Part shown: positions 1 to 64,000 of the stretch, piece after piece | Position numbering within the stretch: position 1 is the first letter of the stretch | Layout of the letters: each line of letters opens with the position of its first letter | From: Phycisphaeraceae bacterium | GTDB lineage: Bacteria > Planctomycetota > Phycisphaerae > Phycisphaerales > Phycisphaeraceae | Direction: 5' to 3' | NCBI GenBank assembly: GCA_020849625.1 | Contig: JADLFV010000064.1 | Span: 1 to 64,000, forward strand | Length of the DNA stretch: 64,000 nt | Made by a program: the position numbers and the translations under genes | Notes under the pieces: generated by a model | The model's input: the letters and a program-made list of their open reading frames with translations, nothing else | Databases searched by the model: none | What the model was told of the DNA's origin: nothing

Positions 1-1
1 C

Positions 2-115
2 TGCCGCACCCGCGACGCTTTGTGGAGCACCATGCAATCGGTGCTGGACCAAGTCACCGCCGCCGACGCCCAGCACTGCTTCACCCACTGCGGCTACACG
101 CTACACTTGGAATAG
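2..115 (+). CDS. IS630-type transposase, C-terminal end (partial)
   Basis: The reading frame enters from the left edge and ends at TAG 113-115, giving about 37 residues that finish with FTHCGYTLHLE. The sequence shows the pattern W-S-T-M-Q-S-V-L, then a stretch ending in an FxHCGY motif, which is how IS630/Tc1-like DDE transposases commonly end. Only the last part of the catalytic domain is visible, so intactness cannot be judged. It implies an insertion sequence reaching the left edge of the window. The flanking inverted repeat was not identified. Confidence 0.7.
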   Translation, partial: CRTRDALWSTMQSVLDQVTAADAQHCFTHCGYTLHLE

Positions 116-433
116 GAATGCTCTAGTATTAACTTAATAACTGCTCATGCCCGCCCCGCCCATGGCGGCTGGGGGCTGCCGGGATGAAGGTTGGCATAAG
201 GAATCAACTCGTGCCTGTGCCCCCCATCTCCCTGATGGCCGCTCTCGTGCAACCGGAGGATGGAAGTGTGCATTAATTGAGGATAGGCCAGGTACTGAGG
301 TGGGCCACAGAGCAAGCCATGTCAATCGGATTCGGTCGCGCCGACTTTGCAGCAACGCGCCGTAAAAACTCGCGCGTGTCTTGCCTCGCGGCTCTTATCG
401 GTTGCTCGCCGCGGCAGAATCAGTCGCCCCACG
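116..433. other. Intergenic region without recognisable gene
   Basis: These roughly 300 bases lie between the transposase end and the 3' end of the serine hydrolase. Short frames exist on both strands, but none has a start with a ribosome binding site or a recognisable family. It may contain the right end of the insertion sequence; I could not identify a terminal repeat. Confidence 0.5.
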
Positions 434-1768
434 TCATGGGCGCAAACGGTTTGCCGGCGCGCGTCGAAGGGTCCGCCAGCCGCACGCCCCCAACAGCACC
501 GCCAGCGTCCCAGGTTCCGGCATCGACTGTGTGCTGGCCTCATACCCGGTCGCGTAAAGGTGAGCGTCGAGCATCGCCGCGGCGCTAACGTCGGCCAGTG
601 GCGCGCTCGCACTCAGGTCCACCGCGGCGGCCCGGGCCATCCGTGTGATAAATGGCTCGATCACGTCGATGTAATCGATGGTCCCGCTGGGGTCCCAGTC
701 TTCTCCCAGGTTGCCGGTGCGTACCACGACCATATTCGCGCTGGGCATCACAATGACCAGACTCTCGTGCAGTCCCCACGCCCAATAGGTGTCGGTCGGC
801 ACGCGAGACATCACGCCGTTAGCATTATTCCACCATCCCATGCCGGAGTGCGCCGGCGCGTCGCCATATTGATCCGCGTCCGATTCGGTTTGATCCACGG
901 CCAGCGTCTTGGGAGCGGCGACGGGCGCGACGGCCTTCCTGACGTAGCTGCGCGGCAGGAGTCGCTGAGAGTTCCACTTGCCCTCTTTAAGCCAGAGATA
1001 GCCGAATCGCGCCAGGGCATCGGCGCTGGCGTTGATGCCCGCGGCGAATTCGCGACGCGGGTATTCAGTGCCCGGAGTCTGGGGGTCGGCGATGGTCATC
1101 GGACGAGAATGATTGTTACGCCACGAGAGTTGACCGCTCTTGATGCCGATCTTGTCGAAGATACGTTTATTCATCATGTCCCGCAGGTCATCTTCGTGAG
1201 CGACGGTCATGACGTCCGCCAGCCAGTTGTGGCCGCCATCGGAATAAGACCACTTGGTGCCGGGAATGAACAGCAACTCATGGAAGCCACCGTGCTTGGG
1301 GAACCCGGCCATGTGTCCGGCCAATTGTCGGAGCGTGATGCTGCTGAGTCGATCACCATGCGTGGTTGCATTGCTCGCCGGCGGTGTGCCCAGGCTGGGC
1401 AGATAGGTCTGTGCGGAGGCGTTCAGACGCACGCGGCCGTCGGCGATCCCCAGTCCCAGGGCCGTGGATCCGAATGCCTTGGTCACTGATTTGACGTCAT
1501 ACGTCTGAGCCATGTTGCCCCAGGACCAAACCAGCTTGCCATCCTTGATCACGCAGCCCGAGCCGCCGGTGGATGTTCCTCGTGTTTTGGCAAAACGCCG
1601 AGCCTTCTGGAGCAGATCACGGTCCAGGCCCACCTGTTCAGGCGTCGCCGTCGTCCACTTAGTCCCCGGGAATGTGCCCGCTGGGGCGCATGGCCCGTGG
1701 AAGCCCATGCCCGCGATCAACACGGCCGCCAGAGCGAGACGCCTAGAAGACCAATAAGGTGATTTCAT
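434..1768 (-). CDS. Secreted serine hydrolase (beta-lactamase / penicillin-binding-protein fold) with PEP-CTERM signal
   Basis: A 444-residue protein with an N-terminal signal peptide (hydrophobic about residues 11-24), a serine-hydrolase domain and a C-terminal sorting signal. The catalytic SxxK motif is SVTK at 94-97 and the second motif is YSD at 175-177, the Y-x-N-like position of class C beta-lactamase/esterase relatives. The tail starting PEPGTLAVLLGACGW near residue 417, followed by arginines, is a PEP-CTERM signal, so the protein is predicted to be exported and sorted by an exosortase system. Substrate is unknown; family members include D-aminopeptidases, esterases and PBP4-like enzymes. 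It is divergent from the gene at 2085. Confidence 0.85.
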   Translation of the reverse strand: MKSPYWSSRRLALAAVLIAGMGFHGPCAPAGTFPGTKWTTATPEQVGLDRDLLQKARRFAKTRGTSTGGSGCVIKDGKLVWSWGNMAQTYDVKSVTKAFGSTALGLGIADGRVRLNASAQTYLPSLGTPPASNATTHGDRLSSITLRQLAGHMAGFPKHGGFHELLFIPGTKWSYSDGGHNWLADVMTVAHEDDLRDMMNKRIFDKIGIKSGQLSWRNNHSRPMTIADPQTPGTEYPRREFAAGINASADALARFGYLWLKEGKWNSQRLLPRSYVRKAVAPVAAPKTLAVDQTESDADQYGDAPAHSGMGWWNNANGVMSRVPTDTYWAWGLHESLVIVMPSANMVVVRTGNLGEDWDPSGTIDYIDVIEPFITRMARAAAVDLSASAPLADVSAAAMLDAHLYATGYEASTQSMPEPGTLAVLLGACGWRTLRRAPANRLRP

Positions 1769-2084
1769 GCCCCGTATCCATAGGCCTCGTGTGAATGAAT
1801 GTCATCTAAGGACGTCAAATTTCCTTCGGCTCACCAGCAGGTGTTGCGGCACGTTCCGGGGTCATGAGTCGCGCGGTGCCACAAGAGGCTCAAGTGGGAA
1901 TGTCCCATGTCCAGGATCAGCTTCTGGATCGGGCGACTCATGGAAACGCGGAAGCCATCTGGGAAATCCGGGTTAAATGAATACCCATTTCCCTTCCGGT
2001 GATCGGGTCTTTGCTGCTGTGTCACTTACTGGCGATCGGGGGCTGGCGGTGTTGGTATGATACCGCCTTTCAAGGAGCACCATC
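1769..2084. promoter_or_regulatory. Divergent intergenic region with an extended -10-like box near 2056
   Basis: The 316 bases separate two divergently transcribed secreted-protein genes, so both promoters should lie here. On the + strand TTGGTATGATACC near 2053-2066 contains TGG followed by TATGAT, an extended -10 arrangement, inside a small palindrome GGTATGATACC. It lies about 20 bases before the AAGGAG of the gene at 2085. No convincing gene is present. Confidence 0.4.
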
Positions 2085-2855
2085 ATGCCAGTCACATCGC
2101 GCCTCGCTGCGGTCCTCATTCTGCTCACCGTCATCGCCGCCTGGCCCGCGTCCGCCGCGGCCCAGGTCGTGGCCCGGGAGAACTTCGATTACCCCGTGGG
2201 AGAGCTGGTCGGTCGCAATGACGGCGAGGGCTGGCGCTCGGCCTGGGCTGGCAACCTGGAACTGACCAAGACCAGCGGCACGAACAATCTCAAGATCACC
2301 GCGCCCGGCGATGCTTACCCCGACGGCAGCCGCGCCGAAATGGGCGAGTCCGGTGGCAAGGGCGGCCTGCTCTATCGCGGCATCGCCAGGCCCCTGACCA
2401 CCGGCCAGACCTACTACATCAGCATGCGCCTGCAGAAAATCATCCAGAACGACAAGTCCCGCTTCTTCGGGCTGGCCCTGTTCGAGGATGACGATGAGCG
2501 ACTGATCATCGGCCAGAACAGCGGCACCGCCAACTTCGACGTCGGCAACGTCCGCGTCACGGAAAAGAAAACCAGCCTGATTTCCGACGTCAAGAGCACG
2601 CTGGCCTCGCTGCTGGTGGTGCGACTGGACCTGACCGACGGCATGGACGGGGTCACCTTCTGGGTCAATCCCGACCTGAGCAAGCCCGAATCAACCAACA
2701 CCGCCGTTGGTGGCAAGGCTTACCCCACCATGGAAGACTGCGGCTCGATCAACGGCGTGCGCATCGGCAGCGGCGGCTCGCTGGAGGACGTCTCCAACTC
2801 CCCGCACTGGATGGACAACATCCTGATCAGCACCGACAGCCCATTTGCTCACTGA
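2085..2855 (+). CDS. Secreted protein, relative of the PEP-CTERM paralogues at 30257 and 31763
   Basis: A 256-residue protein starting at ATG 2085 after AAGGAG, with a clear signal peptide ending near ASAAAQ (residues 22-27). The mature start has ENFDYPVGELVGRNDGEGW, which matches the [20 protein letters not shown] start of the proteins at 30257 and 31763, so all three belong to one family of secreted, probably concanavalin-like beta-sandwich proteins. This member has no PEP-CTERM tail or dockerin. Its function is not known. It sits opposite a serine hydrolase and convergent with a sialidase-like gene. Confidence 0.75.
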   Translation: MPVTSRLAAVLILLTVIAAWPASAAAQVVARENFDYPVGELVGRNDGEGWRSAWAGNLELTKTSGTNNLKITAPGDAYPDGSRAEMGESGGKGGLLYRGIARPLTTGQTYYISMRLQKIIQNDKSRFFGLALFEDDDERLIIGQNSGTANFDVGNVRVTEKKTSLISDVKSTLASLLVVRLDLTDGMDGVTFWVNPDLSKPESTNTAVGGKAYPTMEDCGSINGVRIGSGGSLEDVSNSPHWMDNILISTDSPFAH

Positions 2856-3002
2856 CGTATCGCAACAGCGCGACTGAACCAGACGTTTCAGCCTCATCAG
2901 CCGTGTTGTGCCTCTGTCCCGGTGTGGAATCGGGCATTGTTGTGGGTCAGCGCGCACAAGTTGTCTGTGCGACGGGGGTGATGCGTTGGCGGCAGCGGCG
3001 GG

Positions 3003-4412
3003 TCAATAGACCAGGCCGCGGAAATTTTTGATGCGGTGGAAGGTGGTGATGTTGCCGTTGTGGGCGCTGGCGGAGTGCTGATCGCCGCTGCGTGACATGA
3101 TCACCAGGTCGTCGCCGTCGATGTCCATGCAGGCATAGTGGCGGGCCCCGTCCATGTCCGGGCCGACCGCCACTAGGCCGGCGAAGCACCAGTCGATCAG
3201 GTTGCGCGAGAAGTGCAGCACCATGCGGTGGCGTTCCTGGTTGGGGATGCCGTAGCGCCGCGGGTCCAAGCGATCGGGCTGGATCATGCTGTCGGTCGGC
3301 TGACTGCCCAGCAGCCAGTACAGTTTCGTCTGCTTGTCGTACAGGATGAAAAACTTCATCTGGCCGCCCGGCAGCGGCACGAACAGCATGTCCTTGCCGG
3401 AGGGGGCTTTTTCCAGCATGGTGGTCATGGTGCCGTCAGCGTTCTCGACCACCTTGCTGATGGCGGCGATGTTGGTGCCGCCGGTGTTCATGCGCGAGAT
3501 CAAGTGGAACGTGTGGCCGGTCGGGTCGTACCAGACGTGATTGGGATCGACGATCTGCACCACGTTGGTTTCCAGCCAGCCCATGGGATTCATCTGGCGA
3601 TTGGGCGCATCAGCGATACGCAGGCCTCGCCGCGGATCGGTCTTGTAAAACGGGATGCCCACGTGGTTGATCTTGTCCAGATCGACGATGTCCTCAAACA
3701 CCAACTCGCTGGCGAAGGTCCAGTTCTCGCGCCGGGTCAGATCGTCGGTCAGCTTGCCGCGCATCAGCACCGGCGCGATGCAGGCCACGTCCCAGCCCTT
3801 GAGCCCGCGCTCTTGGCCGTAGCGTCGTTCCATCACGATGTAGATGTGCGTGTCGGTTTTCCAGTAGCCGCAGGACGACTGGTGCCAGACTTCGCGTTCG
3901 CTCAGCGCAACGGGATCGCTCCACGTGTCGCCATTGTCATCCGAGCGCATGATGCGCAGGTCGTCGTCGTGGCCGAGGATGTAGAGGTGGCCGTCAGCTT
4001 CGAAGGCTCTTTGGTGCGACATGCGATAGCGTTTGCGAAGCTGCCAGGTCTGGCCGTGGTCGTCGCTGGTCATGGCCACGGAGTTGAGCAGTTCGCCTTT
4101 CCCGCCGGTCCAGCCCTGCTGTTTGCACCAGTCGTTGAAGCCCGGCCCGCCCATGCTGTAGCCGCCGATCAACTTTCCGTCGGCCCCCGGAAGCGCCAGG
4201 ACGTAGGGCACACCCTGGTAAACCTTTTGCGGATCGGGTGAGCGTCCGACCTCCACGAAGTCTTGCGCCAGCGGCGTGATCTTCCGCGGATTGTCCGGAA
4301 ACTTCTGATCGATCAGGCTGTTGGGGTCCGGCAGGCGATCGCTCTGCGCCGCGGCGGCGCTACTCAATCCCATCAACAGGCCCAATCCAATCAGCAGTCC
4401 GACTGCACGCAT
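3003..4412 (-). CDS. Secreted sialidase-like (BNR/Asp-box) protein
   Basis: A 469-residue protein with a signal peptide (hydrophobic residues 4-20, AAAAQ cleavage region). Asp-box motifs SDDHGQTWQ and SDDNGDTWS are visible, as in six-bladed propellers of the sialidase/neuraminidase superfamily. It is a clear paralogue of the gene at 22514: both have a PLAxDxVxxxRSPDP start, the same N-P-x-G-W-L-E-T-N-V motif and similar C-terminal blocks. Many such planctomycete proteins are annotated exo-alpha-sialidase, but the true glycan substrate is unproven. It neighbours a sulfatase and a GH16 enzyme, which fits breakdown of sulfated or acidic polysaccharides. Confidence 0.75.
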   Translation of the reverse strand: MRAVGLLIGLGLLMGLSSAAAAQSDRLPDPNSLIDQKFPDNPRKITPLAQDFVEVGRSPDPQKVYQGVPYVLALPGADGKLIGGYSMGGPGFNDWCKQQGWTGGKGELLNSVAMTSDDHGQTWQLRKRYRMSHQRAFEADGHLYILGHDDDLRIMRSDDNGDTWSDPVALSEREVWHQSSCGYWKTDTHIYIVMERRYGQERGLKGWDVACIAPVLMRGKLTDDLTRRENWTFASELVFEDIVDLDKINHVGIPFYKTDPRRGLRIADAPNRQMNPMGWLETNVVQIVDPNHVWYDPTGHTFHLISRMNTGGTNIAAISKVVENADGTMTTMLEKAPSGKDMLFVPLPGGQMKFFILYDKQTKLYWLLGSQPTDSMIQPDRLDPRRYGIPNQERHRMVLHFSRNLIDWCFAGLVAVGPDMDGARHYACMDIDGDDLVIMSRSGDQHSASAHNGNITTFHRIKNFRGLVY

Positions 4413-4543
4413 GGCAGGCTCCTTATCCGAGGGTGATCAACTGTCCGGCGATGTTAATGGATTCGACGACGGCCCGCGCTTGCATGGCGGAGCATCGCAG
4501 ATCATCATGGTTGCGACCTGGGGTTTTCTGGAGCGATGGGGAC

Positions 4544-6001
4544 ATGAACCGAAGAGAGTTTCTGCGCATGGTGGGGATCGGCGCGGCGGCAGCGGGGGGG
4601 CTGAGCAGCCGCGAGGCGCGTGCCGCGGACAAGCCGCTGTTTCAAGGCAACGATGCACAGCGTCCGCCCAACATCGTCGTGGTGTTGTGGCATGACCTGG
4701 GTGACTGGTTAGGGTGCTACGGCCGATCCGGGATCAGTTCGCCCAATCTCGATGCCCTGGCCGCGCAGAGCGTGCTGTTTGGCAACTACTTCTCCGTTGC
4801 GCCTACCTGCGGGCCCAGTCGCAGCAGTGCGATGACCGGCCTGTATCCGCACACCAACGGCGTCATGGGCCAACTCAATCGCGGCTTTACCTGCCATCTT
4901 GATATCCATCCCCTGCCGCGCCTGCTGGGCGATGCCGGCTACGCCACGCACCTGGTCGGCGTCACCGACAGCACCGATCCCAAGTGGTTCGGCTATCAGT
5001 CTTATCACAAGGGCAACGACGATCAGAAGATGGACACCGCCGCCCGCATCATCAGCGAGCACGGCCAGTCCAAGCAGCCGCTGTTCCTGATGCTGACCAC
5101 GTGGTCAGTTCATCGTTCGTATCCGGACGAATTTGATGGATCGGTCGGCGATCGCATCACCTTGCCGCCACATCTGCCCGATATTCCTGCCGCCCGGCGC
5201 GACATGGCCTCGTTCGCTGAGTACGTGCATCAGGCTGACGCCCAGTTCGGGCGCGTGGTCGAGGCTCTGGACAAGGCGGGCATGACCGACAACACGCTGC
5301 TGATCTTCACCACTGATCACGGCCCGGGCATTCCGCGGGCCAAGATGACGCTCTACGATCCCGGTCTGCGCATCGCCATGCTCATGCGCTGGCCCGGCGT
5401 GCTCACGCCCGGTCGCTGCGATGCCCTGCTCAGCAACGTGGACCTGGCCCCGACGCTGCTGGAGTGGGCGGGTGTGCAGCATCCCGCGCCGCAGACGCTG
5501 GACGGCCGCAGCTTTGTCCCCGTGCTCACCGGGCAGACGCCGCAGGTCCGCGATGTCATCTTCGCCGAGCAGTCCTATCACGCGCTGTACGATCCCGGTC
5601 GCACGATCCGCACGCAGCGCTACAAGTACATCCTCAACTTCGAGCCGCACGTGCCTTTCACCGTCGAGCCGCAGGCGGTGCATCGCTATGGCAAGGACGT
5701 GATTAACGAGTTGTATTCCGCGCCCGCTGCGGTGGAGGAGCTTTATGACCTGGCGGAGGATCCTCACGAATTTCGCAACGTGGCGGCCGACCCGCACTAC
5801 GACCAGATTCGCCGCTCGCTGCATCAACGGCTGATCGCACAGATGCAGAAGGGCGATGATCCCCTCCTGCACGGGCCGGTGCCCAACCCGGACGGCAACG
5901 AAATTTCCCAGCGTAAGCACTTCGACAAGGTCTGGTCGCGCGACGAAGCAACGGGACTTTTCCACGTTGATCTGCCGCCGGACTGGGAAAAAGAGTCGTA
6001 A
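4544..6001 (+). CDS. Tat-exported arylsulfatase
   Basis: I chose ATG 4544 because it begins MNRREFLRMVGIGAAAAGGL, a twin-arginine signal (RREFL) typical of exported sulfatases; the frame is open further upstream without a better start. The protein is 485 residues. The sulfatase signature CGPSR is at residues 89-93, where the cysteine would be converted to formylglycine by a maturase. Metal-site sequences are HDLGDW near 50-55 and TTDHG in the middle. It resembles heparan N-sulfatase/choline-sulfatase-like S1 enzymes; substrate unknown. No formylglycine-generating enzyme gene is in the window. Confidence 0.9.
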   Translation: MNRREFLRMVGIGAAAAGGLSSREARAADKPLFQGNDAQRPPNIVVVLWHDLGDWLGCYGRSGISSPNLDALAAQSVLFGNYFSVAPTCGPSRSSAMTGLYPHTNGVMGQLNRGFTCHLDIHPLPRLLGDAGYATHLVGVTDSTDPKWFGYQSYHKGNDDQKMDTAARIISEHGQSKQPLFLMLTTWSVHRSYPDEFDGSVGDRITLPPHLPDIPAARRDMASFAEYVHQADAQFGRVVEALDKAGMTDNTLLIFTTDHGPGIPRAKMTLYDPGLRIAMLMRWPGVLTPGRCDALLSNVDLAPTLLEWAGVQHPAPQTLDGRSFVPVLTGQTPQVRDVIFAEQSYHALYDPGRTIRTQRYKYILNFEPHVPFTVEPQAVHRYGKDVINELYSAPAAVEELYDLAEDPHEFRNVAADPHYDQIRRSLHQRLIAQMQKGDDPLLHGPVPNPDGNEISQRKHFDKVWSRDEATGLFHVDLPPDWEKES

Positions 6002-6013
6002 CTTTCGCCTCGG

Positions 6014-6027
6014 GCTGGTAAAATACC
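6014..6027 (+). promoter_or_regulatory. Extended -10 promoter motif GCTGGTAAAATACC
   Basis: The 14-base word GCTGGTAAAATACC contains TGG directly before TAAAAT, an extended -10 box, placed about 35 bases before the GH16 start at 6061. The identical 14-mer occurs at 16544-16557 before another gene, which supports a promoter role. No good -35 hexamer is seen. Confidence 0.45.
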
Positions 6028-6060
6028 GGTGATCGAAAAACGAGTGTGGGGAGCGATCCA

Positions 6061-7008
6061 ATGTTGACGCGCTGTTTGGCGGGTGTGCTGGCAGGTCTGG
6101 GCTGGTCATTGCTGGGGGTCAGCGCCGCGCTGGCGCTGCCGCCGGGGCTCGGTGAGCTTGTCTGGTCCGACGAGTTCAACGGCAAGAGCCTCGACTCCAA
6201 CAAGTGGTCCTACTACCCCTGGTCCACGCGCGACGATGCCCACGTCAGCGCCAACGCTGTCTCCGTTTCCGACGGCCTGCTGCACATGCAGGTGTACACC
6301 GAGAACGGCCAGCACTACACCGGCTTCATCATGTCGGCCGAACGCCTCTACGAAGGCTCATTCCGCAAGGCACTGTTCGAAACCGCCTTCGGCTACTTCG
6401 AAGTCAAAGCCAAATTCCACAGCTCGCCCGGCATGTGGTCCGCCTTCTGGTGCACCTCGACCTCCATCGGCAACCCGGTCGGCGACGCTGAGAACGCCGG
6501 CATGGAGATCGACATCGTCGAACACCGCGCCACCAGCAGCATCGGCAGTTCCGTGACCAGTCGCTACAACCTCGGCCTGCATTGGGATGGCTACGGCAGC
6601 GATCACAAGCAATCGACTTACCTCACCCCATCTCAACCCGGCCTGGCCAACGACACCTGGCACACCTACGGCCTGCGCTGGACGCCCGACAGTTACAGCT
6701 TTTACTACGACGACCAGATCATCTGGACCGCACCCTCGAACGTGCCGATTTCCCAGCGGGCCCAGTACCTGCTGCTGTCCTCCGAAGTCCGCAACAACAG
6801 TTGGGCCGGCGTCATTCCCGCCGCAGGCTATGGCTCCAAAGCCGACAGCCCCAACGGCATGTTCGTGGACTACGTGCGCGTCTATGAGTACGAACCAACC
6901 CCCGAGCCGGGCACGATGCTGCTTGTCGCCGGACCGCTGTTGATTCTGGCAAAACGGCAGCGCACTCGAGGTCAGGCGGATTCAATTCCGGCCCGCGCTA
7001 ATGCCTGA
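6061..7008 (+). CDS. GH16 family endo-glycosidase with PEP-CTERM signal
   Basis: Start ATG 6061 follows GGGGAG at a good distance; an in-frame GTG at 6046 is less likely. The 315-residue protein has a signal peptide, then a GH16 jelly-roll domain. The family signature is MEIDIVEH, with predicted nucleophile E149, D151 and acid/base E154. GH16 enzymes cut beta-1,3/1,4-glucans, agars, carrageenans or porphyrans; this sequence does not let me choose. The tail TPEPGTMLLVAGPLLILAKRQR is a PEP-CTERM sorting signal, so the enzyme is probably surface-bound. It follows a sulfatase in the same direction, suggesting attack on a sulfated polysaccharide. Confidence 0.88.
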   Translation: MLTRCLAGVLAGLGWSLLGVSAALALPPGLGELVWSDEFNGKSLDSNKWSYYPWSTRDDAHVSANAVSVSDGLLHMQVYTENGQHYTGFIMSAERLYEGSFRKALFETAFGYFEVKAKFHSSPGMWSAFWCTSTSIGNPVGDAENAGMEIDIVEHRATSSIGSSVTSRYNLGLHWDGYGSDHKQSTYLTPSQPGLANDTWHTYGLRWTPDSYSFYYDDQIIWTAPSNVPISQRAQYLLLSSEVRNNSWAGVIPAAGYGSKADSPNGMFVDYVRVYEYEPTPEPGTMLLVAGPLLILAKRQRTRGQADSIPARANA

Positions 7009-7155
7009 CAACCAGTTGTCTGAATCAGTCTGGTTCATGATGGATGTCCTCGTCAGGGTGGAGTTGGTCAATACATGCCGGTCCATTGGCGGATTCGACA
7101 GAGCACTGATATGCTGCGCCGATTCACATTTCAGGTTCCGCAGAGGAGGCCAATC

Positions 7156-8529
7156 ATGTCGCACTGGCTGCTGGTCGTCTTGGCGATGGGAACTGCGGCC
7201 ACGGCTGACCCGCCACCCACGGAACCGGCCGCGGACCTGACTCCCACCTCCAGCGTTCGCCTGATCGCCAACATCGATGTGAAAGATTTTGGCGCCGAAA
7301 CGCTGCGCATCGGCGATCTGAACGCGGATGGGGAGCCCGACCTGTTGCTCGTACAGTGCGTGTATGGCAGCCGCCAGATCACCTGCCTGACCGCTCTTTC
7401 ACTGCGTGGGGACGTGCTGTGGCAAAGCGGTCAGCCCTCCGCTGACAATGGTCGGATTTACTCCGATCTGCCTGTTCAGATCTATGATTGGGATGCCGAC
7501 GGACACAACGACGTGCTGTACGTGCGTCAGGCCAAATACGTCTCGCCAGCCTGGGATGGCAAGTCACCGCGCGAGCGGGCCGATGAGTATGAGGGGCCCG
7601 CCGTGATGGTCGTGCTCGACGGAGAGACGGGCCGGGAGAAATCACACTTTGACCTGCCCGCACCAGCCGACGACTCCTTCCTGTTCGCGGATCTGACCGG
7701 CCAGGGTCGGCGGCAGGATCTGGTGGTGAAGGATCGCTACTGGAACATGTGGGGGATTTCGCACGAGGGCCAGGAATTGTGGCGTTACACAGGGTCAACA
7801 GGCCATTACCCAGCGATTGGCGACGTGGATGATGACGGCCGGGACGAAGTGTTCGTCGGCTTTGCCCTGGTGGACGACGAGGGGAAGGTGCTGTTCCAGA
7901 AGGATGCCGCAGATGCTCACCAGGATGCCTGTTGGATACTGCGTGCCCCCGATGGCAAGTGGAGGCTGTTGTTCGGCAACAGCGGACTGCATTGTCTGAT
8001 GCCGGACGGAACCGAGTTGTGGAGCCGAGAACTCCGCGAGGCTCAGCACGTCGTGGCAGGCAGGTTCCGGCTCGATTCAGCACTGCAATTGGCCGCGGTG
8101 GACCGAAGGCCCGTACCGGGTCGCCGGAATGCAAGTGCCTGGAGCATGCTCTACCTGTACGACTTGGAAGGGCGGGAGATATGGCGACGGCAGCAGGAAC
8201 CGGGCTCGTGGGCGAGTGCCATCGTGCCGGTCCACTGGTCGGGTTCGAGCGAACTCGACTCCATTCTGGTTTACGATAGGGGAACCGGCCGTCCGGTCGT
8301 GTTGTACAACGGTCAAGGTGAGATTACTGATACGCTGGCGATGCAGTATGCACCGTACAGGACCGAAACCGACCGTCAAGCCCACTTCTGTGCAATCGCT
8401 GCGGATGTCTGGGGAGATTGCCGTGATGAGATTCTGATCTTCGGTCCACGGGGGTTGTGTATCTACGCCAACACCCGTTCCCTGCTTGTGCCTACGTTAT
8501 ACAACGAGACGTTATACCCCGGGATGTGA
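7156..8529 (+). CDS. Secreted FG-GAP/VCBS-repeat protein
   Basis: The start at ATG 7156 follows AGAGGAGG and begins with a short signal peptide (MSHWLLVVLAMGTAATA), giving 457 residues. Repeats of the type GDLNADGEPDLLL, YDWDADGHNDVLY and GDVDDDGRDEVFV are calcium-binding FG-GAP/VCBS blades, so the protein is probably an extracellular beta-propeller. Proteins of this kind in planctomycetes are often annotated as rhamnogalacturonan-lyase-like or only as VCBS proteins; no catalytic motif is evident here. Confidence 0.7.
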   Translation: MSHWLLVVLAMGTAATADPPPTEPAADLTPTSSVRLIANIDVKDFGAETLRIGDLNADGEPDLLLVQCVYGSRQITCLTALSLRGDVLWQSGQPSADNGRIYSDLPVQIYDWDADGHNDVLYVRQAKYVSPAWDGKSPRERADEYEGPAVMVVLDGETGREKSHFDLPAPADDSFLFADLTGQGRRQDLVVKDRYWNMWGISHEGQELWRYTGSTGHYPAIGDVDDDGRDEVFVGFALVDDEGKVLFQKDAADAHQDACWILRAPDGKWRLLFGNSGLHCLMPDGTELWSRELREAQHVVAGRFRLDSALQLAAVDRRPVPGRRNASAWSMLYLYDLEGREIWRRQQEPGSWASAIVPVHWSGSSELDSILVYDRGTGRPVVLYNGQGEITDTLAMQYAPYRTETDRQAHFCAIAADVWGDCRDEILIFGPRGLCIYANTRSLLVPTLYNETLYPGM

Positions 8530-8634
8530 CTAACGAGGCCGCCGGCAATGAATGTTCACGAAGATGGGGTGAGGCGAGATTCCACATGGTGATGCCACCA
8601 ATTGCGGGAAGCACGGTGGGCGCGAAGGAGCAAC

Positions 8635-8652
8635 GCTCCGTTGAAGCGGAGC
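8635..8652. terminator. Hairpin between convergent genes
   Basis: GCTCCG (8635-8640) and CGGAGC (8647-8652) form a 6-bp stem with loop TTGAAG between the convergent FG-GAP and FKBP genes. There is no U-tract, so factor-independent termination is uncertain. The CGGAG/CTCCG pairing is the same kind as in the rpsJ-rplC and rpsK-rpoA spacers. Confidence 0.35.
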
Positions 8653-8693
8653 GGCCTTGGCGGGGGCAGTGTTAATCAAGCGACTGGGTTGGG

Positions 8694-9389
8694 TTACTCG
8701 GGCTTGGCGGGCTTTTCTTCCGCTGGGGCGGGGCTGGCGGGGGGCTGTGCATTTGCAGCGGGGGCGGCTACCTTGACGACCTGCATTTTGAAGATCAGGG
8801 TGGAGCTGGGCGGGATGGGGCCGTTGCCCTGGGGGCCGTAGGCCAGGTCGGAGGGGATGTAGATTTCGTATTCGCCGCCCTGTTTCATCAGTTGCAGACC
8901 TTCGATCCAGCCGGGGATGACGTTGAACTGAGTCGGGTCATAGATCAGCGGTTCGCCGCGCTCGAAGGAGCTGTCGAAGACGGTGCCGTCGATCAAGCGG
9001 CCTTCGTAGTTGATGGTGACGACGCTGTCAGCGGCTGGGGCGGGGCCGTCACCTTCCTTGAGGGTTTTGATCTGCAGGCCGGAGTCGGTGGTGGTGACGC
9101 CTTCCTTCTTGGCGTTCTCATCGAGGAAGGCGGTGCCGGTTGCTTCATTGGCCTGGCCCTGCTCCTGCATCTTCTGCATCATGGCCTGCTGCTGGTCCAT
9201 CATGCGCTGCTGGAAGGCCGCCAGGGCCTGCTGCATCTGCTGGGCACTCAGTTGCGGCTCACCCTGGCCGAAGGCCTGACGGAAGCCGGCGGCGAACAGG
9301 TCGGGGCTCTGAAGCTCGATGCCCTGCTGGCGCAGGTTCATGGCGGTGGCGAAACCGAGGGCATAGCTGATCTGCTGGTCGAGGGTCAA
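8694..9389 (-). CDS. FKBP-type peptidyl-prolyl cis-trans isomerase (Mip/FkpA-like), 5' end interrupted
   Basis: The open body gives about 231 residues from a TTG at 9389. An N-terminal helical dimerisation region (LSAQQMQQALAAFQQRMMD) is followed by an FKBP domain with SGLQIKTLKEGDG, VTINYEGRLIDGTVFDSS, VIPGWIEGLQLM and IPSDLAYGPQ, the standard order for Mip/FkpA proteins that fold exported proteins. The C-terminus is Pro/Ala-rich. The natural start is almost certainly ATG 9584, in the same frame, which encodes a signal peptide; an in-frame TGA at 9498-9500 separates it from this body. As it stands the isomerase would lack export unless the stop is read through or is an error. Confidence 0.8.
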   Translation of the reverse strand: MTLDQQISYALGFATAMNLRQQGIELQSPDLFAAGFRQAFGQGEPQLSAQQMQQALAAFQQRMMDQQQAMMQKMQEQGQANEATGTAFLDENAKKEGVTTTDSGLQIKTLKEGDGPAPAADSVVTINYEGRLIDGTVFDSSFERGEPLIYDPTQFNVIPGWIEGLQLMKQGGEYEIYIPSDLAYGPQGNGPIPPSSTLIFKMQVVKVAAPAANAQPPASPAPAEEKPAKPE

Positions 9390-9497
9390 CTCCGCGGCGG
9401 CTGCATCGGTTGTCGCTTCAACTGCGGCGGCGGGTGCTTCCGTTTCGACAGCCGCAGCGGCTGCGGGCTCTTGACTACTTCCGGGGGCGGGGGAACT

Positions 9498-9584
9498 TCA
9501 GGGGGTGGCGGTGTCTTGGGCCAGGGCGAAGGCGGTGCAGGTCAACAGCGCAGCTAAGGTCACGATCGTGTTACGTTTGAACAT
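9498..9584 (-). pseudogene. Signal-peptide fragment of the FKBP gene ended by in-frame TGA
   Basis: ATG 9584 starts MFKRNTIVTLAALLTCTAFA, a good signal peptide, and the frame stops at TGA 9498-9500 after 28 codons. The same frame continues without further stops through an Ala/Pro/Glu linker into the FKBP domain. The TGA lies in CCCCCTGAAGT, which differs by one base from the word CCCCCGGAAGT found just downstream in the same gene (plus-strand 9477-9487); the parental codon would be GGA (Gly). Confidence 0.65.
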
Positions 9585-9690
9585 GGGTGCTCCATTCGGG
9601 GGTGGGCCATAGGGTGGGGGAGAATCATAGCCGGTCCGGCCCGTGGCGTCATATTCAACACTGCGGCGGCAGGGCGGTTAAGATGGGTTT

Positions 9691-10065
9691 ATGCCGCTGA
9701 TCACATTCCTGTTCGGGCTGATCCTGGTGCTGGTGGGCGTGGTGTTCTACTCGCTGACCGAGACGGCCAGTTGGACGCCGCTGATCCCGTCGCTGTTCGG
9801 GGCGGTGTTTCTGATCTGTGCCCTGGCGTCGATCAAGCGCCAGTGGCGGATGCACGCCATGCACGCGGCCGTGCTGCTGGCGCTGCTGCTGGTCGTGGGG
9901 TCGATCATGCCGCTGCTGAAGCCGACGTTCGAGAAAGTGGCTGAGGCATTGCTGACGATCGCGCTGTGCTTGGCCTACATGGTCATGTGCGTGCGATCGT
10001 TTATTGCTGCGCGGCGGGCGCGGAAGGCGGAAGCGGCGCAAGCGGATAAGCCTGCCAAGCCTTAA
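9691..10065 (+). CDS. Small integral membrane protein
   Basis: A 124-residue protein with four predicted membrane segments (about residues 3-22, 31-46, 57-75 and 84-103) and a basic, Ala/Lys-rich tail (RRARKAEAAQADKPAKP). I do not recognise a characterised family. It is transcribed divergently from the FKBP gene. Cytoplasmic-membrane location is inferred from hydrophobicity only. Confidence 0.65.
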   Translation: MPLITFLFGLILVLVGVVFYSLTETASWTPLIPSLFGAVFLICALASIKRQWRMHAMHAAVLLALLLVVGSIMPLLKPTFEKVAEALLTIALCLAYMVMCVRSFIAARRARKAEAAQADKPAKP

Positions 10066-10117
10066 CATGGTTCTGATCCGGGCCTTCGCAGAGCCTCAGG
10101 CCTCGGCGTTCGCTGAC

Positions 10118-10207
10118 AACAATCACAAACCCTACTGCCTACTGCCTACCCCCTACTCCCTAAAGCAAAAGACCCGCCGAACGCGGGGGGCATCGCTTCA
10201 GCGGGTC
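10118..10207. repeat. CTACTGC repeats and a GACCCGC/GCGGGTC hairpin
   Basis: After the membrane-protein gene there is a tract with repeated CTACTGCCTAC words (about 10131-10162), then GACCCGC (10171-10177) pairing with GCGGGTC (10201-10207). It could be a terminator-like spacer. Nothing else is recognised up to 10306. Confidence 0.35.
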
Positions 10208-10306
10208 CGAGGGGGGATCTGGGTTACTCACTGGATAATAGGCAGCAATGGTGCGTTATTCCGCAGGCAGTCGAAAATATTTGCCCCGGGGTTTACACTA
10301 CCAGCC

Positions 10307-11335
10307 GTGAAACGTAAATCCAGAATCCGCAACTGGTCACGTCTGGAAGACGAGCAACTGCTGGACCTGCGGGTGTGCGATCTGGGTCTGCGTCTGGAAG
10401 GCTCCTGGGTGTACCGCTGCGTTAAGCGGCTGTATCACGAGTTGGATCATCGCGATATCAATTTCCACCCCCACGTCTGGCTCTCCAGCGAATGGTTCAG
10501 TCCCGACGGCGTGCCGGGCATTGCCGTTCCTTTCTACCTGACGCACCCCCGCCTGATGAGGCTGGAGGAAAAGCTGATGCTCCAGTGCGAGGGCGGCACG
10601 GTGGCCTCGTGCATGAAGATCCTGCGTCACGAGGTGGGTCACTGCCTGGACACCGCCTACCGCCTGCACTTCAAGCGGGCCTGGCAGCGGGCGTTCGGCT
10701 CGTTTGCCGCGCCTTATCCCGAAAGCTATCACCCCCGTGCCAACAGTCGCCGCCACGTGCTGCACCTGGACTGGTGGTACGCCCAGGCCCACCCGGCCGA
10801 GGATTGGGCCGAGACTTTCGCCGTGTGGCTGACGCCCGGCTCGCGCTGGCGCAGCCAGTACCGCGGCTGGCCCGCTCTGCGCAAGCTGGAGACGGTCGAT
10901 CAGTTGATGAAACAGATCGCCCACCGTCGGCCCAAGATCACCCGCCGCCGCCGCGTCGAACCGCTGAGCCAGTATCGCCTGACCCTGCGCCAGCACTATC
11001 ACGAAAAGCGGCAGCGCTACCTGGATGAATGGCCCGAGTTCTACGATAACCAGTTGCGCAAGCTCTTCTCCAACGAGCCGCGCTTCGCCGAGCGTCCCAC
11101 AGCCGCCAGCTTCCTGCGCCATCACCGCATCGAGATCCGCGACACCGTCTCGCTGTGGACCGGCACGCACGCCTACACCATCGACCAGGTGCTGCGCGAC
11201 ATGATCGATCGCTGCCAGGAACTGAAGCTGCGCCTGGCCCGGCCGGTCAGCGCCGCCCGCCTGGAAGTGATGGTCATGGTCACCGTGCAGACGATGAACT
11301 ACATCCTCAGTGGAAACCAGAGAGTGGCGTTATGA
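10307..11335 (+). CDS. Putative zinc-binding metallopeptidase
   Basis: I place the start at GTG 10307, just before the first conserved block; the frame is open further upstream over non-coding-looking repeats. The 342-residue protein has HEVGH at residues 108-112 (zinc ligands and catalytic Glu) and a downstream AEDWAETFAVWL segment whose E165/E169 could supply the third ligand. This combination fits the bacterial putative zinc-binding metallopeptidase family. No signal peptide is seen, so it is probably cytoplasmic. It stands immediately upstream of an ATP-grasp ligase in the same direction, a pairing that suggests making and trimming of a peptide or peptide-like tag. Confidence 0.7.
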   Translation: MKRKSRIRNWSRLEDEQLLDLRVCDLGLRLEGSWVYRCVKRLYHELDHRDINFHPHVWLSSEWFSPDGVPGIAVPFYLTHPRLMRLEEKLMLQCEGGTVASCMKILRHEVGHCLDTAYRLHFKRAWQRAFGSFAAPYPESYHPRANSRRHVLHLDWWYAQAHPAEDWAETFAVWLTPGSRWRSQYRGWPALRKLETVDQLMKQIAHRRPKITRRRRVEPLSQYRLTLRQHYHEKRQRYLDEWPEFYDNQLRKLFSNEPRFAERPTAASFLRHHRIEIRDTVSLWTGTHAYTIDQVLRDMIDRCQELKLRLARPVSAARLEVMVMVTVQTMNYILSGNQRVAL

Positions 11336-11337
11336 AC

Positions 11338-11442
11338 CGAAGGCACCTAGGCATCAAGGCACCGAGGCACCAAGAGTTTTTGCAGTGAGCCCGATGGCCA
11401 ATCCCTCGATGCCTCGGTGCCTCGGTCCCTTGGTGCCTATCA
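11338..11442. repeat. Inverted repeat of GGCACC-type words
   Basis: The spacer between the metallopeptidase and ATP-grasp genes contains AAGGCACCGAGGCACCAAG (11357-11375) and, about 45 bases later, GATGCCTCGGTGCCTCGG with a further CTTGGTGCC, which pair with it imperfectly. It is a long intergenic palindrome built from a short repeated word, similar in design to spacers elsewhere in the window but different in sequence. Confidence 0.6.
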
Positions 11443-11445
11443 ATC

Positions 11446-12474
11446 ATGAAAAAACTCCGCATTGTCATCCTGATGCACGAAGACCTGGTGCCGCCGGACT
11501 CGACCGACGGCATGACCGATGAGCAGGTGGCGCCTTTCAAGACCGAGTTCGACGTGTTCGCCACCCTGCGCGACATGGGCCACGAGGTGCATCGCCTCGG
11601 CGTCAGCAGTGACCTGGGCGTGATCCGTAAAGCGGTGCGCACCATCGAGCCGCACGTCTGCTTCAACCTGCTGGAGGAGTTCGACGGCGTCGGCGTGTTC
11701 GACGCCCACGTGGTCAGCTTCCTGGAGCTGATCCGCCAGCGCTACACCGGCTGCAATCCGCGCGGGTTGATGCTGGCCCACGACAAGGCGCTGTCGAAGA
11801 TGATCTGCCGCTACCATCGCATCCCCGTGCCGCCGTTCCATGTTTTTCCCCTCGGCCGCAAGAGCCACCCCCGCCCCCGCAAGCTGGAGTTTCCCCTGTT
11901 CGTCAAGTCGCTGACCGAAGAAGGCTCGGTGGGCATCAGCCAGAAGTCGGTGGTTTATAACGATGAGGAACTGGCCGAGCGCGTCGCCTTCATCCATCGC
12001 ACGCTCAACACCGACGCCATCGTTGAGCAATACATCGACGGCCGCGAGGTCTATGTCGGCGTCCTGGGCAATCAGCGCCTGACCACCATGCCCATCTGGG
12101 AACTGCACTTCAAGAAATTGCGCGAAGACGCCCCCCGCATCGCCACCGGCAAGGTCAAGTGGGATTACAAGTACCAGGAAAAAGTCGGCGTCATCACCCG
12201 CGCTGCCGAGGACCTGCCCGAGGGCGCTGAGGTCACCATCCCCCGCCTCTGCAAACGCATCTACCGCGCCCTGTCGCTGACCGGCTACGCCCGCATCGAC
12301 TTGCGCATCGACAACGACGGCCACCCCTACCTCATCGAAGCCAACCCTAATCCGCAACTGGCCTACGGCGAAGACTTCGCCGAATCCGCCCATGCCGCCG
12401 GCATCGAATACGACGACCTGCTCCAACGCATCATCAACCTCGGCCAAGGCTACCAACTCACCGGCGTGGGTTAA
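11446..12474 (+). CDS. ATP-grasp ligase, D-Ala-D-Ala-ligase-like
   Basis: A 342-residue protein with the ATP-grasp fold: the nucleotide-binding lysine is in FPLFVKSLTEEGSVG (K154), the middle motif is EQYIDGREVYVGVLG, and the metal site is ARIDLRID plus YLIEANPNPQL (D285, E298, N300). ATP-grasp enzymes form acyl-phosphates and join them to amines. It is too divergent to call Ddl with confidence, and no cell-wall genes are near. Its partner is the metallopeptidase directly upstream. It may ligate a dipeptide or modify a peptide end. Confidence 0.8.
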   Translation: MKKLRIVILMHEDLVPPDSTDGMTDEQVAPFKTEFDVFATLRDMGHEVHRLGVSSDLGVIRKAVRTIEPHVCFNLLEEFDGVGVFDAHVVSFLELIRQRYTGCNPRGLMLAHDKALSKMICRYHRIPVPPFHVFPLGRKSHPRPRKLEFPLFVKSLTEEGSVGISQKSVVYNDEELAERVAFIHRTLNTDAIVEQYIDGREVYVGVLGNQRLTTMPIWELHFKKLREDAPRIATGKVKWDYKYQEKVGVITRAAEDLPEGAEVTIPRLCKRIYRALSLTGYARIDLRIDNDGHPYLIEANPNPQLAYGEDFAESAHAAGIEYDDLLQRIINLGQGYQLTGVG

Positions 12475-12538
12475 CCCCCGGAAGTTCCCCCCGGCGGAGA
12501 CCGCTTCAGCGGCCGTCTCTTCCGGTTAAACTCCCCCC

Positions 12539-13540
12539 ATGAGAAAAACCCTCCGCTACGGCATCATGGGCGCGGGCAACATCGCGCGGCAGTTCGCGGA
12601 CGGCGTGCGCGATGCCCATCGCAGCACCATCACCGCCACCGCTTCCCGCTCGCTGGAGAAAGCCAAAGCGTTCAACGCGGGCACACCCTACGGCGATTAC
12701 GCAGCCCTGTTGGATGATCCGCAGGTTGATGCGGTCTACGTGGCATTGCCCAATTCCATGCACCACGAGTGGACGCTGCGCTGTCTGGCGGCGGGTAAGC
12801 ACGTGCTGTGCGAAAAGCCCATGGCCAGCGACGAGGCGCAGACGCGGGAGATGTTCGACGCGGCCCAGCGTGCGGGGCTGCTGCTGATGGAGGCGTTCAT
12901 GTATCGCTGCCATCCGCAGACGCACGCGGTGCTCGAACAGGTGCGCAGCGGGGCGATCGGCAAGCTGAAGCTCATCCGCACCGCTTTCTGCTACAGCACG
13001 GGCAAGCCGCAGGGCAACATCCGCTTCGACGCCGCGCTGGCCGGCGGGGCGCTGATGGACATCGGCTGCTACTGCATCAGCATGGCCCGCCTGCTGGCCG
13101 GCTGCGAACCGACCGCCATGCACGCGGTGGGGCGGCTGGGTGCATCCGGTATCGATGAATATGCCACCGGCGTGCTGGATTTTCCCGGTGACGTCATCGC
13201 CGAGTTCTGCTGCGGCATGACGGTGCAGACCAACAACACCGCCATCATCTGCGGCGACGAGGGCTACCTGGAAATCCCCTGGCCCTGGAAGCCACAAGCT
13301 GAGAGAGCGGTCTTCATCCGCGACGGCCAGGTCCCGCCGCGCCAGGACAGCGGAAAGCAATCCCGTCAACCGCGCCAGGAGTTTGTGGTGAATGCCGGCC
13401 GCCCGTTGTATGCGGTGGAAGCTGACGATTTCGCCCAGTCAGTGCTGGACGGCAAACCGCTGACGGTGAGCAAGCAGGACACGCTGGGCAACATGCACGT
13501 GCTGGACGAACTGCGCCGGCAGGTCGGGGTGAAATTCTGA
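12539..13540 (+). CDS. Gfo/Idh/MocA family NAD(P)-dependent oxidoreductase
   Basis: A 333-residue soluble protein with the Rossmann motif YGIMGAGNIA at the N-terminus and the family-defining CEKPM at residues 92-96, whose lysine acts in catalysis. The C-terminal half has the usual mixed alpha/beta dimerisation domain. The family oxidises or reduces sugars, inositols and related polyols; the substrate is not evident. It follows the ATP-grasp gene by 64 bases and precedes a long inverted repeat that separates it from a convergent gene. Confidence 0.85.
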   Translation: MRKTLRYGIMGAGNIARQFADGVRDAHRSTITATASRSLEKAKAFNAGTPYGDYAALLDDPQVDAVYVALPNSMHHEWTLRCLAAGKHVLCEKPMASDEAQTREMFDAAQRAGLLLMEAFMYRCHPQTHAVLEQVRSGAIGKLKLIRTAFCYSTGKPQGNIRFDAALAGGALMDIGCYCISMARLLAGCEPTAMHAVGRLGASGIDEYATGVLDFPGDVIAEFCCGMTVQTNNTAIICGDEGYLEIPWPWKPQAERAVFIRDGQVPPRQDSGKQSRQPRQEFVVNAGRPLYAVEADDFAQSVLDGKPLTVSKQDTLGNMHVLDELRRQVGVKF

Positions 13541-13548
13541 AATACAAT

Positions 13549-13712
13549 TTGAACCGCTGAGACGCAGAGGACGCAGAGAAAACCAAAACAAGAATGAGAA
13601 ACCACAGATTTCACAGATTGCGCAGATTCAAGCATTACACATCTGCGACATCTGCGTAATCTGCTGTTGTGTTTCTTCTCTGTGTCCTCTGCGTCTCTGC
13701 GGTTCAACCGGT
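13549..13712. repeat. Nested imperfect inverted repeat between convergent genes
   Basis: Outer arms: TGAACCGCTGAGACGCAGAG (from about 13550) pairs with CTCTGCGTCTCTGCGGTTCA (from about 13689) with one mismatch, and the pairing extends inward with a few more mismatches. Inner arms: repeats of CAGATT/GCAGATT (13606-13630) pair with ATCTGCG/AATCTGC repeats (13640-13663). The element fills the gap between two convergent genes and could act as a bidirectional terminator. Confidence 0.7.
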
Positions 13713-14324
13713 CGTCATCGGTGCAGTCGGCGCATGCTTGGCCGGGCCAAGGGCTTCGGCCATGCGGCGGCGGCGACGGATGATCCACGACACGGCCAGC
13801 ACCGCCATCATCAGCAGCAGCAGGCAGGCCACGATCGGTAGAATCACCGCCAGAATCGACAGCACCGTGGAAGTGCCCGCCTCGGTGGTGGAGACCACCG
13901 GGTTGCCCAGTCCGCCGGTGGCCAGTGAGCTGGCGGCTCGCACCACGACGGTGGCGCCTTGGACGACGGTGGCCGAACCGCCGCCGACGATCGCGGCAAT
14001 GGACCACTGCCAGAGCGGATCGACGTTGAGCACCTGCCCGGTGGCCGCGGCGGTGGCCAGTGTGCCGGCAATGAACGCAGCGGGAGTGGCGATCGAGTCG
14101 AGCAGGTTGTCCAGCCAGGGCACGTAGTAACCGCCGATCTCCAGGGCGGTGGCGGCGCCGAAGGCGATCATGGCCGGCCAGGAAGCGGCCCATTCGAGGC
14201 TGGGGGCAAGTTGCAGATGCCCGCTGTGGGCGGCTATGGACATCACCAGCAGGGGCACGAAGACGCGGAACCCGCAGGCGGCGCTGAGGCCGATGCCGAT
14301 CAGCAGAGCTTGGATGATGTCCAT
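13704..14324 (-). CDS. DUF4126 family membrane protein
   Basis: I place the start at ATG 14324 (MDIIQALLIGIGLSAACGFR); the open frame further upstream is not conserved-looking. The 206-residue protein begins with a hydrophobic segment followed by FRVFVPLLVMSIAAHSG, has further hydrophobic stretches through the middle, and ends with a membrane helix followed by a run of arginines (IIRRRRRMAE). The GLSAACGFRVFVPLL start and GGYYVPWLDNLLD segment are typical of DUF4126. Function unknown. The gene end overlaps the outer arm of the inverted repeat downstream. Confidence 0.75.
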   Translation of the reverse strand: MDIIQALLIGIGLSAACGFRVFVPLLVMSIAAHSGHLQLAPSLEWAASWPAMIAFGAATALEIGGYYVPWLDNLLDSIATPAAFIAGTLATAAATGQVLNVDPLWQWSIAAIVGGGSATVVQGATVVVRAASSLATGGLGNPVVSTTEAGTSTVLSILAVILPIVACLLLLMMAVLAVSWIIRRRRRMAEALGPAKHAPTAPMTTG

Positions 14325-14476
14325 GCGAGGCCTTTCGGTAAGCGGTGACAGTCCCTCAATTGTAGCCGGGGAGGCCGGTGGACCGGTAATTTCGTCCACC
14401 CGGGCACTCCCGCGGCAGACTGTTCCATGTAGGATGTCGCAGAATCCCTTCGGATATTGGGCTGGAGCGAACAAAA

Positions 14477-15979
14477 ATGCGAAAAATTCTGACGCCCTTG
14501 GTGGTGCCGGTTTTTGCTACCGGGCTGTATGCCGCGGCGGATCGGCCAAACGTGCTTTTGATCAGCGTGGATGACATGAACGACTGGGTCGGTTGCCTTG
14601 AAGGTTGTCCGGGCAAGGTCCACACGCCCAACATCGACCGCCTGGCCCAGCGCGGCATGCTGTTTACCAACGCCCACTGCGACGCCCCGGTCTGCAATCC
14701 CTCGCGCACCAGCATCCTCACCGGCCGCCGTCCCACCACCACCGGCATCTACAACAACAGCCAGTGGTGGCGGCCGAACCTGCCCGACGTGGTCACCATC
14801 CCGCAACACTTCCGCGCTGACGGCTACCAGGCGTTCGGTGGCGGCAAAGTCTTTCATCACACCGCAGGCTTCAATCCGCCGGATCAGTGGGATGAGTATT
14901 TCCAGCAGGTGTTCGACGGCCCGCAACCCGATCCAACCTGGCCTCCGCCGCCCAAGTCGCAGCGCTTCGCTTGGCCGGAAGGTTATCCACTGAACAACAT
15001 TGAGAACGTGCGTCTCGGGCGCAAACCGCCCGAGAACTACGAGGAGTTCGACTGGGGTCCGTTCGACAAGCCCGACCTGCAGATGGGCGACGGGCAGATG
15101 GTGCAATGGGCGGTGCAACTATTGACTGAGACGCATGAGCAGCCGTTCTTCATCGCGGCCGGAATCTATCGCCCGCATCAGCCCTGGTACGTGCCGCGAA
15201 AGTACTTCGACATGTATCCGCTGGACGAAATCGTGCTGCCGCCCGCTCCGGCCGACGACCTGGATGACATTCCCGAACCAGGGCGCAAGATCGCAGCCTA
15301 CCGCGGCACGGATTGGACATTGCTGGCCGATCTGGACAAGCGCGGGCAAGCGGTGCAGGCGTACTTGGCCTCGATCAGCTTCGCCGACGCCATGGTGGGG
15401 CGGATCGTCGATGCCCTGGATCGGACGCCATTCGCGGACAACACCATCATCGTGCTGTGGTCCGACCACGGCTGGCACCTGGGGGAAAAGCAGCACATGC
15501 ACAAGTTCACGCTGTGGGAAGAGTGCACGCGGGTGCCGCTGATCATCATCGCTCCGGGCGTGACGCAGCCGGCTCAGCGCTGCGCCGAGCCGGTGAACCT
15601 GGTGGATATCTATCCGACGCTGGTCGAACTGTGCAGTCTGGCCGAACGTCCCGGGCTCGACGGCATCTCGCTTTTCCCGCAGTTGCGCGATCCTCAGTCG
15701 CCTCGCCCGCGGCCGGCCATGACCACCTACACCCGCCACCAGACCGCTCTGCGTTCCCTTCGCTGGCGCCTGATCCAGTACGAAGACGGCTCACAGGAAC
15801 TCTACGATCACGACAACGACCCCAACGAGTGGACGAACCTGGCCGGCCAGCCGCAGTATGCCGAGGTGATCGCCCAGCTTCAGAAACATCTGCCGCCAGA
15901 CCCGGCCCCCAACGCGCTGAAGAAGTCCGACTACGACTTCGATCCTGCGACCTACACCTGGACAGCCAAGTCACCTTGA
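14477..15979 (+). CDS. Secreted sulfatase, iduronate-2-sulfatase-like
   Basis: A 500-residue protein with an N-terminal signal (hydrophobic residues 4-20). The catalytic signature CNPSR is at residues 73-77, in APVCNPSRTSILTGRRP. Metal-binding VDDMND (D32, D33) and WSDHGWHLGEKQ with the later sulfatase blocks are present. The set of motifs is that of the iduronate-2-sulfatase-like S1 subgroup, common in planctomycetes and used on diverse sulfated glycans. It needs formylglycine maturation of C73. Confidence 0.9.
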   Translation: MRKILTPLVVPVFATGLYAAADRPNVLLISVDDMNDWVGCLEGCPGKVHTPNIDRLAQRGMLFTNAHCDAPVCNPSRTSILTGRRPTTTGIYNNSQWWRPNLPDVVTIPQHFRADGYQAFGGGKVFHHTAGFNPPDQWDEYFQQVFDGPQPDPTWPPPPKSQRFAWPEGYPLNNIENVRLGRKPPENYEEFDWGPFDKPDLQMGDGQMVQWAVQLLTETHEQPFFIAAGIYRPHQPWYVPRKYFDMYPLDEIVLPPAPADDLDDIPEPGRKIAAYRGTDWTLLADLDKRGQAVQAYLASISFADAMVGRIVDALDRTPFADNTIIVLWSDHGWHLGEKQHMHKFTLWEECTRVPLIIIAPGVTQPAQRCAEPVNLVDIYPTLVELCSLAERPGLDGISLFPQLRDPQSPRPRPAMTTYTRHQTALRSLRWRLIQYEDGSQELYDHDNDPNEWTNLAGQPQYAEVIAQLQKHLPPDPAPNALKKSDYDFDPATYTWTAKSP

Positions 15980-16060
15980 ACTTCCATTGCATGGTAAGCA
16001 TGGGACTGCCATGCATACAGCCTGCCGTCCAAGCTATGGCTACCCGTTGATGTGCTGCTG

Positions 16061-16092
16061 GAAACCTGGGGATGATTGAATCACCAGGTTTC
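16061..16092. terminator. Hairpin between convergent genes
   Basis: GAAACCTGG (16061-16069) pairs perfectly with CCAGGTTTC (16084-16092); GAT and ATC extend the stem after one mismatch. It lies between the convergent sulfatase and small hypothetical gene and overlaps the latter's stop codon. No long T run follows. Confidence 0.5.
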
Positions 16093-16492
16093 AGAGATCG
16101 ATCCGCCATTCTTTGGCATAGCTGTAGTAGGTGTAGTCGAAATGGTCTGTCATGTAGTCGCCAATGACCAGATAAAAGTCACTTCCATCTGGCTCAAGGT
16201 GATATTGAATTGGACCATATTCGGTTGAGGGCGGTGTGATCGTAATAGCTTCCAGTGTGGGTGGATAGCTGCCATTCTCAGCGTGATATGCGTCAATGGC
16301 GTTGATGAGTGGTTCGAACTCAGCGGCCCATTGGTCGAGCGTCACTTGTGAGGGTCGCACGGCAAACAATTTTGATAGCGGGTACCGGCATTCCTTCAAC
16401 ACAACGGGGCTCAGAATCAAGCACAGCACCGGCAATGCCAGCCACCTGATCTTGATGTGTCTGGTTCTCACGACATCCATTGTACGTGCCAT
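16091..16492 (-). CDS. Small membrane-anchored protein with pseudopilin-like periplasmic segment
   Basis: A 133-residue protein with one N-terminal membrane helix (about residues 16-33) and a soluble part. The stretch INAIDAYHAENGSYPPTLEA resembles the conserved AIxxYxxxxGxYPxxLxxL segment found after the helix in type II secretion pseudopilins and related planctomycete proteins. It lacks the FTLIE prepilin cleavage motif, so it is not a canonical pilin. Function unknown. Confidence 0.55.
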   Translation of the reverse strand: MARTMDVVRTRHIKIRWLALPVLCLILSPVVLKECRYPLSKLFAVRPSQVTLDQWAAEFEPLINAIDAYHAENGSYPPTLEAITITPPSTEYGPIQYHLEPDGSDFYLVIGDYMTDHFDYTYYSYAKEWRIDL

Positions 16493-16543
16493 CAGTTTCG
16501 GCCCCGGTTGCTTTTCCGGGCAAATTCAGATGTGCGCGTAAGT

Positions 16544-16557
16544 GCTGGTAAAATACC
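16544..16557 (+). promoter_or_regulatory. Extended -10 promoter motif GCTGGTAAAATACC, second copy
   Basis: Identical 14-mer to that at 6014-6027, with TGG before TAAAAT. It lies 36 bases before the start of the zinc-ribbon gene at 16594. A second possible -10 (TACAAT near 16582) is closer to the gene. Confidence 0.45.
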
Positions 16558-16593
16558 TGGATACAGATCCCGAACGATCTGTACAATGGCAGT

Positions 16594-17094
16594 ATGTTCG
16601 ATCCCGACCAGTTGCCGCTGCCGGACCTGGGCCTCTGTTGCCGCAAGTGTGGATATTCGTTGGCGTATTTGCAGGAACGGCGTTGCCCGGAGTGTGGGTG
16701 GTCGTTTACAATGGATGATCTAGTCCCGCGGGGGGACTTTCCGCCGCTGTTCGCCGACGGCAAACAGGTCCGGGCGGAGCCGGATGTGGTGGAGCTGTTA
16801 CGGCAGTATCAGGTTCCCTACGTGGAGCTGACGGACCCGGTCAGCGGGGTATTCCGGCCGATTCGCAGCAGCCGGGATGCAGCGGGGGCGATCGCAGTGC
16901 CGCGGCAGCGGTACCTGGAGGCGGTGGACCTGCTGCGCCGCCGCAAGCTGGGCGAACCCATGCCCCAGCCGCCGCCGGCCAGCGGTCATCGCGAGGACTG
17001 GTCCTGCCGACATTGCGGGCAGTTGAATCCCGCGAACTTTGAGATCTGTTGGAGTTGCGGCCATGACGCCGCCCCCGAAGCCGACGATTCGTGA
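16594..17094 (+). CDS. Double zinc-ribbon protein with DUF2007-like middle
   Basis: A 166-residue protein. The N-terminal ribbon is C-R-K-C-G-Y-S-L ... C-P-E-C-G-W (about residues 16-35), the common planctomycete CxxCGY/CPECG ribbon. The C-terminal ribbon is CRHCGQLN ... CWSCG (about 138-157), like RanBP2-type fingers. The middle (AEPDVVELLRQYQVPYVEL) resembles DUF2007 putative signal-transducing domains. It ends nine bases before a PP2C phosphatase, so the two are probably co-transcribed; a regulatory link is inference. Confidence 0.65.
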   Translation: MFDPDQLPLPDLGLCCRKCGYSLAYLQERRCPECGWSFTMDDLVPRGDFPPLFADGKQVRAEPDVVELLRQYQVPYVELTDPVSGVFRPIRSSRDAAGAIAVPRQRYLEAVDLLRRRKLGEPMPQPPPASGHREDWSCRHCGQLNPANFEICWSCGHDAAPEADDS

Positions 17095-17103
17095 GCGCTT
17101 GTC

Positions 17104-18534
17104 ATGGCCAGCTTTCTGCCCGACTACGAGCATGCCGCCTACAGCGACGTCGGTCTGCGCCGGCTCGCCAATGAGGATGCGTACCACTGTGACGAGCGGA
17201 TGAGCCTGTTTGTCGTCTGCGACGGCATCGGCGGGCAACCGTCCGGCGAAGCGGCCTCCCAGATCATCTCCCACTGTCTCAGCCACCAGATTCGCCGCCG
17301 CCTGCGCCGCGAACGTTCGATTCAGCCCGGCCTGCTGCAGCGCGTGCTGGTCGATGCCGTCGAATCCATCGGCCAGCAGTTGTACATCCAGTCCGAAGCG
17401 ATCCCCGTCCTCCAAGGCATGGGCGCGACGATCGTGGCGGCCTGGATCGACGTACGCTCAGCATATATCGTCCATGCCGGTGACAGCCGCGCCTACCTGC
17501 TGCGCGACAACATGTTCAGTCCGCTGACCAAGGACCACACCCGCAGCTACCGCGCTTATGTCAACGAAACCCACCTGACTGACAAGCAGGCTGATATCAA
17601 GGAACGCCGGCTGCTGCAGTCGTTCCTCGGCGGCGACGGCTCGACCAGGGCGGAAGTCACGCAAGTTCCGCTAAAACCCGGCGATCGGCTGATTCTGTGC
17701 AGCGACGGGCTGACCGATCCGACCGACGAGGTGGATCTCGGCCGCATCCTGGCCGTGCGCGACAATCCGCTGAACACCTGCCGCCGCCTGATCGAATGCG
17801 CTAACGCCGGCGGCGGCCCCGACAACATCACCACCATCGTGATCGACTACAAGGGCGTGCGTCCCTACCAGCCGCCGCCCCGGCAGACCACGCCGCCGCT
17901 CGATCCCTCGCGGCAAATCGTCGCCACCTGGTTCCACAAGAACCTGGAGCGCATCGAGCAGACCCTGCGCTGGCTGCGCGACGGCGCCGACGAAGCGACG
18001 GCCGAGGAACCGCTGCGGGCCATGGCTTCGGTCAAGCGCCGCCTCGGCGCTGCGGTGTTCCGCGAGTTTCTCAACATGAATCCCTCCCAGAACCCGCCGC
18101 ACGTCTTCCACCGCGCCGCCGCCTCGCCGGTCAGCGAGTGGCGCAAACAGTATTCCCAGATCATGACCGACTTGGAGCCCAACTTCCGCGACATCACCGA
18201 CGGCAGCGTGCGCTTGAGCCCGATACTGACCGGTGAAGAGACCGGCCACATCATCTCAACGCTCTGGCATGACTGGCGAACCGTCGAGAAACGCTACTTC
18301 AACGTCTGCAACCGCGAGGCGATCAGCGAATCGGAGCAGACGCTGACCATCCTGATCGACCACATGGTGGCCAGCGTGCGCACGCTGATCGGCCTGCTGG
18401 AGTTCTTCCCCCGCTTCCTGCCGCCCGTGCCCAAGCCCGGCCAGAAAGCCGACGCCGAGGCCGACGCCGGTGATGAGCAGGTGGAATCTGAAGCCAATCG
18501 CAACGCCTCCGCGGACTCGGCTGCTCCCGTATAA
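17104..18534 (+). CDS. PP2C-type serine/threonine protein phosphatase with extra C-terminal domain
   Basis: A 476-residue protein. Residues 1-250 carry all metal-site motifs of bacterial PPM phosphatases: SDVGLRRLANEDA, CDGIGG (D40, G41), HAGDSRAYL (126-132), CSDGLTD (D201) and GGPDNIT (D240). They predict a Mn/Mg-dependent cytoplasmic phosphatase that reverses Hanks-type kinase phosphorylation. Residues about 270-450 form a helical domain I do not recognise, and the end is acidic and Ala-rich. The preceding gene encodes a double zinc ribbon. Confidence 0.9.
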   Translation: MASFLPDYEHAAYSDVGLRRLANEDAYHCDERMSLFVVCDGIGGQPSGEAASQIISHCLSHQIRRRLRRERSIQPGLLQRVLVDAVESIGQQLYIQSEAIPVLQGMGATIVAAWIDVRSAYIVHAGDSRAYLLRDNMFSPLTKDHTRSYRAYVNETHLTDKQADIKERRLLQSFLGGDGSTRAEVTQVPLKPGDRLILCSDGLTDPTDEVDLGRILAVRDNPLNTCRRLIECANAGGGPDNITTIVIDYKGVRPYQPPPRQTTPPLDPSRQIVATWFHKNLERIEQTLRWLRDGADEATAEEPLRAMASVKRRLGAAVFREFLNMNPSQNPPHVFHRAAASPVSEWRKQYSQIMTDLEPNFRDITDGSVRLSPILTGEETGHIISTLWHDWRTVEKRYFNVCNREAISESEQTLTILIDHMVASVRTLIGLLEFFPRFLPPVPKPGQKADAEADAGDEQVESEANRNASADSAAPV

Positions 18535-18575
18535 TGCGGCCGGCCACCCCCGGAACACCCCCGGACACCCCCGGC
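18530..18575 (+). promoter_or_regulatory. TATAAT box and three ACACCCCCGG repeats before rpiB
   Basis: A perfect TATAAT (18530-18535) overlaps the stop codon of the phosphatase gene. Downstream, CACCCCCGGA is followed by two ACACCCCCGG units (18544-18573), a short tandem repeat in the presumed leader of rpiB. No -35 match is visible at 17 bases. Confidence 0.35.
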
Positions 18576-18592
18576 CCTCGGAGAGCGCGTTC

Positions 18593-19042
18593 ATGAATAT
18601 CGCCGTCGCCGCCGATCATGGCGGTTTTCCCCTCAAGCAGTCTGTTCTCGATCTCGTCCGCCAACTCGGCCATCAGGCCAGCGATCTGGGCGCCCATCAG
18701 TTCGACGCCCAGGACGACTACCCCGACTTCGCCCGCTACGTGGCCCAGGCCATCCAGCACGGCCAGGCCCAGCGCGGCATCATCATCTGCGGCTCCGGCG
18801 TGGGCGCATCCGTTGCCGCCAACAAACTGGCGGGCGTGCGGGCCGCGGTCTGTCACGATGTTTACTCGGCGCGGCAGGGCGTCGAGCACGATGACATGAA
18901 CGTGTTGTGCCTGGGCGCCCGCGTGGTGGGTGATCAACTGGCCATGGAGCTGGTCAAGGCTTTCCTCGCCGCCGAATTCAGCGGTGAGCAGCGCCATCGC
19001 CGCCGCTTGGAGAAAGTCATCGGCATGGAGCGCGCGAAGTAG
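18593..19042 (+). CDS. rpiB: Ribose-5-phosphate isomerase B (RpiB/LacAB family)
   Basis: A 149-residue protein from ATG 18593 (MNIAVAADHGGFPLK). The catalytic cysteine is C66 in IIICGSGVGASVAANK, at the same position as in the E. coli enzyme; D8/H9 at the N-terminus and the HDVYSARQGVEHDDMNVL segment form the rest of the site. It interconverts ribose-5-phosphate and ribulose-5-phosphate; some family members act on allose or galactose phosphates. It lies close behind the phosphatase gene. Confidence 0.88.
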   Translation: MNIAVAADHGGFPLKQSVLDLVRQLGHQASDLGAHQFDAQDDYPDFARYVAQAIQHGQAQRGIIICGSGVGASVAANKLAGVRAAVCHDVYSARQGVEHDDMNVLCLGARVVGDQLAMELVKAFLAAEFSGEQRHRRRLEKVIGMERAK

Positions 19043-19052
19043 CCGCTGTTAC

Positions 19053-20120
19053 TCAGCCGCTTGCGGCTTCGCGAGACGCCTCAACACTCGACTGTGCCGC
19101 GCCACCGCATGAAACCCTTGCCGCATACTCGCGGAACAGGCGCAGGAACAGTTGATACTGCTGATAGGAAACTCCCGGCGGCGTCTGGTGATCGACGCTG
19201 ATGATGTAACCACCCGTCATCGCTGTCGGCAGCAAGCGCTCGAACTCCGCCCGCATCGCCGCCTCGCCGCGCGTCATCGTCATTTTGTCGAAATGCCCGA
19301 TGAAACGCATCGTCGGATGCCGCCGGCGAAGCTCCGCGATCTCCACTCCCGCCTGTCGTTCCAGCGGCAGCACGCCGTCCAGTCCCACCTCGGCGAACCA
19401 CGCGGCCGGCTCGGTGATGTCGCCGTCACTGTCGATGATCGTCAGCACCCCCGCCTTGTGCAGCGGGGGCAGCACTCGACGGTAGCAGGGGGTCAGAAAC
19501 TCGTTAAACAACTCCCGTGACAACATCGGGCCGTGGTTGTAGCTGAGGTCTTCAGCGAAGGTCATGAAGTCCGGCGTGCAGATGTTCAACAGGTCGTCGA
19601 TGCTCTGCTCCATCCAGTCGCAAAGGTCGCTGTTGATCTGGTGCATCAACTGCGGCTGATCGTAAAACGCATACAGGTGCGGCTCGATGCCCAGCAGAAC
19701 GCGCGGGCCCCAGAAGAAACCTTCCACCGTGAACCACAACACCACTTCGCCGCGCTGCTGCCTGGCCGCCCGCTGCTTCCACATCGCCCGCCGGGCCGGA
19801 TCGTCCAGCACACGCGGAAAAAGCTTCCTGCGCAGGCTCAGATACCCCTGCGGGCTGTCGCACAGGCCCCGGTGCTCATCGTCGGCGACCCTCAACGGCC
19901 GCGGCACGAAGCTGAACCAGTCCTGCATGTAGAGGTCGAGCCCGAAGTGGCGAGTGATGTCGTTGCGGTCTGAGAGTGAGCCGGGCAGACCTTCAGCGTG
20001 CCAGCGCTCGATGGTCTTATCCCACCACATCGCCCACTCGACCAGAGGCAGCCGATCCACCGGCTGAAAGTTCATCAGGGCAGCAAAGCGCTGCCGCGTG
20101 GTCATGACATCGACGGACAT
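19053..20120 (-). CDS. Uroporphyrinogen-decarboxylase-like (URO-D superfamily) protein
   Basis: ATG 20120 follows GGAGG with an 8-base gap, giving 355 residues starting MSVDVMTTRQRFAALMNF. The TTRQRFxAxMNFxPVDRLPxxEW start is typical of the planctomycete and acidobacterial URO-D-like proteins that are not the haem enzyme HemE; many are probably corrinoid-linked methyltransferases. The last residues SREAASG are encoded by the palindromic word CGCGAAGCCGCAAGCGGC, also found in the rpoA-rplQ spacer. It is downstream of a phytanoyl-CoA dioxygenase gene on the same strand. Confidence 0.75.
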   Translation of the reverse strand: MSVDVMTTRQRFAALMNFQPVDRLPLVEWAMWWDKTIERWHAEGLPGSLSDRNDITRHFGLDLYMQDWFSFVPRPLRVADDEHRGLCDSPQGYLSLRRKLFPRVLDDPARRAMWKQRAARQQRGEVVLWFTVEGFFWGPRVLLGIEPHLYAFYDQPQLMHQINSDLCDWMEQSIDDLLNICTPDFMTFAEDLSYNHGPMLSRELFNEFLTPCYRRVLPPLHKAGVLTIIDSDGDITEPAAWFAEVGLDGVLPLERQAGVEIAELRRRHPTMRFIGHFDKMTMTRGEAAMRAEFERLLPTAMTGGYIISVDHQTPPGVSYQQYQLFLRLFREYAARVSCGGAAQSSVEASREAASG

Positions 20121-20143
20121 ATCGGGGGCCTCCAACGATTAGC

Positions 20144-20156
20144 ATTTAGGCTAAAT
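20144..20156. promoter_or_regulatory. Palindrome ATTTAGGCTAAAT upstream of the URO-D-like gene
   Basis: ATTTAG and CTAAAT flank a single G, a perfect 13-base odd palindrome 24 bases upstream of ATG 20120. Its place in the short spacer before the gene suggests an operator or a small hairpin. Confidence 0.35.
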
Positions 20157-20245
20157 GTAATCTATCTTCATACGGCCGGTTCGGAGTGCATGGTGGGGAA
20201 GTTCGAGAATGGTGGGCGTTTGGCCAGGCTGCAGGTGGCCTGGAT

Positions 20246-21055
20246 TCAGGCGACGCCTACCAGCGGGTTCCATTCGTCATTCTCCAGCACGTCGCCCGGT
20301 TTCAGCGACTGGAAATAGTCGTCGGGCAGAATGTTCTGCTGCCCGTTGAAGCGGCTGCCGGCCGGCATGTAGGCACAGGTCATGGCGATTCGCCGCGTGC
20401 GCGTCATGTTGGCCCCGGCTCCGTGGGCGGTCAGCCCGTTGTGAAAGCTGCAATCGCCCGGCTGCATGGGCGCTGCGATCGAATCCACCTGCGCCATCTG
20501 CGGATACGCGGCAAACAGGTCCGACATGCTCTGCCCGATGGGCGGACACTCGAAGCGGGCCATCCGCTGCGTGCCGGGCAGGAAGCACATGCACCCGTTG
20601 TAGGCCGTGGCCGGCTCCAGGGCGATCCAGATCGAAATCGACTGCGGCGAGTTGAACGACCAGTAGGGATTGTCCAGGTGCCACGCAGTGGGGTTGGCGA
20701 ACGGCTCCTTGATCAGCGCCTGATCGTGCCACACCCGCATCGCTTGCACCCCAGCCAAGCGACAGAGCATTCGCCCTAACTCAGCATCGAGCATGTAACG
20801 CTTGACCGTGTCGCTGATCCGCCACAGGTTCAGCCTCTGCGTGAAAACCTTGTTGTAGTAGCTGTCGTCGTCTTCGATCTTGCGACCGCCGGGCGCTACG
20901 CGGTTGCGGCCCATGGTGTCGATCGCCTCCAGCACCGCCGCCTTCAACTCGGCGACCTCCGCCTGATCCAGAAAGCCCGGATACACCAGCACGCCGTCCC
21001 GCTGGTAACGGTCGATCTGCTCATGTGCCAGTTGCGTTTTCATGCGGTTGCTCAC
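20246..21055 (-). CDS. Phytanoyl-CoA dioxygenase (PhyH) family protein
   Basis: A 269-residue Fe(II)/2-oxoglutarate-dependent dioxygenase. The facial triad is visible as H126 and D128 (WHLDN) and H211 (LTAHGAG), with R221/R222 likely binding 2-oxoglutarate. Family members hydroxylate varied small molecules, and planctomycetes have many copies. Substrate unknown. It is the first gene of a probable two-gene operon with the URO-D-like gene and faces an AraC regulator across a 72-base divergent promoter region. Confidence 0.85.
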   Translation of the reverse strand: MSNRMKTQLAHEQIDRYQRDGVLVYPGFLDQAEVAELKAAVLEAIDTMGRNRVAPGGRKIEDDDSYYNKVFTQRLNLWRISDTVKRYMLDAELGRMLCRLAGVQAMRVWHDQALIKEPFANPTAWHLDNPYWSFNSPQSISIWIALEPATAYNGCMCFLPGTQRMARFECPPIGQSMSDLFAAYPQMAQVDSIAAPMQPGDCSFHNGLTAHGAGANMTRTRRIAMTCAYMPAGSRFNGQQNILPDDYFQSLKPGDVLENDEWNPLVGVA

Positions 21056-21075
21056 ATAGGGGGGGGTGATTTTGT

Positions 21076-21087
21076 ATCAATATTGAT
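21076..21087. promoter_or_regulatory. Perfect palindrome ATCAATATTGAT in the divergent promoter region
   Basis: ATCAATATTGAT is a perfect 12-base palindrome in the AT-rich gap between the PhyH gene and the divergent AraC-type regulator. Position and symmetry make it a candidate operator for the adjacent regulator or a shared promoter element. Confidence 0.4.
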
Positions 21088-21127
21088 GATTGAAATTAAA
21101 AATACCAAGGTAAAATTGACCTGACCA

Positions 21128-22051
21128 ATGGCTGAAATTGACCACCAACCCAGAGCCCGCCGTACCGTCCAGGTCCACCGGCAGTTCCCCACGCTGCGGA
21201 CGCTGGGCATGGCGACCGAGCAATTCCTCGGGTACGTCAATCTCACCATACGGGCGCACGCAGTGGACGTGGTGCTGCTGACCTGCATCCTGCGCGGGCG
21301 CGGCCGGCACGTGATCGGCGAGCAGTCGATCGAGGTCGGCCCCGGCTCGGTCGGCATCACGCACTACGGCCAGGAACACGACCTGCTGACCGAAGCCGGC
21401 GGCATGGACGTGATGAATCTGTACCTGGACCTCGAGCATCACCCGCTGCCGCTGCTGCCGCGGCAGCTTCAGGGTGATCTGGCCGCCATGCTGGTGCCAC
21501 ACCGGCGACTGGTGCACCGGATCAATCGCCAGGTGCAGTTGCAGTTGGACGATGCCGCGCAGATCGCTCAGCCGTTGGGCCGCATGCTGCGCGAGCAGAC
21601 GGAACACGATGTCGGCTATGAGTCGGTGATGCGCCAGCAGCTTTCGCTGTTCCTGATTGATTGCTGTCGCTCCGCGCGGCGGGCGGAGGTGCGAGACAGC
21701 GATGTGCCATCGGGCGGGCCGGCCTGGCTGCCGCGCGTGTTGCAGATGATCGAACAGCGTTACGATGAGCCGCTGGGATTGAGCGACTTATCCGCTGAGG
21801 CCCAGGTCAGCCGCGAGCATCTCTGCCGTCAGTTCGCCCGTGCGGCCGGCTGCTCACCGATCGCTTATCTGAATCGGCGGCGCATCCAGGCCGCCATGTG
21901 GCTGTTGCGCACGACCGACGAGCGCGTGATCGAGGTGGCGCTGCGGTGTGGTTACAACGATCTGAGCCATTTCAACCGTCTTTTCAAGACGATGGTCGGC
22001 ACCACGCCCCGCGCTTACCGCCGCGGTTCAGGGTTGGATGGTGATGCATGA
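21128..22051 (+). CDS. AraC family transcriptional regulator
   Basis: A 307-residue protein with an N-terminal cupin-like sensor region (residues about 15-120) and a C-terminal AraC double helix-turn-helix. The signature VIEVALRCGYNDLSHFNRLF, followed by TPRAYRR, marks the second HTH; LSDLSAEAQVSREHLCRQF is the first. It probably controls the divergent PhyH/URO-D genes in response to a small molecule such as a sugar. The last residues (GSGLDGDA) are encoded by a sequence repeated at 22130-22150 next to the GH3 remnant. Confidence 0.88.
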   Translation: MAEIDHQPRARRTVQVHRQFPTLRTLGMATEQFLGYVNLTIRAHAVDVVLLTCILRGRGRHVIGEQSIEVGPGSVGITHYGQEHDLLTEAGGMDVMNLYLDLEHHPLPLLPRQLQGDLAAMLVPHRRLVHRINRQVQLQLDDAAQIAQPLGRMLREQTEHDVGYESVMRQQLSLFLIDCCRSARRAEVRDSDVPSGGPAWLPRVLQMIEQRYDEPLGLSDLSAEAQVSREHLCRQFARAAGCSPIAYLNRRRIQAAMWLLRTTDERVIEVALRCGYNDLSHFNRLFKTMVGTTPRAYRRGSGLDGDA

Positions 22052-22057
22052 TTCACG

Positions 22058-22129
22058 TTGTTGGGTGCCACGGTCGCGTCGGCCGTGTGAGTCATCAGGC
22101 ACGCCCGCACGCGGGTGTGGCACCCAGGG
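22058..22129. repeat. GGGTGCCAC / GTGGCACCC inverted repeat
   Basis: TTGGGTGCCAC after the AraC gene pairs with GTGGCACCCAGG about 50 bases later, forming a long stem between convergent genes. It is terminator-like but without a T tract. The inner part contains CGCACGCGGGTG. This is another intergenic palindrome family. Confidence 0.5.
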
Positions 22130-22131
22130 GT

Positions 22132-22502
22132 TCAGGGCTGGATGGTGACAGGGATTGACGTCAGGTTCGCCGGGTCGCCGCCGATCAGCAGTTCGATGCG
22201 GCCGGCTTCAACAGCGTGCTTCATCTGCAAGTTCCACATCGCCAGATGCTGCCGCCCCAGGGGTCAGCCCGCAGCAGGCCGTGGATCGCACCGATACCGC
22301 CGAACCGGGCCACCGTCTGCTTGAAGGTTTCGGTCAGCTCGAACCAATCGCCCACCCGCTGGTAGCACTGCCAACCGTAGAGCATCTGGTTGAGTTGGCC
22401 GACCATCTCGGCCACGGTCATGCGTGACAGTAAATCGTCGATGCGCTGCTCGATAGAGTGGGAGGGCCAAGCCAGTTCGTCACCGGGGGTGTTGGTTTGC
22501 AA
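22132..22502 (-). pseudogene. GH3 beta-glucosidase remnant with a large internal deletion
   Basis: The 5' part (from a TTG at 22502) encodes IEQRIDDLLSRMTVAEMVGQ and GGIGAIHGLLRADPW, the conserved start of GH3 enzymes. Just after LLRADPWGG near 22260 the sequence jumps to another frame reading LGRQHLAMWNLQMKHAVEAG and ending SIPVTIQP at TGA 22132-22134, which is the fibronectin-III-like C-terminus of GH3. About 600-700 central codons, including the nucleophile region, are therefore missing. It follows the sialidase-like gene by 11 bases and was probably the last gene of that operon. Confidence 0.75.
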
Positions 22503-22513
22503 GCACGGTCATA

Positions 22514-23890
22514 TCAATACACCAGATTGCGGAAGTTGGCGATACGGTGGAAAGTGATGATGTCGCCGTCGTGAGCGTTGGCGGCCTCGGCGTCACCGGA
22601 GCGGCTGACCACCACCAGGTCGTCGCCATCAATCGCCATCGAGCCGTAGTGGCGGCTTTGCACAGCGGTGGGGCCCTCGTCGACCACGCCGGCGAAGCAC
22701 CAGTCGATCATGTTCTTGGAAAAGTGCAGCACCAGGCGGTGCCGCTCGTTGTCGGGCAGGCCGTAACGGTCCGCGGGCATGCGGTCGGGTTTGACCATCG
22801 AGTCGGTCGATTGCGAGCTGAGCAGCCAGTAGAGCTTGTCCTTTACGTCGTAGCAGACGTAGAAGCTCATGTGGCCGCCGGGCAGCGGCACGTAAATCAT
22901 CGGCTTGCCCGAGGGGGCGGTGACCAGTTCGGTGTGCATCGCGCCGTCGGGCTGCTCGGTAACCTTGGCGATTGCGGCCAGGTTGGTCGTGCCGGTGTGG
23001 GCCCGCAGGAACAGGTAAAACGTGCGCATCTGGGGGTCGTACCAGATGTGATCGGGATCGGTGATCTGGATGACGTTGGTCTCCAGCCAGCCGACGGGGT
23101 TCATCTCTCGCTTGGGCGCGATGGGATTATTGCGCAGCGGATCGATGGGGTTCAAGGGCCAGAAGGGCGCCGCAAGGCCGTAGATTTTTCTGTAATCGAC
23201 GTGATCCATGAAGACGAACTCGTCGGACATGGTCCACGCCTCGGGCTTGGTCAGGTCGTCGGTTTCGCGGGCCCGCAGGAGGATGGGGGTGATGTTGGCC
23301 ACTTCCCAGGCCTTGACGCCGCGCTCGGCCCGCTGTTCGAGGGCCAGATAGACATTGCCCTTGGTGTGCCAGACGTTGGTGGCGTCGCCGTGCCAGTGTT
23401 TCTTCTGGCTGGTCAGATCGACCGGCTCGGACCAGCTTGAGCCGCCGTTGATTGACTGCATAATCGTCAACTTCTCATCGCGGTGTCCGATGACGTAAAC
23501 GCTAATGCCGGCCGCGAAGGGTCGAGCGTGCACCAGGTTGTGGTAACCGCGCATCTGCCAGGTGCGGCCGTGGTCGTCGCTGGTGAAAATGCGCCCGGGC
23601 GTGAAGCGGCCCTTGTCATCGACCAGCTTCTGCGTCTCGTGCCATTTCTTGCTGCCGGGCCCGCCGAAGCCCATGGTCACCACCAGCCGGCCGCTGTCCA
23701 GCCGACCGATGCCGGGCGTGTAGGCGAAGATGGTTTTGGGATCGGGCGAGCGGGCGATGACCACGTGATCGCTTGCCAGCGGCCGAATCGCCTGGGCTCG
23801 GGCTGTCACAGAAGTCACAGCCAGCACGAGCAAAGCCGAGGCGTACACATACCGTCGCGGTGCAGTTGAGATCATCATGAGGTGCTTCAA
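22514..23890 (-). CDS. Secreted sialidase-like (BNR/Asp-box) protein, paralogue of 3003-4412
   Basis: A 458-residue protein with signal peptide (VTARAQ cleavage region near residue 33). Asp boxes SDDHGRTWQ and SINGGSSWS are present, and NPVGWLETNVIQITDPDHIW is nearly the same as in the gene at 3003. It is annotated sialidase-like by fold; substrate unproven. Transcription order 25561 to 22132 (NCS1 transporter, small membrane protein, this gene, GH3 remnant) suggests a transport-and-hydrolysis operon. Confidence 0.75.
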   Translation of the reverse strand: MKHLMMISTAPRRYVYASALLVLAVTSVTARAQAIRPLASDHVVIARSPDPKTIFAYTPGIGRLDSGRLVVTMGFGGPGSKKWHETQKLVDDKGRFTPGRIFTSDDHGRTWQMRGYHNLVHARPFAAGISVYVIGHRDEKLTIMQSINGGSSWSEPVDLTSQKKHWHGDATNVWHTKGNVYLALEQRAERGVKAWEVANITPILLRARETDDLTKPEAWTMSDEFVFMDHVDYRKIYGLAAPFWPLNPIDPLRNNPIAPKREMNPVGWLETNVIQITDPDHIWYDPQMRTFYLFLRAHTGTTNLAAIAKVTEQPDGAMHTELVTAPSGKPMIYVPLPGGHMSFYVCYDVKDKLYWLLSSQSTDSMVKPDRMPADRYGLPDNERHRLVLHFSKNMIDWCFAGVVDEGPTAVQSRHYGSMAIDGDDLVVVSRSGDAEAANAHDGDIITFHRIANFRNLVY

Positions 23891-23918
23891 TGTTTCAGCC
23901 GTGTAGTGTACATACTTG

Positions 23919-24110
23919 TCACGCCGAGCCCGCTGCCTCTTCGCTGCGACCGATCCACAGTGCGGCCGCCACGAACCAGATCACCGTGGCGATCAGCATG
24001 ATCAGCTTCACCGCGTCCAGGTTGTCCATCGCTCCAAACAGAAACAGTAGCGACGGCAGCATCAGGGCTACCAGGGCCAGCCAGGAGATGACTTGAGCGA
24101 TCAGTTTCAA
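23919..24110 (-). CDS. Small two-helix membrane protein
   Basis: A 63-residue protein with two predicted membrane helices (about residues 7-27 and 34-53) and an acidic Ala-rich tail EEAAGSA. Its ATG overlaps the stop of the NCS1 transporter gene (ATGA at 24107-24110), so it is translationally coupled to it. Such small partners often accompany transporters in planctomycetes; whether it is a subunit is not known. Confidence 0.65.
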   Translation of the reverse strand: MKLIAQVISWLALVALMLPSLLFLFGAMDNLDAVKLIMLIATVIWFVAAALWIGRSEEAAGSA

Positions 24111-25561
24111 GACGCCACCTCCCCTGCTTCAGCACTGCCCGCGGTGGGGCGGATTTGCTGCTGGTAAAACTTGGACACGATCAGGTACAGCGCCGCGGCG
24201 ATGAACCAGCCGGGCAGCGAGACGAAGTAGATCTGGAACGGCCGCACCCCGCCGATCACCGGGTCCAGCTTCACCAGCGTCACGCAGATCGCCAGCGTGA
24301 CTAACCATGCCACGGCGGCTGCGATGTTGAAGCTCTTACCGCTGACTTGGGCGTAGTTGCTCTGCATCCCGAAGCGTTTGATCACCCAGAAATCGATCAA
24401 CACCACTGCGCCCATCGGCATCAGGATCAGACCGTAAAGGGCTACGAATCCCAGCAGTTTCATGGCGATGGCGGGGAACATGCCGGCCAGCGTGGCGATG
24501 GCGCCGGTGGCCAGCGTGACCTTGAAGCGGGAGGCCCCGGGCACGATCGCCTGGAACGCCAGGCCCGCCCGGTAGATCGTCGGGTTGGCGGTCGTCCAGC
24601 CGGCCACCACCACGCACAGCAGCCCGGCGATACCGCAGGCCTTGTACGCCAGCGGCCCCGGCAGCACGTCGGTGTTACTCGGGTCCAGGTGCAGTTGCAG
24701 GGCATACAGGATCGACGCGCACAGCCAGGCCATGAAGTGCCCCACGTACATGCCCGCAGCGGACGCCACCGCGTACCAACTCTGGCGGGCATAGCGGAAC
24801 ACCGACAGGTCGCTCATGCCTACGTGCATGGCCATGTTGCAGAACCAGGCGAAGAACATCACATGCCAGAAGGTGAACTTGATCTGTCCCGGCAGCGGAT
24901 CGCCGCCTTTCCAGATGGCCGTCTGCGTCATGTGCCACAAGTCCCCGGCCGAGTGGATGGCCGTGCCGGTTTCGCTGATGAATTGGCGGATGCCGACGAA
25001 CCCGAATGCCAGGAACACCAGCACCATCCACGGTGCCGCGATGTTGGCGATGCGGGCCACCATCTTGTACCCGTAGGCGGCCACCACCGAGATCACCGCG
25101 CCCACCGCCAGCACCGCGATGACCCAGCCGGCGCTGTTGGGATAGACATCGTTGAGGGCCGGTTGGCGATAGTTGAACCACACCCCGAAGGCCGTGGCCG
25201 AGACGGTGATCATGGACCCCGCCAGGAAGCAGAACATCACGCCGTTGGCCAGGTTGTACAGCGTCACCAGCTTGCGTCCGCAGATGCGTTCGAGCTGGAA
25301 ATACAGAGTCAGACGGGCTCGCGTGGCGATCGGAGCGCACAAAAACATCCAACTGAACACCGCCAGGGCATTGCCCACGATCAAACCCACCACCACGTCA
25401 AACGCGCTGACCCCGGCCGCCACAAACAGCGGCCCGATCATCAGCTCCGTGCCCGCACAGTGCTCCCCGGCATACTGGCCCACGAAACTGCGCAGACCTA
25501 ACCAGGCGCATTGCGGCACCGGCTGACGCTCGTATTCGTTGACGCCATATTCGTCGCTCAT
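24107..25561 (-). CDS. NCS1-type cytosine/purine permease-family transporter
   Basis: The start at ATG 25561 gives 484 residues (MSDEYGVNEYERQPVPQ). The frame stays open upstream through the antisense of the tRNA gene, which is not coding for this protein. The N-terminal GLRSFVGQYAGEHCAGTELM motif and about twelve membrane segments fit the NCS1/PurP group of cation symporters, usually for nucleobases, hydantoins or vitamins. It heads an operon with a small membrane protein and a sialidase-like enzyme, so the substrate may be different here. Confidence 0.8.
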   Translation of the reverse strand: MSDEYGVNEYERQPVPQCAWLGLRSFVGQYAGEHCAGTELMIGPLFVAAGVSAFDVVVGLIVGNALAVFSWMFLCAPIATRARLTLYFQLERICGRKLVTLYNLANGVMFCFLAGSMITVSATAFGVWFNYRQPALNDVYPNSAGWVIAVLAVGAVISVVAAYGYKMVARIANIAAPWMVLVFLAFGFVGIRQFISETGTAIHSAGDLWHMTQTAIWKGGDPLPGQIKFTFWHVMFFAWFCNMAMHVGMSDLSVFRYARQSWYAVASAAGMYVGHFMAWLCASILYALQLHLDPSNTDVLPGPLAYKACGIAGLLCVVVAGWTTANPTIYRAGLAFQAIVPGASRFKVTLATGAIATLAGMFPAIAMKLLGFVALYGLILMPMGAVVLIDFWVIKRFGMQSNYAQVSGKSFNIAAAVAWLVTLAICVTLVKLDPVIGGVRPFQIYFVSLPGWFIAAALYLIVSKFYQQQIRPTAGSAEAGEVAS

Positions 25562-25717
25562 ATCCGACCCTCGAATGTGAACATGAAGATGAAGTGCGCG
25601 TAGATGATGGTCCGGCTGGACTTGCGTGTCAATCCTGATCGTTTGTCCCTGCGACGAGGCGATCGGACGCGCTCGACAACCCCCGGAAGCGGCTATAACA
25701 TCAATGGCTCGTCCCCA

Positions 25718-25803
25718 GCCCGGGTGGCGGAATTGGCAGACGCGCCGCGTTGAGGTCGCGGTGGGAGTAAAATCCCTTGGAGGTTCGAATCCTCTCCCGG
25801 GCA
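25718..25803 (+). tRNA. tRNA-Leu (anticodon GAG)
   Basis: The 86-base sequence folds as a long-variable-arm tRNA. The acceptor stem pairs GCCCGGG with CCCGGGC. The anticodon stem-loop CCGCG-TTGAGGT-CGCGG gives anticodon GAG (Leu). The T arm contains GGTTCGAATCC. The 3' CCA is not encoded; the genome reads A-TCA after the acceptor. Integrase remnants start directly downstream, consistent with use as an attachment site. Confidence 0.95.
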
Positions 25804-25807
25804 TCAG

Positions 25808-26011
25808 GTCAGCGCCCGCGAAAGCGGGCGTTGGCGTTTCTTGGCGGATACTGGCGTTTTTGGGGATTTCCTCATCTTCACTGTAACGGGCATTAGCGGC
25901 CTTTGTAACCGCTGCGCGCACCGGATGGCGCACCACTTTTTCCAGCGCCTTTTCGTAGTCGCTGTCAGTCAGTTGCAGGTAGTGCTTGTCAGCAATGGCC
26001 GCGCCGGTGCC
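25808..26011 (-). pseudogene. Phage-type tyrosine integrase C-terminal remnant
   Basis: Read on the minus strand from about 26011, the frame gives GTGAAIADKHYLQLTDSDY followed by EKALEKVVRHP and then a polar tail. AxxDKHYLxxTDxxYEKAL is the conserved end of tyrosine recombinases (containing the last helix with the nucleophilic Tyr, here probably in KHYLQ). Everything upstream is missing, and the frame runs without a stop into the antisense of the tRNA. Its place next to tRNA-Leu is that expected of an integrated element now decayed. Confidence 0.65.
25813..25830. terminator. CGCCCGC-GAAA-GCGGGCG hairpin after tRNA-Leu
   Basis: A perfect 7-bp GC stem closed by a GAAA tetraloop lies ten bases after the tRNA, followed by TTGGCGTTTC. 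It is a likely terminator or processing hairpin for the tRNA transcript. On the minus strand it is within the integrase remnant frame. Confidence 0.6.
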
Positions 26012-26033
26012 TCGACGCGGCGAGGGAGGGTGA

Positions 26034-26302
26034 ACCCGAAGCTAGTTCTCTGCGAGCCGTTCGCATTGGTGTATGGCAACGTCACCGGCGAGTGGCGGCC
26101 GGGACTGCGCGATCGTCAGCGGATCGTGCGAATACTCGCGGGCCATTATGGTGCAGTATTCGTGCCTTGCCAGCAACTTTTCGACGACATGACGATGGAC
26201 GCACCAGCCGCCTGTTGGCTGCCCGACGGCGTGCATCCAGCACCGGGGGCACACCGTCGGATGGTGGCGCTGTGGACCGGGTGCGTGACGCGTGTCCTAT
26301 AG
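26034..26302 (+). pseudogene. SGNH/GDSL hydrolase C-terminal remnant
   Basis: The + frame ending at TAG 26302 reads PKLVLCEPFALVYG, then IVRILAGHYGAVFVPCQQLF and ACWLPDGVHPAPGAHRRM. The DGVHP block is the catalytic Asp/His block of SGNH hydrolases, in the order seen at their C-terminal ends. The N-terminal GDSL half is absent; upstream is antisense to the integrase remnant. It is a fragment, not a working esterase. Confidence 0.65.
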
Positions 26303-26552
26303 TCCCCGGCTCCGTCGGAGGTTTCGTCCGGGGTGGCGAGGGCCATTCCCGGAGGTTGGCAAATTTGATCGGTGATCCCCCATTTTACCCATGAATTACT
26401 CGGCTTTCGGTAGTGAATGATTCCCTGAATCCGTGACGCGATGGTCATGTTACCGCACGGCGAAGCTGGCGGGATCCGTGTCAGCGCTGCGATGAAGCTG
26501 CGTCCGTAGAACCTGGTCACGATGCGCAGATCGAGCACCACCACGCATCGGC
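26303..26552 (-). pseudogene. Possible DinG-like helicase C-terminal fragment (about 26455-26552) and otherwise empty spacer
   Basis: Directly after the FAD oxidoreductase stop, the minus strand reads CVVVLDLRIVTRFYGRSFIA then ALTRIPP, which resembles the end of DinG/XPD-type helicases (VLDPRxxTKxYGRxFLxxLP). Only about 30 residues match and no upstream helicase motif is present. The rest of the spacer shows nothing recognisable. Confidence 0.4.
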
Positions 26553-28436
26553 TCAGTGAGGCGCCGCAGCGTAAGCCCGGACTTCATAGATTCGCGCATG
26601 CCTGTCACCCTGGGTGCCGGTGATCCGTATCCGAACACGGCTTGTCTGCACCTGTTCAAAATGAACAACGACATGTCGCTGAAAATTGGCGCGGACTTCC
26701 GCTATCGGCTTCCAAAGCCCGTTGTGGTCTGGACATTCGATAACAAAGTCGCTCACACAGGTGGCAATGGCCCCCAGCACCAGGCGGTCGAAGAATCGCT
26801 GTTCGCTCACCATCGTGTCAAACGTGATCTGGACGCAACTCAGAGTTTGGTTTTCGTCCCACGAAAGCTGCAGCCACGGTTCGGCGTCCTCGGTCATGTC
26901 GCTGGACATCCACAGATTCTCATCGCCCGCCATGCCGCGTGGCGAGTCGCCGGGCGCCTTCTCCGTCGTATGGTGATAACCCGCATCCGCGCTGAGCACC
27001 TTCTCCGCCTTGCAGGGAATCCCACGCGACAAGCCGCTGATCACATTCTCCGCCTTGTAGCGATAGCCGGTCTGCGGATCGGTGAACTGCGATGACGCGG
27101 TCACACGAGCCCGGCGCGCGAGATCCAACTCATCTTCGTTGCGGACGTTGGGGATGTAACAGTCGTTGCGAAGCAGCAGTTGCTGAAGCTCGTGGATGTG
27201 ATCGCGTCCGATGGCGCGAGGGCGCGCCTGGTACTTATGACAGAGGTAAGCGGCCGTTCCAACCGCTTGCCCGCCGACGCCGCAGGTCCGCATCAGGCGG
27301 ATGGATCCGTGGGCCACGTGCGTCGCGCTGATGATTCGGCCCGCCAGAAGCAAGTTGTCCACGTTGCGGGAGTAGTAGCAGCGAAACGGGATGGGATACA
27401 GTTGTTCCAGGTGGGTGTAGTCGGTCCACTTATTCTTGGCATAAAAGCCTTTGGGATCATGCACGTCGATCGGCCAACCGCCGAAGGCCACCGCGTCAGC
27501 CATTGGCTTGGGATGCGTGACATCGTTTTGCGTCAGGATGTAGTCGCCGACCACCCGCCGGCTCTCGCGCTTGCCCGGAACGGAACCGACCCACGACAGC
27601 ACGAAGTTCTCCGCACCATAGTCGCCGTGATTCTTCACGTGGTCCCACACGCCGTAGAGAATCTTCAGCAACTCCGTGCGAATCTCCATGTGATCCGCGA
27701 TCGTGTCCAGGCCCGCTCCGAACTCGATCCAGAGTTGAGGCTTATCAAGGTCGCGGATGCGAACCGGCAGGTCTTGCGGCTTTGGAAAGCTGTAGGCCCA
27801 CTGGGGCTTGTTGAATTTCATGGGCCGGCCCATGTCCTTGACGCGATACATCAAGGTCGAGCCCATCGATATCTTCGATGGCTTCTCGGGTGCGAGCGAC
27901 TCATCAAACGCATCGCGGGACTCCGTGCCGGTCATGAAGTCCGCCCCCGCCATCACGGCCAGACAACCATCACCGGTCGCATCGACGAAGAGAGGCGCTT
28001 CAAACCGGTAAATTCGCTCAGTCGCCTGTTGCGATCCGATCACGGCGTGGATCGCGCCAGCGTCTGCGGTCTCAATCGCATGGATATGAGTGTTCAGATA
28101 TAACGCGACATTGGCCTTTGTGACCAGGTCTTCCAGTGTGGCGTCCGAAATACTGTTGCGCCACTGAACTTCGTGATTGTGATAGCGGTTGGCGAGGTCG
28201 ATCTCTTCAACGATGCCGGTTTCGCGGGCGTGCTTGAAATCGCGGTCGGCGCCGGCCATCAGCAGGCCGATCTCGGAGGAAGCGTTGCCGCCGAGCACCG
28301 GCCGGTTCTGAACCAGTGCGACACGCAGCCCAAGACGAGAAGCGGCGATCGCTGCGCAACTTCCCGCGATTCCGCCGCCGACCACGACCAGGTCCGCAAC
28401 AATCTCCACGCGATTCATCTGACGAACGCGACTCAT
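26553..28436 (-). CDS. FAD-dependent oxidoreductase with C-terminal discoidin-like domain
   Basis: I place the start at ATG 28436 (MSRVRQMNRVEIV), preceded by GGAA; ATG 28418 is an alternative. The 627-residue protein has the Rossmann motif VVVGGGIAGSCAAIAASRLG (residues 17-36) and PVLGGNASSEIG, typical of the PF12831-type FAD oxidoreductases expanded in planctomycetes. From about residue 460 a domain with ARRARVTASSQF and RVRIRITGTQG resembles F5/8-type (discoidin) carbohydrate-binding domains. No signal peptide is seen. It is downstream of a LacI regulator on the same strand. Confidence 0.8.
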   Translation of the reverse strand: MSRVRQMNRVEIVADLVVVGGGIAGSCAAIAASRLGLRVALVQNRPVLGGNASSEIGLLMAGADRDFKHARETGIVEEIDLANRYHNHEVQWRNSISDATLEDLVTKANVALYLNTHIHAIETADAGAIHAVIGSQQATERIYRFEAPLFVDATGDGCLAVMAGADFMTGTESRDAFDESLAPEKPSKISMGSTLMYRVKDMGRPMKFNKPQWAYSFPKPQDLPVRIRDLDKPQLWIEFGAGLDTIADHMEIRTELLKILYGVWDHVKNHGDYGAENFVLSWVGSVPGKRESRRVVGDYILTQNDVTHPKPMADAVAFGGWPIDVHDPKGFYAKNKWTDYTHLEQLYPIPFRCYYSRNVDNLLLAGRIISATHVAHGSIRLMRTCGVGGQAVGTAAYLCHKYQARPRAIGRDHIHELQQLLLRNDCYIPNVRNEDELDLARRARVTASSQFTDPQTGYRYKAENVISGLSRGIPCKAEKVLSADAGYHHTTEKAPGDSPRGMAGDENLWMSSDMTEDAEPWLQLSWDENQTLSCVQITFDTMVSEQRFFDRLVLGAIATCVSDFVIECPDHNGLWKPIAEVRANFQRHVVVHFEQVQTSRVRIRITGTQGDRHARIYEVRAYAAAPH

Positions 28437-28733
28437 GTGTTGTTCCGTGCAGGCGTCTGGATCCATGTCACATTGAACTGGTGATACAACTGGTTTGACA
28501 CGAGCAGACGCATCGTCTTGGGACTCCGCGTCGCCAGCAGGTAAACCTTCGGCTCGGCCGATACCGGCGTCAATTATCAAGGCTGTTGACTGACACGCAA
28601 TCACCTTCCATTGAGGAATCCTGCAACACCATAAGCCTGCGTAATTAGATGCAAATCAAGTGTTTGTATCAGTTGGCGCCGTTTCGGACACCGGCGTGTT
28701 GTAAAGAATTAAACGGCGAGAACAAGCGGCGGA

Positions 28734-29774
28734 CTACGGGGTGGATTCCCATGTGTAGTCGTCCGGCAGGACCAGTTCAGCGCCCAGAGTGAGGCATTTA
28801 TTGCGGCTCTTCGATCGGGTGCTGATGATCGAGATCAACTGCTCTACCGCTCGCCGCCCCACGACCTGTTCACACAAATCGATCGAGATCGGCTGCGGGT
28901 CGAGCCCCGCCAGGTAGCTGGTGTGGTGCCCGCAGGAGATGATCAGAAAATCCTGCATCGGGCGAATGCCCCTGCGGATGAGCAGCGGGTACAGCGCGGC
29001 TGTAATTTGATCGCAGGAGCAGAACAATCCGGTCAGTGATGGGCCCAGTTGGGCGATCTGGTCGGCCACCGGTAACAAAGCCTGCTTGATCTGGGGAATG
29101 GCCGCTAGTTGCAGCGGCCTTTCATGGCAGGGCTTCAACTCCACGAACTTGCGCCCAACTTCATTGAGAGTGAACACGAAGGCGTGATTGCGTTGGGCCA
29201 AAGCCAGGTGCTGACTTTCAATGGAAACGTACGCCAGCAATCCGCGGGTGTTCTTATGCAGATATTTGGCGGCGATCTGACCGGCTACTTCATTGCCCAA
29301 CATCACGTGCGTATGGTGAGGAGTCAGATACGACGTCAGCCAGACCGCCGGCACCTTCGGCAGCGCAGCCATCATATCCTGGGAGGGATGCGAGCCTGCC
29401 AGGAGCATGCCGTCGATCATGCCCCTGCGGACGATCGGGGGCAGACGGTGCGGGTGATTGGCCATGATCAGGCCAAGCCCTTGATCCGCCAGGGCGGTGC
29501 CAATACCCATCAGCAGTTGTACGAAAAGCTCCGAAGAGCTGGAGTAACCCTGATCCACCATGATGAGTGCCACCTGGCGATAGCACAGCGAGGCTCCAAC
29601 ACTCTTGGGCACGCCCGGCCGCTGATCGATCGGGGCCAGTGTGTAACCGGTGCGCTCGACGATCGAATTCACCTTGTGCACCGTGCGCATCGACGGCCCC
29701 GGCCGGCCGTTGATCACCCGCGACACGGTTGACTTGCTCACCCCGGCCATTCTGGCTATCTGCTCCAGCGTCAT
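28734..29774 (-). CDS. LacI family transcriptional regulator
   Basis: A 346-residue protein. The N-terminal LacI helix-turn-helix MTLEQIARMAGVSKSTVSRV with INGRPG hinge is unmistakable, followed by a periplasmic-binding-protein-like sugar sensor (residues about 65-340). Such regulators repress carbohydrate genes and release DNA on binding a sugar. It is followed by the FAD oxidoreductase on the same strand and faces the duplicated PEP-CTERM genes, which makes it a candidate regulator for either side. Confidence 0.9.
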   Translation of the reverse strand: MTLEQIARMAGVSKSTVSRVINGRPGPSMRTVHKVNSIVERTGYTLAPIDQRPGVPKSVGASLCYRQVALIMVDQGYSSSSELFVQLLMGIGTALADQGLGLIMANHPHRLPPIVRRGMIDGMLLAGSHPSQDMMAALPKVPAVWLTSYLTPHHTHVMLGNEVAGQIAAKYLHKNTRGLLAYVSIESQHLALAQRNHAFVFTLNEVGRKFVELKPCHERPLQLAAIPQIKQALLPVADQIAQLGPSLTGLFCSCDQITAALYPLLIRRGIRPMQDFLIISCGHHTSYLAGLDPQPISIDLCEQVVGRRAVEQLISIISTRSKSRNKCLTLGAELVLPDDYTWESTP

Positions 29775-30256
29775 AGTTCAAGGGTAATCCAATTCCTATA
29801 TCTTGCAATACACAAATCAGCGGCTCGATTTTGTCGGCGGTGCGCAGTGTGATGTCAGCCGATCCTGGCCCGACGCGAGCCGTCTAACTTCAGAGCCGCT
29901 CTAAACTATAAACAGATCAACCACCAATTCCGCTGGCGGGTCCCCCGTGAACTGCCGCGGGCCGAAGCTTCTGGATGGTCTTCAATAGCGAATATTCTTC
30001 GGCTGCCAAGCCCCCTGGCAGGTTACGGTTCTCGCCGCCCGAATCTTTGCAACACACGAGCCTTGTCTCAGTAGTTAATTGCATGTAAATATTTGATATC
30101 TATTAAATTATGTTATATTCAAAGTGTTGCGTGATTTGCCACCGCAAGGTCATTGCGTGCGAGCCAACAGCCCTGATAATTGAAGTGTTGTGATGATGGC
30201 ATCAGCAGTCGAGGCAGGACTACCCCTGCGACACCTACACAGAAGGAGAAGAAAAG
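29775..30256 (+). promoter_or_regulatory. Long intergenic region with conserved leader of the first PEP-CTERM paralogue
   Basis: No gene is seen in these 480 bases. It contains TTTGCAACAC (about 30045), an AT-rich tract (30082-30118), AAAGTGTTGCGTGATT (30121-30136), and a block at 30170-30192 containing CTGATAATTGAAGTGTTGTG. GCAGG/CCTGC (30213-30230) forms a small hairpin, and AAGGAG precedes the start. The last ~140 bases match the region before the gene at 31763, block for block and with the same spacing, so it is a copied promoter/leader. Confidence 0.65.
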
Positions 30257-31135
30257 ATGAAGTCTGTGACCAGTATTCTGAGCATGGCAACGATCCTGGC
30301 GATCGGTGCCGCCGCACAAGCATCGCTGCTTGTCGAAGAGACGTTCGACTATGCAGCCGGCACCCTGGTCGGGAACAACGGCGGGACCGGGTTCAGCACA
30401 GCGTGGGCGACGACATTCACCTCGAACGCCGTCGGCAGCATCGATGTGACCAGCGGCAGCATCGCCTTCAGCGACTATGCCACCACCGGGAACAAGGTCA
30501 CGGTCGATTTACAGAATAGAACCAACACCTCATCGGCCAACATTCTCGCCGAACGCACGGTCTCCGCAGGTTTGGCCAGCGGCGACATGTGGGTCAGCTA
30601 CCTCTACCAGCGTCAGGATACGACCGGCAGCATCACCAGCCGCACCGCTCGTGTGGGCTTCAACGACGGTGCCATCCACTTTGACACAGCGATCAAACAA
30701 AGCAGCTCGCAAGGGATCGCAGTTCGCTACGACGCTACCAACGGCGCGACCGTGGCAGATGTCAGCGTCCAGGATGGCAGCGCCTACCTGGCGATTGTCA
30801 AATATGCCGACCTTGGCGTCGTCAATTCGCTGGCGAGCTTCTGGGTGCTCAGCGCAGCGAACTACGACAGCATCAAGGCGGGCGGCATTGATGAATCGGA
30901 GTTGGACGGGGCTGCTGTGCTCAAGGCAACCGATGCCGTCACTTCTGCCGAGGTGCTCACCGCAGCCGTTGACCTGCTGCGCATCGTCAACGTCTCCAGT
31001 GATTTTCCTTTCACGTTCGACGTTGATGAGTTTCGTTTGGGCACATCGCTGAGCGACGTCGCGGCCGTTCCTGAGCCGGCTTCGGCTGCTTTGGCGGTTT
31101 TCGCGCTGAGTCTGCTCACAATCCGCCGTGATTGA
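30257..31135 (+). CDS. PEP-CTERM secreted protein, first tandem paralogue
   Basis: A 292-residue protein with a signal peptide (cleavage near AAAQA) and a beta-rich domain beginning [20 protein letters not shown]. The tail VPEPASAALAVFALSLLTIR is a PEP-CTERM sorting signal. It is over half identical along its length to the protein at 31763 and related to that at 2085. The domain is probably concanavalin-like, but its ligand is unknown. Start chosen at ATG 30257 after AAGGAG. Confidence 0.75.
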   Translation: MKSVTSILSMATILAIGAAAQASLLVEETFDYAAGTLVGNNGGTGFSTAWATTFTSNAVGSIDVTSGSIAFSDYATTGNKVTVDLQNRTNTSSANILAERTVSAGLASGDMWVSYLYQRQDTTGSITSRTARVGFNDGAIHFDTAIKQSSSQGIAVRYDATNGATVADVSVQDGSAYLAIVKYADLGVVNSLASFWVLSAANYDSIKAGGIDESELDGAAVLKATDAVTSAEVLTAAVDLLRIVNVSSDFPFTFDVDEFRLGTSLSDVAAVPEPASAALAVFALSLLTIRRD

Positions 31136-31150
31136 GTCAATATCCTCGTT

Positions 31151-31180
31151 GCCTCTGTCTCGGTGACACGGGACAGAGGC
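31151..31180 (+). terminator. GCCTCTGTC/GACAGAGGC hairpin
   Basis: GCCTCTGTC (31151-31159) and GACAGAGGC (31172-31180) form a perfect 9-bp stem with a 12-base loop, followed by TTTACC, 15 bases after the stop of the PEP-CTERM gene. It is a good candidate intrinsic terminator. Confidence 0.6.
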
Positions 31181-31209
31181 TTTACCCATCAGAACGTGTG
31201 TGAGTAGCA

Positions 31210-31453
31210 CTCATATCCCGGTGTGAGTTGATTAAGCATCGGGTTGACCATGGCGATGTGCTCATGCAATCGCTGCTGTCGGGCAGCGACTGGTAATCAT
31301 TGCCCAGTCGTCGATTCTTGCCCAGCCAGGTAAACGCGCGTGCCACAATCTCACACGAGGCAGCACCACGAGACGTCGCATTTCTGGCGGCTTGTTGATC
31401 GGATCATCGACCCCGGCGAACACTTGGCCCACGCAACGAACCCGCCAAGGCAC
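31210..31453 (-). pseudogene. IS5-family transposase remnant
   Basis: The minus strand, read across frame changes, gives MRRLVVLPR, then EIVARAFTWLGKNRRLGNDY followed by QSLPDSSD, then EHIAMVNPMLNQLTP. This is the end of the IS5-group DDE transposase (VVLPRRWxVERTFAWLGxxRRLxxDY). At least two frameshifts are needed, so it is dead. It sits between the two duplicated PEP-CTERM genes. Confidence 0.6.
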
Positions 31454-31539
31454 CCAATGATAAAGCTGCGCATGTCCGCGTTGCGTGCGTAGCTGCCTGC
31501 GTCAGCGGGCGAGATTCACCCCATGGCCAGCCGCGGCTC

Positions 31540-31762
31540 CCGCCCCCTGATTCTTTGCAACACGATGGTGTTTGAATCGTCAATCAATAAATATAAAAAC
31601 TATAATAACAGATAATTATGTTATTATAAAAGTGTTGCACGATTCGCCGCCGTAAGGTGATTGCTTGAAAGTCAATTGCCCTGATAATTGAAGTGTTGTG
31701 CTTATTGCATCATCAGGCGAGGCAGGACTACCCCTGCGACACCCCACAGTAGGAGATGAACA
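31540..31762 (+). promoter_or_regulatory. Conserved leader of the second PEP-CTERM paralogue
   Basis: TTTGCAACAC (about 31551), an AT-rich tract, AAAGTGTTGCACGATT (31628-31643), the block at 31678-31700 with CTGATAATTGAAGTGTTGTG, the GCAGG/CCTGC hairpin (31721-31738), and TAGGAG before the start reproduce the arrangement in front of the gene at 30257. The gap between the last two blocks is 17 bases in both copies. Confidence 0.65.
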
Positions 31763-32869
31763 ATGACGATTCCAACTCGCATTCTGAGCCTGGCAATGTT
31801 CTTGGTGATCAGCGCTGCCGCACAAGCTACGCCGTTGATGGAGGAGACGTTCGACTATACGGTCGGCCCCCTGGCGGGGAACAACGGCGGGACTGGGTTC
31901 AGCGATGCGTGGGTATCGACTATCCCATCTACCACCGCCACCATTGACATCACCAGCGGCAGCATCGCCTTCAGCGACTACGCCACCACCGGGAACAAGG
32001 TCACGCTCGACTTAGTGACCGAACCCGCCGGTCCCGCCGTCGCTATTTACTCCCGCCGCACTGTCAGCGTGGGTGTGCCCAGTGGAGACATGTGGGTCAG
32101 CTATCTCTACCAGCGCCAGGATGCGGCCGGCGACAACACCAGCCGCACCGCTCGCGTGGGCTTCAACGACGGCGTCATCCATTTTGACACCGCGATCAAA
32201 GCATCCAGCTCGCAAGGAATCGCGGTCCGCTATGAAGGCTCCTTCGGCACAGCCGCGGCAGACGTCAGCGTCCAGGATGGCAGCGCCTACATGGCGATCG
32301 TCAAATATGCCGACCTTGGCAACATCGGATCGCTGGCCAGCTTCTGGGTGTTCAGCGCAGCGGGTTTCGACAGCATCAAGGGGGGCGGCATTGATGAATC
32401 GGAATTGGACGGGGCGGCTGTGCTCAAGGCGACCGATACCGTCTCCACTGCTGAGGTGCTCACCGCATTTCTGGACCAGTTGTCCCTGGTCAACGTCAGC
32501 AATACCTATCCTTTCAAGTTCGACATTGATGAGATTCGTATGAGCACAACCTTGGCGGACGTGGTTCCCGTCGCGGCCCTCCAGCCCGGTGACGCCAACG
32601 GCGATGGCATGGTGAACTTGTCGGACTTGCAGATTCTCGGTGATAACTGGCAGTCCACCACGGCCACTTGGTCGGAAGCTGACTTCACCGGCGACAGCAC
32701 CGTCAACCTGGCCGACTTGCAGATCCTCGGCGACAACTGGGGATTCGGCACCGGCCCGGACGTGTCCTTTGATGAGGCGCTGGCCCAGGTTGCCGTTCCC
32801 GAGCCGGCCGCGATCGGGCTGCTGGGGATAGGCGGTCTGATGTTGCTGCACCGTCGTCGCGCCTGCTGA
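31763..32869 (+). CDS. PEP-CTERM secreted protein with dockerin-type repeats, second tandem paralogue
   Basis: A 368-residue protein. Residues 1 to about 265 match the paralogue at 30257. An inserted segment then carries two dockerin type I calcium loops, [20 protein letters not shown] and a second ending [13 protein letters not shown]. The end [20 protein letters not shown] is a PEP-CTERM signal. It is exported and probably surface-sorted; in Phycisphaerae dockerin repeats are common outside true cellulosomes. Start ATG 31763 follows TAGGAG. Confidence 0.78.
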
Positions 32870-32963
32870 GTTGTTCCTCACGCGAGGGTCGCCTGACCGC
32901 GGCCTTTGCGTTTTCCCGCCTCGAAGTGTCAGCACCTATTGCCCCTTGATGGAGTTTCCTGTG

Positions 32964-33755
32964 ATGAAGCAACGCAAGGCATTCACGTTGATAGAACTAC
33001 TGGTGGTCATCTCCATCATTGCCCTGTTGATGGCCCTGTTGCTCCCGGCCCTGGTTAAAGCCCGCGAAGCAGGGCGACGCAGCGTCTGCCTGAGCAACAC
33101 GCGGCAAATGATGACCGCCGCCGCTGCCTACATGGCCGATCACAAAGACCACTTCATGTTCCAGCGAGCGCCGGACGGCGAGGTCCAGAACGCCTTGAAT
33201 CCAATCAATCCCGCAGATTTTGATCCCAACTGGCTATACCTGATGATCAGTTACTTCGGCGTGAGCGGGCCGGAGAATACCCTGGTCTGTCCCACTGTTC
33301 GCGCCATCTTTGATGCCAGCACCGATTCCCAAATTAAGGATAAAACCACCTACGGCGCCAACGGCATGGTCACGTGGTTTGGTGGAATCGACATTCCCCA
33401 GCCCGCCAGCGTCAGCGCGTTCATGGATCAGTTTGTGTTGACTTACAGCTCCATCGTTCGTCCCTTCGCACCCGGCGGCGCAGGCGGTTACAACACCCCT
33501 CCAGGCAAATTCACCATCACCAATTCCGCGTGGGTCGGCTGGATGCGATATAACGTAGGCACGTTAATCATTGACAGACCGCATGATGGCCGCAATCTTT
33601 CTTTCCTAGATGGCCACGCCGAGGGATTTTCCTGGAAAGACATCACCAGCCGCAAGTTCGGTTTGTTGATCGGGGGGCAGGACATCCAGGAGCCTGAAGT
33701 TCCCGGTTACAGCAACCCGGCGCGTCTCGGTCGGCCGTACTGGCTTGCGCCGTAA
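32964..33755 (+). CDS. Prepilin-type protein with N-terminal methylation motif
   Basis: Start ATG 32964 after GGAG gives [20 protein letters not shown], the classic type IV prepilin/pseudopilin motif cleaved before F and followed by a hydrophobic helix. The protein has 263 residues. Near the end, [17 protein letters not shown] is a variant of the H-X9-DG motif that planctomycete type II secretion-like pilins carry. It is probably a pseudopilin involved in secretion or surface structures. Neighbours are secreted dockerin proteins. Confidence 0.8.
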
Positions 33756-33889
33756 AGCAGACACATGCCGCAGTGGGAAAGGTGTGGGCTCGCATGCAGC
33801 GTCACGAACGTCAGCGCCTTGCGTGCCGACACGGGCAACAGTCTGGTCGACGCGGCTTGGTTGCAACAGTAATTGGAAAGACGGACACC

Positions 33890-35374
33890 ATGCTTGAGCA
33901 AATGCGCATCAGTTGGATCGTCGGTCTGATGGCTCTGGTGCTCTCCGCTTCGCCCAACATCAGCGCGCAAACGACGCTGTTCAACGGCGTGGAGGTGCCG
34001 GGGGTGGTCATCGCCCATTCGCCGGCCTCCAGCGAAAAATACATCAGTTGCCCCGCCATCGCCATCCTGCCCAATGGCGACTACGTCGCGAGCCATAACA
34101 TATTCGGGCCCAATACCACCGACGTCGGCATCTACCTCACCCGCGTGTATCGCTCCACCGACAAAGGTCAGACCTGGTCGCACGCCGTGACGCTCAATCA
34201 CTTGCAGGCGAACCTGTTCGTCCACAACCAGGCCCTTTACATGCTTGGCGCGCCTGGCGGCCGCAAAGAGTTGACCATCCGCAAATCCACCAACGGCGGG
34301 TTGACCTGGACCTCGCCGACCAACAGCACCAACGGCATCCTTCTCTCATCCAGCGTCTATGGGTATCACACCTCCTCCGTGCCCATGGTGGTGCACGATG
34401 GCCGCATCTGGCGGGCTTACGAGGACAACGCCACCGGCGGGGATTGGCCCGGCCAGTTCCGCGCCGCGATGATGAGCGCCCCGATCGGCAGCGATCTGCT
34501 CAACGCCGCCAGTTGGACCCACACCAACGCCCTGGCCAGCAACCCATCCTGGCTTCCAGGCAACGACTTCCGAGGCTGGCTGGAAAGCAATGCCGTGGTC
34601 GATCGCAACGGCCAGGTGGTGAACGTAATCCGCGTGGACGTGAGCGAGGGCAAGCCGGAGAAGGCGGCAATTATTCGATCGCCGAACCTCAACACACTCA
34701 CGTTCAATCCCGGCAACGACATCATCGACATGCCCGGCGGAACCAAGAAGTTCACCATCCGCTACAGCCCCGCGGCTGACAAGTACCTCACCGTCGCCAG
34801 CATCGTCAATGAGGACAACTACGACCCAAACCGCAAACCCGAGCGCATCCGCAACATCATGGCGTTGCTGTCCTCGGACAATCTCGAGTCGTGGACGGTG
34901 GAGCAGATCATTGTGCAGGACCTGTCCGACGTATCCAAGATCGGCTTCCAGTACATGGACTGGCAGTTCGACGGCTCGGACATTGTCATCGTCTCGCGCA
35001 CCGCGTACCCCGACGGGTTGGGCGGCGCCCATAATTTCCACGACGCCAACTTCATGACTTTCCACCGTGTCAGCTACAGCTCACTGCTCACGCCCGGCGA
35101 TGCGAACGCCGATGGCATGGTCACCCTGGCTGATCTGCAGATACTCGGCGACCACTGGCTGAGCGGCAGCGCCGACTGGAACCAGGCGGATTTCAACGGT
35201 GACGGGGTCGTGAACCTGGCGGACCTGCAGATTCTCGGCGATCATTGGGGCAGCGGCACGACGCTGGACATCCGCTTCGATCAGGCGCTGCAACAAAGCG
35301 GGCTGGCCGTGCCCGAGCCGGGCGCACTGTGCATGCTGGTGGCTGCCGCTTCAGGGCTGATCCTGCGACGCTAG
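33890..35374 (+). CDS. Sialidase-like protein with dockerin repeats and PEP-CTERM signal, first tandem copy
   Basis: The start at ATG 33890 gives 494 residues with a signal peptide (to NISAQ). Asp boxes STDKGQTWS and STNGGLTWT mark a sialidase-type propeller. Two dockerin loops ([20 protein letters not shown] and a second) follow, and the end is VPEPGALCMLVAAASGLILR. The next gene is about 90% identical in protein over most of its length. Enzymatic activity and substrate are unproven. Confidence 0.78.
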   Translation: MLEQMRISWIVGLMALVLSASPNISAQTTLFNGVEVPGVVIAHSPASSEKYISCPAIAILPNGDYVASHNIFGPNTTDVGIYLTRVYRSTDKGQTWSHAVTLNHLQANLFVHNQALYMLGAPGGRKELTIRKSTNGGLTWTSPTNSTNGILLSSSVYGYHTSSVPMVVHDGRIWRAYEDNATGGDWPGQFRAAMMSAPIGSDLLNAASWTHTNALASNPSWLPGNDFRGWLESNAVVDRNGQVVNVIRVDVSEGKPEKAAIIRSPNLNTLTFNPGNDIIDMPGGTKKFTIRYSPAADKYLTVASIVNEDNYDPNRKPERIRNIMALLSSDNLESWTVEQIIVQDLSDVSKIGFQYMDWQFDGSDIVIVSRTAYPDGLGGAHNFHDANFMTFHRVSYSSLLTPGDANADGMVTLADLQILGDHWLSGSADWNQADFNGDGVVNLADLQILGDHWGSGTTLDIRFDQALQQSGLAVPEPGALCMLVAAASGLILRR

Positions 35375-35387
35375 CGTTGATCCACGG

Positions 35388-35431
35388 TCCGCCGGCCGAG
35401 AGCGGGCCTTATGTCCACACTGGAGGCAACC
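35388..35431 (+). repeat. Spacer repeat before the second sialidase-like copy
   Basis: The segment ending in GTCCACACTGGAGGCAACC (with the GCCGGCCGAGAGCGGGC hairpin-like word before it) recurs at 36938-36979, each time directly before ATGAGCCGTTGG. It carries the GGAGG ribosome binding site. Confidence 0.7.
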
Positions 35432-36871
35432 ATGAGCCGTTGGCATACCATATATATTACAGCCACCGTGCTCGCGGTCGCTCTGTGCTGTGCGACGGCC
35501 GCGCTGCATGCTCAGACCACGACCTTCAACGGCGTGGAGGTGCCGGGGGTGGTCATCGCCCATTCGCCGGCCTCCAGCGAAAAATACATCAGTTGCCCCG
35601 CCATCGCCATCCTGCCCAATGGCGACTACGTCGCGAGCCATAACCTCTTCGGACCCAATACCACCGATGTCGGCATCTACCTCACCAGCGTGTATCGCTC
35701 CACCGACAAAGGTCAGACCTGGTCGCACGCCGTGACGCTCAATCAATTACAGGCGAACCTGTTCGTTCACGACCAGGATCTCTACATGCTTGGCACGTCT
35801 GGTGCTCGCAAAGACTTGACCATTCGCAAATCCACGAATGGCGGGCTGACCTGGACCCAGCCGACCAATAGCACCAACGGCATCCTTCTCTCATCCAGCA
35901 GCTTCGGGTATCACACTTCCTCCGTGCCCGTGGTGGTGCACGACGGCCGCATCTGGCGGGCTTACGAGGACATGGCCACCGGCGGGAGTTGGCCCAACAT
36001 GTTTCGCGCCGCGATGATGAGCGCCCCGATCGGCAGCGATCTGCTCAATGCCGCCAGTTGGACCCACACCAACGCCCTGGCCCACAACCCATCCTGGCTT
36101 CCAGGCAACGACTTCCGAGGCTGGCTGGAAGGCAATGCCGTGGTCGATCGCAACGGCCAGGTGGTGAGCATAGTTCGCGTGGACGTGAGCGAGGGCAAGC
36201 CGGAGAAGGCGGCAGTTATTCGTTCGCAGAACCTCAACACCGTCTCGTTCAATCCCGGCAACGACATCATCGACATGCCCGGCGGCGCCAATAAATTCAA
36301 CATCCGCTACAGCGTGGCCGCTGACAAGTATCTGGCGGTCGCCAGCATCGTCAGCCAGGACAATTACACACCGAGCCGCAGGCCCGGTGTAATCCGCAAC
36401 ATCATGGCGCTGCTGTCCTCGGACAATCTCGAGTCATGGACGGTCGAGCAGATCATTGTGCAGGACCTGTCCGACGTGTCCAAGATCGGCTTCCAGTACA
36501 TGGACTGGCAGTTCGACGGCTCGGACATTGTCATCGTCTCGCGCACCGCGTATCCCGACGGGTTGGGCGGCGCCCATAATTTCCACGACGCCAACTTCAT
36601 GACTTTCCACCGTATCAGCTACAGCTCGCTGCTCACGCCCGGCGATGCGAACGCAGATGGAGTCATCAACCTGGCTGATCTGCAGATTCTCAGCAACAAC
36701 TGGCTGAGCGGCAGCGCGAACAGGAACCAGGCGGATTTCAACGGTGACGGGGTCGTGAACCTGGCGGACCTGCAGATTCTCGGCGATCATTGGGGCAGCG
36801 GCACGACGCTGGACATCCGCTTCGATCAGGCACTGCAACAAAGCGGGCTGGCCGTGCCCGAACCGTACTAG
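35432..36871 (+). CDS. Sialidase-like protein with dockerin repeats, second tandem copy, sorting signal cut off
   Basis: Start ATG 35432 after GGAGG, 479 residues, signal peptide to LHAQ. Asp boxes STDKGQTWS and STNGGLTWT and two dockerin loops are kept. The protein ends GLAVPEPY because codon 480 is TAG; the first copy reads GLAVPEPGALCMLVAAASGL. After the TAG the same frame continues MCLLATTASGLILRRKRC, so the PEP-CTERM helix and basic tail are still encoded but not translated. The product should be released instead of surface-sorted. Confidence 0.78.
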   Translation: MSRWHTIYITATVLAVALCCATAALHAQTTTFNGVEVPGVVIAHSPASSEKYISCPAIAILPNGDYVASHNLFGPNTTDVGIYLTSVYRSTDKGQTWSHAVTLNQLQANLFVHDQDLYMLGTSGARKDLTIRKSTNGGLTWTQPTNSTNGILLSSSSFGYHTSSVPVVVHDGRIWRAYEDMATGGSWPNMFRAAMMSAPIGSDLLNAASWTHTNALAHNPSWLPGNDFRGWLEGNAVVDRNGQVVSIVRVDVSEGKPEKAAVIRSQNLNTVSFNPGNDIIDMPGGANKFNIRYSVAADKYLAVASIVSQDNYTPSRRPGVIRNIMALLSSDNLESWTVEQIIVQDLSDVSKIGFQYMDWQFDGSDIVIVSRTAYPDGLGGAHNFHDANFMTFHRISYSSLLTPGDANADGVINLADLQILSNNWLSGSANRNQADFNGDGVVNLADLQILGDHWGSGTTLDIRFDQALQQSGLAVPEPY

Positions 36872-36928
36872 ATGTGCTTGCTGGCGACTACCGCTTCAGG
36901 GCTGATCCTGCGACGCAAGCGGTGTTGA
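36872..36928 (+). pseudogene. Untranslated PEP-CTERM tail of the second sialidase-like copy
   Basis: Directly after TAG 36869-36871, the frame reads MCLLATTASGLILRRKRC to TGA 36926-36928, aligning with the hydrophobic helix and arginine tail of the first copy. A single stop therefore separates the PEP motif from its anchor. Confidence 0.65.
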
Positions 36929-36937
36929 ATCACAGCC

Positions 36938-37048
36938 CGCCGGCCGAGAGCGGGCGTTACGTCCACACTGGAGGCAACCATGAGCCGTTGGTATCACGCA
37001 TTATTCCGCAGCCGCAGTGTTCCATCGCTCCAGTGGGCAGCACTGTGA
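36938..37048 (+). pseudogene. 5' stub of a third sialidase-like copy
   Basis: The spacer repeat seen at 35388-35431 recurs, then ATG 36980 starts MSRWYHALFRSRSVPSLQWA and stops at TGA 37046-37048. The first residues MSRW match the second copy (MSRWHTIY). The rest of the gene is absent. It marks a former third unit of the tandem array. Confidence 0.65.
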
Positions 37049-37101
37049 GATTGAAATGACTTCGACCCCTGACAGGATTTCTTCACAAAACGGACAGACC
37101 A

Positions 37102-40100
37102 ATGCATGATTCATTGATTGATTGTCGAGTTTCCCGAGTTTCCCAATGCCTTATATTCGCCTGTCTCGGTATGCTGCTGTGGGCAACCCCGCCCGGCCAT
37201 GCCGCGGATTTAGATGATCTGCTGTTCGCGGCCAGTTACAACCACTCGCTGTACGCGGACGTTTCGCGCGGCATTCCCAAGGCCGTCGCCCATGACATGG
37301 TGTCGCTCTGTGATGATGGGTATGAAGGCAAAGCGTTAAAGCTGGGGCCTTATCAATGGGTTCGCTACGACCTGGAAAACAACCTGCAACTGAACGCGGG
37401 CACCATCACGCTGATGGTGCGACCTGACTTCACTCCCGGCGCTTACACTGAAGCGGACAGCACCGGCACCGATGTGCAGAACCTTTTTGCCGCTCGCATC
37501 CGCACGGGTCATCGCTTCGAGTGCTACTTTGATCTGAGCAATCCCGCCGAGCCGCTGTTGTGCTTCGCGTTCCAGGACGGGGAGGAGTCATCAGCCAAGA
37601 TTGCCTTGCCGGTGGCGGACTGGCCGGCGGGGCAATGGCGGCGAGTCAGCGTGTCGTGGGGGCCGCCCAATCGGACGGCGTTTCGCATTGGTGACGGGCC
37701 ATGGACGGAGAAGCTGACCGGCTCATTCCCACATCTGCCGGAGAAAATGTTCTATGACCTGTACGTCGGTTCCAACGCCACGCCGACGGGTGGTTCACCG
37801 CTGGGCCAACCCAATCGATTCAACGGCGCCATCGACGACTTCTGCGTTTTCAGCACATGGCAACGCGAGCCGCTGGAGACGATTCCGGTGCTGCCGCCGC
37901 CAGCCAAGGTGAAGTTGCCCCAGATCGGCTGGGCGCTCGACTACCCGGCGCGGATTGTGTTTCGCCTCAAAGAGGGGAACGCCACTCCCGGCAAATGGGC
38001 CCATCTGCCGGTGGAGGTCGAGGTGACGCCGGAGCATGGCTGGCCGCAGCTTGATGCCGCTGGTCGCCGCCGCGCCGTCGATGCCCTGCGCCTGGTGCGC
38101 TACGACTACGACACGGGTGAGCCGGTAAATGACGGCAAGCTCATCGCTTTGCGCGTCAGCGATGATGCCTATTGGGCGGATACGTTCAAGGTTCGCTTCA
38201 ATCATGAAGGTGATCTGCCCGGACTGTATGCCCTGTATTACAACCCGGCTGCGGAGCAGGACGTGGCGCCGGACCCGGTGGCCATACCCATGGTCGGCGT
38301 CGGCGAGCGTCTGGCTTTGGGCGATCGTCAGACGATTGGGCCGTTGGGCACAGGTCTGCGCGGATCGTTCGATATCGCGGACCTTGACGGCGATGGCGAC
38401 CTGGACGTCTGGTTGAGCAGTGGATGGCAGCACCGCAACAACCAGGACCTGTGGTGCGGCCACTACTTCTACGAAAACCTCGGCACCAGCAGCGGGGCGG
38501 TGGTGCTCGCTCCACCCACGCTGATTTTCCGCGGCAACTCGCCGTTCGGCCCGATCGTCCCCAGCAGCACGCCGCAGTTGGTTGACGTCAACGGCGACGG
38601 ACATCTCGATATGTTCCTTTACTCACAGGAAACGCCGATCTGGATCGAGTGGGAATTGCAGAAGGGACGAATCGTCGTCAAGGAGTACCACCATTTCACG
38701 GTCAACACCGAAACGAAAGGCGAGCGAGCTCGGCTGATCGACTGGGACAAGGATGGCAAGCTGGACATGCTGGTGGGCAAGCGCATACTTTTCGCCCAGC
38801 CGCCAGGACCGGATGGCGAAATGGTGTTCGATGACGCCCACAGCCACGACATCGAAGTCGCCTCGGTAGAAGATGCCGACTGGTCGAGCAGCCCGCTGGG
38901 CCTGTTGCCGGTGGACTGGGACGGCGATGGACAGATCGAAATGATCGCCACGAACTGGGCGACACAGTTGTACATCCACGAGCCGATCGAAGGCGATCCG
39001 TACAAGTTCGACCATGGCCGGCGGATCAGCACGTGGGACAAGCATGAGTTGCAGATTCCGGGCGTATTTCCATTTCCCGTGTTCGCGGACTGGGACGGCG
39101 ACGGCGATCTGGACCTGGTCTGGAGCAACAACAGCGCGTCGCTTGCCTGGTGCGAGAACATAGCCGGCGCCAGCGCGACGCCGCAGTTACGCCAGAGCCG
39201 ATACGTGCTGCAGAAACAGCCGGACATGGACGGCTGCGTGCTGGCCATCCCGTGTCTGTACGATTGGGACGAGGACGGCGATCTGGACATGATTGTCGGC
39301 ACGGCCAATGAATTTATTCACTATTACGAGAACATCGGCACGCCGCAGCAGGCGGTCTGGGGCCAGCTTCAATACTTGCAGGCAGCCGGCCAGAACATCG
39401 AACTGCGCGCGGGCGAGGATGGCTCGCTGCTCGGAGCGCAGGAATCGGACTGGGGCTACATCAACCCGCTGGTCGCGGACTGGGACGGCGACGGCCGCGC
39501 CGACCTGCTGGCCAGCGGCATCCGCGGCGAGCACTGGTACTTCCGCAACATCGGCAGCAAGGGCCAACCCTACCTGGATGAAGGTCGCCTGATCCGCGTG
39601 GACTGGGGTGATCAACCGCGAGCGACGCCGACGTGGATCCGCTACAAACCGCAGGGCGACGAACTGATCACCGCCCATCGTTGCCGACCGGCCGTGTTGG
39701 ACTGGGATGAGGACGGCATCATGGATTACGTCACGCTCGATCACGAGAACAAGTGGGCTGTGTATTTCGGCAAGCGCATGGAAGATCACCAGGTGATCCT
39801 TGCGCCGGGTCAGCACGTGTTTGAGCTGAATGATCCCTACGCGCGCGCTTTGGTGTGGAACCGCAAGCCGTTGACGGACAAAGACTGGCGGCCGCATTAC
39901 GCCGGGCGCACCGTGCTGCAATTCGTCGATTGGAACGGTGACGGCAAACGCGATTTGATCCTCGACAACATCAACGCCCGCTATTACCTTAACACCGGCA
40001 CGAACACCCAGCCGGTCTTCGAGGATCAGGGCGACCTGGTCAAGGCCCGCCTCACGGTGCATAACAGCGGCCCTTACGTGTGCGACCTCGACGCTGATGG

Positions 40101-40218
40101 TAAACTGGACCTGATCGTGGGCACTGAGTCAGGACACATCTTCTACTTCAACCGCGCCTTCATCGAAGGCGCATCGCCGCAGGCGATTGTGGTGGACGAC
40201 CTGACGCGAAAGCAGTGA
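37102..40218 (+). CDS. Large secreted LamG-like / FG-GAP repeat protein
   Basis: A 1038-residue protein with signal peptide (LGMLLWATPPGHAA). Residues about 35-255 look like a LamG/concanavalin domain. From about residue 420 there are at least ten calcium-binding repeats, for example DLDGDGDLDVW, DWDKDGKLDML, DWDGDGQIEMI, DWDEDGDLDMI, DWNGDGKRDLI and DLDADGKLDLIVG, which suggests one or two FG-GAP propellers. It probably binds or processes glycans outside the cell. It precedes a sodium:solute symporter on the same strand. Confidence 0.8.
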   Translation: MHDSLIDCRVSRVSQCLIFACLGMLLWATPPGHAADLDDLLFAASYNHSLYADVSRGIPKAVAHDMVSLCDDGYEGKALKLGPYQWVRYDLENNLQLNAGTITLMVRPDFTPGAYTEADSTGTDVQNLFAARIRTGHRFECYFDLSNPAEPLLCFAFQDGEESSAKIALPVADWPAGQWRRVSVSWGPPNRTAFRIGDGPWTEKLTGSFPHLPEKMFYDLYVGSNATPTGGSPLGQPNRFNGAIDDFCVFSTWQREPLETIPVLPPPAKVKLPQIGWALDYPARIVFRLKEGNATPGKWAHLPVEVEVTPEHGWPQLDAAGRRRAVDALRLVRYDYDTGEPVNDGKLIALRVSDDAYWADTFKVRFNHEGDLPGLYALYYNPAAEQDVAPDPVAIPMVGVGERLALGDRQTIGPLGTGLRGSFDIADLDGDGDLDVWLSSGWQHRNNQDLWCGHYFYENLGTSSGAVVLAPPTLIFRGNSPFGPIVPSSTPQLVDVNGDGHLDMFLYSQETPIWIEWELQKGRIVVKEYHHFTVNTETKGERARLIDWDKDGKLDMLVGKRILFAQPPGPDGEMVFDDAHSHDIEVASVEDADWSSSPLGLLPVDWDGDGQIEMIATNWATQLYIHEPIEGDPYKFDHGRRISTWDKHELQIPGVFPFPVFADWDGDGDLDLVWSNNSASLAWCENIAGASATPQLRQSRYVLQKQPDMDGCVLAIPCLYDWDEDGDLDMIVGTANEFIHYYENIGTPQQAVWGQLQYLQAAGQNIELRAGEDGSLLGAQESDWGYINPLVADWDGDGRADLLASGIRGEHWYFRNIGSKGQPYLDEGRLIRVDWGDQPRATPTWIRYKPQGDELITAHRCRPAVLDWDEDGIMDYVTLDHENKWAVYFGKRMEDHQVILAPGQHVFELNDPYARALVWNRKPLTDKDWRPHYAGRTVLQFVDWNGDGKRDLILDNINARYYLNTGTNTQPVFEDQGDLVKARLTVHNSGPYVCDLDADGKLDLIVGTESGHIFYFNRAFIEGASPQAIVVDDLTRKQ

Positions 40219-40376
40219 GTATATGACAGCAATCCCGGCAATTCAGGGGACCAGTTTGCTGTGGGTGGACGTGGTCATCGTGATCTATATTCTCACGTAC
40301 CGGCGCTGCTGCAGCACGATCGCATTTGAGTGCCTCAAGCTGATAACGGACATTCACCCAGCTGCAGGAGCGACCC

Positions 40377-41984
40377 GTGACGCTGCATTGGATCGACCAG
40401 ATCATCATCATGGTGTACGTGCTGGCCATGGCCGGCATCGGCTTCTATTTCGTGCTGCGCAACAAGAGCACGGATGAATACTTCGCCGGCGGCCGCAGTC
40501 ACGGCGGAATTCTGCTGGGACTGAGCCTGGTCGGCGCGCACATCAGTTCTATCACGTTTATCGCCCACCCCGCCGATGCCTACAAGACGGCCTATTTGCG
40601 GTTCCTGCCCGCCTTGATCCTGCCGCTGACGATCCTGATTGCGGGGATGTTCTTCGTGCCCCTGTATCGCAAGGCCCGAGTCACCAGCGCCTATGAATAT
40701 CTCGAAGCCCGCTTCGGGCCCGGTGTGCGCCTTTACGCCGCGAGCATGTTCGCCATCTACATGCTGCTGCGACTCAGCGCCGTCCTGTTCCTGTTCTCGG
40801 TGGTGATCAAGACCATTACCGGCCTTGATGCCGACACGTGCATCCTGATTGCCGGCATCATCACCGCGGCCTATACCGTTGTCGGCGGTCTCAACGCCGT
40901 GATCTGGACTGACGCGATCCAGAGTGTCGTGCTGTTGGGGGGCGGGTTGGCGATCCTGCTGCTGCTGCTGATACAGATTCCAGGCGGGCTGGGCGAAGTG
41001 CTCACCACGGCCTGGGCGGATAACAAGTTGTCCGTGGGCGACCTGAATCCCGCCACAGGAGCGATCGAACCAACCCGCTGGTTTGATGACATGGCCCACA
41101 AGAGCGTGTTCCTGATGCTCCTGATGGGGACGACGAACTGGATGACCGCATACTGCACCAGCCAGGACAACGTGCAACGATACGTGGCGGCCAAGTCCGC
41201 TCATGAGGCCCGCAAGAGCATCTGGCTGTGCACCGCCATGAGCATCCCGGTCTGGGCGACCTTCATGTTCATGGGCACCTGCATGTACGTCTTCTACAAG
41301 AAGTTCCCCGATGAACAGGCCGCCCTGATGCTGACCGGCGGCCGTAAAGCCGAGGACATCCTGCCCTACTACCTGACTTCGCAGGTTCCCGTGGGTGTCG
41401 TGGGTTTGGTGGTGTCGGGGGTGGCGGCGGCCGCCATGTCCACGCTCTCGGCCAATTTGAACTCATTTTCCAGCGTCGTCACCGTCGATATCTATCGCCG
41501 GCTCCTGGTGCGCCATCGCAGCGACCGCCATTATCTACGGGCTGGTTGGATCTTCACCGGCCTGTCCGCGCTGGTCATGGTTTTGGGCGCTTTGGCTTTG
41601 CTCCACGCTTCCACCAAGACGCTCAACGATTTCTTGCTCATCGTCGGCAATATCGTCCAGGTTGGCATCCTGGCGGTGTTCCTGTTGGGATTCCTCACAC
41701 GCCGGGCCAACTCCTGGTCTGTGGGACTGGGGATCCTGTTCACGTTGCTGTTCTCCACCTGGTGCGTGTTGTCAGGCCGGGGCTGGATACCTGAAGGTTG
41801 GGCGGCGAAATTCGACCTCTACTACGTCGGACCGCTGGGCAACCTCTTGCTGTTTGCGATCGGATTCTTCCTGGGTTACCTGATTCCCTGCCGCCATCTT
41901 CCAGAACCGCGCCTGACCATCTGGGGTCACACCGGCAAGGATGAGGATGATTTCCCGCTCGCTGATCAACCGGCGCAAGGGTGA
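40377..41984 (+). CDS. Sodium:solute symporter (SSS family)
   Basis: A 535-residue membrane protein starting at GTG 40377 after CAGGAG. About 13 membrane helices are predicted. NKSTDEYFAGGRSHGGILLG, GLSLVGAHISS and the sodium-site helix with SGVAAAAMSTLSANLNS are typical of SSS transporters, which take up sugars, sialic acid or related solutes with sodium. Its place after secreted glycan-binding and sialidase-like genes suggests uptake of the released sugar. Confidence 0.88.
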   Translation: MTLHWIDQIIIMVYVLAMAGIGFYFVLRNKSTDEYFAGGRSHGGILLGLSLVGAHISSITFIAHPADAYKTAYLRFLPALILPLTILIAGMFFVPLYRKARVTSAYEYLEARFGPGVRLYAASMFAIYMLLRLSAVLFLFSVVIKTITGLDADTCILIAGIITAAYTVVGGLNAVIWTDAIQSVVLLGGGLAILLLLLIQIPGGLGEVLTTAWADNKLSVGDLNPATGAIEPTRWFDDMAHKSVFLMLLMGTTNWMTAYCTSQDNVQRYVAAKSAHEARKSIWLCTAMSIPVWATFMFMGTCMYVFYKKFPDEQAALMLTGGRKAEDILPYYLTSQVPVGVVGLVVSGVAAAAMSTLSANLNSFSSVVTVDIYRRLLVRHRSDRHYLRAGWIFTGLSALVMVLGALALLHASTKTLNDFLLIVGNIVQVGILAVFLLGFLTRRANSWSVGLGILFTLLFSTWCVLSGRGWIPEGWAAKFDLYYVGPLGNLLLFAIGFFLGYLIPCRHLPEPRLTIWGHTGKDEDDFPLADQPAQG

Positions 41985-42199
41985 ACCGCTAATTCAGGAA
42001 TTCTGACTGTTTTATCTTTTTCATGCATTTCAAGGCGATCTTCTTTTCATTGTCCTGGAATAATTCCATCGGTCAGGTGCTGGACATGCAATATCGTCCG
42101 TTAGGTAATGCTCACGCACAGGTACGATAACACCTTAGACGCGCTGACCAATCCGTACATCGACGCAGGCTTCGCGGGCTTGGTTTGCCTGCTGCCAAT

Positions 42200-42500
42200 C
42201 GTGCATGAGGGGCCTGCACCGCCAACCTGCTGGGCGGCCTGGCCATCACGCATTACACGCACGGCCCCGATAAGCCCGCCTCCAGCATCGACTGGTTTGA
42301 GGCTGTCCGTTCAACACCAGCAGCGGTTACGCGGCTGCGTACAAGTTCGACAGCGGCGGCAACTTCCAGTTCTGGTCCTCTGGCGATGCCGGCATCGGCT
42401 TTTGCATGGCGGCGGTGCCTGAGCCGGTCTCGGCGGTCTGGCTAGTCCTCAGGGGGCTGGCGTTGTTAATCCGGGGCGGCAGGCCGGGATGGACCTGTAG
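42200..42500 (+). pseudogene. Frameshifted PEP-CTERM gene remnant
   Basis: One frame reads NLLGGLAITHYTHGP and PASSIDWFEAV; after a frameshift near 42310 another reads FNTSSGYAAAYKFDSGGNFQ and ends AAVPEPVSAVWLVLRGLALL, a PEP-CTERM signal. The start and middle of the gene are missing or too degraded to place. The remnant lies directly upstream of the S10 operon promoter. Confidence 0.6.
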
Positions 42501-42516
42501 CCACTCATTCTCCCAT

Positions 42517-42544
42517 TTGACAGCAAACACCGCTCAGGTACACT
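42517..42544 (+). promoter_or_regulatory. S10 operon promoter
   Basis: TTGACA (42517-42522) and TACACT (42539-42544) are separated by 16 bases, a strong housekeeping-type promoter. Transcription would start near 42551, leaving a leader of about 50 bases before rpsJ. The same -10 context GGTACACTA occurs at the map promoter. Confidence 0.75.
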
Positions 42545-42549
42545 ACTTG

Positions 42550-42572
42550 GCTCCCCTTCGCGGAAGGGGAGC
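42550..42572 (+). promoter_or_regulatory. 5'-terminal hairpin of the S10 transcript
   Basis: GCTCCCCTT (42550-42558) pairs perfectly with AAGGGGAGC (42564-42572), with one more C-G pair closing a 3-base loop. It coincides with the predicted transcription start, so the mRNA would begin with this stem. It could protect the 5' end or be a site for ribosomal-protein feedback. Confidence 0.6.
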
Positions 42573-42599
42573 AGGTATCCCTATAAGGCTCTTTGACAA

Positions 42600-42908
42600 A
42601 TGACCGGCGGCAAAATTCGAATCCGAATGGAAGCCTACGACCACCAGGCCCTGGACGCCTCGGCCCGGGAGATCGTGGACCACGCAAAGCGAACCAATGC
42701 CCGGGTGGCGGGGCCGATTCCTCTGCCCACCCGCATCGAGCGCTACACCGTGCTGCGTAGCCCGCATATTGACAAGAAAAGTCGGGAGCAGTTCGAAATC
42801 CGCACGCACAAGCGGATCATCGACATCAGCGAACCCAACGCCCGGACGGTCGAAGCGCTCAATCGCCTGGTGGTGCCCGCCGGTGTGTTTGTGAAGATCA
42901 AAGCGTAA
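42600..42908 (+). CDS. rpsJ: 30S ribosomal protein S10
   Basis: A 102-residue protein ([19 protein letters not shown]) with the conserved [20 protein letters not shown] loop and [19 protein letters not shown]10 is part of the 30S head and also a NusG/NusB partner in transcription antitermination. It is the first gene of the S10-spc-alpha cluster here; fusA/tuf are not directly upstream. Start at ATG 42600 matches the usual length. Confidence 0.97.
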
Positions 42909-42932
42909 TCGCGGTTACGCAATGCTGTTTAG

Positions 42933-42952
42933 CGGCGGAGTTGGCTCCGCCG
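42933..42952. repeat. CGGCGGAG-TTGG-CTCCGCCG hairpin in the rpsJ-rplC spacer
   Basis: A perfect 8-bp stem with a TTGG loop, preceded by TTTAG. A related hairpin (CGCGGAG-CTTG-CTCCGCG, also after TTTAG) lies in the rpsK-rpoA spacer. Confidence 0.6.
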
Positions 42953-43046
42953 GACGTCAATCAAGCAAGGCCACGATCCTCTGACCATCGGATACACGGT
43001 CACGATCAGCCTGCCGCGGGGCGGGCGGCCTCGGAGATTCAAAGTC

Positions 43047-43721
43047 ATGGCTCAGGCCATCCTCGGACGCAAAATCGGCATGACTCGCCTGTTCGACGAG
43101 CAGGGACACAGCGTCCCGGTCACCGTCGTGCAGGCTGGGCCGTGTTTTGTCAGCCAGGTCAAGACCGTCGAGAGCGATGGCTACAGCGCGGTGCAGATCG
43201 CCTACGAGGACATCAAGCCTCGCCGATCGACCCTGCCGCTGATCGCTCACGACGCCAAGGCCGGGCTCGTTCCCATGCGGTTTCACCGTGAGTTTCGCAC
43301 CGGCAGCGAGGATCAGTTTGAGGTCGGCCAGGAACTGACGGTGCAGAACTTCGCCGAGGTGAAGTTCGTGGACGTGGTGGGCACCAGCAAGGGCAAGGGT
43401 ATGCAGGGCGTGATGAAGCGCCACCACTTCTCGGGCATGGAAGCCTCGCACGGCGTGGAGCGCAAGCACCGCTCGCCCGGCTCGATCTGCAGCCGCTCAT
43501 CCAACCGTGGTACGGGCAAGCCCAAGAAGGGCATCCGTATGGCCGGGCACATGGGCGCCGATCGGGTGACCGTGCGTAGTTTGCCGGTGATCGGGATTGA
43601 CAAGGAACGCAACCTGCTGATGGTCAAGGGTCCGGTGCCCGGGTCCAAGCAGGGACTTTTGATGATTCGGGAGGCCGTGCGGCTGAACAAGTCGAAAGCC
43701 GAAATGCTCAAGGCGTCGTAA
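43047..43721 (+). CDS. rplC: 50S ribosomal protein L3
   Basis: A 224-residue protein starting MAQAILGRKIGMTRLFDEQG, the conserved L3 N-terminus. KGKGMQGVMKRHHFSG and GSICSRSSNRGTGKPKKG form the extension that reaches the peptidyl transferase centre. It binds 23S rRNA early in 50S assembly. The 138-base gap from rpsJ holds a hairpin. Confidence 0.97.
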   Translation: MAQAILGRKIGMTRLFDEQGHSVPVTVVQAGPCFVSQVKTVESDGYSAVQIAYEDIKPRRSTLPLIAHDAKAGLVPMRFHREFRTGSEDQFEVGQELTVQNFAEVKFVDVVGTSKGKGMQGVMKRHHFSGMEASHGVERKHRSPGSICSRSSNRGTGKPKKGIRMAGHMGADRVTVRSLPVIGIDKERNLLMVKGPVPGSKQGLLMIREAVRLNKSKAEMLKAS

Positions 43722-43730
43722 GTCGGGAGG

Positions 43731-43802
43731 AAGGCTTGAGGGGTGAGGCTTGAGCCGTGAGGCGCAGAACCTCAAAACTCAAGCCTCAGGCCTCAAGCCT
43801 CC
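43731..43802. repeat. CCTCAAG/CTTGAGG intergenic repeat, rplC-rplD
   Basis: AAGGCTTGAGGGGTGAGGCT and following words on the left pair with CTCAAGCCTCAGGCCTCAAG and following on the right. The same CCTCAAGCCTC vocabulary is used in the rplX-rplE, rpsH-rplF and rpmJ-rpsM spacers. Confidence 0.7.
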
Positions 43803-43915
43803 AACGAAACTGCCCCGCCGCGACAACTCGCTTTTGCACCGAGTCGCGTCCACCAACCTCAGGGCGCGGCGACACAAACGCAGTCGTCTGAGGCGACGAA
43901 CCGTAGGTAACCGTC

Positions 43916-44551
43916 ATGATCCAAATCCCAGTCCATAATCTCAGCGGCCAGCAGGTAGCCAGCATCGACGTCGATGAGCAACTGCTGGGCGGTGAAGTTC
44001 GCCCCGCGCTGCTCAAGCAGGCGTATGTCCGCTACCACGCCAACCGCCGCCAGGGCTCGGCCGCTACCCGCAACCGCGGCCGCGTCGAGGGATCGACCAA
44101 GAAACTCTACCGCCAGAAGGGCACCGGCAACGCCCGCCGCGGCCCCATCCGCACCAACATCATGCGCGGCGGCGGCGTGGCCTTCGCCAAACTCCCGCGC
44201 AGCTTCCGCCAGGACATGCCAATCCGCATGCGGCGACTGGCCAATCGCAATGCCCTGCTGGCTAAGGCTGTGGACGGCGAAATCAAGATCATCGACAAGC
44301 TCACTTTTGATAAACCCTCGACCAAACAATTCGCCTCACTTTTGACCGCCCTCAAGATCGACCGCTCCTGTCTGATTGCTCTGGCCGACACCCGCGACAG
44401 CACCGCCCGCTCGGCCCGTAACCTCGACAACGTCAGCCTGACCCAGATCGACCGGCTCAACGCTTTCGATCTGTTAAACCATCGATACGTGTTGGCCGAT
44501 CAGGCCGCGTTCGAGGGTTACCTCAACCGGATCAAGGAGGCCGTCTCGTGA
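43916..44551 (+). CDS. rplD: 50S ribosomal protein L4
   Basis: A 211-residue protein. The extended loop KKLYRQKGTGNARRGPIRTN, which lines the exit tunnel, is intact, as is the RANRNALLAK-type helix region. In E. coli L4 also represses the S10 operon through the leader; the short leader here with one hairpin is unlike that one. The gene overlaps rplW (GTGA), so the two are translationally coupled. Confidence 0.96.
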   Translation: MIQIPVHNLSGQQVASIDVDEQLLGGEVRPALLKQAYVRYHANRRQGSAATRNRGRVEGSTKKLYRQKGTGNARRGPIRTNIMRGGGVAFAKLPRSFRQDMPIRMRRLANRNALLAKAVDGEIKIIDKLTFDKPSTKQFASLLTALKIDRSCLIALADTRDSTARSARNLDNVSLTQIDRLNAFDLLNHRYVLADQAAFEGYLNRIKEAVS

Positions 44552-44829
44552 TCGACGCCACCTACGTCATCAAGCGCCCGCTGATCACCGAAAAGACCAC
44601 CTGGGAGTCAGGCGAGCGCAATCGCTACAGCTTCGAGGTGGCCGCCGACGCCCGCAAGGCCGACATCAAGCGGGCCATCGAATCGCTCTACAGCGTCAAG
44701 GTGGTCAAGGTGTCCACCCAGATGCGCAAGGGCAAGCTTCGCCGCACCCGCTACGGCTACAGCCAGAACCCCGACTGGAAACGCGCCACCGTGCAACTGG
44801 CCGAGGACCACAAGATCGACCTGTTCTGA
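44548..44829 (+). CDS. rplW: 50S ribosomal protein L23
   Basis: A 93-residue protein beginning at GTG 44548, which overlaps the rplD stop (GTGA). YVIKRPLITEKTTWE and NRYSFEVAADARKADIKRAI are the conserved L23 blocks; the protein sits at the exit tunnel and docks SRP and trigger factor. The C-terminus is complete. Confidence 0.96.
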   Translation: MIDATYVIKRPLITEKTTWESGERNRYSFEVAADARKADIKRAIESLYSVKVVKVSTQMRKGKLRRTRYGYSQNPDWKRATVQLAEDHKIDLF

Positions 44830-44833
44830 CAAA

Positions 44834-44884
44834 TAGCCCCGGCCTTGGCCGGGGTGGTTGAATCCCCCGGCCAAGGCCGGGCTA
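44834..44884. repeat. CCCCGGCCTTGGCCGGGG paired palindrome, rplW-rplB
   Basis: TAG followed by CCCCGGCCTTGGCCGGGG, ten spacer bases, then CCCCCGGCCAAGGCCGGG and CTA. Each arm is itself a palindrome and the two arms are also complementary, so one long stem or two short hairpins can form. Confidence 0.8.
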
Positions 44885-44898
44885 AATGAGACCAAACC

Positions 44899-45756
44899 AT
44901 GGCCATTCGAACCTACAAACGAACCAGCGCCGGCCGGCGAAACGCTTCGGTCAATCTCCTCGACGAAGTCACTCGCTCCAAGCCGCAAAAAAGCCTGCTG
45001 GAGCCGATGAACGGCAAGGGCGGTCGCAACCATCACGGCGTGATCACCTGTCGCTGCACCGGCGGCGGACACAAGCGCCGTTACCGTCGCATCGACTTCC
45101 TGCGCCGCAAGGACGACTCGGCCGCCACCGTGATCGGCATCGAGTACGACCCCAACCGATCCTGCAACATCGCGTTGCTGGATTATGCCGACGGCGCCAA
45201 GACCTACATTCTCGCCCCCCTGGGCGTGCGTGACGGCGATAAGCTCAACTCCGGCGACAAGGGCATCGAGCCGCGTCCCGGCAACGCCATGCCCCTGCGA
45301 GCCGTGCCCGCCGGCCTGATGGTTCACAACATCGAACTGACCCCGCGCCGCGGCGGCCAGCTCTGCCGCTCGGCGGGAAGCTACGCTCGCCTGACCAACA
45401 AGGAAGGCGACTGGGCCACGCTGGTGTTCCCCTCCGGTGAAATCCGCCAGGTCTCGCTCGACTGCCGCGTCACCATCGGGCAGCTCGGCAACCTCGACCA
45501 CAACCGCGTCACCCTCGGCAAGGCCGGCCGCTCCCGCCATCTGGGCATCCGTCCCAAGATTCGCGGCGTGGCGACCAACCACCACGACCACCCGCTGGGC
45601 GGCGGTGACGGCAAGAGCAAAGGCAATCGTCCGCCCGAATCAAAGACCGGCGTCCCGTCCAAGGGCGGGCGCACCCGCAAGCCGGGCAAGCCTTCCAACA
45701 AGCGCATCCTCCGCCGCCGCGTGTCCAAGCGCTACGGCCAGTTGAAACTGAAATGA
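44899..45756 (+). CDS. rplB: 50S ribosomal protein L2
   Basis: A 285-residue protein starting MAIRTYKRTSAGRRNASVNL. The GRNNHG-type RNhHG motif and the C-terminal GGGDGKSKGNRPPESKTG loop near the peptidyl transferase centre are present, including NHHDHPLGGG with the conserved histidine. It joins the subunits and supports peptidyl transfer. Full length. Confidence 0.97.
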   Translation: MAIRTYKRTSAGRRNASVNLLDEVTRSKPQKSLLEPMNGKGGRNHHGVITCRCTGGGHKRRYRRIDFLRRKDDSAATVIGIEYDPNRSCNIALLDYADGAKTYILAPLGVRDGDKLNSGDKGIEPRPGNAMPLRAVPAGLMVHNIELTPRRGGQLCRSAGSYARLTNKEGDWATLVFPSGEIRQVSLDCRVTIGQLGNLDHNRVTLGKAGRSRHLGIRPKIRGVATNHHDHPLGGGDGKSKGNRPPESKTGVPSKGGRTRKPGKPSNKRILRRRVSKRYGQLKLK

Positions 45757-45763
45757 TTTTCCA

Positions 45764-45812
45764 TTAGCCCCCGGCTCTGCCGGGGGACCCCCGGGCAGAG
45801 CCCGGGGCTAAA
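45764..45812. repeat. CCCCGGCTCTGCCGGGG-type paired palindrome, rplB-rpsS
   Basis: TTAGCCCCCGGCTCTGCCGG and the complementary right arm ending GGCAGAGCCCGGGGCTAA form the same TAGCCCC...GGGGCTA architecture as the neighbouring spacers, but the core word is CTCTG/CAGAG instead of CCTTGG/CCAAGG. Confidence 0.75.
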
Positions 45813-45823
45813 GGGTAGAACGC

Positions 45824-46114
45824 ATGGCACGATCACTGAAAAAAGGCCCCTACGTCGATTTGAAGCTCTACCGCAAGGTCGAGAAGCTCAATCAGATGCA
45901 GAAGCGCGAACCGATCAAGACCTGGGCCCGCGCCTGCACCATCGTGCCCGAGTTCGTCGGTCACAGCTTCCTGGTCCACAACGGCAAGCAGTTCCACAAC
46001 GTGTTCGTCACCGAAGACATGGTCGGTCACAAACTGGGCGAGTTCAGCCTCACCCGCCTGTTCAAAGCCCACACCACCGGCACCAAGGCGCAGCGCGCAG
46101 AGGGCATGGTCTGA
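45824..46114 (+). CDS. rpsS: 30S ribosomal protein S19
   Basis: A 96-residue protein ([20 protein letters not shown]) with [20 protein letters not shown] and the conserved [14 protein letters not shown] end. S19 is in the 30S head next to S13 and the A-site finger. Its stop overlaps the rplV start (TGATG). Confidence 0.97.
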
Positions 46115-46443
46115 TGCCATACACCAACGTTCATCGCGCCGCACGCATCAGCCCCACCAAGGTTCGTCCGGTGGCGGACATGATTCGCGGCAAGAAGTAC
46201 GCCGACGCTCTGAACATCCTGGCGTTCTCCAAGAAACGCGGGGCGGTTTATCTGCGGCAGGCCCTGGTGGCCGCTTATCACAACGCCGATCAGGCCGAGG
46301 CCGACACCCGCCGCCTGGTGGTCACCGACTGCCGCATCGACAGCGGCCCGACCATGAAGCGTTTTCAACCCAAGGATCGTGGCCGCGCCCACGCCATCCT
46401 CAAGAGGACCAGCCACATCACCGTCACGGTGGATGAAAAATGA
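46114..46443 (+). CDS. rplV: 50S ribosomal protein L22
   Basis: A 109-residue protein with ARISPTKVRPVADMIRGKKY and the beta-hairpin that lines the exit tunnel (MKRFQPKDRGRAHAILKRTS). Start ATG 46114 overlaps the S19 stop by one base. Full length for the family. Confidence 0.96.
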   Translation: MPYTNVHRAARISPTKVRPVADMIRGKKYADALNILAFSKKRGAVYLRQALVAAYHNADQAEADTRRLVVTDCRIDSGPTMKRFQPKDRGRAHAILKRTSHITVTVDEK

Positions 46444-46447
46444 CCAG

Positions 46448-46502
46448 ATAGCCCCGGCCTTGGCCGGGGTGGATTCAATCCCCCGGCCAAGGCCGGGGCT
46501 AT
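46448..46502. repeat. CCCCGGCCTTGGCCGGGG paired palindrome, rplV-rpsC
   Basis: ATAGCCCCGGCCTTGGCCGG starts five bases after the rplV stop, and the complementary arm ends GGCTAT 12 bases before the rpsC start. Identical core to the rplW-rplB element; the loop sequence differs. Confidence 0.8.
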
Positions 46503-46514
46503 GTGAGAAAACCC

Positions 46515-47219
46515 ATGGGACAGAAAGTTCATCCATTCGGCTTCCGCGTCGGCATCACCGAAGCCCACAAGAGCCGCTGGTACGCGCCCAAGCAGCTCTA
46601 TGGGGAGCTGCTGGTCGAGGATCAGAAGATCCGCGATTTCTGCGATCGCCGCCTCAACCGCCGCGCTCCGTTCGCGGCCGTCAGCGACATCCACATCGAG
46701 CGCACCCGCGAAGAACTGAAGGTTCTGATCAAGACCGCTCGCCCCGGCCTGGTCATCGGCCCCAAGGGCGCCGAGATCGACGCCCTGACTTCCGACTTGC
46801 AGCACCTGACTGGCCGCAACGTCTCCATCCACTGCATCGAAATCCACAACCCCGACCTCGACGCCAAGCTCATCGGCGAGTCGATCGCCGAGCAGTTGGC
46901 CAAGCGGGCCAGCTTCCGCCGCGTCATCAAGATGAAGGCCGAAGCCGCCATGACCGCCGGGGCCAAGGGTGTCAAGATTCAACTGTCCGGCCGGCTCGGC
47001 GGCCATGAAATGAGTCGCAGCGAAGAAATCCGCCTCGGCTCGATCCCGCTGCAAACCCTGCAGGCCAACGTCGATTATGCCCTGACCGAAGCCCACACCA
47101 CCTACGGCTCCATCGGCGTCAAGGTATGGGTCTATCACGGCATGTACAAGGAACTGGCCGAGGGCGAGGTCGAGTCCAAGGCTGCCGGCGCTCGTCCCCG
47201 TGCTCGAGGTCGCCGCTAA
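46515..47219 (+). CDS. rpsC: 30S ribosomal protein S3
   Basis: The start at ATG 46515 (MGQKVHPFGFRVGITEAHKS) is the standard one, giving 234 residues. The KH domain motif VIGPKGAEID and the C-terminal GRLGGHEMSRSE and IGVKVWVY blocks are present. S3 forms the mRNA entry channel with S4 and S5. A short Arg/Ala-rich tail follows. Confidence 0.97.
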   Translation: MGQKVHPFGFRVGITEAHKSRWYAPKQLYGELLVEDQKIRDFCDRRLNRRAPFAAVSDIHIERTREELKVLIKTARPGLVIGPKGAEIDALTSDLQHLTGRNVSIHCIEIHNPDLDAKLIGESIAEQLAKRASFRRVIKMKAEAAMTAGAKGVKIQLSGRLGGHEMSRSEEIRLGSIPLQTLQANVDYALTEAHTTYGSIGVKVWVYHGMYKELAEGEVESKAAGARPRARGRR

Positions 47220-47221
47220 CA

Positions 47222-47280
47222 ATATAGCCCCGGCCTTGGCCGGGGACACCGCAGAACCCCGGCCAAGGCCGGGGCTATAT
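47222..47280. repeat. CCCCGGCCTTGGCCGGGG paired palindrome, rpsC-rplP
   Basis: ATATAGCCCCGGCCTTGGCC starts three bases after the rpsC stop; the complementary arm ends GGGGCTATAT 22 bases before rplP. The outer AT pairs (ATATAG/CTATAT) also match. Confidence 0.8.
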
Positions 47281-47302
47281 GAACGAGACAGGAACGTAAC
47301 CC

Positions 47303-47719
47303 ATGCCCTTAATGCCCAAACGAGTCAAGTTCCGCAAGCAGCAGCGCGGCAAGGTCCGCGGCAATGCTCAGCGCGGCAACTATGTGGCCTTCGGCGAATA
47401 CGGCCTGCAGGTGCTGGAAACGGGCCTGCTGACCGCCCGACAGATTGAGGCCGGCCGCGTGGCCGCCCGTCAGTTCGTCAGCCGCGAAGGCAAGCTCTAC
47501 GTGCGGGTCTTCCCCGACAAGCCCATGAGCAAGAAGCCGTTGGAAACCCGAATGGGCAAAGGCAAGGCCGAGCCCGAATACTGGGCGGCCCGCGTCAAGC
47601 CCGGGGCGGTGCTGTTTGAGATCACCGGCGTGCCCCGCAACGTGGCCCAGGAGGCGTTCGTGCGTGTGGCCCACAAGATGCCGTTCCGCTGCCGCTTCAT
47701 CGAAAGGCGTCACGCTTGA
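47303..47719 (+). CDS. rplP: 50S ribosomal protein L16
   Basis: A 138-residue protein, start ATG 47303 (MPLMPKRVKFRKQQRGKVRG); ATG 47312 is an alternative that fits the family start as well. VARKPLETRMGKGKAE-like motif appears as KKPLETRMGKGKAEPEYWAA. L16 helps shape the A-site tRNA position. Full length. Confidence 0.96.
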   Translation: MPLMPKRVKFRKQQRGKVRGNAQRGNYVAFGEYGLQVLETGLLTARQIEAGRVAARQFVSREGKLYVRVFPDKPMSKKPLETRMGKGKAEPEYWAARVKPGAVLFEITGVPRNVAQEAFVRVAHKMPFRCRFIERRHA

Positions 47720-47778
47720 CATATAGCCCCGGCCTTGGCCGGGGATCGCAACACCCCCGGCCAAGGCCGGGGCTATGT
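47720..47778. repeat. CCCCGGCCTTGGCCGGGG paired palindrome, rplP-rpmC
   Basis: ATATAGCCCCGGCCTTGGCC begins one base after the rplP stop; the complementary arm ends GGGGCTATGTG, followed by AGAGG and the rpmC start at 47790. Confidence 0.8.
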
Positions 47779-47789
47779 GAGAGGTTGAT

Positions 47790-48008
47790 ATGGCCATCAA
47801 AGCAAAAGAAGTCCACAGCATGAAGGACACGGAGATGGGTGAGGAAGTCACCCGTCTGCGCAAGCGCCTGCACGAGCTGCGGACCCAGGCATTGACCGAG
47901 AAGCTGGAAAACCCGCGGCAGTTGGGCAATCTTCGCCGCGACATCGCCCGCATCCTCACCGAGCAAAGCGCCCGGAAGTTGAAGCAGAAGCAGGAGACCT
48001 CCTCGTGA
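47790..48008 (+). CDS. rpmC: 50S ribosomal protein L29
   Basis: A 72-residue mostly helical protein with the conserved block ENPRQLGNLRRDIARILT. L29 lies at the tunnel exit beside L23. The stop overlaps the GTG start of rpsQ (GTGA), so the two are coupled. Confidence 0.94.
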   Translation: MAIKAKEVHSMKDTEMGEEVTRLRKRLHELRTQALTEKLENPRQLGNLRRDIARILTEQSARKLKQKQETSS

Positions 48009-48280
48009 GCCAGAGCCAAACGCGCAAGTCGCCCCGTGTCCAGGTGGGAGTGGTCACCAGCGCCAAGCGCGACAAGACGCGCACCGTGGCCGTGGAGTAT
48101 CTCCAGCAGCACAGCAAGTACGGCAAGTACCTGCGCCGCCAGGTCAAGTACCAGGTGCACGATGAAAAGAACCAGGCCAAGTCCGGCGACCGTGTGGAAA
48201 TTTCGCCGTGTCGGCCTCTGAGCAAGACCAAGAGCTGGCGTCTGGTCCGCATCGTCGAATCAGCTCCAGCCGAAGCCTGA
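48005..48280 (+). CDS. rpsQ: 30S ribosomal protein S17
   Basis: A 91-residue protein starting at GTG 48005. VGVVTSAKRDKTRTVAVEYL and GDRVEISPCRPLSKTKSWRL are the conserved OB-fold blocks. S17 is a primary 16S rRNA binder. It is coupled to rpmC by a 4-base overlap. Confidence 0.95.
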   Translation: MSQSQTRKSPRVQVGVVTSAKRDKTRTVAVEYLQQHSKYGKYLRRQVKYQVHDEKNQAKSGDRVEISPCRPLSKTKSWRLVRIVESAPAEA

Positions 48281-48282
48281 CC

Positions 48283-48323
48283 ATATAGCCCCGGCCTTGG
48301 CCGGGGGCAGCGACGTGTCGCTG
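48283..48323. repeat. Single CCCCGGCCTTGGCCGGGG arm plus CAGCGACGTGTCGCTG, rpsQ-rplN
   Basis: ATATAGCCCCGGCCTTGGCC is present but the second CCAAGG arm is missing. In its place is CAGCGACGTGTCGCTG (48308-48323), a perfect 16-base palindrome. The junction thus still carries two hairpins. Confidence 0.75.
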
Positions 48324-48339
48324 TGAGTGGAATCGAACC

Positions 48340-48726
48340 ATGATTCAACAAGAAACCAGAGTCGATGTGGCCGACAACACCGGAGCCAAGGTGGCCTACA
48401 TCATCCGCGTGCTGGGCGGCTCAACGGGGCGCGGCCGCTACACCCGCCGCACCGCCGGTGTCGGCGACAAGGTGATCTGCTCGGTCAAAAAGTCCCTGCC
48501 CGGCAGCGACCTCAAGGCCGGCAGCATCGTCAAGGCCGTGGTGGTCCGCACCGCGTATCCGACCCGTCGGCCCGACGGCAGCTACGTGAAGTTCGATCGC
48601 TCGGCCGTGGTGCTGATCGACGACGAAGGCAACCCGCGCGGCACGCGCATCTTCGGGGCCGTGGCTCGCGAACTGCGCGAACGCAACTACATGAAGATCG
48701 TCTCCTTGGCCAGCGAGGTGGTGTAA
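48340..48726 (+). CDS. rplN: 50S ribosomal protein L14
   Basis: A 128-residue protein ([20 protein letters not shown]) with the conserved SGAR/NTGAK start and [20 protein letters not shown] end; slightly longer than the 122-123 residues usual. L14 contacts L19 and the 30S subunit. The rplX start follows by two bases. Confidence 0.96.
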
Positions 48727-48728
48727 CC

Positions 48729-49070
48729 ATGCCCAAGCACGTTCGTAAAGGTGACCAGGTGATCGTCAACGCCGGCCGCGACAAAGGCCGCACGGGTCAG
48801 GTGCTGCGCGTCCTTCCGGGGGCCGACCGCGTCGTGGTCCAGGGCGTCAACGTCCGCACCCGCAAGCAGCGTCCCAATCAGGCCAACCCCCAGGGCGGCC
48901 TGGTCCACAAGGAAATGCCCATTCACCTGTCCAACGTCCAGCCCGTGGTCGATGGCAAGCCCACCCGTGTCCGCTTCCAGACCAAGAAGAACGGCGCCAA
49001 GGTTCGCATCGCCTCCCGCGGAGGCTCGCAACTGGGCCCGGAACTGAAGAAGGCCGGCAAGAAGAAGTAA
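48729..49070 (+). CDS. rplX: 50S ribosomal protein L24
   Basis: A 113-residue protein from ATG 48729. The KOW motif is VRKGDQVIVNAGRDKGRTGQ, followed by VVVQGVNVRTRKQRPNQANP and a lysine-rich end. L24 is one of the two assembly-initiating 50S proteins. Confidence 0.95.
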   Translation: MPKHVRKGDQVIVNAGRDKGRTGQVLRVLPGADRVVVQGVNVRTRKQRPNQANPQGGLVHKEMPIHLSNVQPVVDGKPTRVRFQTKKNGAKVRIASRGGSQLGPELKKAGKKK

Positions 49071-49075
49071 GGATC

Positions 49076-49104
49076 TCAAGCCTCAAGCCTCAACCCTCAA
49101 GGCT
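49076..49104. repeat. CCTCAAG repeat, rplX-rplE
   Basis: CTCAAGCCTCAAGCCTCAAC followed by CCTCAAGGCTCTAAC, three copies of CCTCAAG-type words with little inverted complement. Related to the spacers before rplD, rplF and rpsM. Confidence 0.65.
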
Positions 49105-49112
49105 CTAACACC

Positions 49113-49688
49113 ATGATGCCCCGACTCAAGCAGACATTTCGAGAGCAGGTGCTCGACAAACTCGAACAGGAGTTTTCCGTCACCAATCGCATGGCCATGC
49201 CCTGCCTGGACAAGATTGTCCTCAACGTCGGCGTGGGCAAGTCACTGGAAGGCACCAAGCTCAATCCCAAGGTCCGCGAGCAGGTCGAGCAGGACCTGGC
49301 CAAGATCAGCGGCCAGAAGCCCGTGTTCATCCGTGCCCGCAAATCGGTGTCCAACTTCAAGGTGCGGGCCGGCTACGAAGTGGCGGCCATGGTCACCCTC
49401 CGCGGCGACCGCATGTGGGAGTTCCTCGACCGGCTGATCTCCCTGGCCATCCCCCGCATCAAGGACTTCCGCGGCCTCAGCGATAAGAGCTTCGACGGAC
49501 GCGGCAACTACAGCTTCGGTGTCAGCGAGCAGGGCATCTTCCCCGAAGTTGACATGGCGAACGTCCAGTTCGTGCACGGCATGCACATCACCATGGCGTT
49601 CCGCAACAGCAACGATCAGATGTCGCGAGCTTTCCTGCGCGAACTGGGCTTCCCGTTCGTCCGCGAGGAGGACGCCAAGCGCAACTGA
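49113..49688 (+). CDS. rplE: 50S ribosomal protein L5
   Basis: A 191-residue protein; ATG 49113 or 49116 may be used. NRMAMPCLDKIVLNVGVGKS, SVSNFKVRAGYEVAAMVTLR and DFRGLSDKSFDGRGNYSFGV are the conserved L5 blocks. L5 binds 5S rRNA and touches P-site tRNA. Confidence 0.96.
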   Translation: MMPRLKQTFREQVLDKLEQEFSVTNRMAMPCLDKIVLNVGVGKSLEGTKLNPKVREQVEQDLAKISGQKPVFIRARKSVSNFKVRAGYEVAAMVTLRGDRMWEFLDRLISLAIPRIKDFRGLSDKSFDGRGNYSFGVSEQGIFPEVDMANVQFVHGMHITMAFRNSNDQMSRAFLRELGFPFVREEDAKRN

Positions 49689-49722
49689 GTAACCTGGCCG
49701 CAACCCGGCAATGGAGTTTCGT

Positions 49723-49992
49723 ATGGCCTGTAAATCAACCGCATTACGCATGGAACGGATCCGCAAGACCGTGGAGAAATACGCGGAACTGCGGCGCAAG
49801 CTCAAGAAGGAAGGTGACTACGCCGGCCTGCAGAAGCTGCCCCGCGACGCCAGCCCCACGCGGATTCACAATCTCTGCGCCCTGACCGGACGCAGCCGCG
49901 GTGTGTACCGCAAGTTCAAAATCTCACGCATCAAACTGCGTGAACTGGCCCTGGAAGGCAAAGTCCCCGGGATGAAGAAAGCTTCCTGGTGA
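49723..49992 (+). CDS. rpsN: 30S ribosomal protein S14 (zinc-free form)
   Basis: ATG 49723 follows GGAG, giving 89 residues ([20 protein letters not shown]). The end [20 protein letters not shown] and [11 protein letters not shown] is that of S14. The paired CxxC knuckles of the zinc form are absent, so this is the C-minus type, as in E. coli. It is in the 30S head. Confidence 0.95.
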
Positions 49993-49993
49993 G

Positions 49994-50053
49994 CATATAG
50001 CCCCGGCCTTGGCCGGGGACGATGACGACCCCGGCCAAGCTCGGGGCTATGTG
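49994..50053. repeat. CCCCGGCCTTGGCCGGGG paired palindrome with one change, rpsN-rpsH
   Basis: CATATAGCCCCGGCCTTGGC and the right arm CCCCGGCCAAGCTCGGGGCT. The right arm has CTCGGGG in place of GGCCGGGG, the only weakened arm among the full elements. Confidence 0.78.
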
Positions 50054-50071
50054 AACGGAGACGACCCCCAT

Positions 50072-50470
50072 ATGGCACTCAGTGACACCATCGCCGACAT
50101 GCTCACGCGACTGATCAATGCCGCGGCCGCCAAGAAGCCCCAGGTGCGCATCCGCAACTCCAAGATCTGCACCGGCATCGCCAAGGTGCTCAAGGAGGAG
50201 GGCTACATCAACGGCTACGACGTCATCGACGACGGCCGCCAGGGCGTGTTGCGCATTGACTTGAAGTACGGCCCCCACGGCGAGCAGTTGATCCACGCTC
50301 TGCGCCGCCAGTCCCGACCCGGTTGCCGCGTTTACAGCAAGGTCGATGACCTGCCTCGCCCTCTGGCCGGCATGGGCATCGCCATCGTTTCCACCTCGCG
50401 TGGCGTGCTCTCCGACCGCCAGGCCCGCGAGCAGAAAGTCGGCGGCGAACTGCTGTGCACCGTGGAGTAA
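50072..50470 (+). CDS. rpsH: 30S ribosomal protein S8
   Basis: ATG 50072 gives 132 residues (MALSDTIADMLTRLINAAAA). The C-terminal GMGIAIVSTSRGVLSDRQAR is the conserved 16S-binding motif. In E. coli S8 represses the spc operon by binding the rplE region. The upstream frame over the palindrome is not part of the protein. Confidence 0.96.
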   Translation: MALSDTIADMLTRLINAAAAKKPQVRIRNSKICTGIAKVLKEEGYINGYDVIDDGRQGVLRIDLKYGPHGEQLIHALRRQSRPGCRVYSKVDDLPRPLAGMGIAIVSTSRGVLSDRQAREQKVGGELLCTVE

Positions 50471-50500
50471 CTCAAGCCTCAAGCCTCTAACCTCAAGGCT
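50471..50500. repeat. CCTCAAG repeat, rpsH-rplF
   Basis: CTCAAGCCTCAAGCCTCTAA then CCTCAAGGCT, nearly the same as the rplX-rplE spacer. Confidence 0.65.
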
Positions 50501-50506
50501 AAAACA

Positions 50507-51052
50507 ATGTCACGCATCGGCAAAAAACCGGTCACCATCGAAGGCGGCGCTTCGGTCAGCGTCAGCGGCCGCACCGTCACCGTCGAGAAAGGCTCGGCCA
50601 AGCTCACCTACGAGCACCGCCCCGAGGTCTCCGTCAAGGTTAACGCCGGCCAGGTCATCGTCGAACGCAAGGACGAGTCCCGAGCCGCCCGCGCTTACCA
50701 CGGCATGACCCGCGCCCTGATCGCCAACATGGTCAAGGGCGTCACCCAGGGCTTTGTCAAAGATCTGGAGATCGTCGGTGTCGGCTGGAACGCCCAGCTT
50801 CAGGGCAAGACCGTCAAGCTCAACGTCGGGTACGCCGACGCCAAGGTCGTCGACGTCCCGCCCGGCGTCAAGGTCGAAATCAACGGCCCCAAGATCAAAG
50901 TCTCCGGCCCCGACAAGCAGAAGGTCGGCCTGTGTGCCGCCGAAATCCGTGCCCAGCGCCCGCCCGAGCCCTACAACGGCAAAGGCATCAAGTACGCCGA
51001 CGAGCACATTGTCCGCAAGCAGGGCAAGGCCTTCGCCGGCACCGCGTCCTGA
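50507..51052 (+). CDS. rplF: 50S ribosomal protein L6
   Basis: A 181-residue protein (MSRIGKKPVTIEGGASVSVS) with two repeated alpha/beta domains. The C-terminal signature QRPPEPYNGKGIKYADEHIV is conserved. L6 lies at the factor-binding base of the 50S. Confidence 0.97.
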   Translation: MSRIGKKPVTIEGGASVSVSGRTVTVEKGSAKLTYEHRPEVSVKVNAGQVIVERKDESRAARAYHGMTRALIANMVKGVTQGFVKDLEIVGVGWNAQLQGKTVKLNVGYADAKVVDVPPGVKVEINGPKIKVSGPDKQKVGLCAAEIRAQRPPEPYNGKGIKYADEHIVRKQGKAFAGTAS

Positions 51053-51088
51053 TCCCGTGAACTGAACCTTTGTGGAACGCACAAAGCC

Positions 51089-51445
51089 ATGGACCGCAAC
51101 CAACTCAAAACCGTCCGCCGCAACCGTCGCCGTCGCGGTCTGCGCAAACGCATCATCGGCACCACGCCTCGCCCGCGCCTGGCGGTGTTCCGTTCCAGCA
51201 AGCACATTTACGTCCAGTTGATCGACGACATGACCGGCAACACGCTGGCCTGCGCCGGTTCGCTGGAGGCCGGCCTGGACAAGGGCAGCAATCTCGAGGC
51301 TGCCAAAAAGGTCGGCTCCCTGATCGCCCAGAAAGCCCAGGCCGCCGGCATCTCCCAGGTCGCCTTCGATCGTGGCGGCTTCCGCTTCCACGGCCGGGTC
51401 AAGGCCCTGGCCGACGCCGCCCGTGAGGGAGGATTGAAGTTCTAA
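51089..51445 (+). CDS. rplR: 50S ribosomal protein L18
   Basis: A 118-residue protein with the basic N-terminus ([16 protein letters not shown]), [20 protein letters not shown] and the end [20 protein letters not shown]-type block. It binds 5S rRNA. Start ATG 51089 gives the usual length. Confidence 0.96.
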
Positions 51446-51447
51446 GC

Positions 51448-51507
51448 CATATAGCCCCGGCCTTGGCCGGGGATTGAAATCACCCCGGCCAAGGCCGGGG
51501 CTATATG
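51448..51507. repeat. CCCCGGCCTTGGCCGGGG paired palindrome, rplR-rpsE
   Basis: CATATAGCCCCGGCCTTGGC and a right arm ending GGGGCTATATG pair over 24 or more bases, the longest perfect member in the cluster. Confidence 0.8.
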
Positions 51508-51523
51508 AACGGATGGATGAATC

Positions 51524-52273
51524 ATGGCAGAAATGATCGAAGAGCGTCAGTCACTGGAATCGACCACGGTCGGCATCTTCCGCACCGCCACCGTGGTCAA
51601 GGGCGGTCGCCGTTTCAGCTTCGCCGCCCTGGTCGTCGTCGGCGATCGCCGCGGCAACATCGGCCTGGGCTACGGCAAGGCCCCCGGCGTCCCCGCCGCC
51701 ATCGAAAAGGCCCAGAAGGAAGCACGCAAGAACATGGTCCACCTGGAGCTGAAGGAATCGACCATTCCTCATCCGATCACCGGTAAGTTCTGCTCATCCA
51801 AGGTGCGCTTGCTCCCGGCCGCTCCTGGTACGGGCGTGATCGCCGGCGGCACCGTGCGGGCCGTGCTCGAGATGGCCGGTGTCCAGGACTGCCTGACCAA
51901 GGCCTACGGCTCGACCAACCAGAAGAACCTCTGCAAAGCTGTGATCGACGGCCTGGGCAAGCTGCGCCTTCGCCCAGACATCGCACGCCTGCGCGGCGTT
52001 GAGATCACCAAGAGCACGGTGGACGAGTTGCTGGAAGTCGGCCGGCGTTACATGCCCAAGAAGGCGGCCGCGACTGAGAAGGCGGCCGCCCCCGTGAACC
52101 TGGTGGGCAAGGACAAGGGCGGCCGCAAGGGCGGCCCGCGCCGTGGCGGCGGTCGTCGTCGCGGTGAAGGTCAGGGCGAAGAGCCCGTGGCATCGGCCGA
52201 AACTCAGTCCACAGAGCCGGGGTCTGTGACCCCGGAAACCGGACTCGCAGAGTCCGGCTCGGATAAAGGATAA
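51524..52273 (+). CDS. rpsE: 30S ribosomal protein S5 with long C-terminal extension
   Basis: A 249-residue protein; the usual family length is about 160-175. The S5 double-stranded RNA-binding domain (VGIFRTATVVKGGRRFSFAA) and AAPGTGVIAGGTVRAVLEMA are intact to about residue 185. An Ala/Lys/Gly/Arg-rich stretch with GGPRRGGGRRRGEGQGEE follows, then EPGSVTPETGLAESGS. The DNA for that last segment consists of two perfect hairpins (52217-52235, 52239-52257), so an intergenic-type element seems to have become coding sequence. rpmD (L30), which often follows, is absent. Confidence 0.94.
   Translation: MAEMIEERQSLESTTVGIFRTATVVKGGRRFSFAALVVVGDRRGNIGLGYGKAPGVPAAIEKAQKEARKNMVHLELKESTIPHPITGKFCSSKVRLLPAAPGTGVIAGGTVRAVLEMAGVQDCLTKAYGSTNQKNLCKAVIDGLGKLRLRPDIARLRGVEITKSTVDELLEVGRRYMPKKAAATEKAAAPVNLVGKDKGGRKGGPRRGGGRRRGEGQGEEPVASAETQSTEPGSVTPETGLAESGSDKG
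52217..52257. repeat. Two tandem hairpins inside the 3' end of rpsE
   Basis: CCGGGGT-CTGTG-ACCCCGG (52217-52235) and CCGGACT-CGCAG-AGTCCGG (52239-52257), both perfect 7-bp stems with 5-base loops, separated by AAA. They resemble the spacer elements in design and size. Confidence 0.75.
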
Positions 52274-52279
52274 CTGACC

Positions 52280-52735
52280 ATGATGATCCATGAGATCACT
52301 GAAAAAGTCGGCGCCCACAAGAAGCGTAAGCGTGTGGGCCGTGGCGTCGGCAGCGGGCATGGCAAGACCGCCGGTCGCGGCCACAAGGGCGCCGGTTCGC
52401 GCAGCGGCTTCAGCGGCTCGGTCCGCGCCAGTCGTGAGGGCGGCCAGATGCCCCTGTTCCGTCGTTTCCCCAAGCGCGGCTTCAGCAACGCCAAGTTCCG
52501 CACCGAGTATGCCGTGGTCAACATCAAGGCCCTCGACGCCCGTTTCGACGACGGGGCCGAGGTCAATCCCGACATGCTGGTGAAGGTCGGCCTGATCAGC
52601 GACACGCGCAAGCCGGTCAAGATTCTGGCCGAAGGCGACACCAGCAAGAAGCTGGCCGTCACCGCCGCCCGTTTCTCCGCCGCCGCCAAGGAAAAGATCG
52701 AAAAGGCCGGAGGAACCGTCACCGTGATCGAGTAA
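52280..52735 (+). CDS. rplO: 50S ribosomal protein L15
   Basis: A 151-residue protein; ATG 52280 or 52283. The Gly-rich GRGVGSGHGKTAGRGHKGAG and the FPKRGFSN motif are typical, as is the EKIEKAGGTVTVIE end. L15 is a late 50S assembly protein. It follows rpsE by six bases. Confidence 0.96.
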   Translation: MMIHEITEKVGAHKKRKRVGRGVGSGHGKTAGRGHKGAGSRSGFSGSVRASREGGQMPLFRRFPKRGFSNAKFRTEYAVVNIKALDARFDDGAEVNPDMLVKVGLISDTRKPVKILAEGDTSKKLAVTAARFSAAAKEKIEKAGGTVTVIE

Positions 52736-52744
52736 GGGGATTCT

Positions 52745-52842
52745 TCAGGGGAATTTAGATTTTAGAATTTAGATTCTAGATTGCGACGGCACACGTCAGG
52801 CGCATCAGAAAAATCTAAAATCTGAAATCGCAAATCGAAAAT
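52745..52842. repeat. AT-rich ATTTAGATTTTAGA / AAATCTAAAATC inverted repeat, rplO-secY
   Basis: TTTAGATTTTAGAATTTAGA on the left and AATCTAAAATCTGAAATCGC plus AAATCGAAAATC on the right can pair imperfectly. Its AT richness contrasts with the surrounding DNA. The same vocabulary is used in the rpoA-rplQ spacer. Confidence 0.65.
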
Positions 52843-52847
52843 CAACT

Positions 52848-54293
52848 ATGTGGCAGGCATTCCTGAACATCTGGAAAATTCGTGACCTGCGGAACAAACT
52901 GCTGTTCACGCTGGGCATGCTGTTCATCTATCGCATCGGCAGCTTTATTCCCCTGCCCGGTGTCGATCAGGCGGCGATCCAGAGCTGGGCTGAGAGCGCC
53001 CGCGAAGGCGCCGTCGGCAACCTCATCGCTTTCGTCGGCATCTTCACCGGCGGCAACCTCGGCCAATCCACCATCTTCGGCCTGGGCATCATGCCCTACA
53101 TCTCCGCCGCCATCATCTTCCAGTTGCTCGGCAGCGTCTATGAGCCGCTCAAACAACTGCAGAAGGAAGGCCCCGCCGGGCGGCAGAAAATCCAGGAATA
53201 CACCCGTTACGCCACCGTCGGCCTCTGTCTCATCCAGGCTGCGTTCTGGCTCAAGTTCCTCTCCACGCCCGGCACCGCGGGTGGTGAGGCACTGGTCTAT
53301 GCCCAGTACCTGCACGGCATGGGCAAGGCCGTCTTCTGGGGCTGCGGCATTCTCGGTCTGACTGCCGGCACCGTCTTTCTCATGTGGCTCGGTGAGCAGA
53401 TCGACAAGTACGGCATCGGCAACGGCGTTAGCCTCATCATCACCGCCGGCATCCTCGCCAGCATGCCTCAGGCCATCACCATTATCGTCGCCGGGTTCTC
53501 CCGTACCGGCGGCGATATGTCCAAGCCCTACGGCATCGACACCGTCATCTTCCTGGCCGCCGCCTTCGTCATCGTCGTCGCCGGCGCCATCGTCATCACC
53601 CAGGGACAACGCCGCATCAAGATTCAGCAGGCCAAGCACACCCGTGGCCGCAAGGTCTATGGCGGTCAGCAGTCCTACCTGCCCCTGCGCGTCAACCACG
53701 GCGGCGTCATGCCCATCATCTTCGCCAGCTCCCTGATGATGTTCCCCTCCCTGCTGCTCAGCTACATGGCCCAGGCGGCCTTCGCTCCCGACCCCGACAC
53801 CGCCGGCTTGATCCATCGCGGCTATTGGGCTGTGGTCAGCTTCCTGGCGGAAAACTTCATGAACATGAACGGCTATCTCTACGCCGTTTGCTACATCGCC
53901 CTGATCTACTTCTTCAGCTACTTCTGGACATCCGTGCAGTTCCAGCCCAAGGAAGTGGCGGAAAACCTGCGCGATCACGGCAGCTTCATCCCCGGCCTGC
54001 GCCCCGGGCCGCGCACGGCCGAGTATCTGGAAACCGTGATGGAGCGCATCACCTACGTGGGGGCCGGGTTCCTGGCCATCATCGCCGTGGTGCCCACCAT
54101 CGTGGCTCGCATGTTTGAGATTCCGTTCGTGGTCACCCAGTTCCTCGGCGGCACCGGCCTGCTGATCGTGGTCAGCGTGATGCTGGACTTCGTGCAGCGC
54201 ATCGAGGCCAACCTGCTGATGCGCAACTACCAGGGCTTCCTGGGCGGCGGCGGGGGTGGCGGCGGATCGAGGATTCGGGGCGGGCGTTCGTAA
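52848..54293 (+). CDS. secY: Preprotein translocase subunit SecY
   Basis: A 481-residue membrane protein with ten predicted helices. RIGSFIPLPGVDQAAI, GLGIMPYISAAIIFQLL (plug/helix 2), GIGNGVSLIITAGI and the cytoplasmic loop QAKHTRGRKVYGGQQSYLPL are conserved SecY blocks. It forms the Sec channel with SecE and SecG. The C-terminus is unusually glycine-rich (LGGGGGGGGSRIRGGRS). adk, often next, is absent. Confidence 0.96.
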   Translation: MWQAFLNIWKIRDLRNKLLFTLGMLFIYRIGSFIPLPGVDQAAIQSWAESAREGAVGNLIAFVGIFTGGNLGQSTIFGLGIMPYISAAIIFQLLGSVYEPLKQLQKEGPAGRQKIQEYTRYATVGLCLIQAAFWLKFLSTPGTAGGEALVYAQYLHGMGKAVFWGCGILGLTAGTVFLMWLGEQIDKYGIGNGVSLIITAGILASMPQAITIIVAGFSRTGGDMSKPYGIDTVIFLAAAFVIVVAGAIVITQGQRRIKIQQAKHTRGRKVYGGQQSYLPLRVNHGGVMPIIFASSLMMFPSLLLSYMAQAAFAPDPDTAGLIHRGYWAVVSFLAENFMNMNGYLYAVCYIALIYFFSYFWTSVQFQPKEVAENLRDHGSFIPGLRPGPRTAEYLETVMERITYVGAGFLAIIAVVPTIVARMFEIPFVVTQFLGGTGLLIVVSVMLDFVQRIEANLLMRNYQGFLGGGGGGGGSRIRGGRS

Positions 54294-54312
54294 GTGTCTA
54301 AACAGAATTGAG

Positions 54313-54341
54313 TTGCGAGCAATGTCGGCTCTCGGTACACT
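54313..54341 (+). promoter_or_regulatory. Promoter upstream of map
   Basis: TTGCGA (54313-54318), 17 bases, TACACT (54336-54341) lie in the 89-base secY-map gap. The -10 shares GGTACACTA with the S10 promoter. It suggests that map-infA-rpmJ onward has its own start of transcription. Confidence 0.6.
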
Positions 54342-54382
54342 AATGGGCTCAACCTGGTCGGCTAGCTGCGAAAGCAAATGAC

Positions 54383-55162
54383 ATGGCGATCCAGCTCAAG
54401 ACCAGGCAGGAAATCGAAAAAATGCGCGCCGCGGGCCGGGTGGTCCGTCGCGTGCTGGATGGGTGCCGCCGGCTGTGTCAGCCCGGTGTCACGACGCGAC
54501 AGATCGATGAGGAAGCCGACCGCCTGATTCGCGAGAATCACGCTCAGGGGTTGTTCAAGAACTACCCCACCTACCGCCCCGGCGAAGGTTTTCCCTCCAC
54601 GATCTGCATCAGCGTCAACGAAGTGGTCGTCCACGGCATCGCCGACGAACGGCGACTGAAGGACGGCGACATCGTCGGCATCGACTGCGGCGTGCAGCTC
54701 GATGGCTGGTGCGGCGACTCGGCGACCACGGTGCTGGTCGGTGACGTCGCCCCCGAAGTGCGCAAGCTCTGCCAGGACACCGAGCACGTGCTCGAACTGG
54801 CGATTGACAACATGCGGCCCGGCCGAAAGTGGAGCCAGGTCGCACGGCTGATGCAGAACTACGCCGAGAGCCAGGGCTACGGCGTGGTGCGGGACTTCGT
54901 GGGACACGGCATCGGACAGAAGATGCACGAGGAACCCAAGGTTCCCAACTTCGTCAGTCGTGATCTGCTGCGGAACGACATCGAGCTGCGAGAAGGCATG
55001 GTCCTGGCGGTCGAGCCGATGTGCAACCTCGGCAGCCGCGACGTGCGGACCCTCGACGACGGATGGACCGTGGTCACCGTCGATCGCAAGCCCTCGGCTC
55101 ATTACGAACACACCGTCGCCGTCACCGCGGACGGCGTCGAAGTCCTGACCGACGGACGATAG
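54383..55162 (+). CDS. map: Methionine aminopeptidase type I
   Basis: A 259-residue protein. All five metal ligands are present: D101, D112, H175, E211 and E242, with the catalytic H84 in VVVHGIADE. No N-terminal zinc-finger extension. It removes initiator methionine from new proteins. It lies between secY and infA, a common position in many phyla. Confidence 0.95.
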   Translation: MAIQLKTRQEIEKMRAAGRVVRRVLDGCRRLCQPGVTTRQIDEEADRLIRENHAQGLFKNYPTYRPGEGFPSTICISVNEVVVHGIADERRLKDGDIVGIDCGVQLDGWCGDSATTVLVGDVAPEVRKLCQDTEHVLELAIDNMRPGRKWSQVARLMQNYAESQGYGVVRDFVGHGIGQKMHEEPKVPNFVSRDLLRNDIELREGMVLAVEPMCNLGSRDVRTLDDGWTVVTVDRKPSAHYEHTVAVTADGVEVLTDGR

Positions 55163-55174
55163 ACGAAAGGCAAC

Positions 55175-55390
55175 GTGCCCAAGGAAGATACGATCCAACT
55201 TGAAGGCGAAGTCGTCGAAGCCCTCCGCAGCGCCATGTTCCGCGTGCGCCTGGAGAACGGCCACGAAATCATCGCCCGCATCTCCGGCAAGATGCGCATG
55301 CACTACATCCGCATTCTGCCGGGCGATCGCGTCACCGTGGAGATCAGCCCCTACGATCTGTCCAAGGGCCGGATCACCTACCGCCATTGA
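55175..55390 (+). CDS. infA: Translation initiation factor IF-1
   Basis: A 71-residue OB-fold protein starting at GTG 55175 ([20 protein letters not shown]). [20 protein letters not shown] and [14 protein letters not shown] are the canonical IF-1 blocks. It occupies the 30S A site in initiation. It is 12 bases after map. Confidence 0.96.
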
Positions 55391-55406
55391 CCTCCGCAAG
55401 TGACCC

Positions 55407-55433
55407 ACATAGCCCCGGCCTTGGCCGGGGGAG
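55407..55433. repeat. Single CCCCGGCCTTGGCCGGGG arm, infA-rpmJ
   Basis: ACATAGCCCCGGCCTTGGCC followed directly by GGGGG and the rpmJ leader. Like the rpsQ-rplN spacer it keeps only the left arm, which can still fold on itself. Confidence 0.72.
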
Positions 55434-55441
55434 CAAGAGCC

Positions 55442-55555
55442 ATGAAAGTACGATCCAGCGTCAAACGAATCTGTGAAAACTGCAAGATCATCCGCCGCAA
55501 AGGCGTCGTGCGCGTGATATGCACCAACCCCAAACACAAGCAAAGGCAAGGCTGA
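55442..55555 (+). CDS. rpmJ: 50S ribosomal protein L36
   Basis: A 37-residue protein, [20 protein letters not shown] then [17 protein letters not shown]. The zinc ligands C11, C14, C27 and H32 are all present, so this is the zinc-binding form. It is in its usual place between infA and rpsM. Small size makes it easy to miss. Confidence 0.96.
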
Positions 55556-55556
55556 G

Positions 55557-55619
55557 AGGCCTGAGGCCTGAGGCTTGAGTTTCAAGCCCTCAAGCCTCAA
55601 GCCTCACCCCTCAAGCCTG
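55557..55619. repeat. CCTCAAG/CTTGAGG inverted repeat, rpmJ-rpsM
   Basis: GGCCTGAGGCCTGAGGCTTG then AGTTTCAAGC and CCTCAAGCCTCAAGCCTCAC with CCTCAAGCC; left and right halves are complementary. It is the most symmetrical member of the CCTCAAG family. Confidence 0.7.
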
Positions 55620-55629
55620 GAGACCCCCC

Positions 55630-56013
55630 ATGCCCCGTATCGTCGGCATCGACATTCCCGACAACAAGCCCATTCGCATCGCCCTGCGCTACATCTACGG
55701 CATCGGTCCCCACCATGCCGACCGCATCCTCAAGGAGGCCAACATCGACGGCCAGACTCGCTCGCACACGCTGAGCGAAGACCAGTTGGCTGCCATCGCC
55801 TCCCTGATCGAGACCAACTACATCGTGGAAGGCGCCCTGCGACGCCAGGTGAGCCAGAACATCGGCCGCCTGCGCGAGATCCGCTGCTATCGCGGCGATC
55901 GACATCGTCGCGGCCTGCCCGTCCGCGGCCAGCGCACCAAGACCAACGCCCGCACCCGCAAGGGCCGCAAGAAGACCGTAGCCGGCAAGAAGTCGGTCAA
56001 GGGCATGAAGTGA
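55630..56013 (+). CDS. rpsM: 30S ribosomal protein S13
   Basis: A 127-residue protein ([20 protein letters not shown]). [20 protein letters not shown] and the C-terminal [20 protein letters not shown], which contacts tRNA and mRNA, are conserved. It begins the alpha-operon part. Confidence 0.97.
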
Positions 56014-56100
56014 GAATGACGAATGACGAAATTCGAATGACGAAACATTCGATCATTCGTCATTCGGACATTGTTTCGAATATCGAATATCGAATTTCGT
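56014..56100. repeat. GAATGACGAA / TTCGTCATTC inverted repeat, rpsM-rpsK
   Basis: GAATGACGAATGACGAAATT and following GAATGACGAAACATTCG on the left, CATTCGTCATTCGG and CGAATATCGAATTTCGTCAT on the right. The halves are complementary in blocks. It is a separate family from those in the other spacers. Confidence 0.68.
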
Positions 56101-56151
56101 CATTGCAACCCCAATGATTCGAATAACCACGTAAGCCCGGAATTGCTCCCC

Positions 56152-56526
56152 ATGGCCAAGAAACAGAAGATTCGCAAGAACGTCAGCCGCGGCATCGCCC
56201 ACATCAAGGCCACGTTCAACAACACGTTGATCACCATCACCGACGTCAACGGCGAGACGCTCTGCTGGCAGTCGGCCGGCACCGTGCAGTTCAAGGGCTC
56301 GCGCAAGAGCACGCCCTTTGCCGCCACCCGTGCCGCCGAGGAAGCCGCCGCTGCCGCCAAGAAGATGGGCATGCAGGAGGTTGAGGTCCGCGTGCGTGGC
56401 GCCGGAAGCGGCCGCGAATCGGCCGTCACCGCCCTGCAGAACGCCGGCCTCAAGGTCACCGCCATCGAAGATCACACCCCGATCCCCCACAACGGCTGCC
56501 GCCCCCGCAAGCGCCGCCGCGTTTAA
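56152..56526 (+). CDS. rpsK: 30S ribosomal protein S11
   Basis: ATG 56152 gives 124 residues ([20 protein letters not shown]). [20 protein letters not shown] and the end [18 protein letters not shown] are the conserved S11 signature. It forms part of the mRNA exit site. rpsD (S4), which normally follows, is not here. Confidence 0.97.
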
Positions 56527-56568
56527 TCGCTGTTTCACTGCGGACTCTGATCCGCATTGCCTTGTCGT

Positions 56569-56591
56569 TTAGCCGCGGAGCTTGCTCCGCG
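56569..56591. repeat. CGCGGAG-CTTG-CTCCGCG hairpin, rpsK-rpoA
   Basis: A perfect 7-bp stem with a CTTG loop after TTTAGC, partner of the rpsJ-rplC hairpin. A weaker stem GCGGA-CTCTGA-TCCGC lies just upstream (56541-56556). Confidence 0.55.
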
Positions 56592-56710
56592 TTGATCGGT
56601 TCGGGAACAGAAGCCAAATCTCACAAGCGCGGCAACGTGAGATGACGAGCGTGACTCCCGCAACCCGTTTCGTTGGATATCGAAACCTGCCGCACCCTGG
56701 AGAATCCGCC

Positions 56711-57715
56711 ATGCGAATCCGTTGGCGAGGTCTGGAACTTCCCCACCGTGTTGTCCCCGATGCCTCCGTGGCCAGCGGCACCTACGGCCGCTTCACGGTC
56801 GAGCCGTTCGAACGCGGCTTCGGCACCACCGTCGGCAACAGTCTCCGTCGCATCCTGCTGTCCAGCCTGGAAGGCGCGGCCGTCACCAGCGTCAAGATCA
56901 AGGGCGCCCCGCACGAGTTCACCAGTCTTGAAGGCGTGCAGGAAGACATCACCGACGTCATCCTCAACGTCAAGAACATGATCGTCTCGCTCGAAGGTGA
57001 AGAGCCCAAGACCATGCGCCTGCAGGCCGAGGGCCCCGGCGAGGTGACCAGCGATCTGATCGAGGCCGACACTTCCATCACCATCCACAACAAGGAACAG
57101 GTGCTGGCCACGCTGACCAAGCAGATCGACTTCGACATGGAGTTCGTGGTCAAGAAAGGTCGCGGCTACGTCCCGGCCAGCGAGCAGATCAACGAGTCCG
57201 AGGAGCAGGAAGTCGGCGTCATCCCCGTTGATGCCATCTTCTCCCCGGTCACCCGAGTCCGTTACAAGGTTGAGGACACCCGCGTCGGGCAGAAGACCAA
57301 CTACGACAAGCTCACGCTGGAAATCTGGACCAACGGAACCGTCACCCCCGAGATGGCGCTGGTCGAGGCGGCCAAGATTTTGCGCAAGCACCTGAATCCG
57401 TTCGTGCAGTATTTCGAGCTGGGTGAGCAGACCGCCAGCGAAACCGCCGCCGCCGCCGCCCGCGTCGATGAGGAGCTGATCCGCAAGCTGCAGATGCCGA
57501 TCACCGAGCTGGACCTGTCCGTGCGGGCCAGCAACTGCCTGGAGTCGGCCAAGGTGATTGCCGTGGCCGACCTGGTGCAGATGAACGATCAGGACCTGCT
57601 GAAGGTTCGCAGCTTCGGCAAGACAAGCCTGCGCGAAGTGAAGCGCAAGCTGGCCGACCTGGGCCTGGAGCTGGGCATGGACCTGCCCGCCGAGCTTCAG
57701 CAGACGGCTGAGTGA
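56711..57715 (+). CDS. rpoA: DNA-directed RNA polymerase subunit alpha
   Basis: Start ATG 56711 (MRIRWRGLELPHRVVPDASV) follows GGAG; the frame is open upstream but without family similarity. The 334-residue protein has the N-terminal dimerisation domain (GFGTTVGNSLRRILLSSLEG), an acidic/Ala-rich linker near 240-255 and the C-terminal domain with ITELDLSVRASNCLESAKVI and LLKVRSFGKTSLREVKRKLA. It assembles RNA polymerase and binds UP elements and activators. Confidence 0.97.
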   Translation: MRIRWRGLELPHRVVPDASVASGTYGRFTVEPFERGFGTTVGNSLRRILLSSLEGAAVTSVKIKGAPHEFTSLEGVQEDITDVILNVKNMIVSLEGEEPKTMRLQAEGPGEVTSDLIEADTSITIHNKEQVLATLTKQIDFDMEFVVKKGRGYVPASEQINESEEQEVGVIPVDAIFSPVTRVRYKVEDTRVGQKTNYDKLTLEIWTNGTVTPEMALVEAAKILRKHLNPFVQYFELGEQTASETAAAAARVDEELIRKLQMPITELDLSVRASNCLESAKVIAVADLVQMNDQDLLKVRSFGKTSLREVKRKLADLGLELGMDLPAELQQTAE

Positions 57716-57718
57716 GAG

Positions 57719-57803
57719 GAATTTTCGATTTTAGATTTTCGATTTGCGATTTTTCAAGGCGACGAATTTACTGTTCGATCGCAAATCGCAAATCGCAAAT
57801 CCC
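57719..57803. repeat. GATTTGCGATTT / AAATCGCAAATC inverted repeat, rpoA-rplQ
   Basis: TTTTCGATTTTAGATTTTCG with GATTTGCGATTTTTC on the left, and ATCGCAAATCGCAAATCGCA on the right. GATTTGCGATTT pairs perfectly with AAATCGCAAATC. Related to the rplO-secY spacer. Confidence 0.7.
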
Positions 57804-57857
57804 ATGGGGCCTTCGTTGCCCCGGGCGCATGTGTCGCCCCTTGCCGTGTGCGCCTCG

Positions 57858-57917
57858 CCGCTTGCGGCTTCGCGCTCACGAGTGGCCCGGCTGAGGTCGC
57901 CGTCTCTGACCTCAGCC
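57858..57917. repeat. GCCGCTTGCGGCTTCGCG word and GGCTGAGGTC/GACCTCAGCC hairpin before rplQ
   Basis: GCCGCTTGCGGCTTCGCG near 57858 is identical to the word at the end of the URO-D-like gene (near 19060). GGCTGAGGTC (57889-57898) and GACCTCAGCC (57908-57917) form a perfect 10-bp stem, ending 23 bases before rplQ. Confidence 0.6.
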
Positions 57918-57939
57918 CCGTCAAGAAAGGAGCCTTGTC

Positions 57940-58542
57940 ATGAGACACCAGGTTCGCGGCCGCGTCCTCGGTCGCAAGACCAATCACCGTATCGCCCTGT
58001 GGCGCAACATGGCGGTGTCCCTGTTCGCCCACGGCCAGATCACCACCACCCTGCCCAAGGCCAAGAGCGTCAAGCCCTTCGTCGAGCGCCTCATCAGTGT
58101 CGCCAAGAAGGGCGACCTGGCCTCCCGCCGCCGCGTCGTGGCTATGCTCGGCGGCGACAAGTACATCGTCCGTTCCGAGGACGATGAGGATGTCAAGCGC
58201 AACAAATACGGCGAACTGACGAGCGCACCGCGCGTCAGCAAGGTGCTCTTCGAGGAAATCGCCCCGCGCTATGCCGACCGCAACGGCGGCTATACCCGCA
58301 TCATCAAGCTGGCCAAACACCGCATCGGCGACGGCGGCGATCTGTGCGTCCTGCAACTGGTGGGTCTGCCCGGCAGCGAGGACGGCCCGCAGGTCACCGG
58401 CCGCCACTCCCGCCGCCGCGAGATCGCCAATCGCCGCACCGAACGGGCCGCCAAGCTGCGCAAAGCCAAGGGCGAGCCTGCTTCAGCGGGCGGGTCTTCC
58501 GAGGGCGAAGTCAAAGCCGAGTTGGATGAGGCGGCGTCCTGA
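57940..58542 (+). CDS. rplQ: 50S ribosomal protein L17 with C-terminal extension
   Basis: A 200-residue protein; the family is usually about 115-130. The core MRHQVRGRVLGRKTNHRIAL, TTTLPKAKSVKPFVERLISV, RNGGYTRIIKLAKHRIGDGG is intact. Residues after about 135 (DGPQVTGRHSRRREIANRRT and onward) form a basic then acidic Ala/Ser/Glu-rich tail. L17 is near the tunnel exit. It ends the alpha cluster. Confidence 0.95.
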   Translation: MRHQVRGRVLGRKTNHRIALWRNMAVSLFAHGQITTTLPKAKSVKPFVERLISVAKKGDLASRRRVVAMLGGDKYIVRSEDDEDVKRNKYGELTSAPRVSKVLFEEIAPRYADRNGGYTRIIKLAKHRIGDGGDLCVLQLVGLPGSEDGPQVTGRHSRRREIANRRTERAAKLRKAKGEPASAGGSSEGEVKAELDEAAS

Positions 58543-58715
58543 GTCGAGATCCCGCGACAAGTCGCGGCGCTGCGTAGCGGCCGCGGTGGGGCGGGCGGAC
58601 GCATCGAGTTTGGTTGATCCTGACTTTTTCACCCCGGTCCGGGCGGCCGGGGTGTTTTCATTTTGCTACGATTGCCGCTGATTCGCCGCGTTCAGCGACC
58701 GCCTGGGAGCCCGTC

Positions 58716-60143
58716 ATGAGCCACGAAGCCTCGATCACCATCGAATGGCAGCAGCTGGCGGAAGTGATTGACTCCGGCAATGCCGAGTATCTGTGCAATT
58801 TCCTGCACCTGCTGCCCCCGGAAGACACGGCTTACACGATTGCCCGCCTCGATGAGGATCACCAGACGCGCATGCTGGAGATGCTCACGCACGCCGATCC
58901 GGAGTTGGCGGCCGACCTGCTGGAGCACTTCGCCGACGGACACGCGGCCGACATGCTCGAGGAGCTCAAGCCCGAGACCGCCGCCGCCATCGTCGATGCC
59001 ATGGACAGCGACGAGCAGACAGACGTGCTCGCCGAGCTACACGAGGACGACGCGGCCGCCATCCTCGACAAAATGGCCCCGGAGGAAGCCGCCGACGCCC
59101 GCAAGCGTCTGGCCTACGACGAAGACACCGCCGGCGGCCTGATGATCACCGAGGTGCTGGTCTTTCCCAAAGACTGCACCGTCGAGTCGGCCGTCAGCGA
59201 CCTGCGCCACAAGGCTGAATCCAATCAGGACTTCGAATCCCGCTACATCTACGTCGTGGGCGATGCCGGCCGCTTCATCGGCGTCGTGCCCATGCGCCGC
59301 CTCGTGCTCTCGCCTCGTGACAAGCCCCTCACGCAACTGATGGTCGGCGATCCCCTGACCGTCCACGTCAACACGCCGCTCAACGATCTGGACGACCTGT
59401 TCGACCGCGTGCCCTTCTCCGCCTTGCCCGTGCTCGATGATGCCGCCAGCCTGGTCGGCGTCGTGCAGCGGGCCAAGGTCGAAGAGGCACTCGGTGAACG
59501 CAGCGACGAACAACTGGCCAAGTTCGGCGGCATCATCGGCGGCGAAGAGCTGCGCAACATGCCGTTGCTCTCGCGCACCCTGCGTCGGCTGGCGTTCCTG
59601 CTGCCCAACGTGGTGCTCTCTGCCATCTCCGTGACCATCATCCTGTTCTACGAGCCGATCATTCACAAGATGACCCTGCTGGCCGTGGTCCTGCCCCTGG
59701 TGGCCAACCTCAGCGGCGCGGCCGGAAACCAGTCCGTCGCCGTCACCATCCGCGAACTGGCCCTGGGTCTGGTCCGCCCCGGCGACTTTATACGCATCTG
59801 GTCGCGCGATTTGGGCATCGGCGTGATCAACGGCCTGGTCGTCGGGCTGATGCTCGGCGTCGTGTCCATGATCCTCTGCTGGGCCTCCATGCAGATGGGA
59901 CTGGTCGAAAGCCGCTATCAGCAGGACCTGTTGCCCCTGGCCGGCATCGTCGCCTGCTCCTATTTCTTCAACAGCATCCTCGCGGTGCTCATCGGCGGCA
60001 CCGTCCCCCTGGCCCTCAAAGGCCTGCACGTCGATCCGGCCATGGCCTCCAGCCCCATCCTCACCACCGTCACCGACATGTGCAGCTTCATGGTCACCCT
60101 CACGCTCGCACTGATCCTCATCCACCTGATGGGCGGAGTCTGA
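58716..60143 (+). CDS. mgtE: Magnesium transporter MgtE
   Basis: The start at ATG 58716 gives 475 residues (MSHEASITIEWQQLAEVIDS). The N-terminal acidic superhelical domain (LLPPEDTAYTIARLDEDHQT), a CBS pair (FPKDCTVESAV, PLTQLMVGDPLTV) and five membrane helices with LPLVANLSGAAGNQSVAVTI, the pore signature, are in the canonical order. It is a Mg2+-gated magnesium channel of the inner membrane. A -10-like TGCTACGAT lies near 58663. Confidence 0.94.
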   Translation: MSHEASITIEWQQLAEVIDSGNAEYLCNFLHLLPPEDTAYTIARLDEDHQTRMLEMLTHADPELAADLLEHFADGHAADMLEELKPETAAAIVDAMDSDEQTDVLAELHEDDAAAILDKMAPEEAADARKRLAYDEDTAGGLMITEVLVFPKDCTVESAVSDLRHKAESNQDFESRYIYVVGDAGRFIGVVPMRRLVLSPRDKPLTQLMVGDPLTVHVNTPLNDLDDLFDRVPFSALPVLDDAASLVGVVQRAKVEEALGERSDEQLAKFGGIIGGEELRNMPLLSRTLRRLAFLLPNVVLSAISVTIILFYEPIIHKMTLLAVVLPLVANLSGAAGNQSVAVTIRELALGLVRPGDFIRIWSRDLGIGVINGLVVGLMLGVVSMILCWASMQMGLVESRYQQDLLPLAGIVACSYFFNSILAVLIGGTVPLALKGLHVDPAMASSPILTTVTDMCSFMVTLTLALILIHLMGGV

Positions 60144-60145
60144 GC

Positions 60146-61162
60146 TTGGCATCCAAAAAACCCGCCAAACCCGTCACCCTCACCGCCGAGATGCGCTTCG
60201 TCGTGCTGTACGGCCCCGAGCCCATGCTGCAGAAGCTGCGCCTCAACCAGTTGCGCGACGCCCTGATCGCCGTTCACGGCCCGCTCGATCCGATCCACAT
60301 CGATGGTAAAAGCGCGCAACTGGCAGACGTCTTCGATGAGGTGCGCGAATACTCGCTGCTGACCGCGTACAAGCTGGTGGTGCTCGACGATGCGGACCAG
60401 TTCATCCAGACTCATCGTGATGCCTTGGAACGTTACGCTGCTGAGCCGGTGGATCACGCCACACTGGTGTTGCGCAGCGATGGCTGGCGCAGTATTACCA
60501 ATCTCCACAAGCTGGTGGAGAAGGTCGGCGCGGTGATCCGCTGCGACGTGCCCAGCGAGGCCGAAGCCCGCAACTGGGCGATCAGACGTTGCCAGAAGGA
60601 GCATCAGCGCGTGTTGCAGGCGCAGGCGGCCGATGAACTGGTGCAGCGCGTGGGCCCGCACCTGATGCAGATCGACGCCGAATTGGCCAAGCTCTCGCTG
60701 CTGGTGGCCACGGATCAGCCGATCGAAGTGAGCCTCGTGCAGCGCACCGTTCGGGCCGGCAGCGACGAGCAGGCCTGGGCCGTGCAGGAGGCGGTGCTGG
60801 CCGCGTTGGCCGATGCCCAGGCTGGGCCGTTGATCGGCAAGGTCCACGAGCTGGTGGACCTGTCCGGCCAGGCGGAAGTGCTGGTGGGCTACTTCGTGGC
60901 GGACCTGCTGCGCAAGCTGATCGTGGCTCAGGGCATGCTGGCTGAGGGTGTTTCGCAGGACGAGGTGTTCAAGGCCTTCAAAATGCACTGGGGCGAGCGC
61001 CGTCGTACGTTCGCATCCGCCCTTGAGCATTACGACCTGTCCACCCTGCGCCATCTGCTGGCTGACATTCTGGACTCCGACGCCCGCGCCAAGAGCGGCT
61101 ATGGCGACAGCCTGCGGAATCTTGAAGGTTTCTGCGCCCGACTGGTCGATAAAATCAATTGA
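60146..61162 (+). CDS. holA: DNA polymerase III subunit delta
   Basis: I place the start at TTG 60146, two bases after the mgtE stop, giving 338 residues (LASKKPAKPVTLTAEMRFVV). VLYGPEPMLQKLRLNQLRDA matches the HolA N-terminal block (YGxEPxLxxxxxxxLR), and the C-terminal half is helical with DELVQRVGPHLMQIDAELAK, typical of the delta clamp-loader subunit. A longer upstream start overlapping mgtE is possible. It opens the sliding clamp for loading. Confidence 0.78.
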   Translation: MASKKPAKPVTLTAEMRFVVLYGPEPMLQKLRLNQLRDALIAVHGPLDPIHIDGKSAQLADVFDEVREYSLLTAYKLVVLDDADQFIQTHRDALERYAAEPVDHATLVLRSDGWRSITNLHKLVEKVGAVIRCDVPSEAEARNWAIRRCQKEHQRVLQAQAADELVQRVGPHLMQIDAELAKLSLLVATDQPIEVSLVQRTVRAGSDEQAWAVQEAVLAALADAQAGPLIGKVHELVDLSGQAEVLVGYFVADLLRKLIVAQGMLAEGVSQDEVFKAFKMHWGERRRTFASALEHYDLSTLRHLLADILDSDARAKSGYGDSLRNLEGFCARLVDKIN

Positions 61163-61206
61163 ATCTCAATCCCCCGACGCACCCCGCTCATGGATGAGCA
61201 CCCCCG

Positions 61207-61217
61207 CCCCCGGAAGT
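61207..61217 (+). repeat. CCCCCGGAAGT word
   Basis: One of four perfect copies in the window (also 12475-12485, 61451-61461, and 9477-9487 on the minus strand), with single-base variants at 9495-9505 (minus) and 61511-61521. Here it is in the leader of the lipoprotein gene. Confidence 0.5.
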
Positions 61218-61251
61218 GAACTGAGGCGGAATACAGATGCAGGAGGCACAC

Positions 61252-61575
61252 ATGCGTCAGCTTCTTTTACTGACGGTCCCCGTACTGCTGGCCCTGGCGC
61301 TGGCAGCCTGTGATGCTGTCGGGCCCAAGGACCAGCAGGCCATCGTCAACGCTCCTCCCCCGGCCCAAGTCCCCGAGGCCGACCCCCAGGCCGACGCACT
61401 CACCGCCGCCATTCAGGCCCAGTCCGACCTGCTGGCCGAAGCCTCCTCCGCCCCCGGAAGTGCCGCCACCGCGACCGCTCCCCCCGTCGCCCACGAAGTC
61501 ATGTGGCTCACCCCCGCAAGTGACACCGGTTCCTCCGCACCCGCCCCCACCACCGAACGCCGTGGGCTGAGCTAA
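61252..61575 (+). CDS. Short putative lipoprotein, possibly the 5' part of an interrupted gene
   Basis: ATG 61252 follows AGGAGG. MRQLLLLTVPVLLALALAAC is a lipoprotein signal with the lipobox LAAC. The rest (107 residues in all) is a low-complexity Ala/Pro linker with AHEVMWLTP near the end. It stops at TAA 61573-61575, only 12 bases before the next start and in the same frame. The next product has no export signal, so the two may once have been one lipoprotein. Confidence 0.6.
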   Translation: MRQLLLLTVPVLLALALAACDAVGPKDQQAIVNAPPPAQVPEADPQADALTAAIQAQSDLLAEASSAPGSAATATAPPVAHEVMWLTPASDTGSSAPAPTTERRGLS

Positions 61576-61587
61576 GCGAAGCCCCGG

Positions 61588-62412
61588 ATGCCCGACGCCT
61601 CATCCTCCGCCGCCGCCAACCTCCAGGCCGGCCAGTACGAAGTTGCGGACGGTTCCGCGCTCGATGCCTCCTCACCGCCCGACATCGCCACCGTTCTCTA
61701 TGATCGCATCAGTGCCGCCGATGACAACGACCTGGCCCGTGCTCTGCGTGCCGTCTCGCTCAGTTTCGCTGACCCTGATCTTCAACTCGATCCGCGCTTC
61801 CTCGATCCGCTCGCTCCCGATCAGCAGGACGCCGTGCGCCTCTATCACCAACTGCTGACCACCACGCAGGCCCAGATGCTCGCCCACGCCGGCCGCATCG
61901 ATCGCCCCGCCTTCGATGCCCAACTCGATGAACTGTTCGGCCAGCAGCCGGTGGCCATCCGCAACCTCGCCGTCTGCCGCCGCGTCATGGGCTTCGGCGT
62001 TTATGAGCCGTTCGAGTCCACCACCTTTATCGCCGGCCGCGAGCAGAAGATGATCGTCTATCTCGAACTCGAACACTTTCAACCCGTGCAGCGCGACGGC
62101 GACCGCTTCCACGTCGATCTTCAGCAGGAGTTGACCCTCTACTCCGCCGACGGTTTAGCCGTCTGGCGCAACGAGCCGGTGAAGATCAACGACGTTTCAT
62201 CGAACCGCCGCCGCGATTTCTTCGTGGTGCAGCTAATCAGCATCCCCGCCCGCCTCAGCGTCGGCCAGTACCGCCTCAAAGTCCGCGTCACCGACCTCAA
62301 CGGCGGCAGCATCGACGAGCAGGGCCTGGACCTCGACTTCGTCGCCGACCGTTCCCTCGTTGACGGCAAAACCACCAGCGCCACTGAGAATCTGCCCCTG
62401 CGCCAGCCGTAA
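61588..62412 (+). CDS. Conserved hypothetical protein, probable domain of the upstream lipoprotein
   Basis: A 274-residue protein from ATG 61588 with no ribosome binding site better than AAGCCCCGG. The helical N-terminal part is followed by a beta-rich domain with RVMGFGVYEPFESTTFIAGR, RRRDFFVVQLISIPARLSVG and YRLKVRVTDLNGGS, a conserved planctomycete protein of unknown function as I recall it. It is in frame with the upstream lipoprotein, separated by TAA and four codons. Confidence 0.6.
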   Translation: MPDASSSAAANLQAGQYEVADGSALDASSPPDIATVLYDRISAADDNDLARALRAVSLSFADPDLQLDPRFLDPLAPDQQDAVRLYHQLLTTTQAQMLAHAGRIDRPAFDAQLDELFGQQPVAIRNLAVCRRVMGFGVYEPFESTTFIAGREQKMIVYLELEHFQPVQRDGDRFHVDLQQELTLYSADGLAVWRNEPVKINDVSSNRRRDFFVVQLISIPARLSVGQYRLKVRVTDLNGGSIDEQGLDLDFVADRSLVDGKTTSATENLPLRQP

Positions 62413-62606
62413 CCCGGCCACCCGCTCCCCCATTTAGCCCCGCGTGAATACACGCGGGGCCGCCTTGTGTTTCATCATCCTCCCTCGCCCCCGGTGTATT
62501 CACATTCACCGGGGGCTGAATGACACAATCTCTTTTTGTTTCGGATACGACTCATAACGATATAACCTACAATCGCCGATCATCGATCCACCCAGGACGC
62601 CCGGGC

Positions 62607-63548
62607 ATGTCCTACGCCGCGTATCCACCCGACTTCACCGCTCCTGTCTGGCAGGACGATCCCTACGCCGCTCGTCTGGAGACACGCTTCGAGGTGCGCA
62701 AGTTACGCGGGCTGGGCGACCTGTTGCAGCGGACATTTCAGCTTTATCGCGAGTGTTTCGGGCTGATGATTCCGGTCACGTTGATCCTGGTGATTCCGTT
62801 CGATGTGGTGATCGCGGTCCTGGACACTTTCTCCAGTGGGGAAGATGCGCTCAGTTTGCTTTCTGGCCTTACGAGCATGTTGCAGGCGGTGGCCACATCC
62901 TTCGCCACGCCGGCGATCATCTATGCGATGCTGATCCATTTGCGCGAGCGTCGCCGCGCGGGCTTGCGCGAGGCGATGATCTGGGGCGGCATGGCGGGCT
63001 GGCGGACGCTGGGCTACTGGATCGTGCGCGGGTTGATCGTTCTGTTAGGCATGGTGCTGCTGATTGTGCCGGGGCTGATTTTCATGGTCTGGTTCTACCT
63101 GACCGACGTGGTGGTGGCGGCTGAGGGTCGCAATCATCCGGGCGTGCTCAACCGCAGCAGAGAATTGGTCAGGGGTAACGGCTGGCACGTTTTGGCATCG
63201 ATCGTGGTGCTCTCGCTTATCATGCTCGGCGTCGGGATCGTTGCCGGCGTGCTGATGGACATCATCCCCGAGTTGGGCCAGTTCGACGATACGATTCTGA
63301 TGGGTTATCTGATCGTCGTGAACACGCTGTTCAATTCCGCCTTGAGCCTGCTGGTCTGGCTCTACACCGCCGTGGCGGTCGTGGCGTACATGGACGGCGT
63401 CGGCTCGCATCTGCGCGAGTGCTCGGCCTGTGGCTACAACCTCACCGGCAACGTCAGCGGTCGATGCCCCGAGTGTGGTAAGCCCATTCCGCCGCAGGTC
63501 CAAGCCCTGATCAATATGCCGCAGGCAGCCGGCCCAAGCTCGCTATGA
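62607..63548 (+). CDS. Membrane protein with C-terminal zinc ribbon
   Basis: The start at ATG 62607 (MSYAAYPPDFTAPVWQDDPY) gives 313 residues; an in-frame start at 62520 is possible. After GDLLQRTFQLYRECFGLMIP there are about five to six membrane segments, like DUF975/GlpM-type membrane domains. The C-terminal ribbon ECSACGYNLTGNVSGRCPEC is the same planctomycete type as at 16594. Function unknown. Confidence 0.68.
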   Translation: MSYAAYPPDFTAPVWQDDPYAARLETRFEVRKLRGLGDLLQRTFQLYRECFGLMIPVTLILVIPFDVVIAVLDTFSSGEDALSLLSGLTSMLQAVATSFATPAIIYAMLIHLRERRRAGLREAMIWGGMAGWRTLGYWIVRGLIVLLGMVLLIVPGLIFMVWFYLTDVVVAAEGRNHPGVLNRSRELVRGNGWHVLASIVVLSLIMLGVGIVAGVLMDIIPELGQFDDTILMGYLIVVNTLFNSALSLLVWLYTAVAVVAYMDGVGSHLRECSACGYNLTGNVSGRCPECGKPIPPQVQALINMPQAAGPSSL

Positions 63549-63555
63549 TGACCTC

Positions 63556-64000
63556 ATGCGGGCGATGCTCCTGGAACAGATCGGCGACATCGATTCATCG
63601 CCGTTGAAGCTGCGCGAGATCGAGCTGCCCATTCCGGGGGCGGGGGAACTTCGCGTCAAGGTCAGCGTCTGTGCCGTATGTCGCACGGATCTGCATATTG
63701 TCGAAGGCGATCTGTCGCAGCAGAAGTTACCGCTCGTGCCGGGGCATCAGATCGTGGGTTACGTCGATCAGGTCGGCGAAGGTTGCACGCATTTCCGGGG
63801 GCGGGTGGGCGATCGGGTGGGGATTGCCTGGCTGCGCAGTGTGGATGGCACTTGCCGCTTCTGTCAGCGCGGATTGGAAAACCTCTGCCCCGAATCGCGC
63901 TACACTGGCTATCACGAGCACGGCGGATATGCGGAATATGTTGTCGCCCCGGAAGACTTTGTGTACCCGCTGGCAAACCTTCCGGGTGCGTTCGATGATG
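63556..64000 (+). CDS. Zinc-dependent alcohol dehydrogenase, N-terminal part (runs off the edge)
   Basis: ATG 63556 starts MRAMLLEQIGDIDSSPLKLR, and the frame is open to the end of the window (148 codons). VCAVCRTDLHIVEGDL carries the catalytic-zinc cysteine (C42). PGHQIVGYV has H64 but Q in place of the usual E after it. The structural-zinc loop GTCRFCQRGLENLC is present. It resembles AdhA-like medium-chain dehydrogenases. The cofactor domain is beyond the window. Confidence 0.85.
   Translation, partial: MRAMLLEQIGDIDSSPLKLREIELPIPGAGELRVKVSVCAVCRTDLHIVEGDLSQQKLPLVPGHQIVGYVDQVGEGCTHFRGRVGDRVGIAWLRSVDGTCRFCQRGLENLCPESRYTGYHEHGGYAEYVVAPEDFVYPLANLPGAFDD

Follow-up and report, generated by a model that had tools for sequence, protein, structure and literature searches.

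An in-frame stop codon in an FkpA/Mip-type FKBP gene lies in a variant copy of a word repeated throughout the genome of a Phycisphaeraceae bacterium

The stretch of DNA analysed here (64,000 nucleotides, called the window below) contains a gene for a secreted protein-folding enzyme, an FkpA/Mip-type FKBP, in which a TGA separates the signal peptide from the remainder of the protein. This in-frame TGA is very probably a nonsense base, due either to a recent mutation or to a wrong base in the assembly. The stop codon itself is ordinary, and on its own it is of little matter: one broken or misread gene. The surprising part is the sequence in which it is found. The stop lies in a one-base variant of a short word that recurs throughout the genome and is found across the family, and which seems to be undescribed in the literature searched. 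A literature search found no report of such a word in Planctomycetota, and a search with the word sequence itself gave matches only to unrelated primers or sequences. The features are collected in Table 1.

Table 1. Parts of the interrupted FKBP gene, and copies of the repeated word, in the window
Feature	Position	Strand	Remarks
Start ATG of signal-peptide ORF	9582..9584	-	28 codons, MFKRNTIVTLAALLTCTAFALA^QDTATP
Variant word CCCCCTGAAGT, differing from CCCCCGGAAGT by a single base	9495..9505	-	Sole CCCCCTGAAGT in 740 kb of genome
In-frame TGA	9498..9500	-	Shares frame with ATG 9584-9582 and with FKBP body ending 8694
Ala/Pro/Glu-rich linker, TGA to FKBP_N domain	9390..9497	-	No in-frame ATG or GTG
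Intact word CCCCCGGAAGT	9477..9487	-	Starts 18 bases after first word (9505-9495); Pro-Gly-Ser in frame
FKBP_N + FKBP_C body	8694..9389	-	231 codons + stop; Pfam PF01346 8.5e-23, PF00254 1.5e-25
CCCCCGGAAGTTCCCCC	12475..12491	+	Intergenic, right after stop of ORF 11446-12474
CCCCCGGAAGT copy	61207..61217	+	Upstream of small gene
CCCCCGGAAGT copy	61451..61461	+	Ala-Pro-Gly-Ser in linker of small gene starting with signal-like segment
CCCCCGGAA copies in window	4184, 9479(-), 12475, 18547, 25680, 48814(-), 58815, 61207, 61451, 63632(-), 63793(-)		

The preliminary description of this DNA had a signal peptide opened by ATG 9584 and stopped by a TGA, with the same frame running on into an FKBP domain; this layout is confirmed, on the minus strand. 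The signal peptide reads MFKRNTIVTLAALLTCTAFALAQDTATP up to the TGA. Five bases 5' of its ATG is a Shine-Dalgarno-like GGAG (9593-9590), and the signal region has a hexamer coding score of 0.84 in its own frame, compared with -1.3 and -0.6 when the frame is shifted. The first start-like codon past the TGA is TTG 9389. The FKBP body is open, with a strong hexamer coding score (1.40), and the active-site residues are kept (by eye, FKBP12 numbering), so that any loss is recent. The word CCCCCTGAAGTTCCCCC is present at the stop, as had been described, and CCCCCGGAAGTTCCCCC was found intact at the place given for it, on the plus strand. The second word in the linker, said to follow at a distance of 12 bases, in fact starts 10 bases after the TGA, which is 18 bases start to start from the first copy.

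The best PDB matches to the FKBP body are the Mip/FkpA-type PPIases 7dek, 1fd9 and 1q6u, and the Pfam models for FKBP_N (PF01346) and FKBP_C (PF00254) are both matched far over their cut-offs. The NCBIfam model for FkpA (PRK10902) gives 163.8 bits, under its curated cut-off of 215 bits, and the FklB-type model PRK11570 is matched at 7.5e-47, again under its cut-off. Judged by these sequence scores, the gene is a distant relative of FkpA and not an equivalog. It shares with the bacterial PPIases FkpA, Mip and FKBP22 the combination of FKBP_N and FKBP_C, a dimer-type N-terminal domain, and a signal peptide followed by a linker. It differs from them in that the signal peptide is split from the body by a TGA, and in NCBIfam scores below the FkpA and FklB cut-offs. 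A protein-level search of genome contigs found no close relative. The sole other FKBP match in the gene's own genome, on C31, is weak (5e-8) and lies in a 449-aa frame, and is not a close paralogue.

Orthologues were sought in the family, defined as Phycisphaeraceae by record titles, and the gene was matched in 47 of 51 genomes. It is absent from both g21 species (97% complete). Among 34 distinct orthologues, 32 are open from a hydrophobic signal segment, via a Pro/Ala/Glu/Thr linker, into the FKBP domain. None of these 32 has a cysteine in the linker. The uninterrupted in-frame signal peptide that they carry is absent from the gene described here. Since the orthologues are unbroken and begin with a signal segment, ATG 9584 is the inherited start, interrupted by the TGA. 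The two exceptions are L036, where a signal-like segment lies at the edge of the examined region, and L010, a signal-less copy in genome G030. An orthologue without a signal peptide had been named as evidence that would count against an interruption, but it is seen only this once, and there it adjoins a second matching copy, so that it does not refute the reading.

On the basis of these observations, we suggest that the gene codes for an exported FKBP of the FkpA/Mip type, present once in the genome, with two copies of CCCCCGGAAG in its linker, 18 bases apart. A T in place of G at the sixth base of the first copy would have turned an in-frame GGA into TGA. As assembled, translation would yield the 28-residue signal peptide and then end; the FKBP body would lack a good start, so that no exported enzyme would be produced. 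Translation past the TGA is presumably not rescued. The ancestral base at the stop position was probably G. This view comes from the word and not from a direct orthologue, because the orthologue linkers cannot be aligned base by base. The two-word composite of the FKBP linker, CCCCCxGAANNNCCCCCGCCCCCGGAAG, was scanned against 84,980 GTDB species. The 80 loci listed are all in Phycisphaerae or Planctomycetota records, most of them titled Phycisphaeraceae. Together they contain 91 copies of the composite from other Phycisphaerae, of which 90 have G where the stop has its T, one has A and none has T. IMG/VR viral contigs gave one match. The claim of a single G to T change (GGA to TGA) within a repeated word is therefore well supported.

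There are two ways in which a nonsense base could have come to be recorded. One is that it is an error in the assembly consensus, and that living cells carry G and have an intact gene; we consider the chance of this to be only just short of even. The draft assembly consists of 154 contigs, the site is within a C5/G5-rich tract, the remaining gene is fully conserved, and this gene family is near-universal in Phycisphaeraceae (47/51 genomes). By our own estimate, a lone nonsense base in about 4.8 Mb also fits the usual error rates. On the other side, CCCCCxGAA in this genome has G at x 216 times, as against T 3 times (A 2, C 4), so that this context is not systematically miscalled. Interrupted genes are also not in excess: a search of 740 kb for in-frame stops flanked on either side by coding potential found no systematic class of them, and the matches inspected by eye looked like ordinary gene borders.

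The other is that the sampled strain carries a real nonsense mutation, with the FKBP lost or weakly made, to which we give somewhat less than an even chance. The absence of the gene from some near-complete genomes of the family, namely those of both g21 species, indicates that its loss is tolerated, and no paralogue stands in for it, the match on C31 being the weak one noted above. What speaks against this is the 231-codon body, which has no other signs of decay. The preliminary description had listed a recent nonsense mutation, a sequencing or assembly slip, and tolerated readthrough. The first two are about equally likely. The third is unsupported, given that TGA is the main stop, RF2 is present, there is no SECIS-like fold, and relatives with a signal segment have no linker cysteine.

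A restart downstream of the TGA, at TTG 9389 or at an internal ATG, would give a cytosolic enzyme resembling FKBP22 or FklB. It has in its favour that TTG 9389 is placed exactly at the start of the FKBP_N domain, that one relative (G030, L010) has a signal-less copy, and that the fold is common to cytosolic FklB-type enzymes, to judge from the below-cut-off match to PRK11570. However, TTG 9389 has no spaced Shine-Dalgarno sequence, since the GGAG there abuts the TTG, the intact upstream start has a good ribosome site, and 32 of 34 orthologues are predicted to be exported. We therefore consider a restart improbable.

Insertion of selenocysteine at the TGA has to be considered, in that contig C109 (37568-44010, L090) carries a complete cluster of selA, selB and selD together with tRNA-Sec, and UGA can therefore be read as Sec somewhere in the organism. 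(The selD ORF of this cluster has an extra C-terminal domain that by eye resembles AhpD. No in-frame TGA is present in the match to formate dehydrogenase alpha on C86.) At the FKBP site, however, the surrounding 40-120 bases fold no better than shuffled sequences (z +0.3 to +1.4), a result of moderate weight as no positive-control selenoprotein was located in the genome, and Rfam gave nothing above a family threshold. The site is moreover a disordered linker and not a redox site, and a linker cysteine occurs in no signal-bearing orthologue. Selenocysteine at this TGA is thus very unlikely.

Equally hard to credit is a pair of compensating one-base indels, such that the region around the word would truly be read in +1 (PPEVPPPPEVV). 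Across the linker, the hexamer score of frame 0 is not clearly above that of +1, and at about 9500-9464 it favours +1 (0.4-0.5 vs -0.35 to 0.2). This reading would need two errors in about 40 bases where one substitution suffices; an Ala/Pro/Glu-rich frame 0 by itself yields GC-rich third positions in +1; and the length of the composite is constant in relatives, the T being the sole difference. A programmed +1 slip at CCC-UGA was rejected, as translation in the +1 frame stops within the linker and never enters FKBP, and so was a TGA-reassigned code: TGA is the commonest stop, closing 227 of the 330 long ORFs sampled from the genome, and prfB (RF2) is present, so that the genetic code is standard.

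A nonsense base within the word thus remains the preferred reading. The word itself is far more widespread than the preliminary description had noticed. The window contains four copies of CCCCCGGAAGT, compared with 0.03 expected under an order-3 Markov model. By the same model, the most over-represented words in a 740-kb sample of the genome are CCCCCGGAA among 9-mers (216 vs 4.2 expected), CCCCCGGAAG among 10-mers (159 vs 1.4) and CCCCCGGAAGT among 11-mers (78 vs 0.2). The whole genome contains 1,067 copies of CCCCCGGAAG, divided 533/534 between the strands, against 13 for the reversed control, and the enrichment genome-wide is more than 100-fold. No strand bias was found within contigs (chi2 36.4, 35 df). 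Copies are found both in genes (168 vs 2.9 expected), where all six frames are used, and between them (43 vs 1.7 expected). Coding copies have no significant low-complexity bias around them (p 0.18).

The core of the word is nine bases, followed by a G (71-74%) and then by a weaker T and G. The other flanks are random, and the word is therefore not part of a longer mobile element. Forms with one mismatch number 215 where 168 are expected by chance, compared with 216 exact copies (ratio +0.28). The copies are clustered, with 17 adjacent pairs less than 50 bases apart against 3.1 expected; there are direct pairs at 9-18 bases, and inverted pairs. In the region of L093:19386, two inverted words form a perfect 22-base palindrome, CTTCCGGGGGCGCCCCCGGAAG.

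Among the listed k-mers, three further sequences proved to be a false lead: TCGGGTATCGGG, TTTCGAGTTTCG and CCCTCTCCC belong to separate intergenic repeat families. The first has TCGGGTATCGGG as its unit, often in inverted pairs (the 12-mer occurs 37 times in 740 kb; for example L101:510-3251 and L110:19606-19710). The second consists of intergenic arrays of TTTCGAGTTTCG, paired in inverted orientation at a distance of about 90 bases (for example L097:1659-1754 and L102:11252-11343). The third is made up of hairpin pairs of the form CCCTCTCCC...GGGAGAGGG...GTGAGGGC (for example L095:13794-13887 and L125:3620-3709).

The distribution of the word in the family is uneven. In the DNA sampled from G014 (GC 62%) and G015 (GC 51%) it dominates to the same degree; it is abundant in G026, and absent or rare in sampled G010, G005 and G003. 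Whole-genome counts run from 1,180 in G014 down to about 5 in G004, G019 and G031. It is patchy even within one genus, g9, with 80 copies in G008, 3 in G036 and 8 in G061. Some relatives often have the word in tandem clusters. G033 contains tandem arrays with a period that varies between arrays (10, 11, 12, 15, 17 or 18 bases; for example C10:5205-5244, C21:77-131 and C53:1954-1999). In G008, a stretch of contig C1 at about 1050301-1057032 (L198) has eight words in 7 kb, compared with one per 50 kb elsewhere in that genome; it was possibly acquired from a word-rich relative.

What might such a word be for? We tentatively propose, as a possibility that falls well short of probable, that CCCCCGGAAG is a putative genome-identity signal of Phycisphaeraceae, serving DNA uptake or other recombination, and that it would be the first in Planctomycetota. 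Biased gene transfer may have spread it and maintained it, and the FKBP stop would then be a mutated copy within a gene. Supporting points are the abundance of the word, its strand balance, its sites in and between genes, its sharing among genera, and a ComEC domain in its own genome. The slight enrichment of one-mismatch forms, the tandem clusters and the lack of a significant preference for low-complexity sequence are unclear or do not support the proposal. The same holds for ComEC more widely: the domain is found in 44 of 51 genomes of the family, and these include genomes without the word. If the word does act in uptake or recombination, it would allow natural transformation in Planctomycetota, and biased gene flow there, to be tested directly.

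It is worth comparing the word with known genome-wide words. Like Chi recombination hotspots, it is short and non-palindromic and occurs throughout the genome; unlike Chi, it has no strand bias within contigs, and a Chi-like role is disfavoured for this reason. HIP1 of cyanobacteria is likewise a short word iterated genome-wide and patchy in relatives, but HIP1 is a palindrome and CCCCCGGAA is not. The Haemophilus USS is 9 bp long, and its over-representation falls from 182.9 to 2.0 from 0 to 1 mismatch (PMC1939737). The word here is also a 9-mer with a sharp fall from 0 to 1 mismatch (49.9 to 0.28, order-3 null), although it is less dense (one 9-mer per 3.4 kb) and has no extended AT-rich flank. 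With the Neisseriaceae DUS (10-12 bp; PMC3630211) it has in common that it is the top over-represented word of its length class, with about 1,000 copies on both strands, inside and outside genes, with some inverted pairs, and common to related genera. In Neisseria, one-mismatch copies of the DUS outnumber exact ones (1:1.15 to 1:1.45; PMC3630211), whereas here there are 216 exact and 215 one-mismatch copies, and chance alone would give 168 one-mismatch copies; one-mismatch enrichment is thus weaker than in DUS or USS, and tandem clusters at 9-18 bases are a further difference from the DUS. Overall, the word appears to resemble a DNA-uptake sequence most closely: about 1,000 copies of a 9-10-base word on both strands, in genera with sampled GC of 51-62%, with hardly any in the family's other members, is the pattern of the uptake sequences of Neisseriaceae and Pasteurellaceae.
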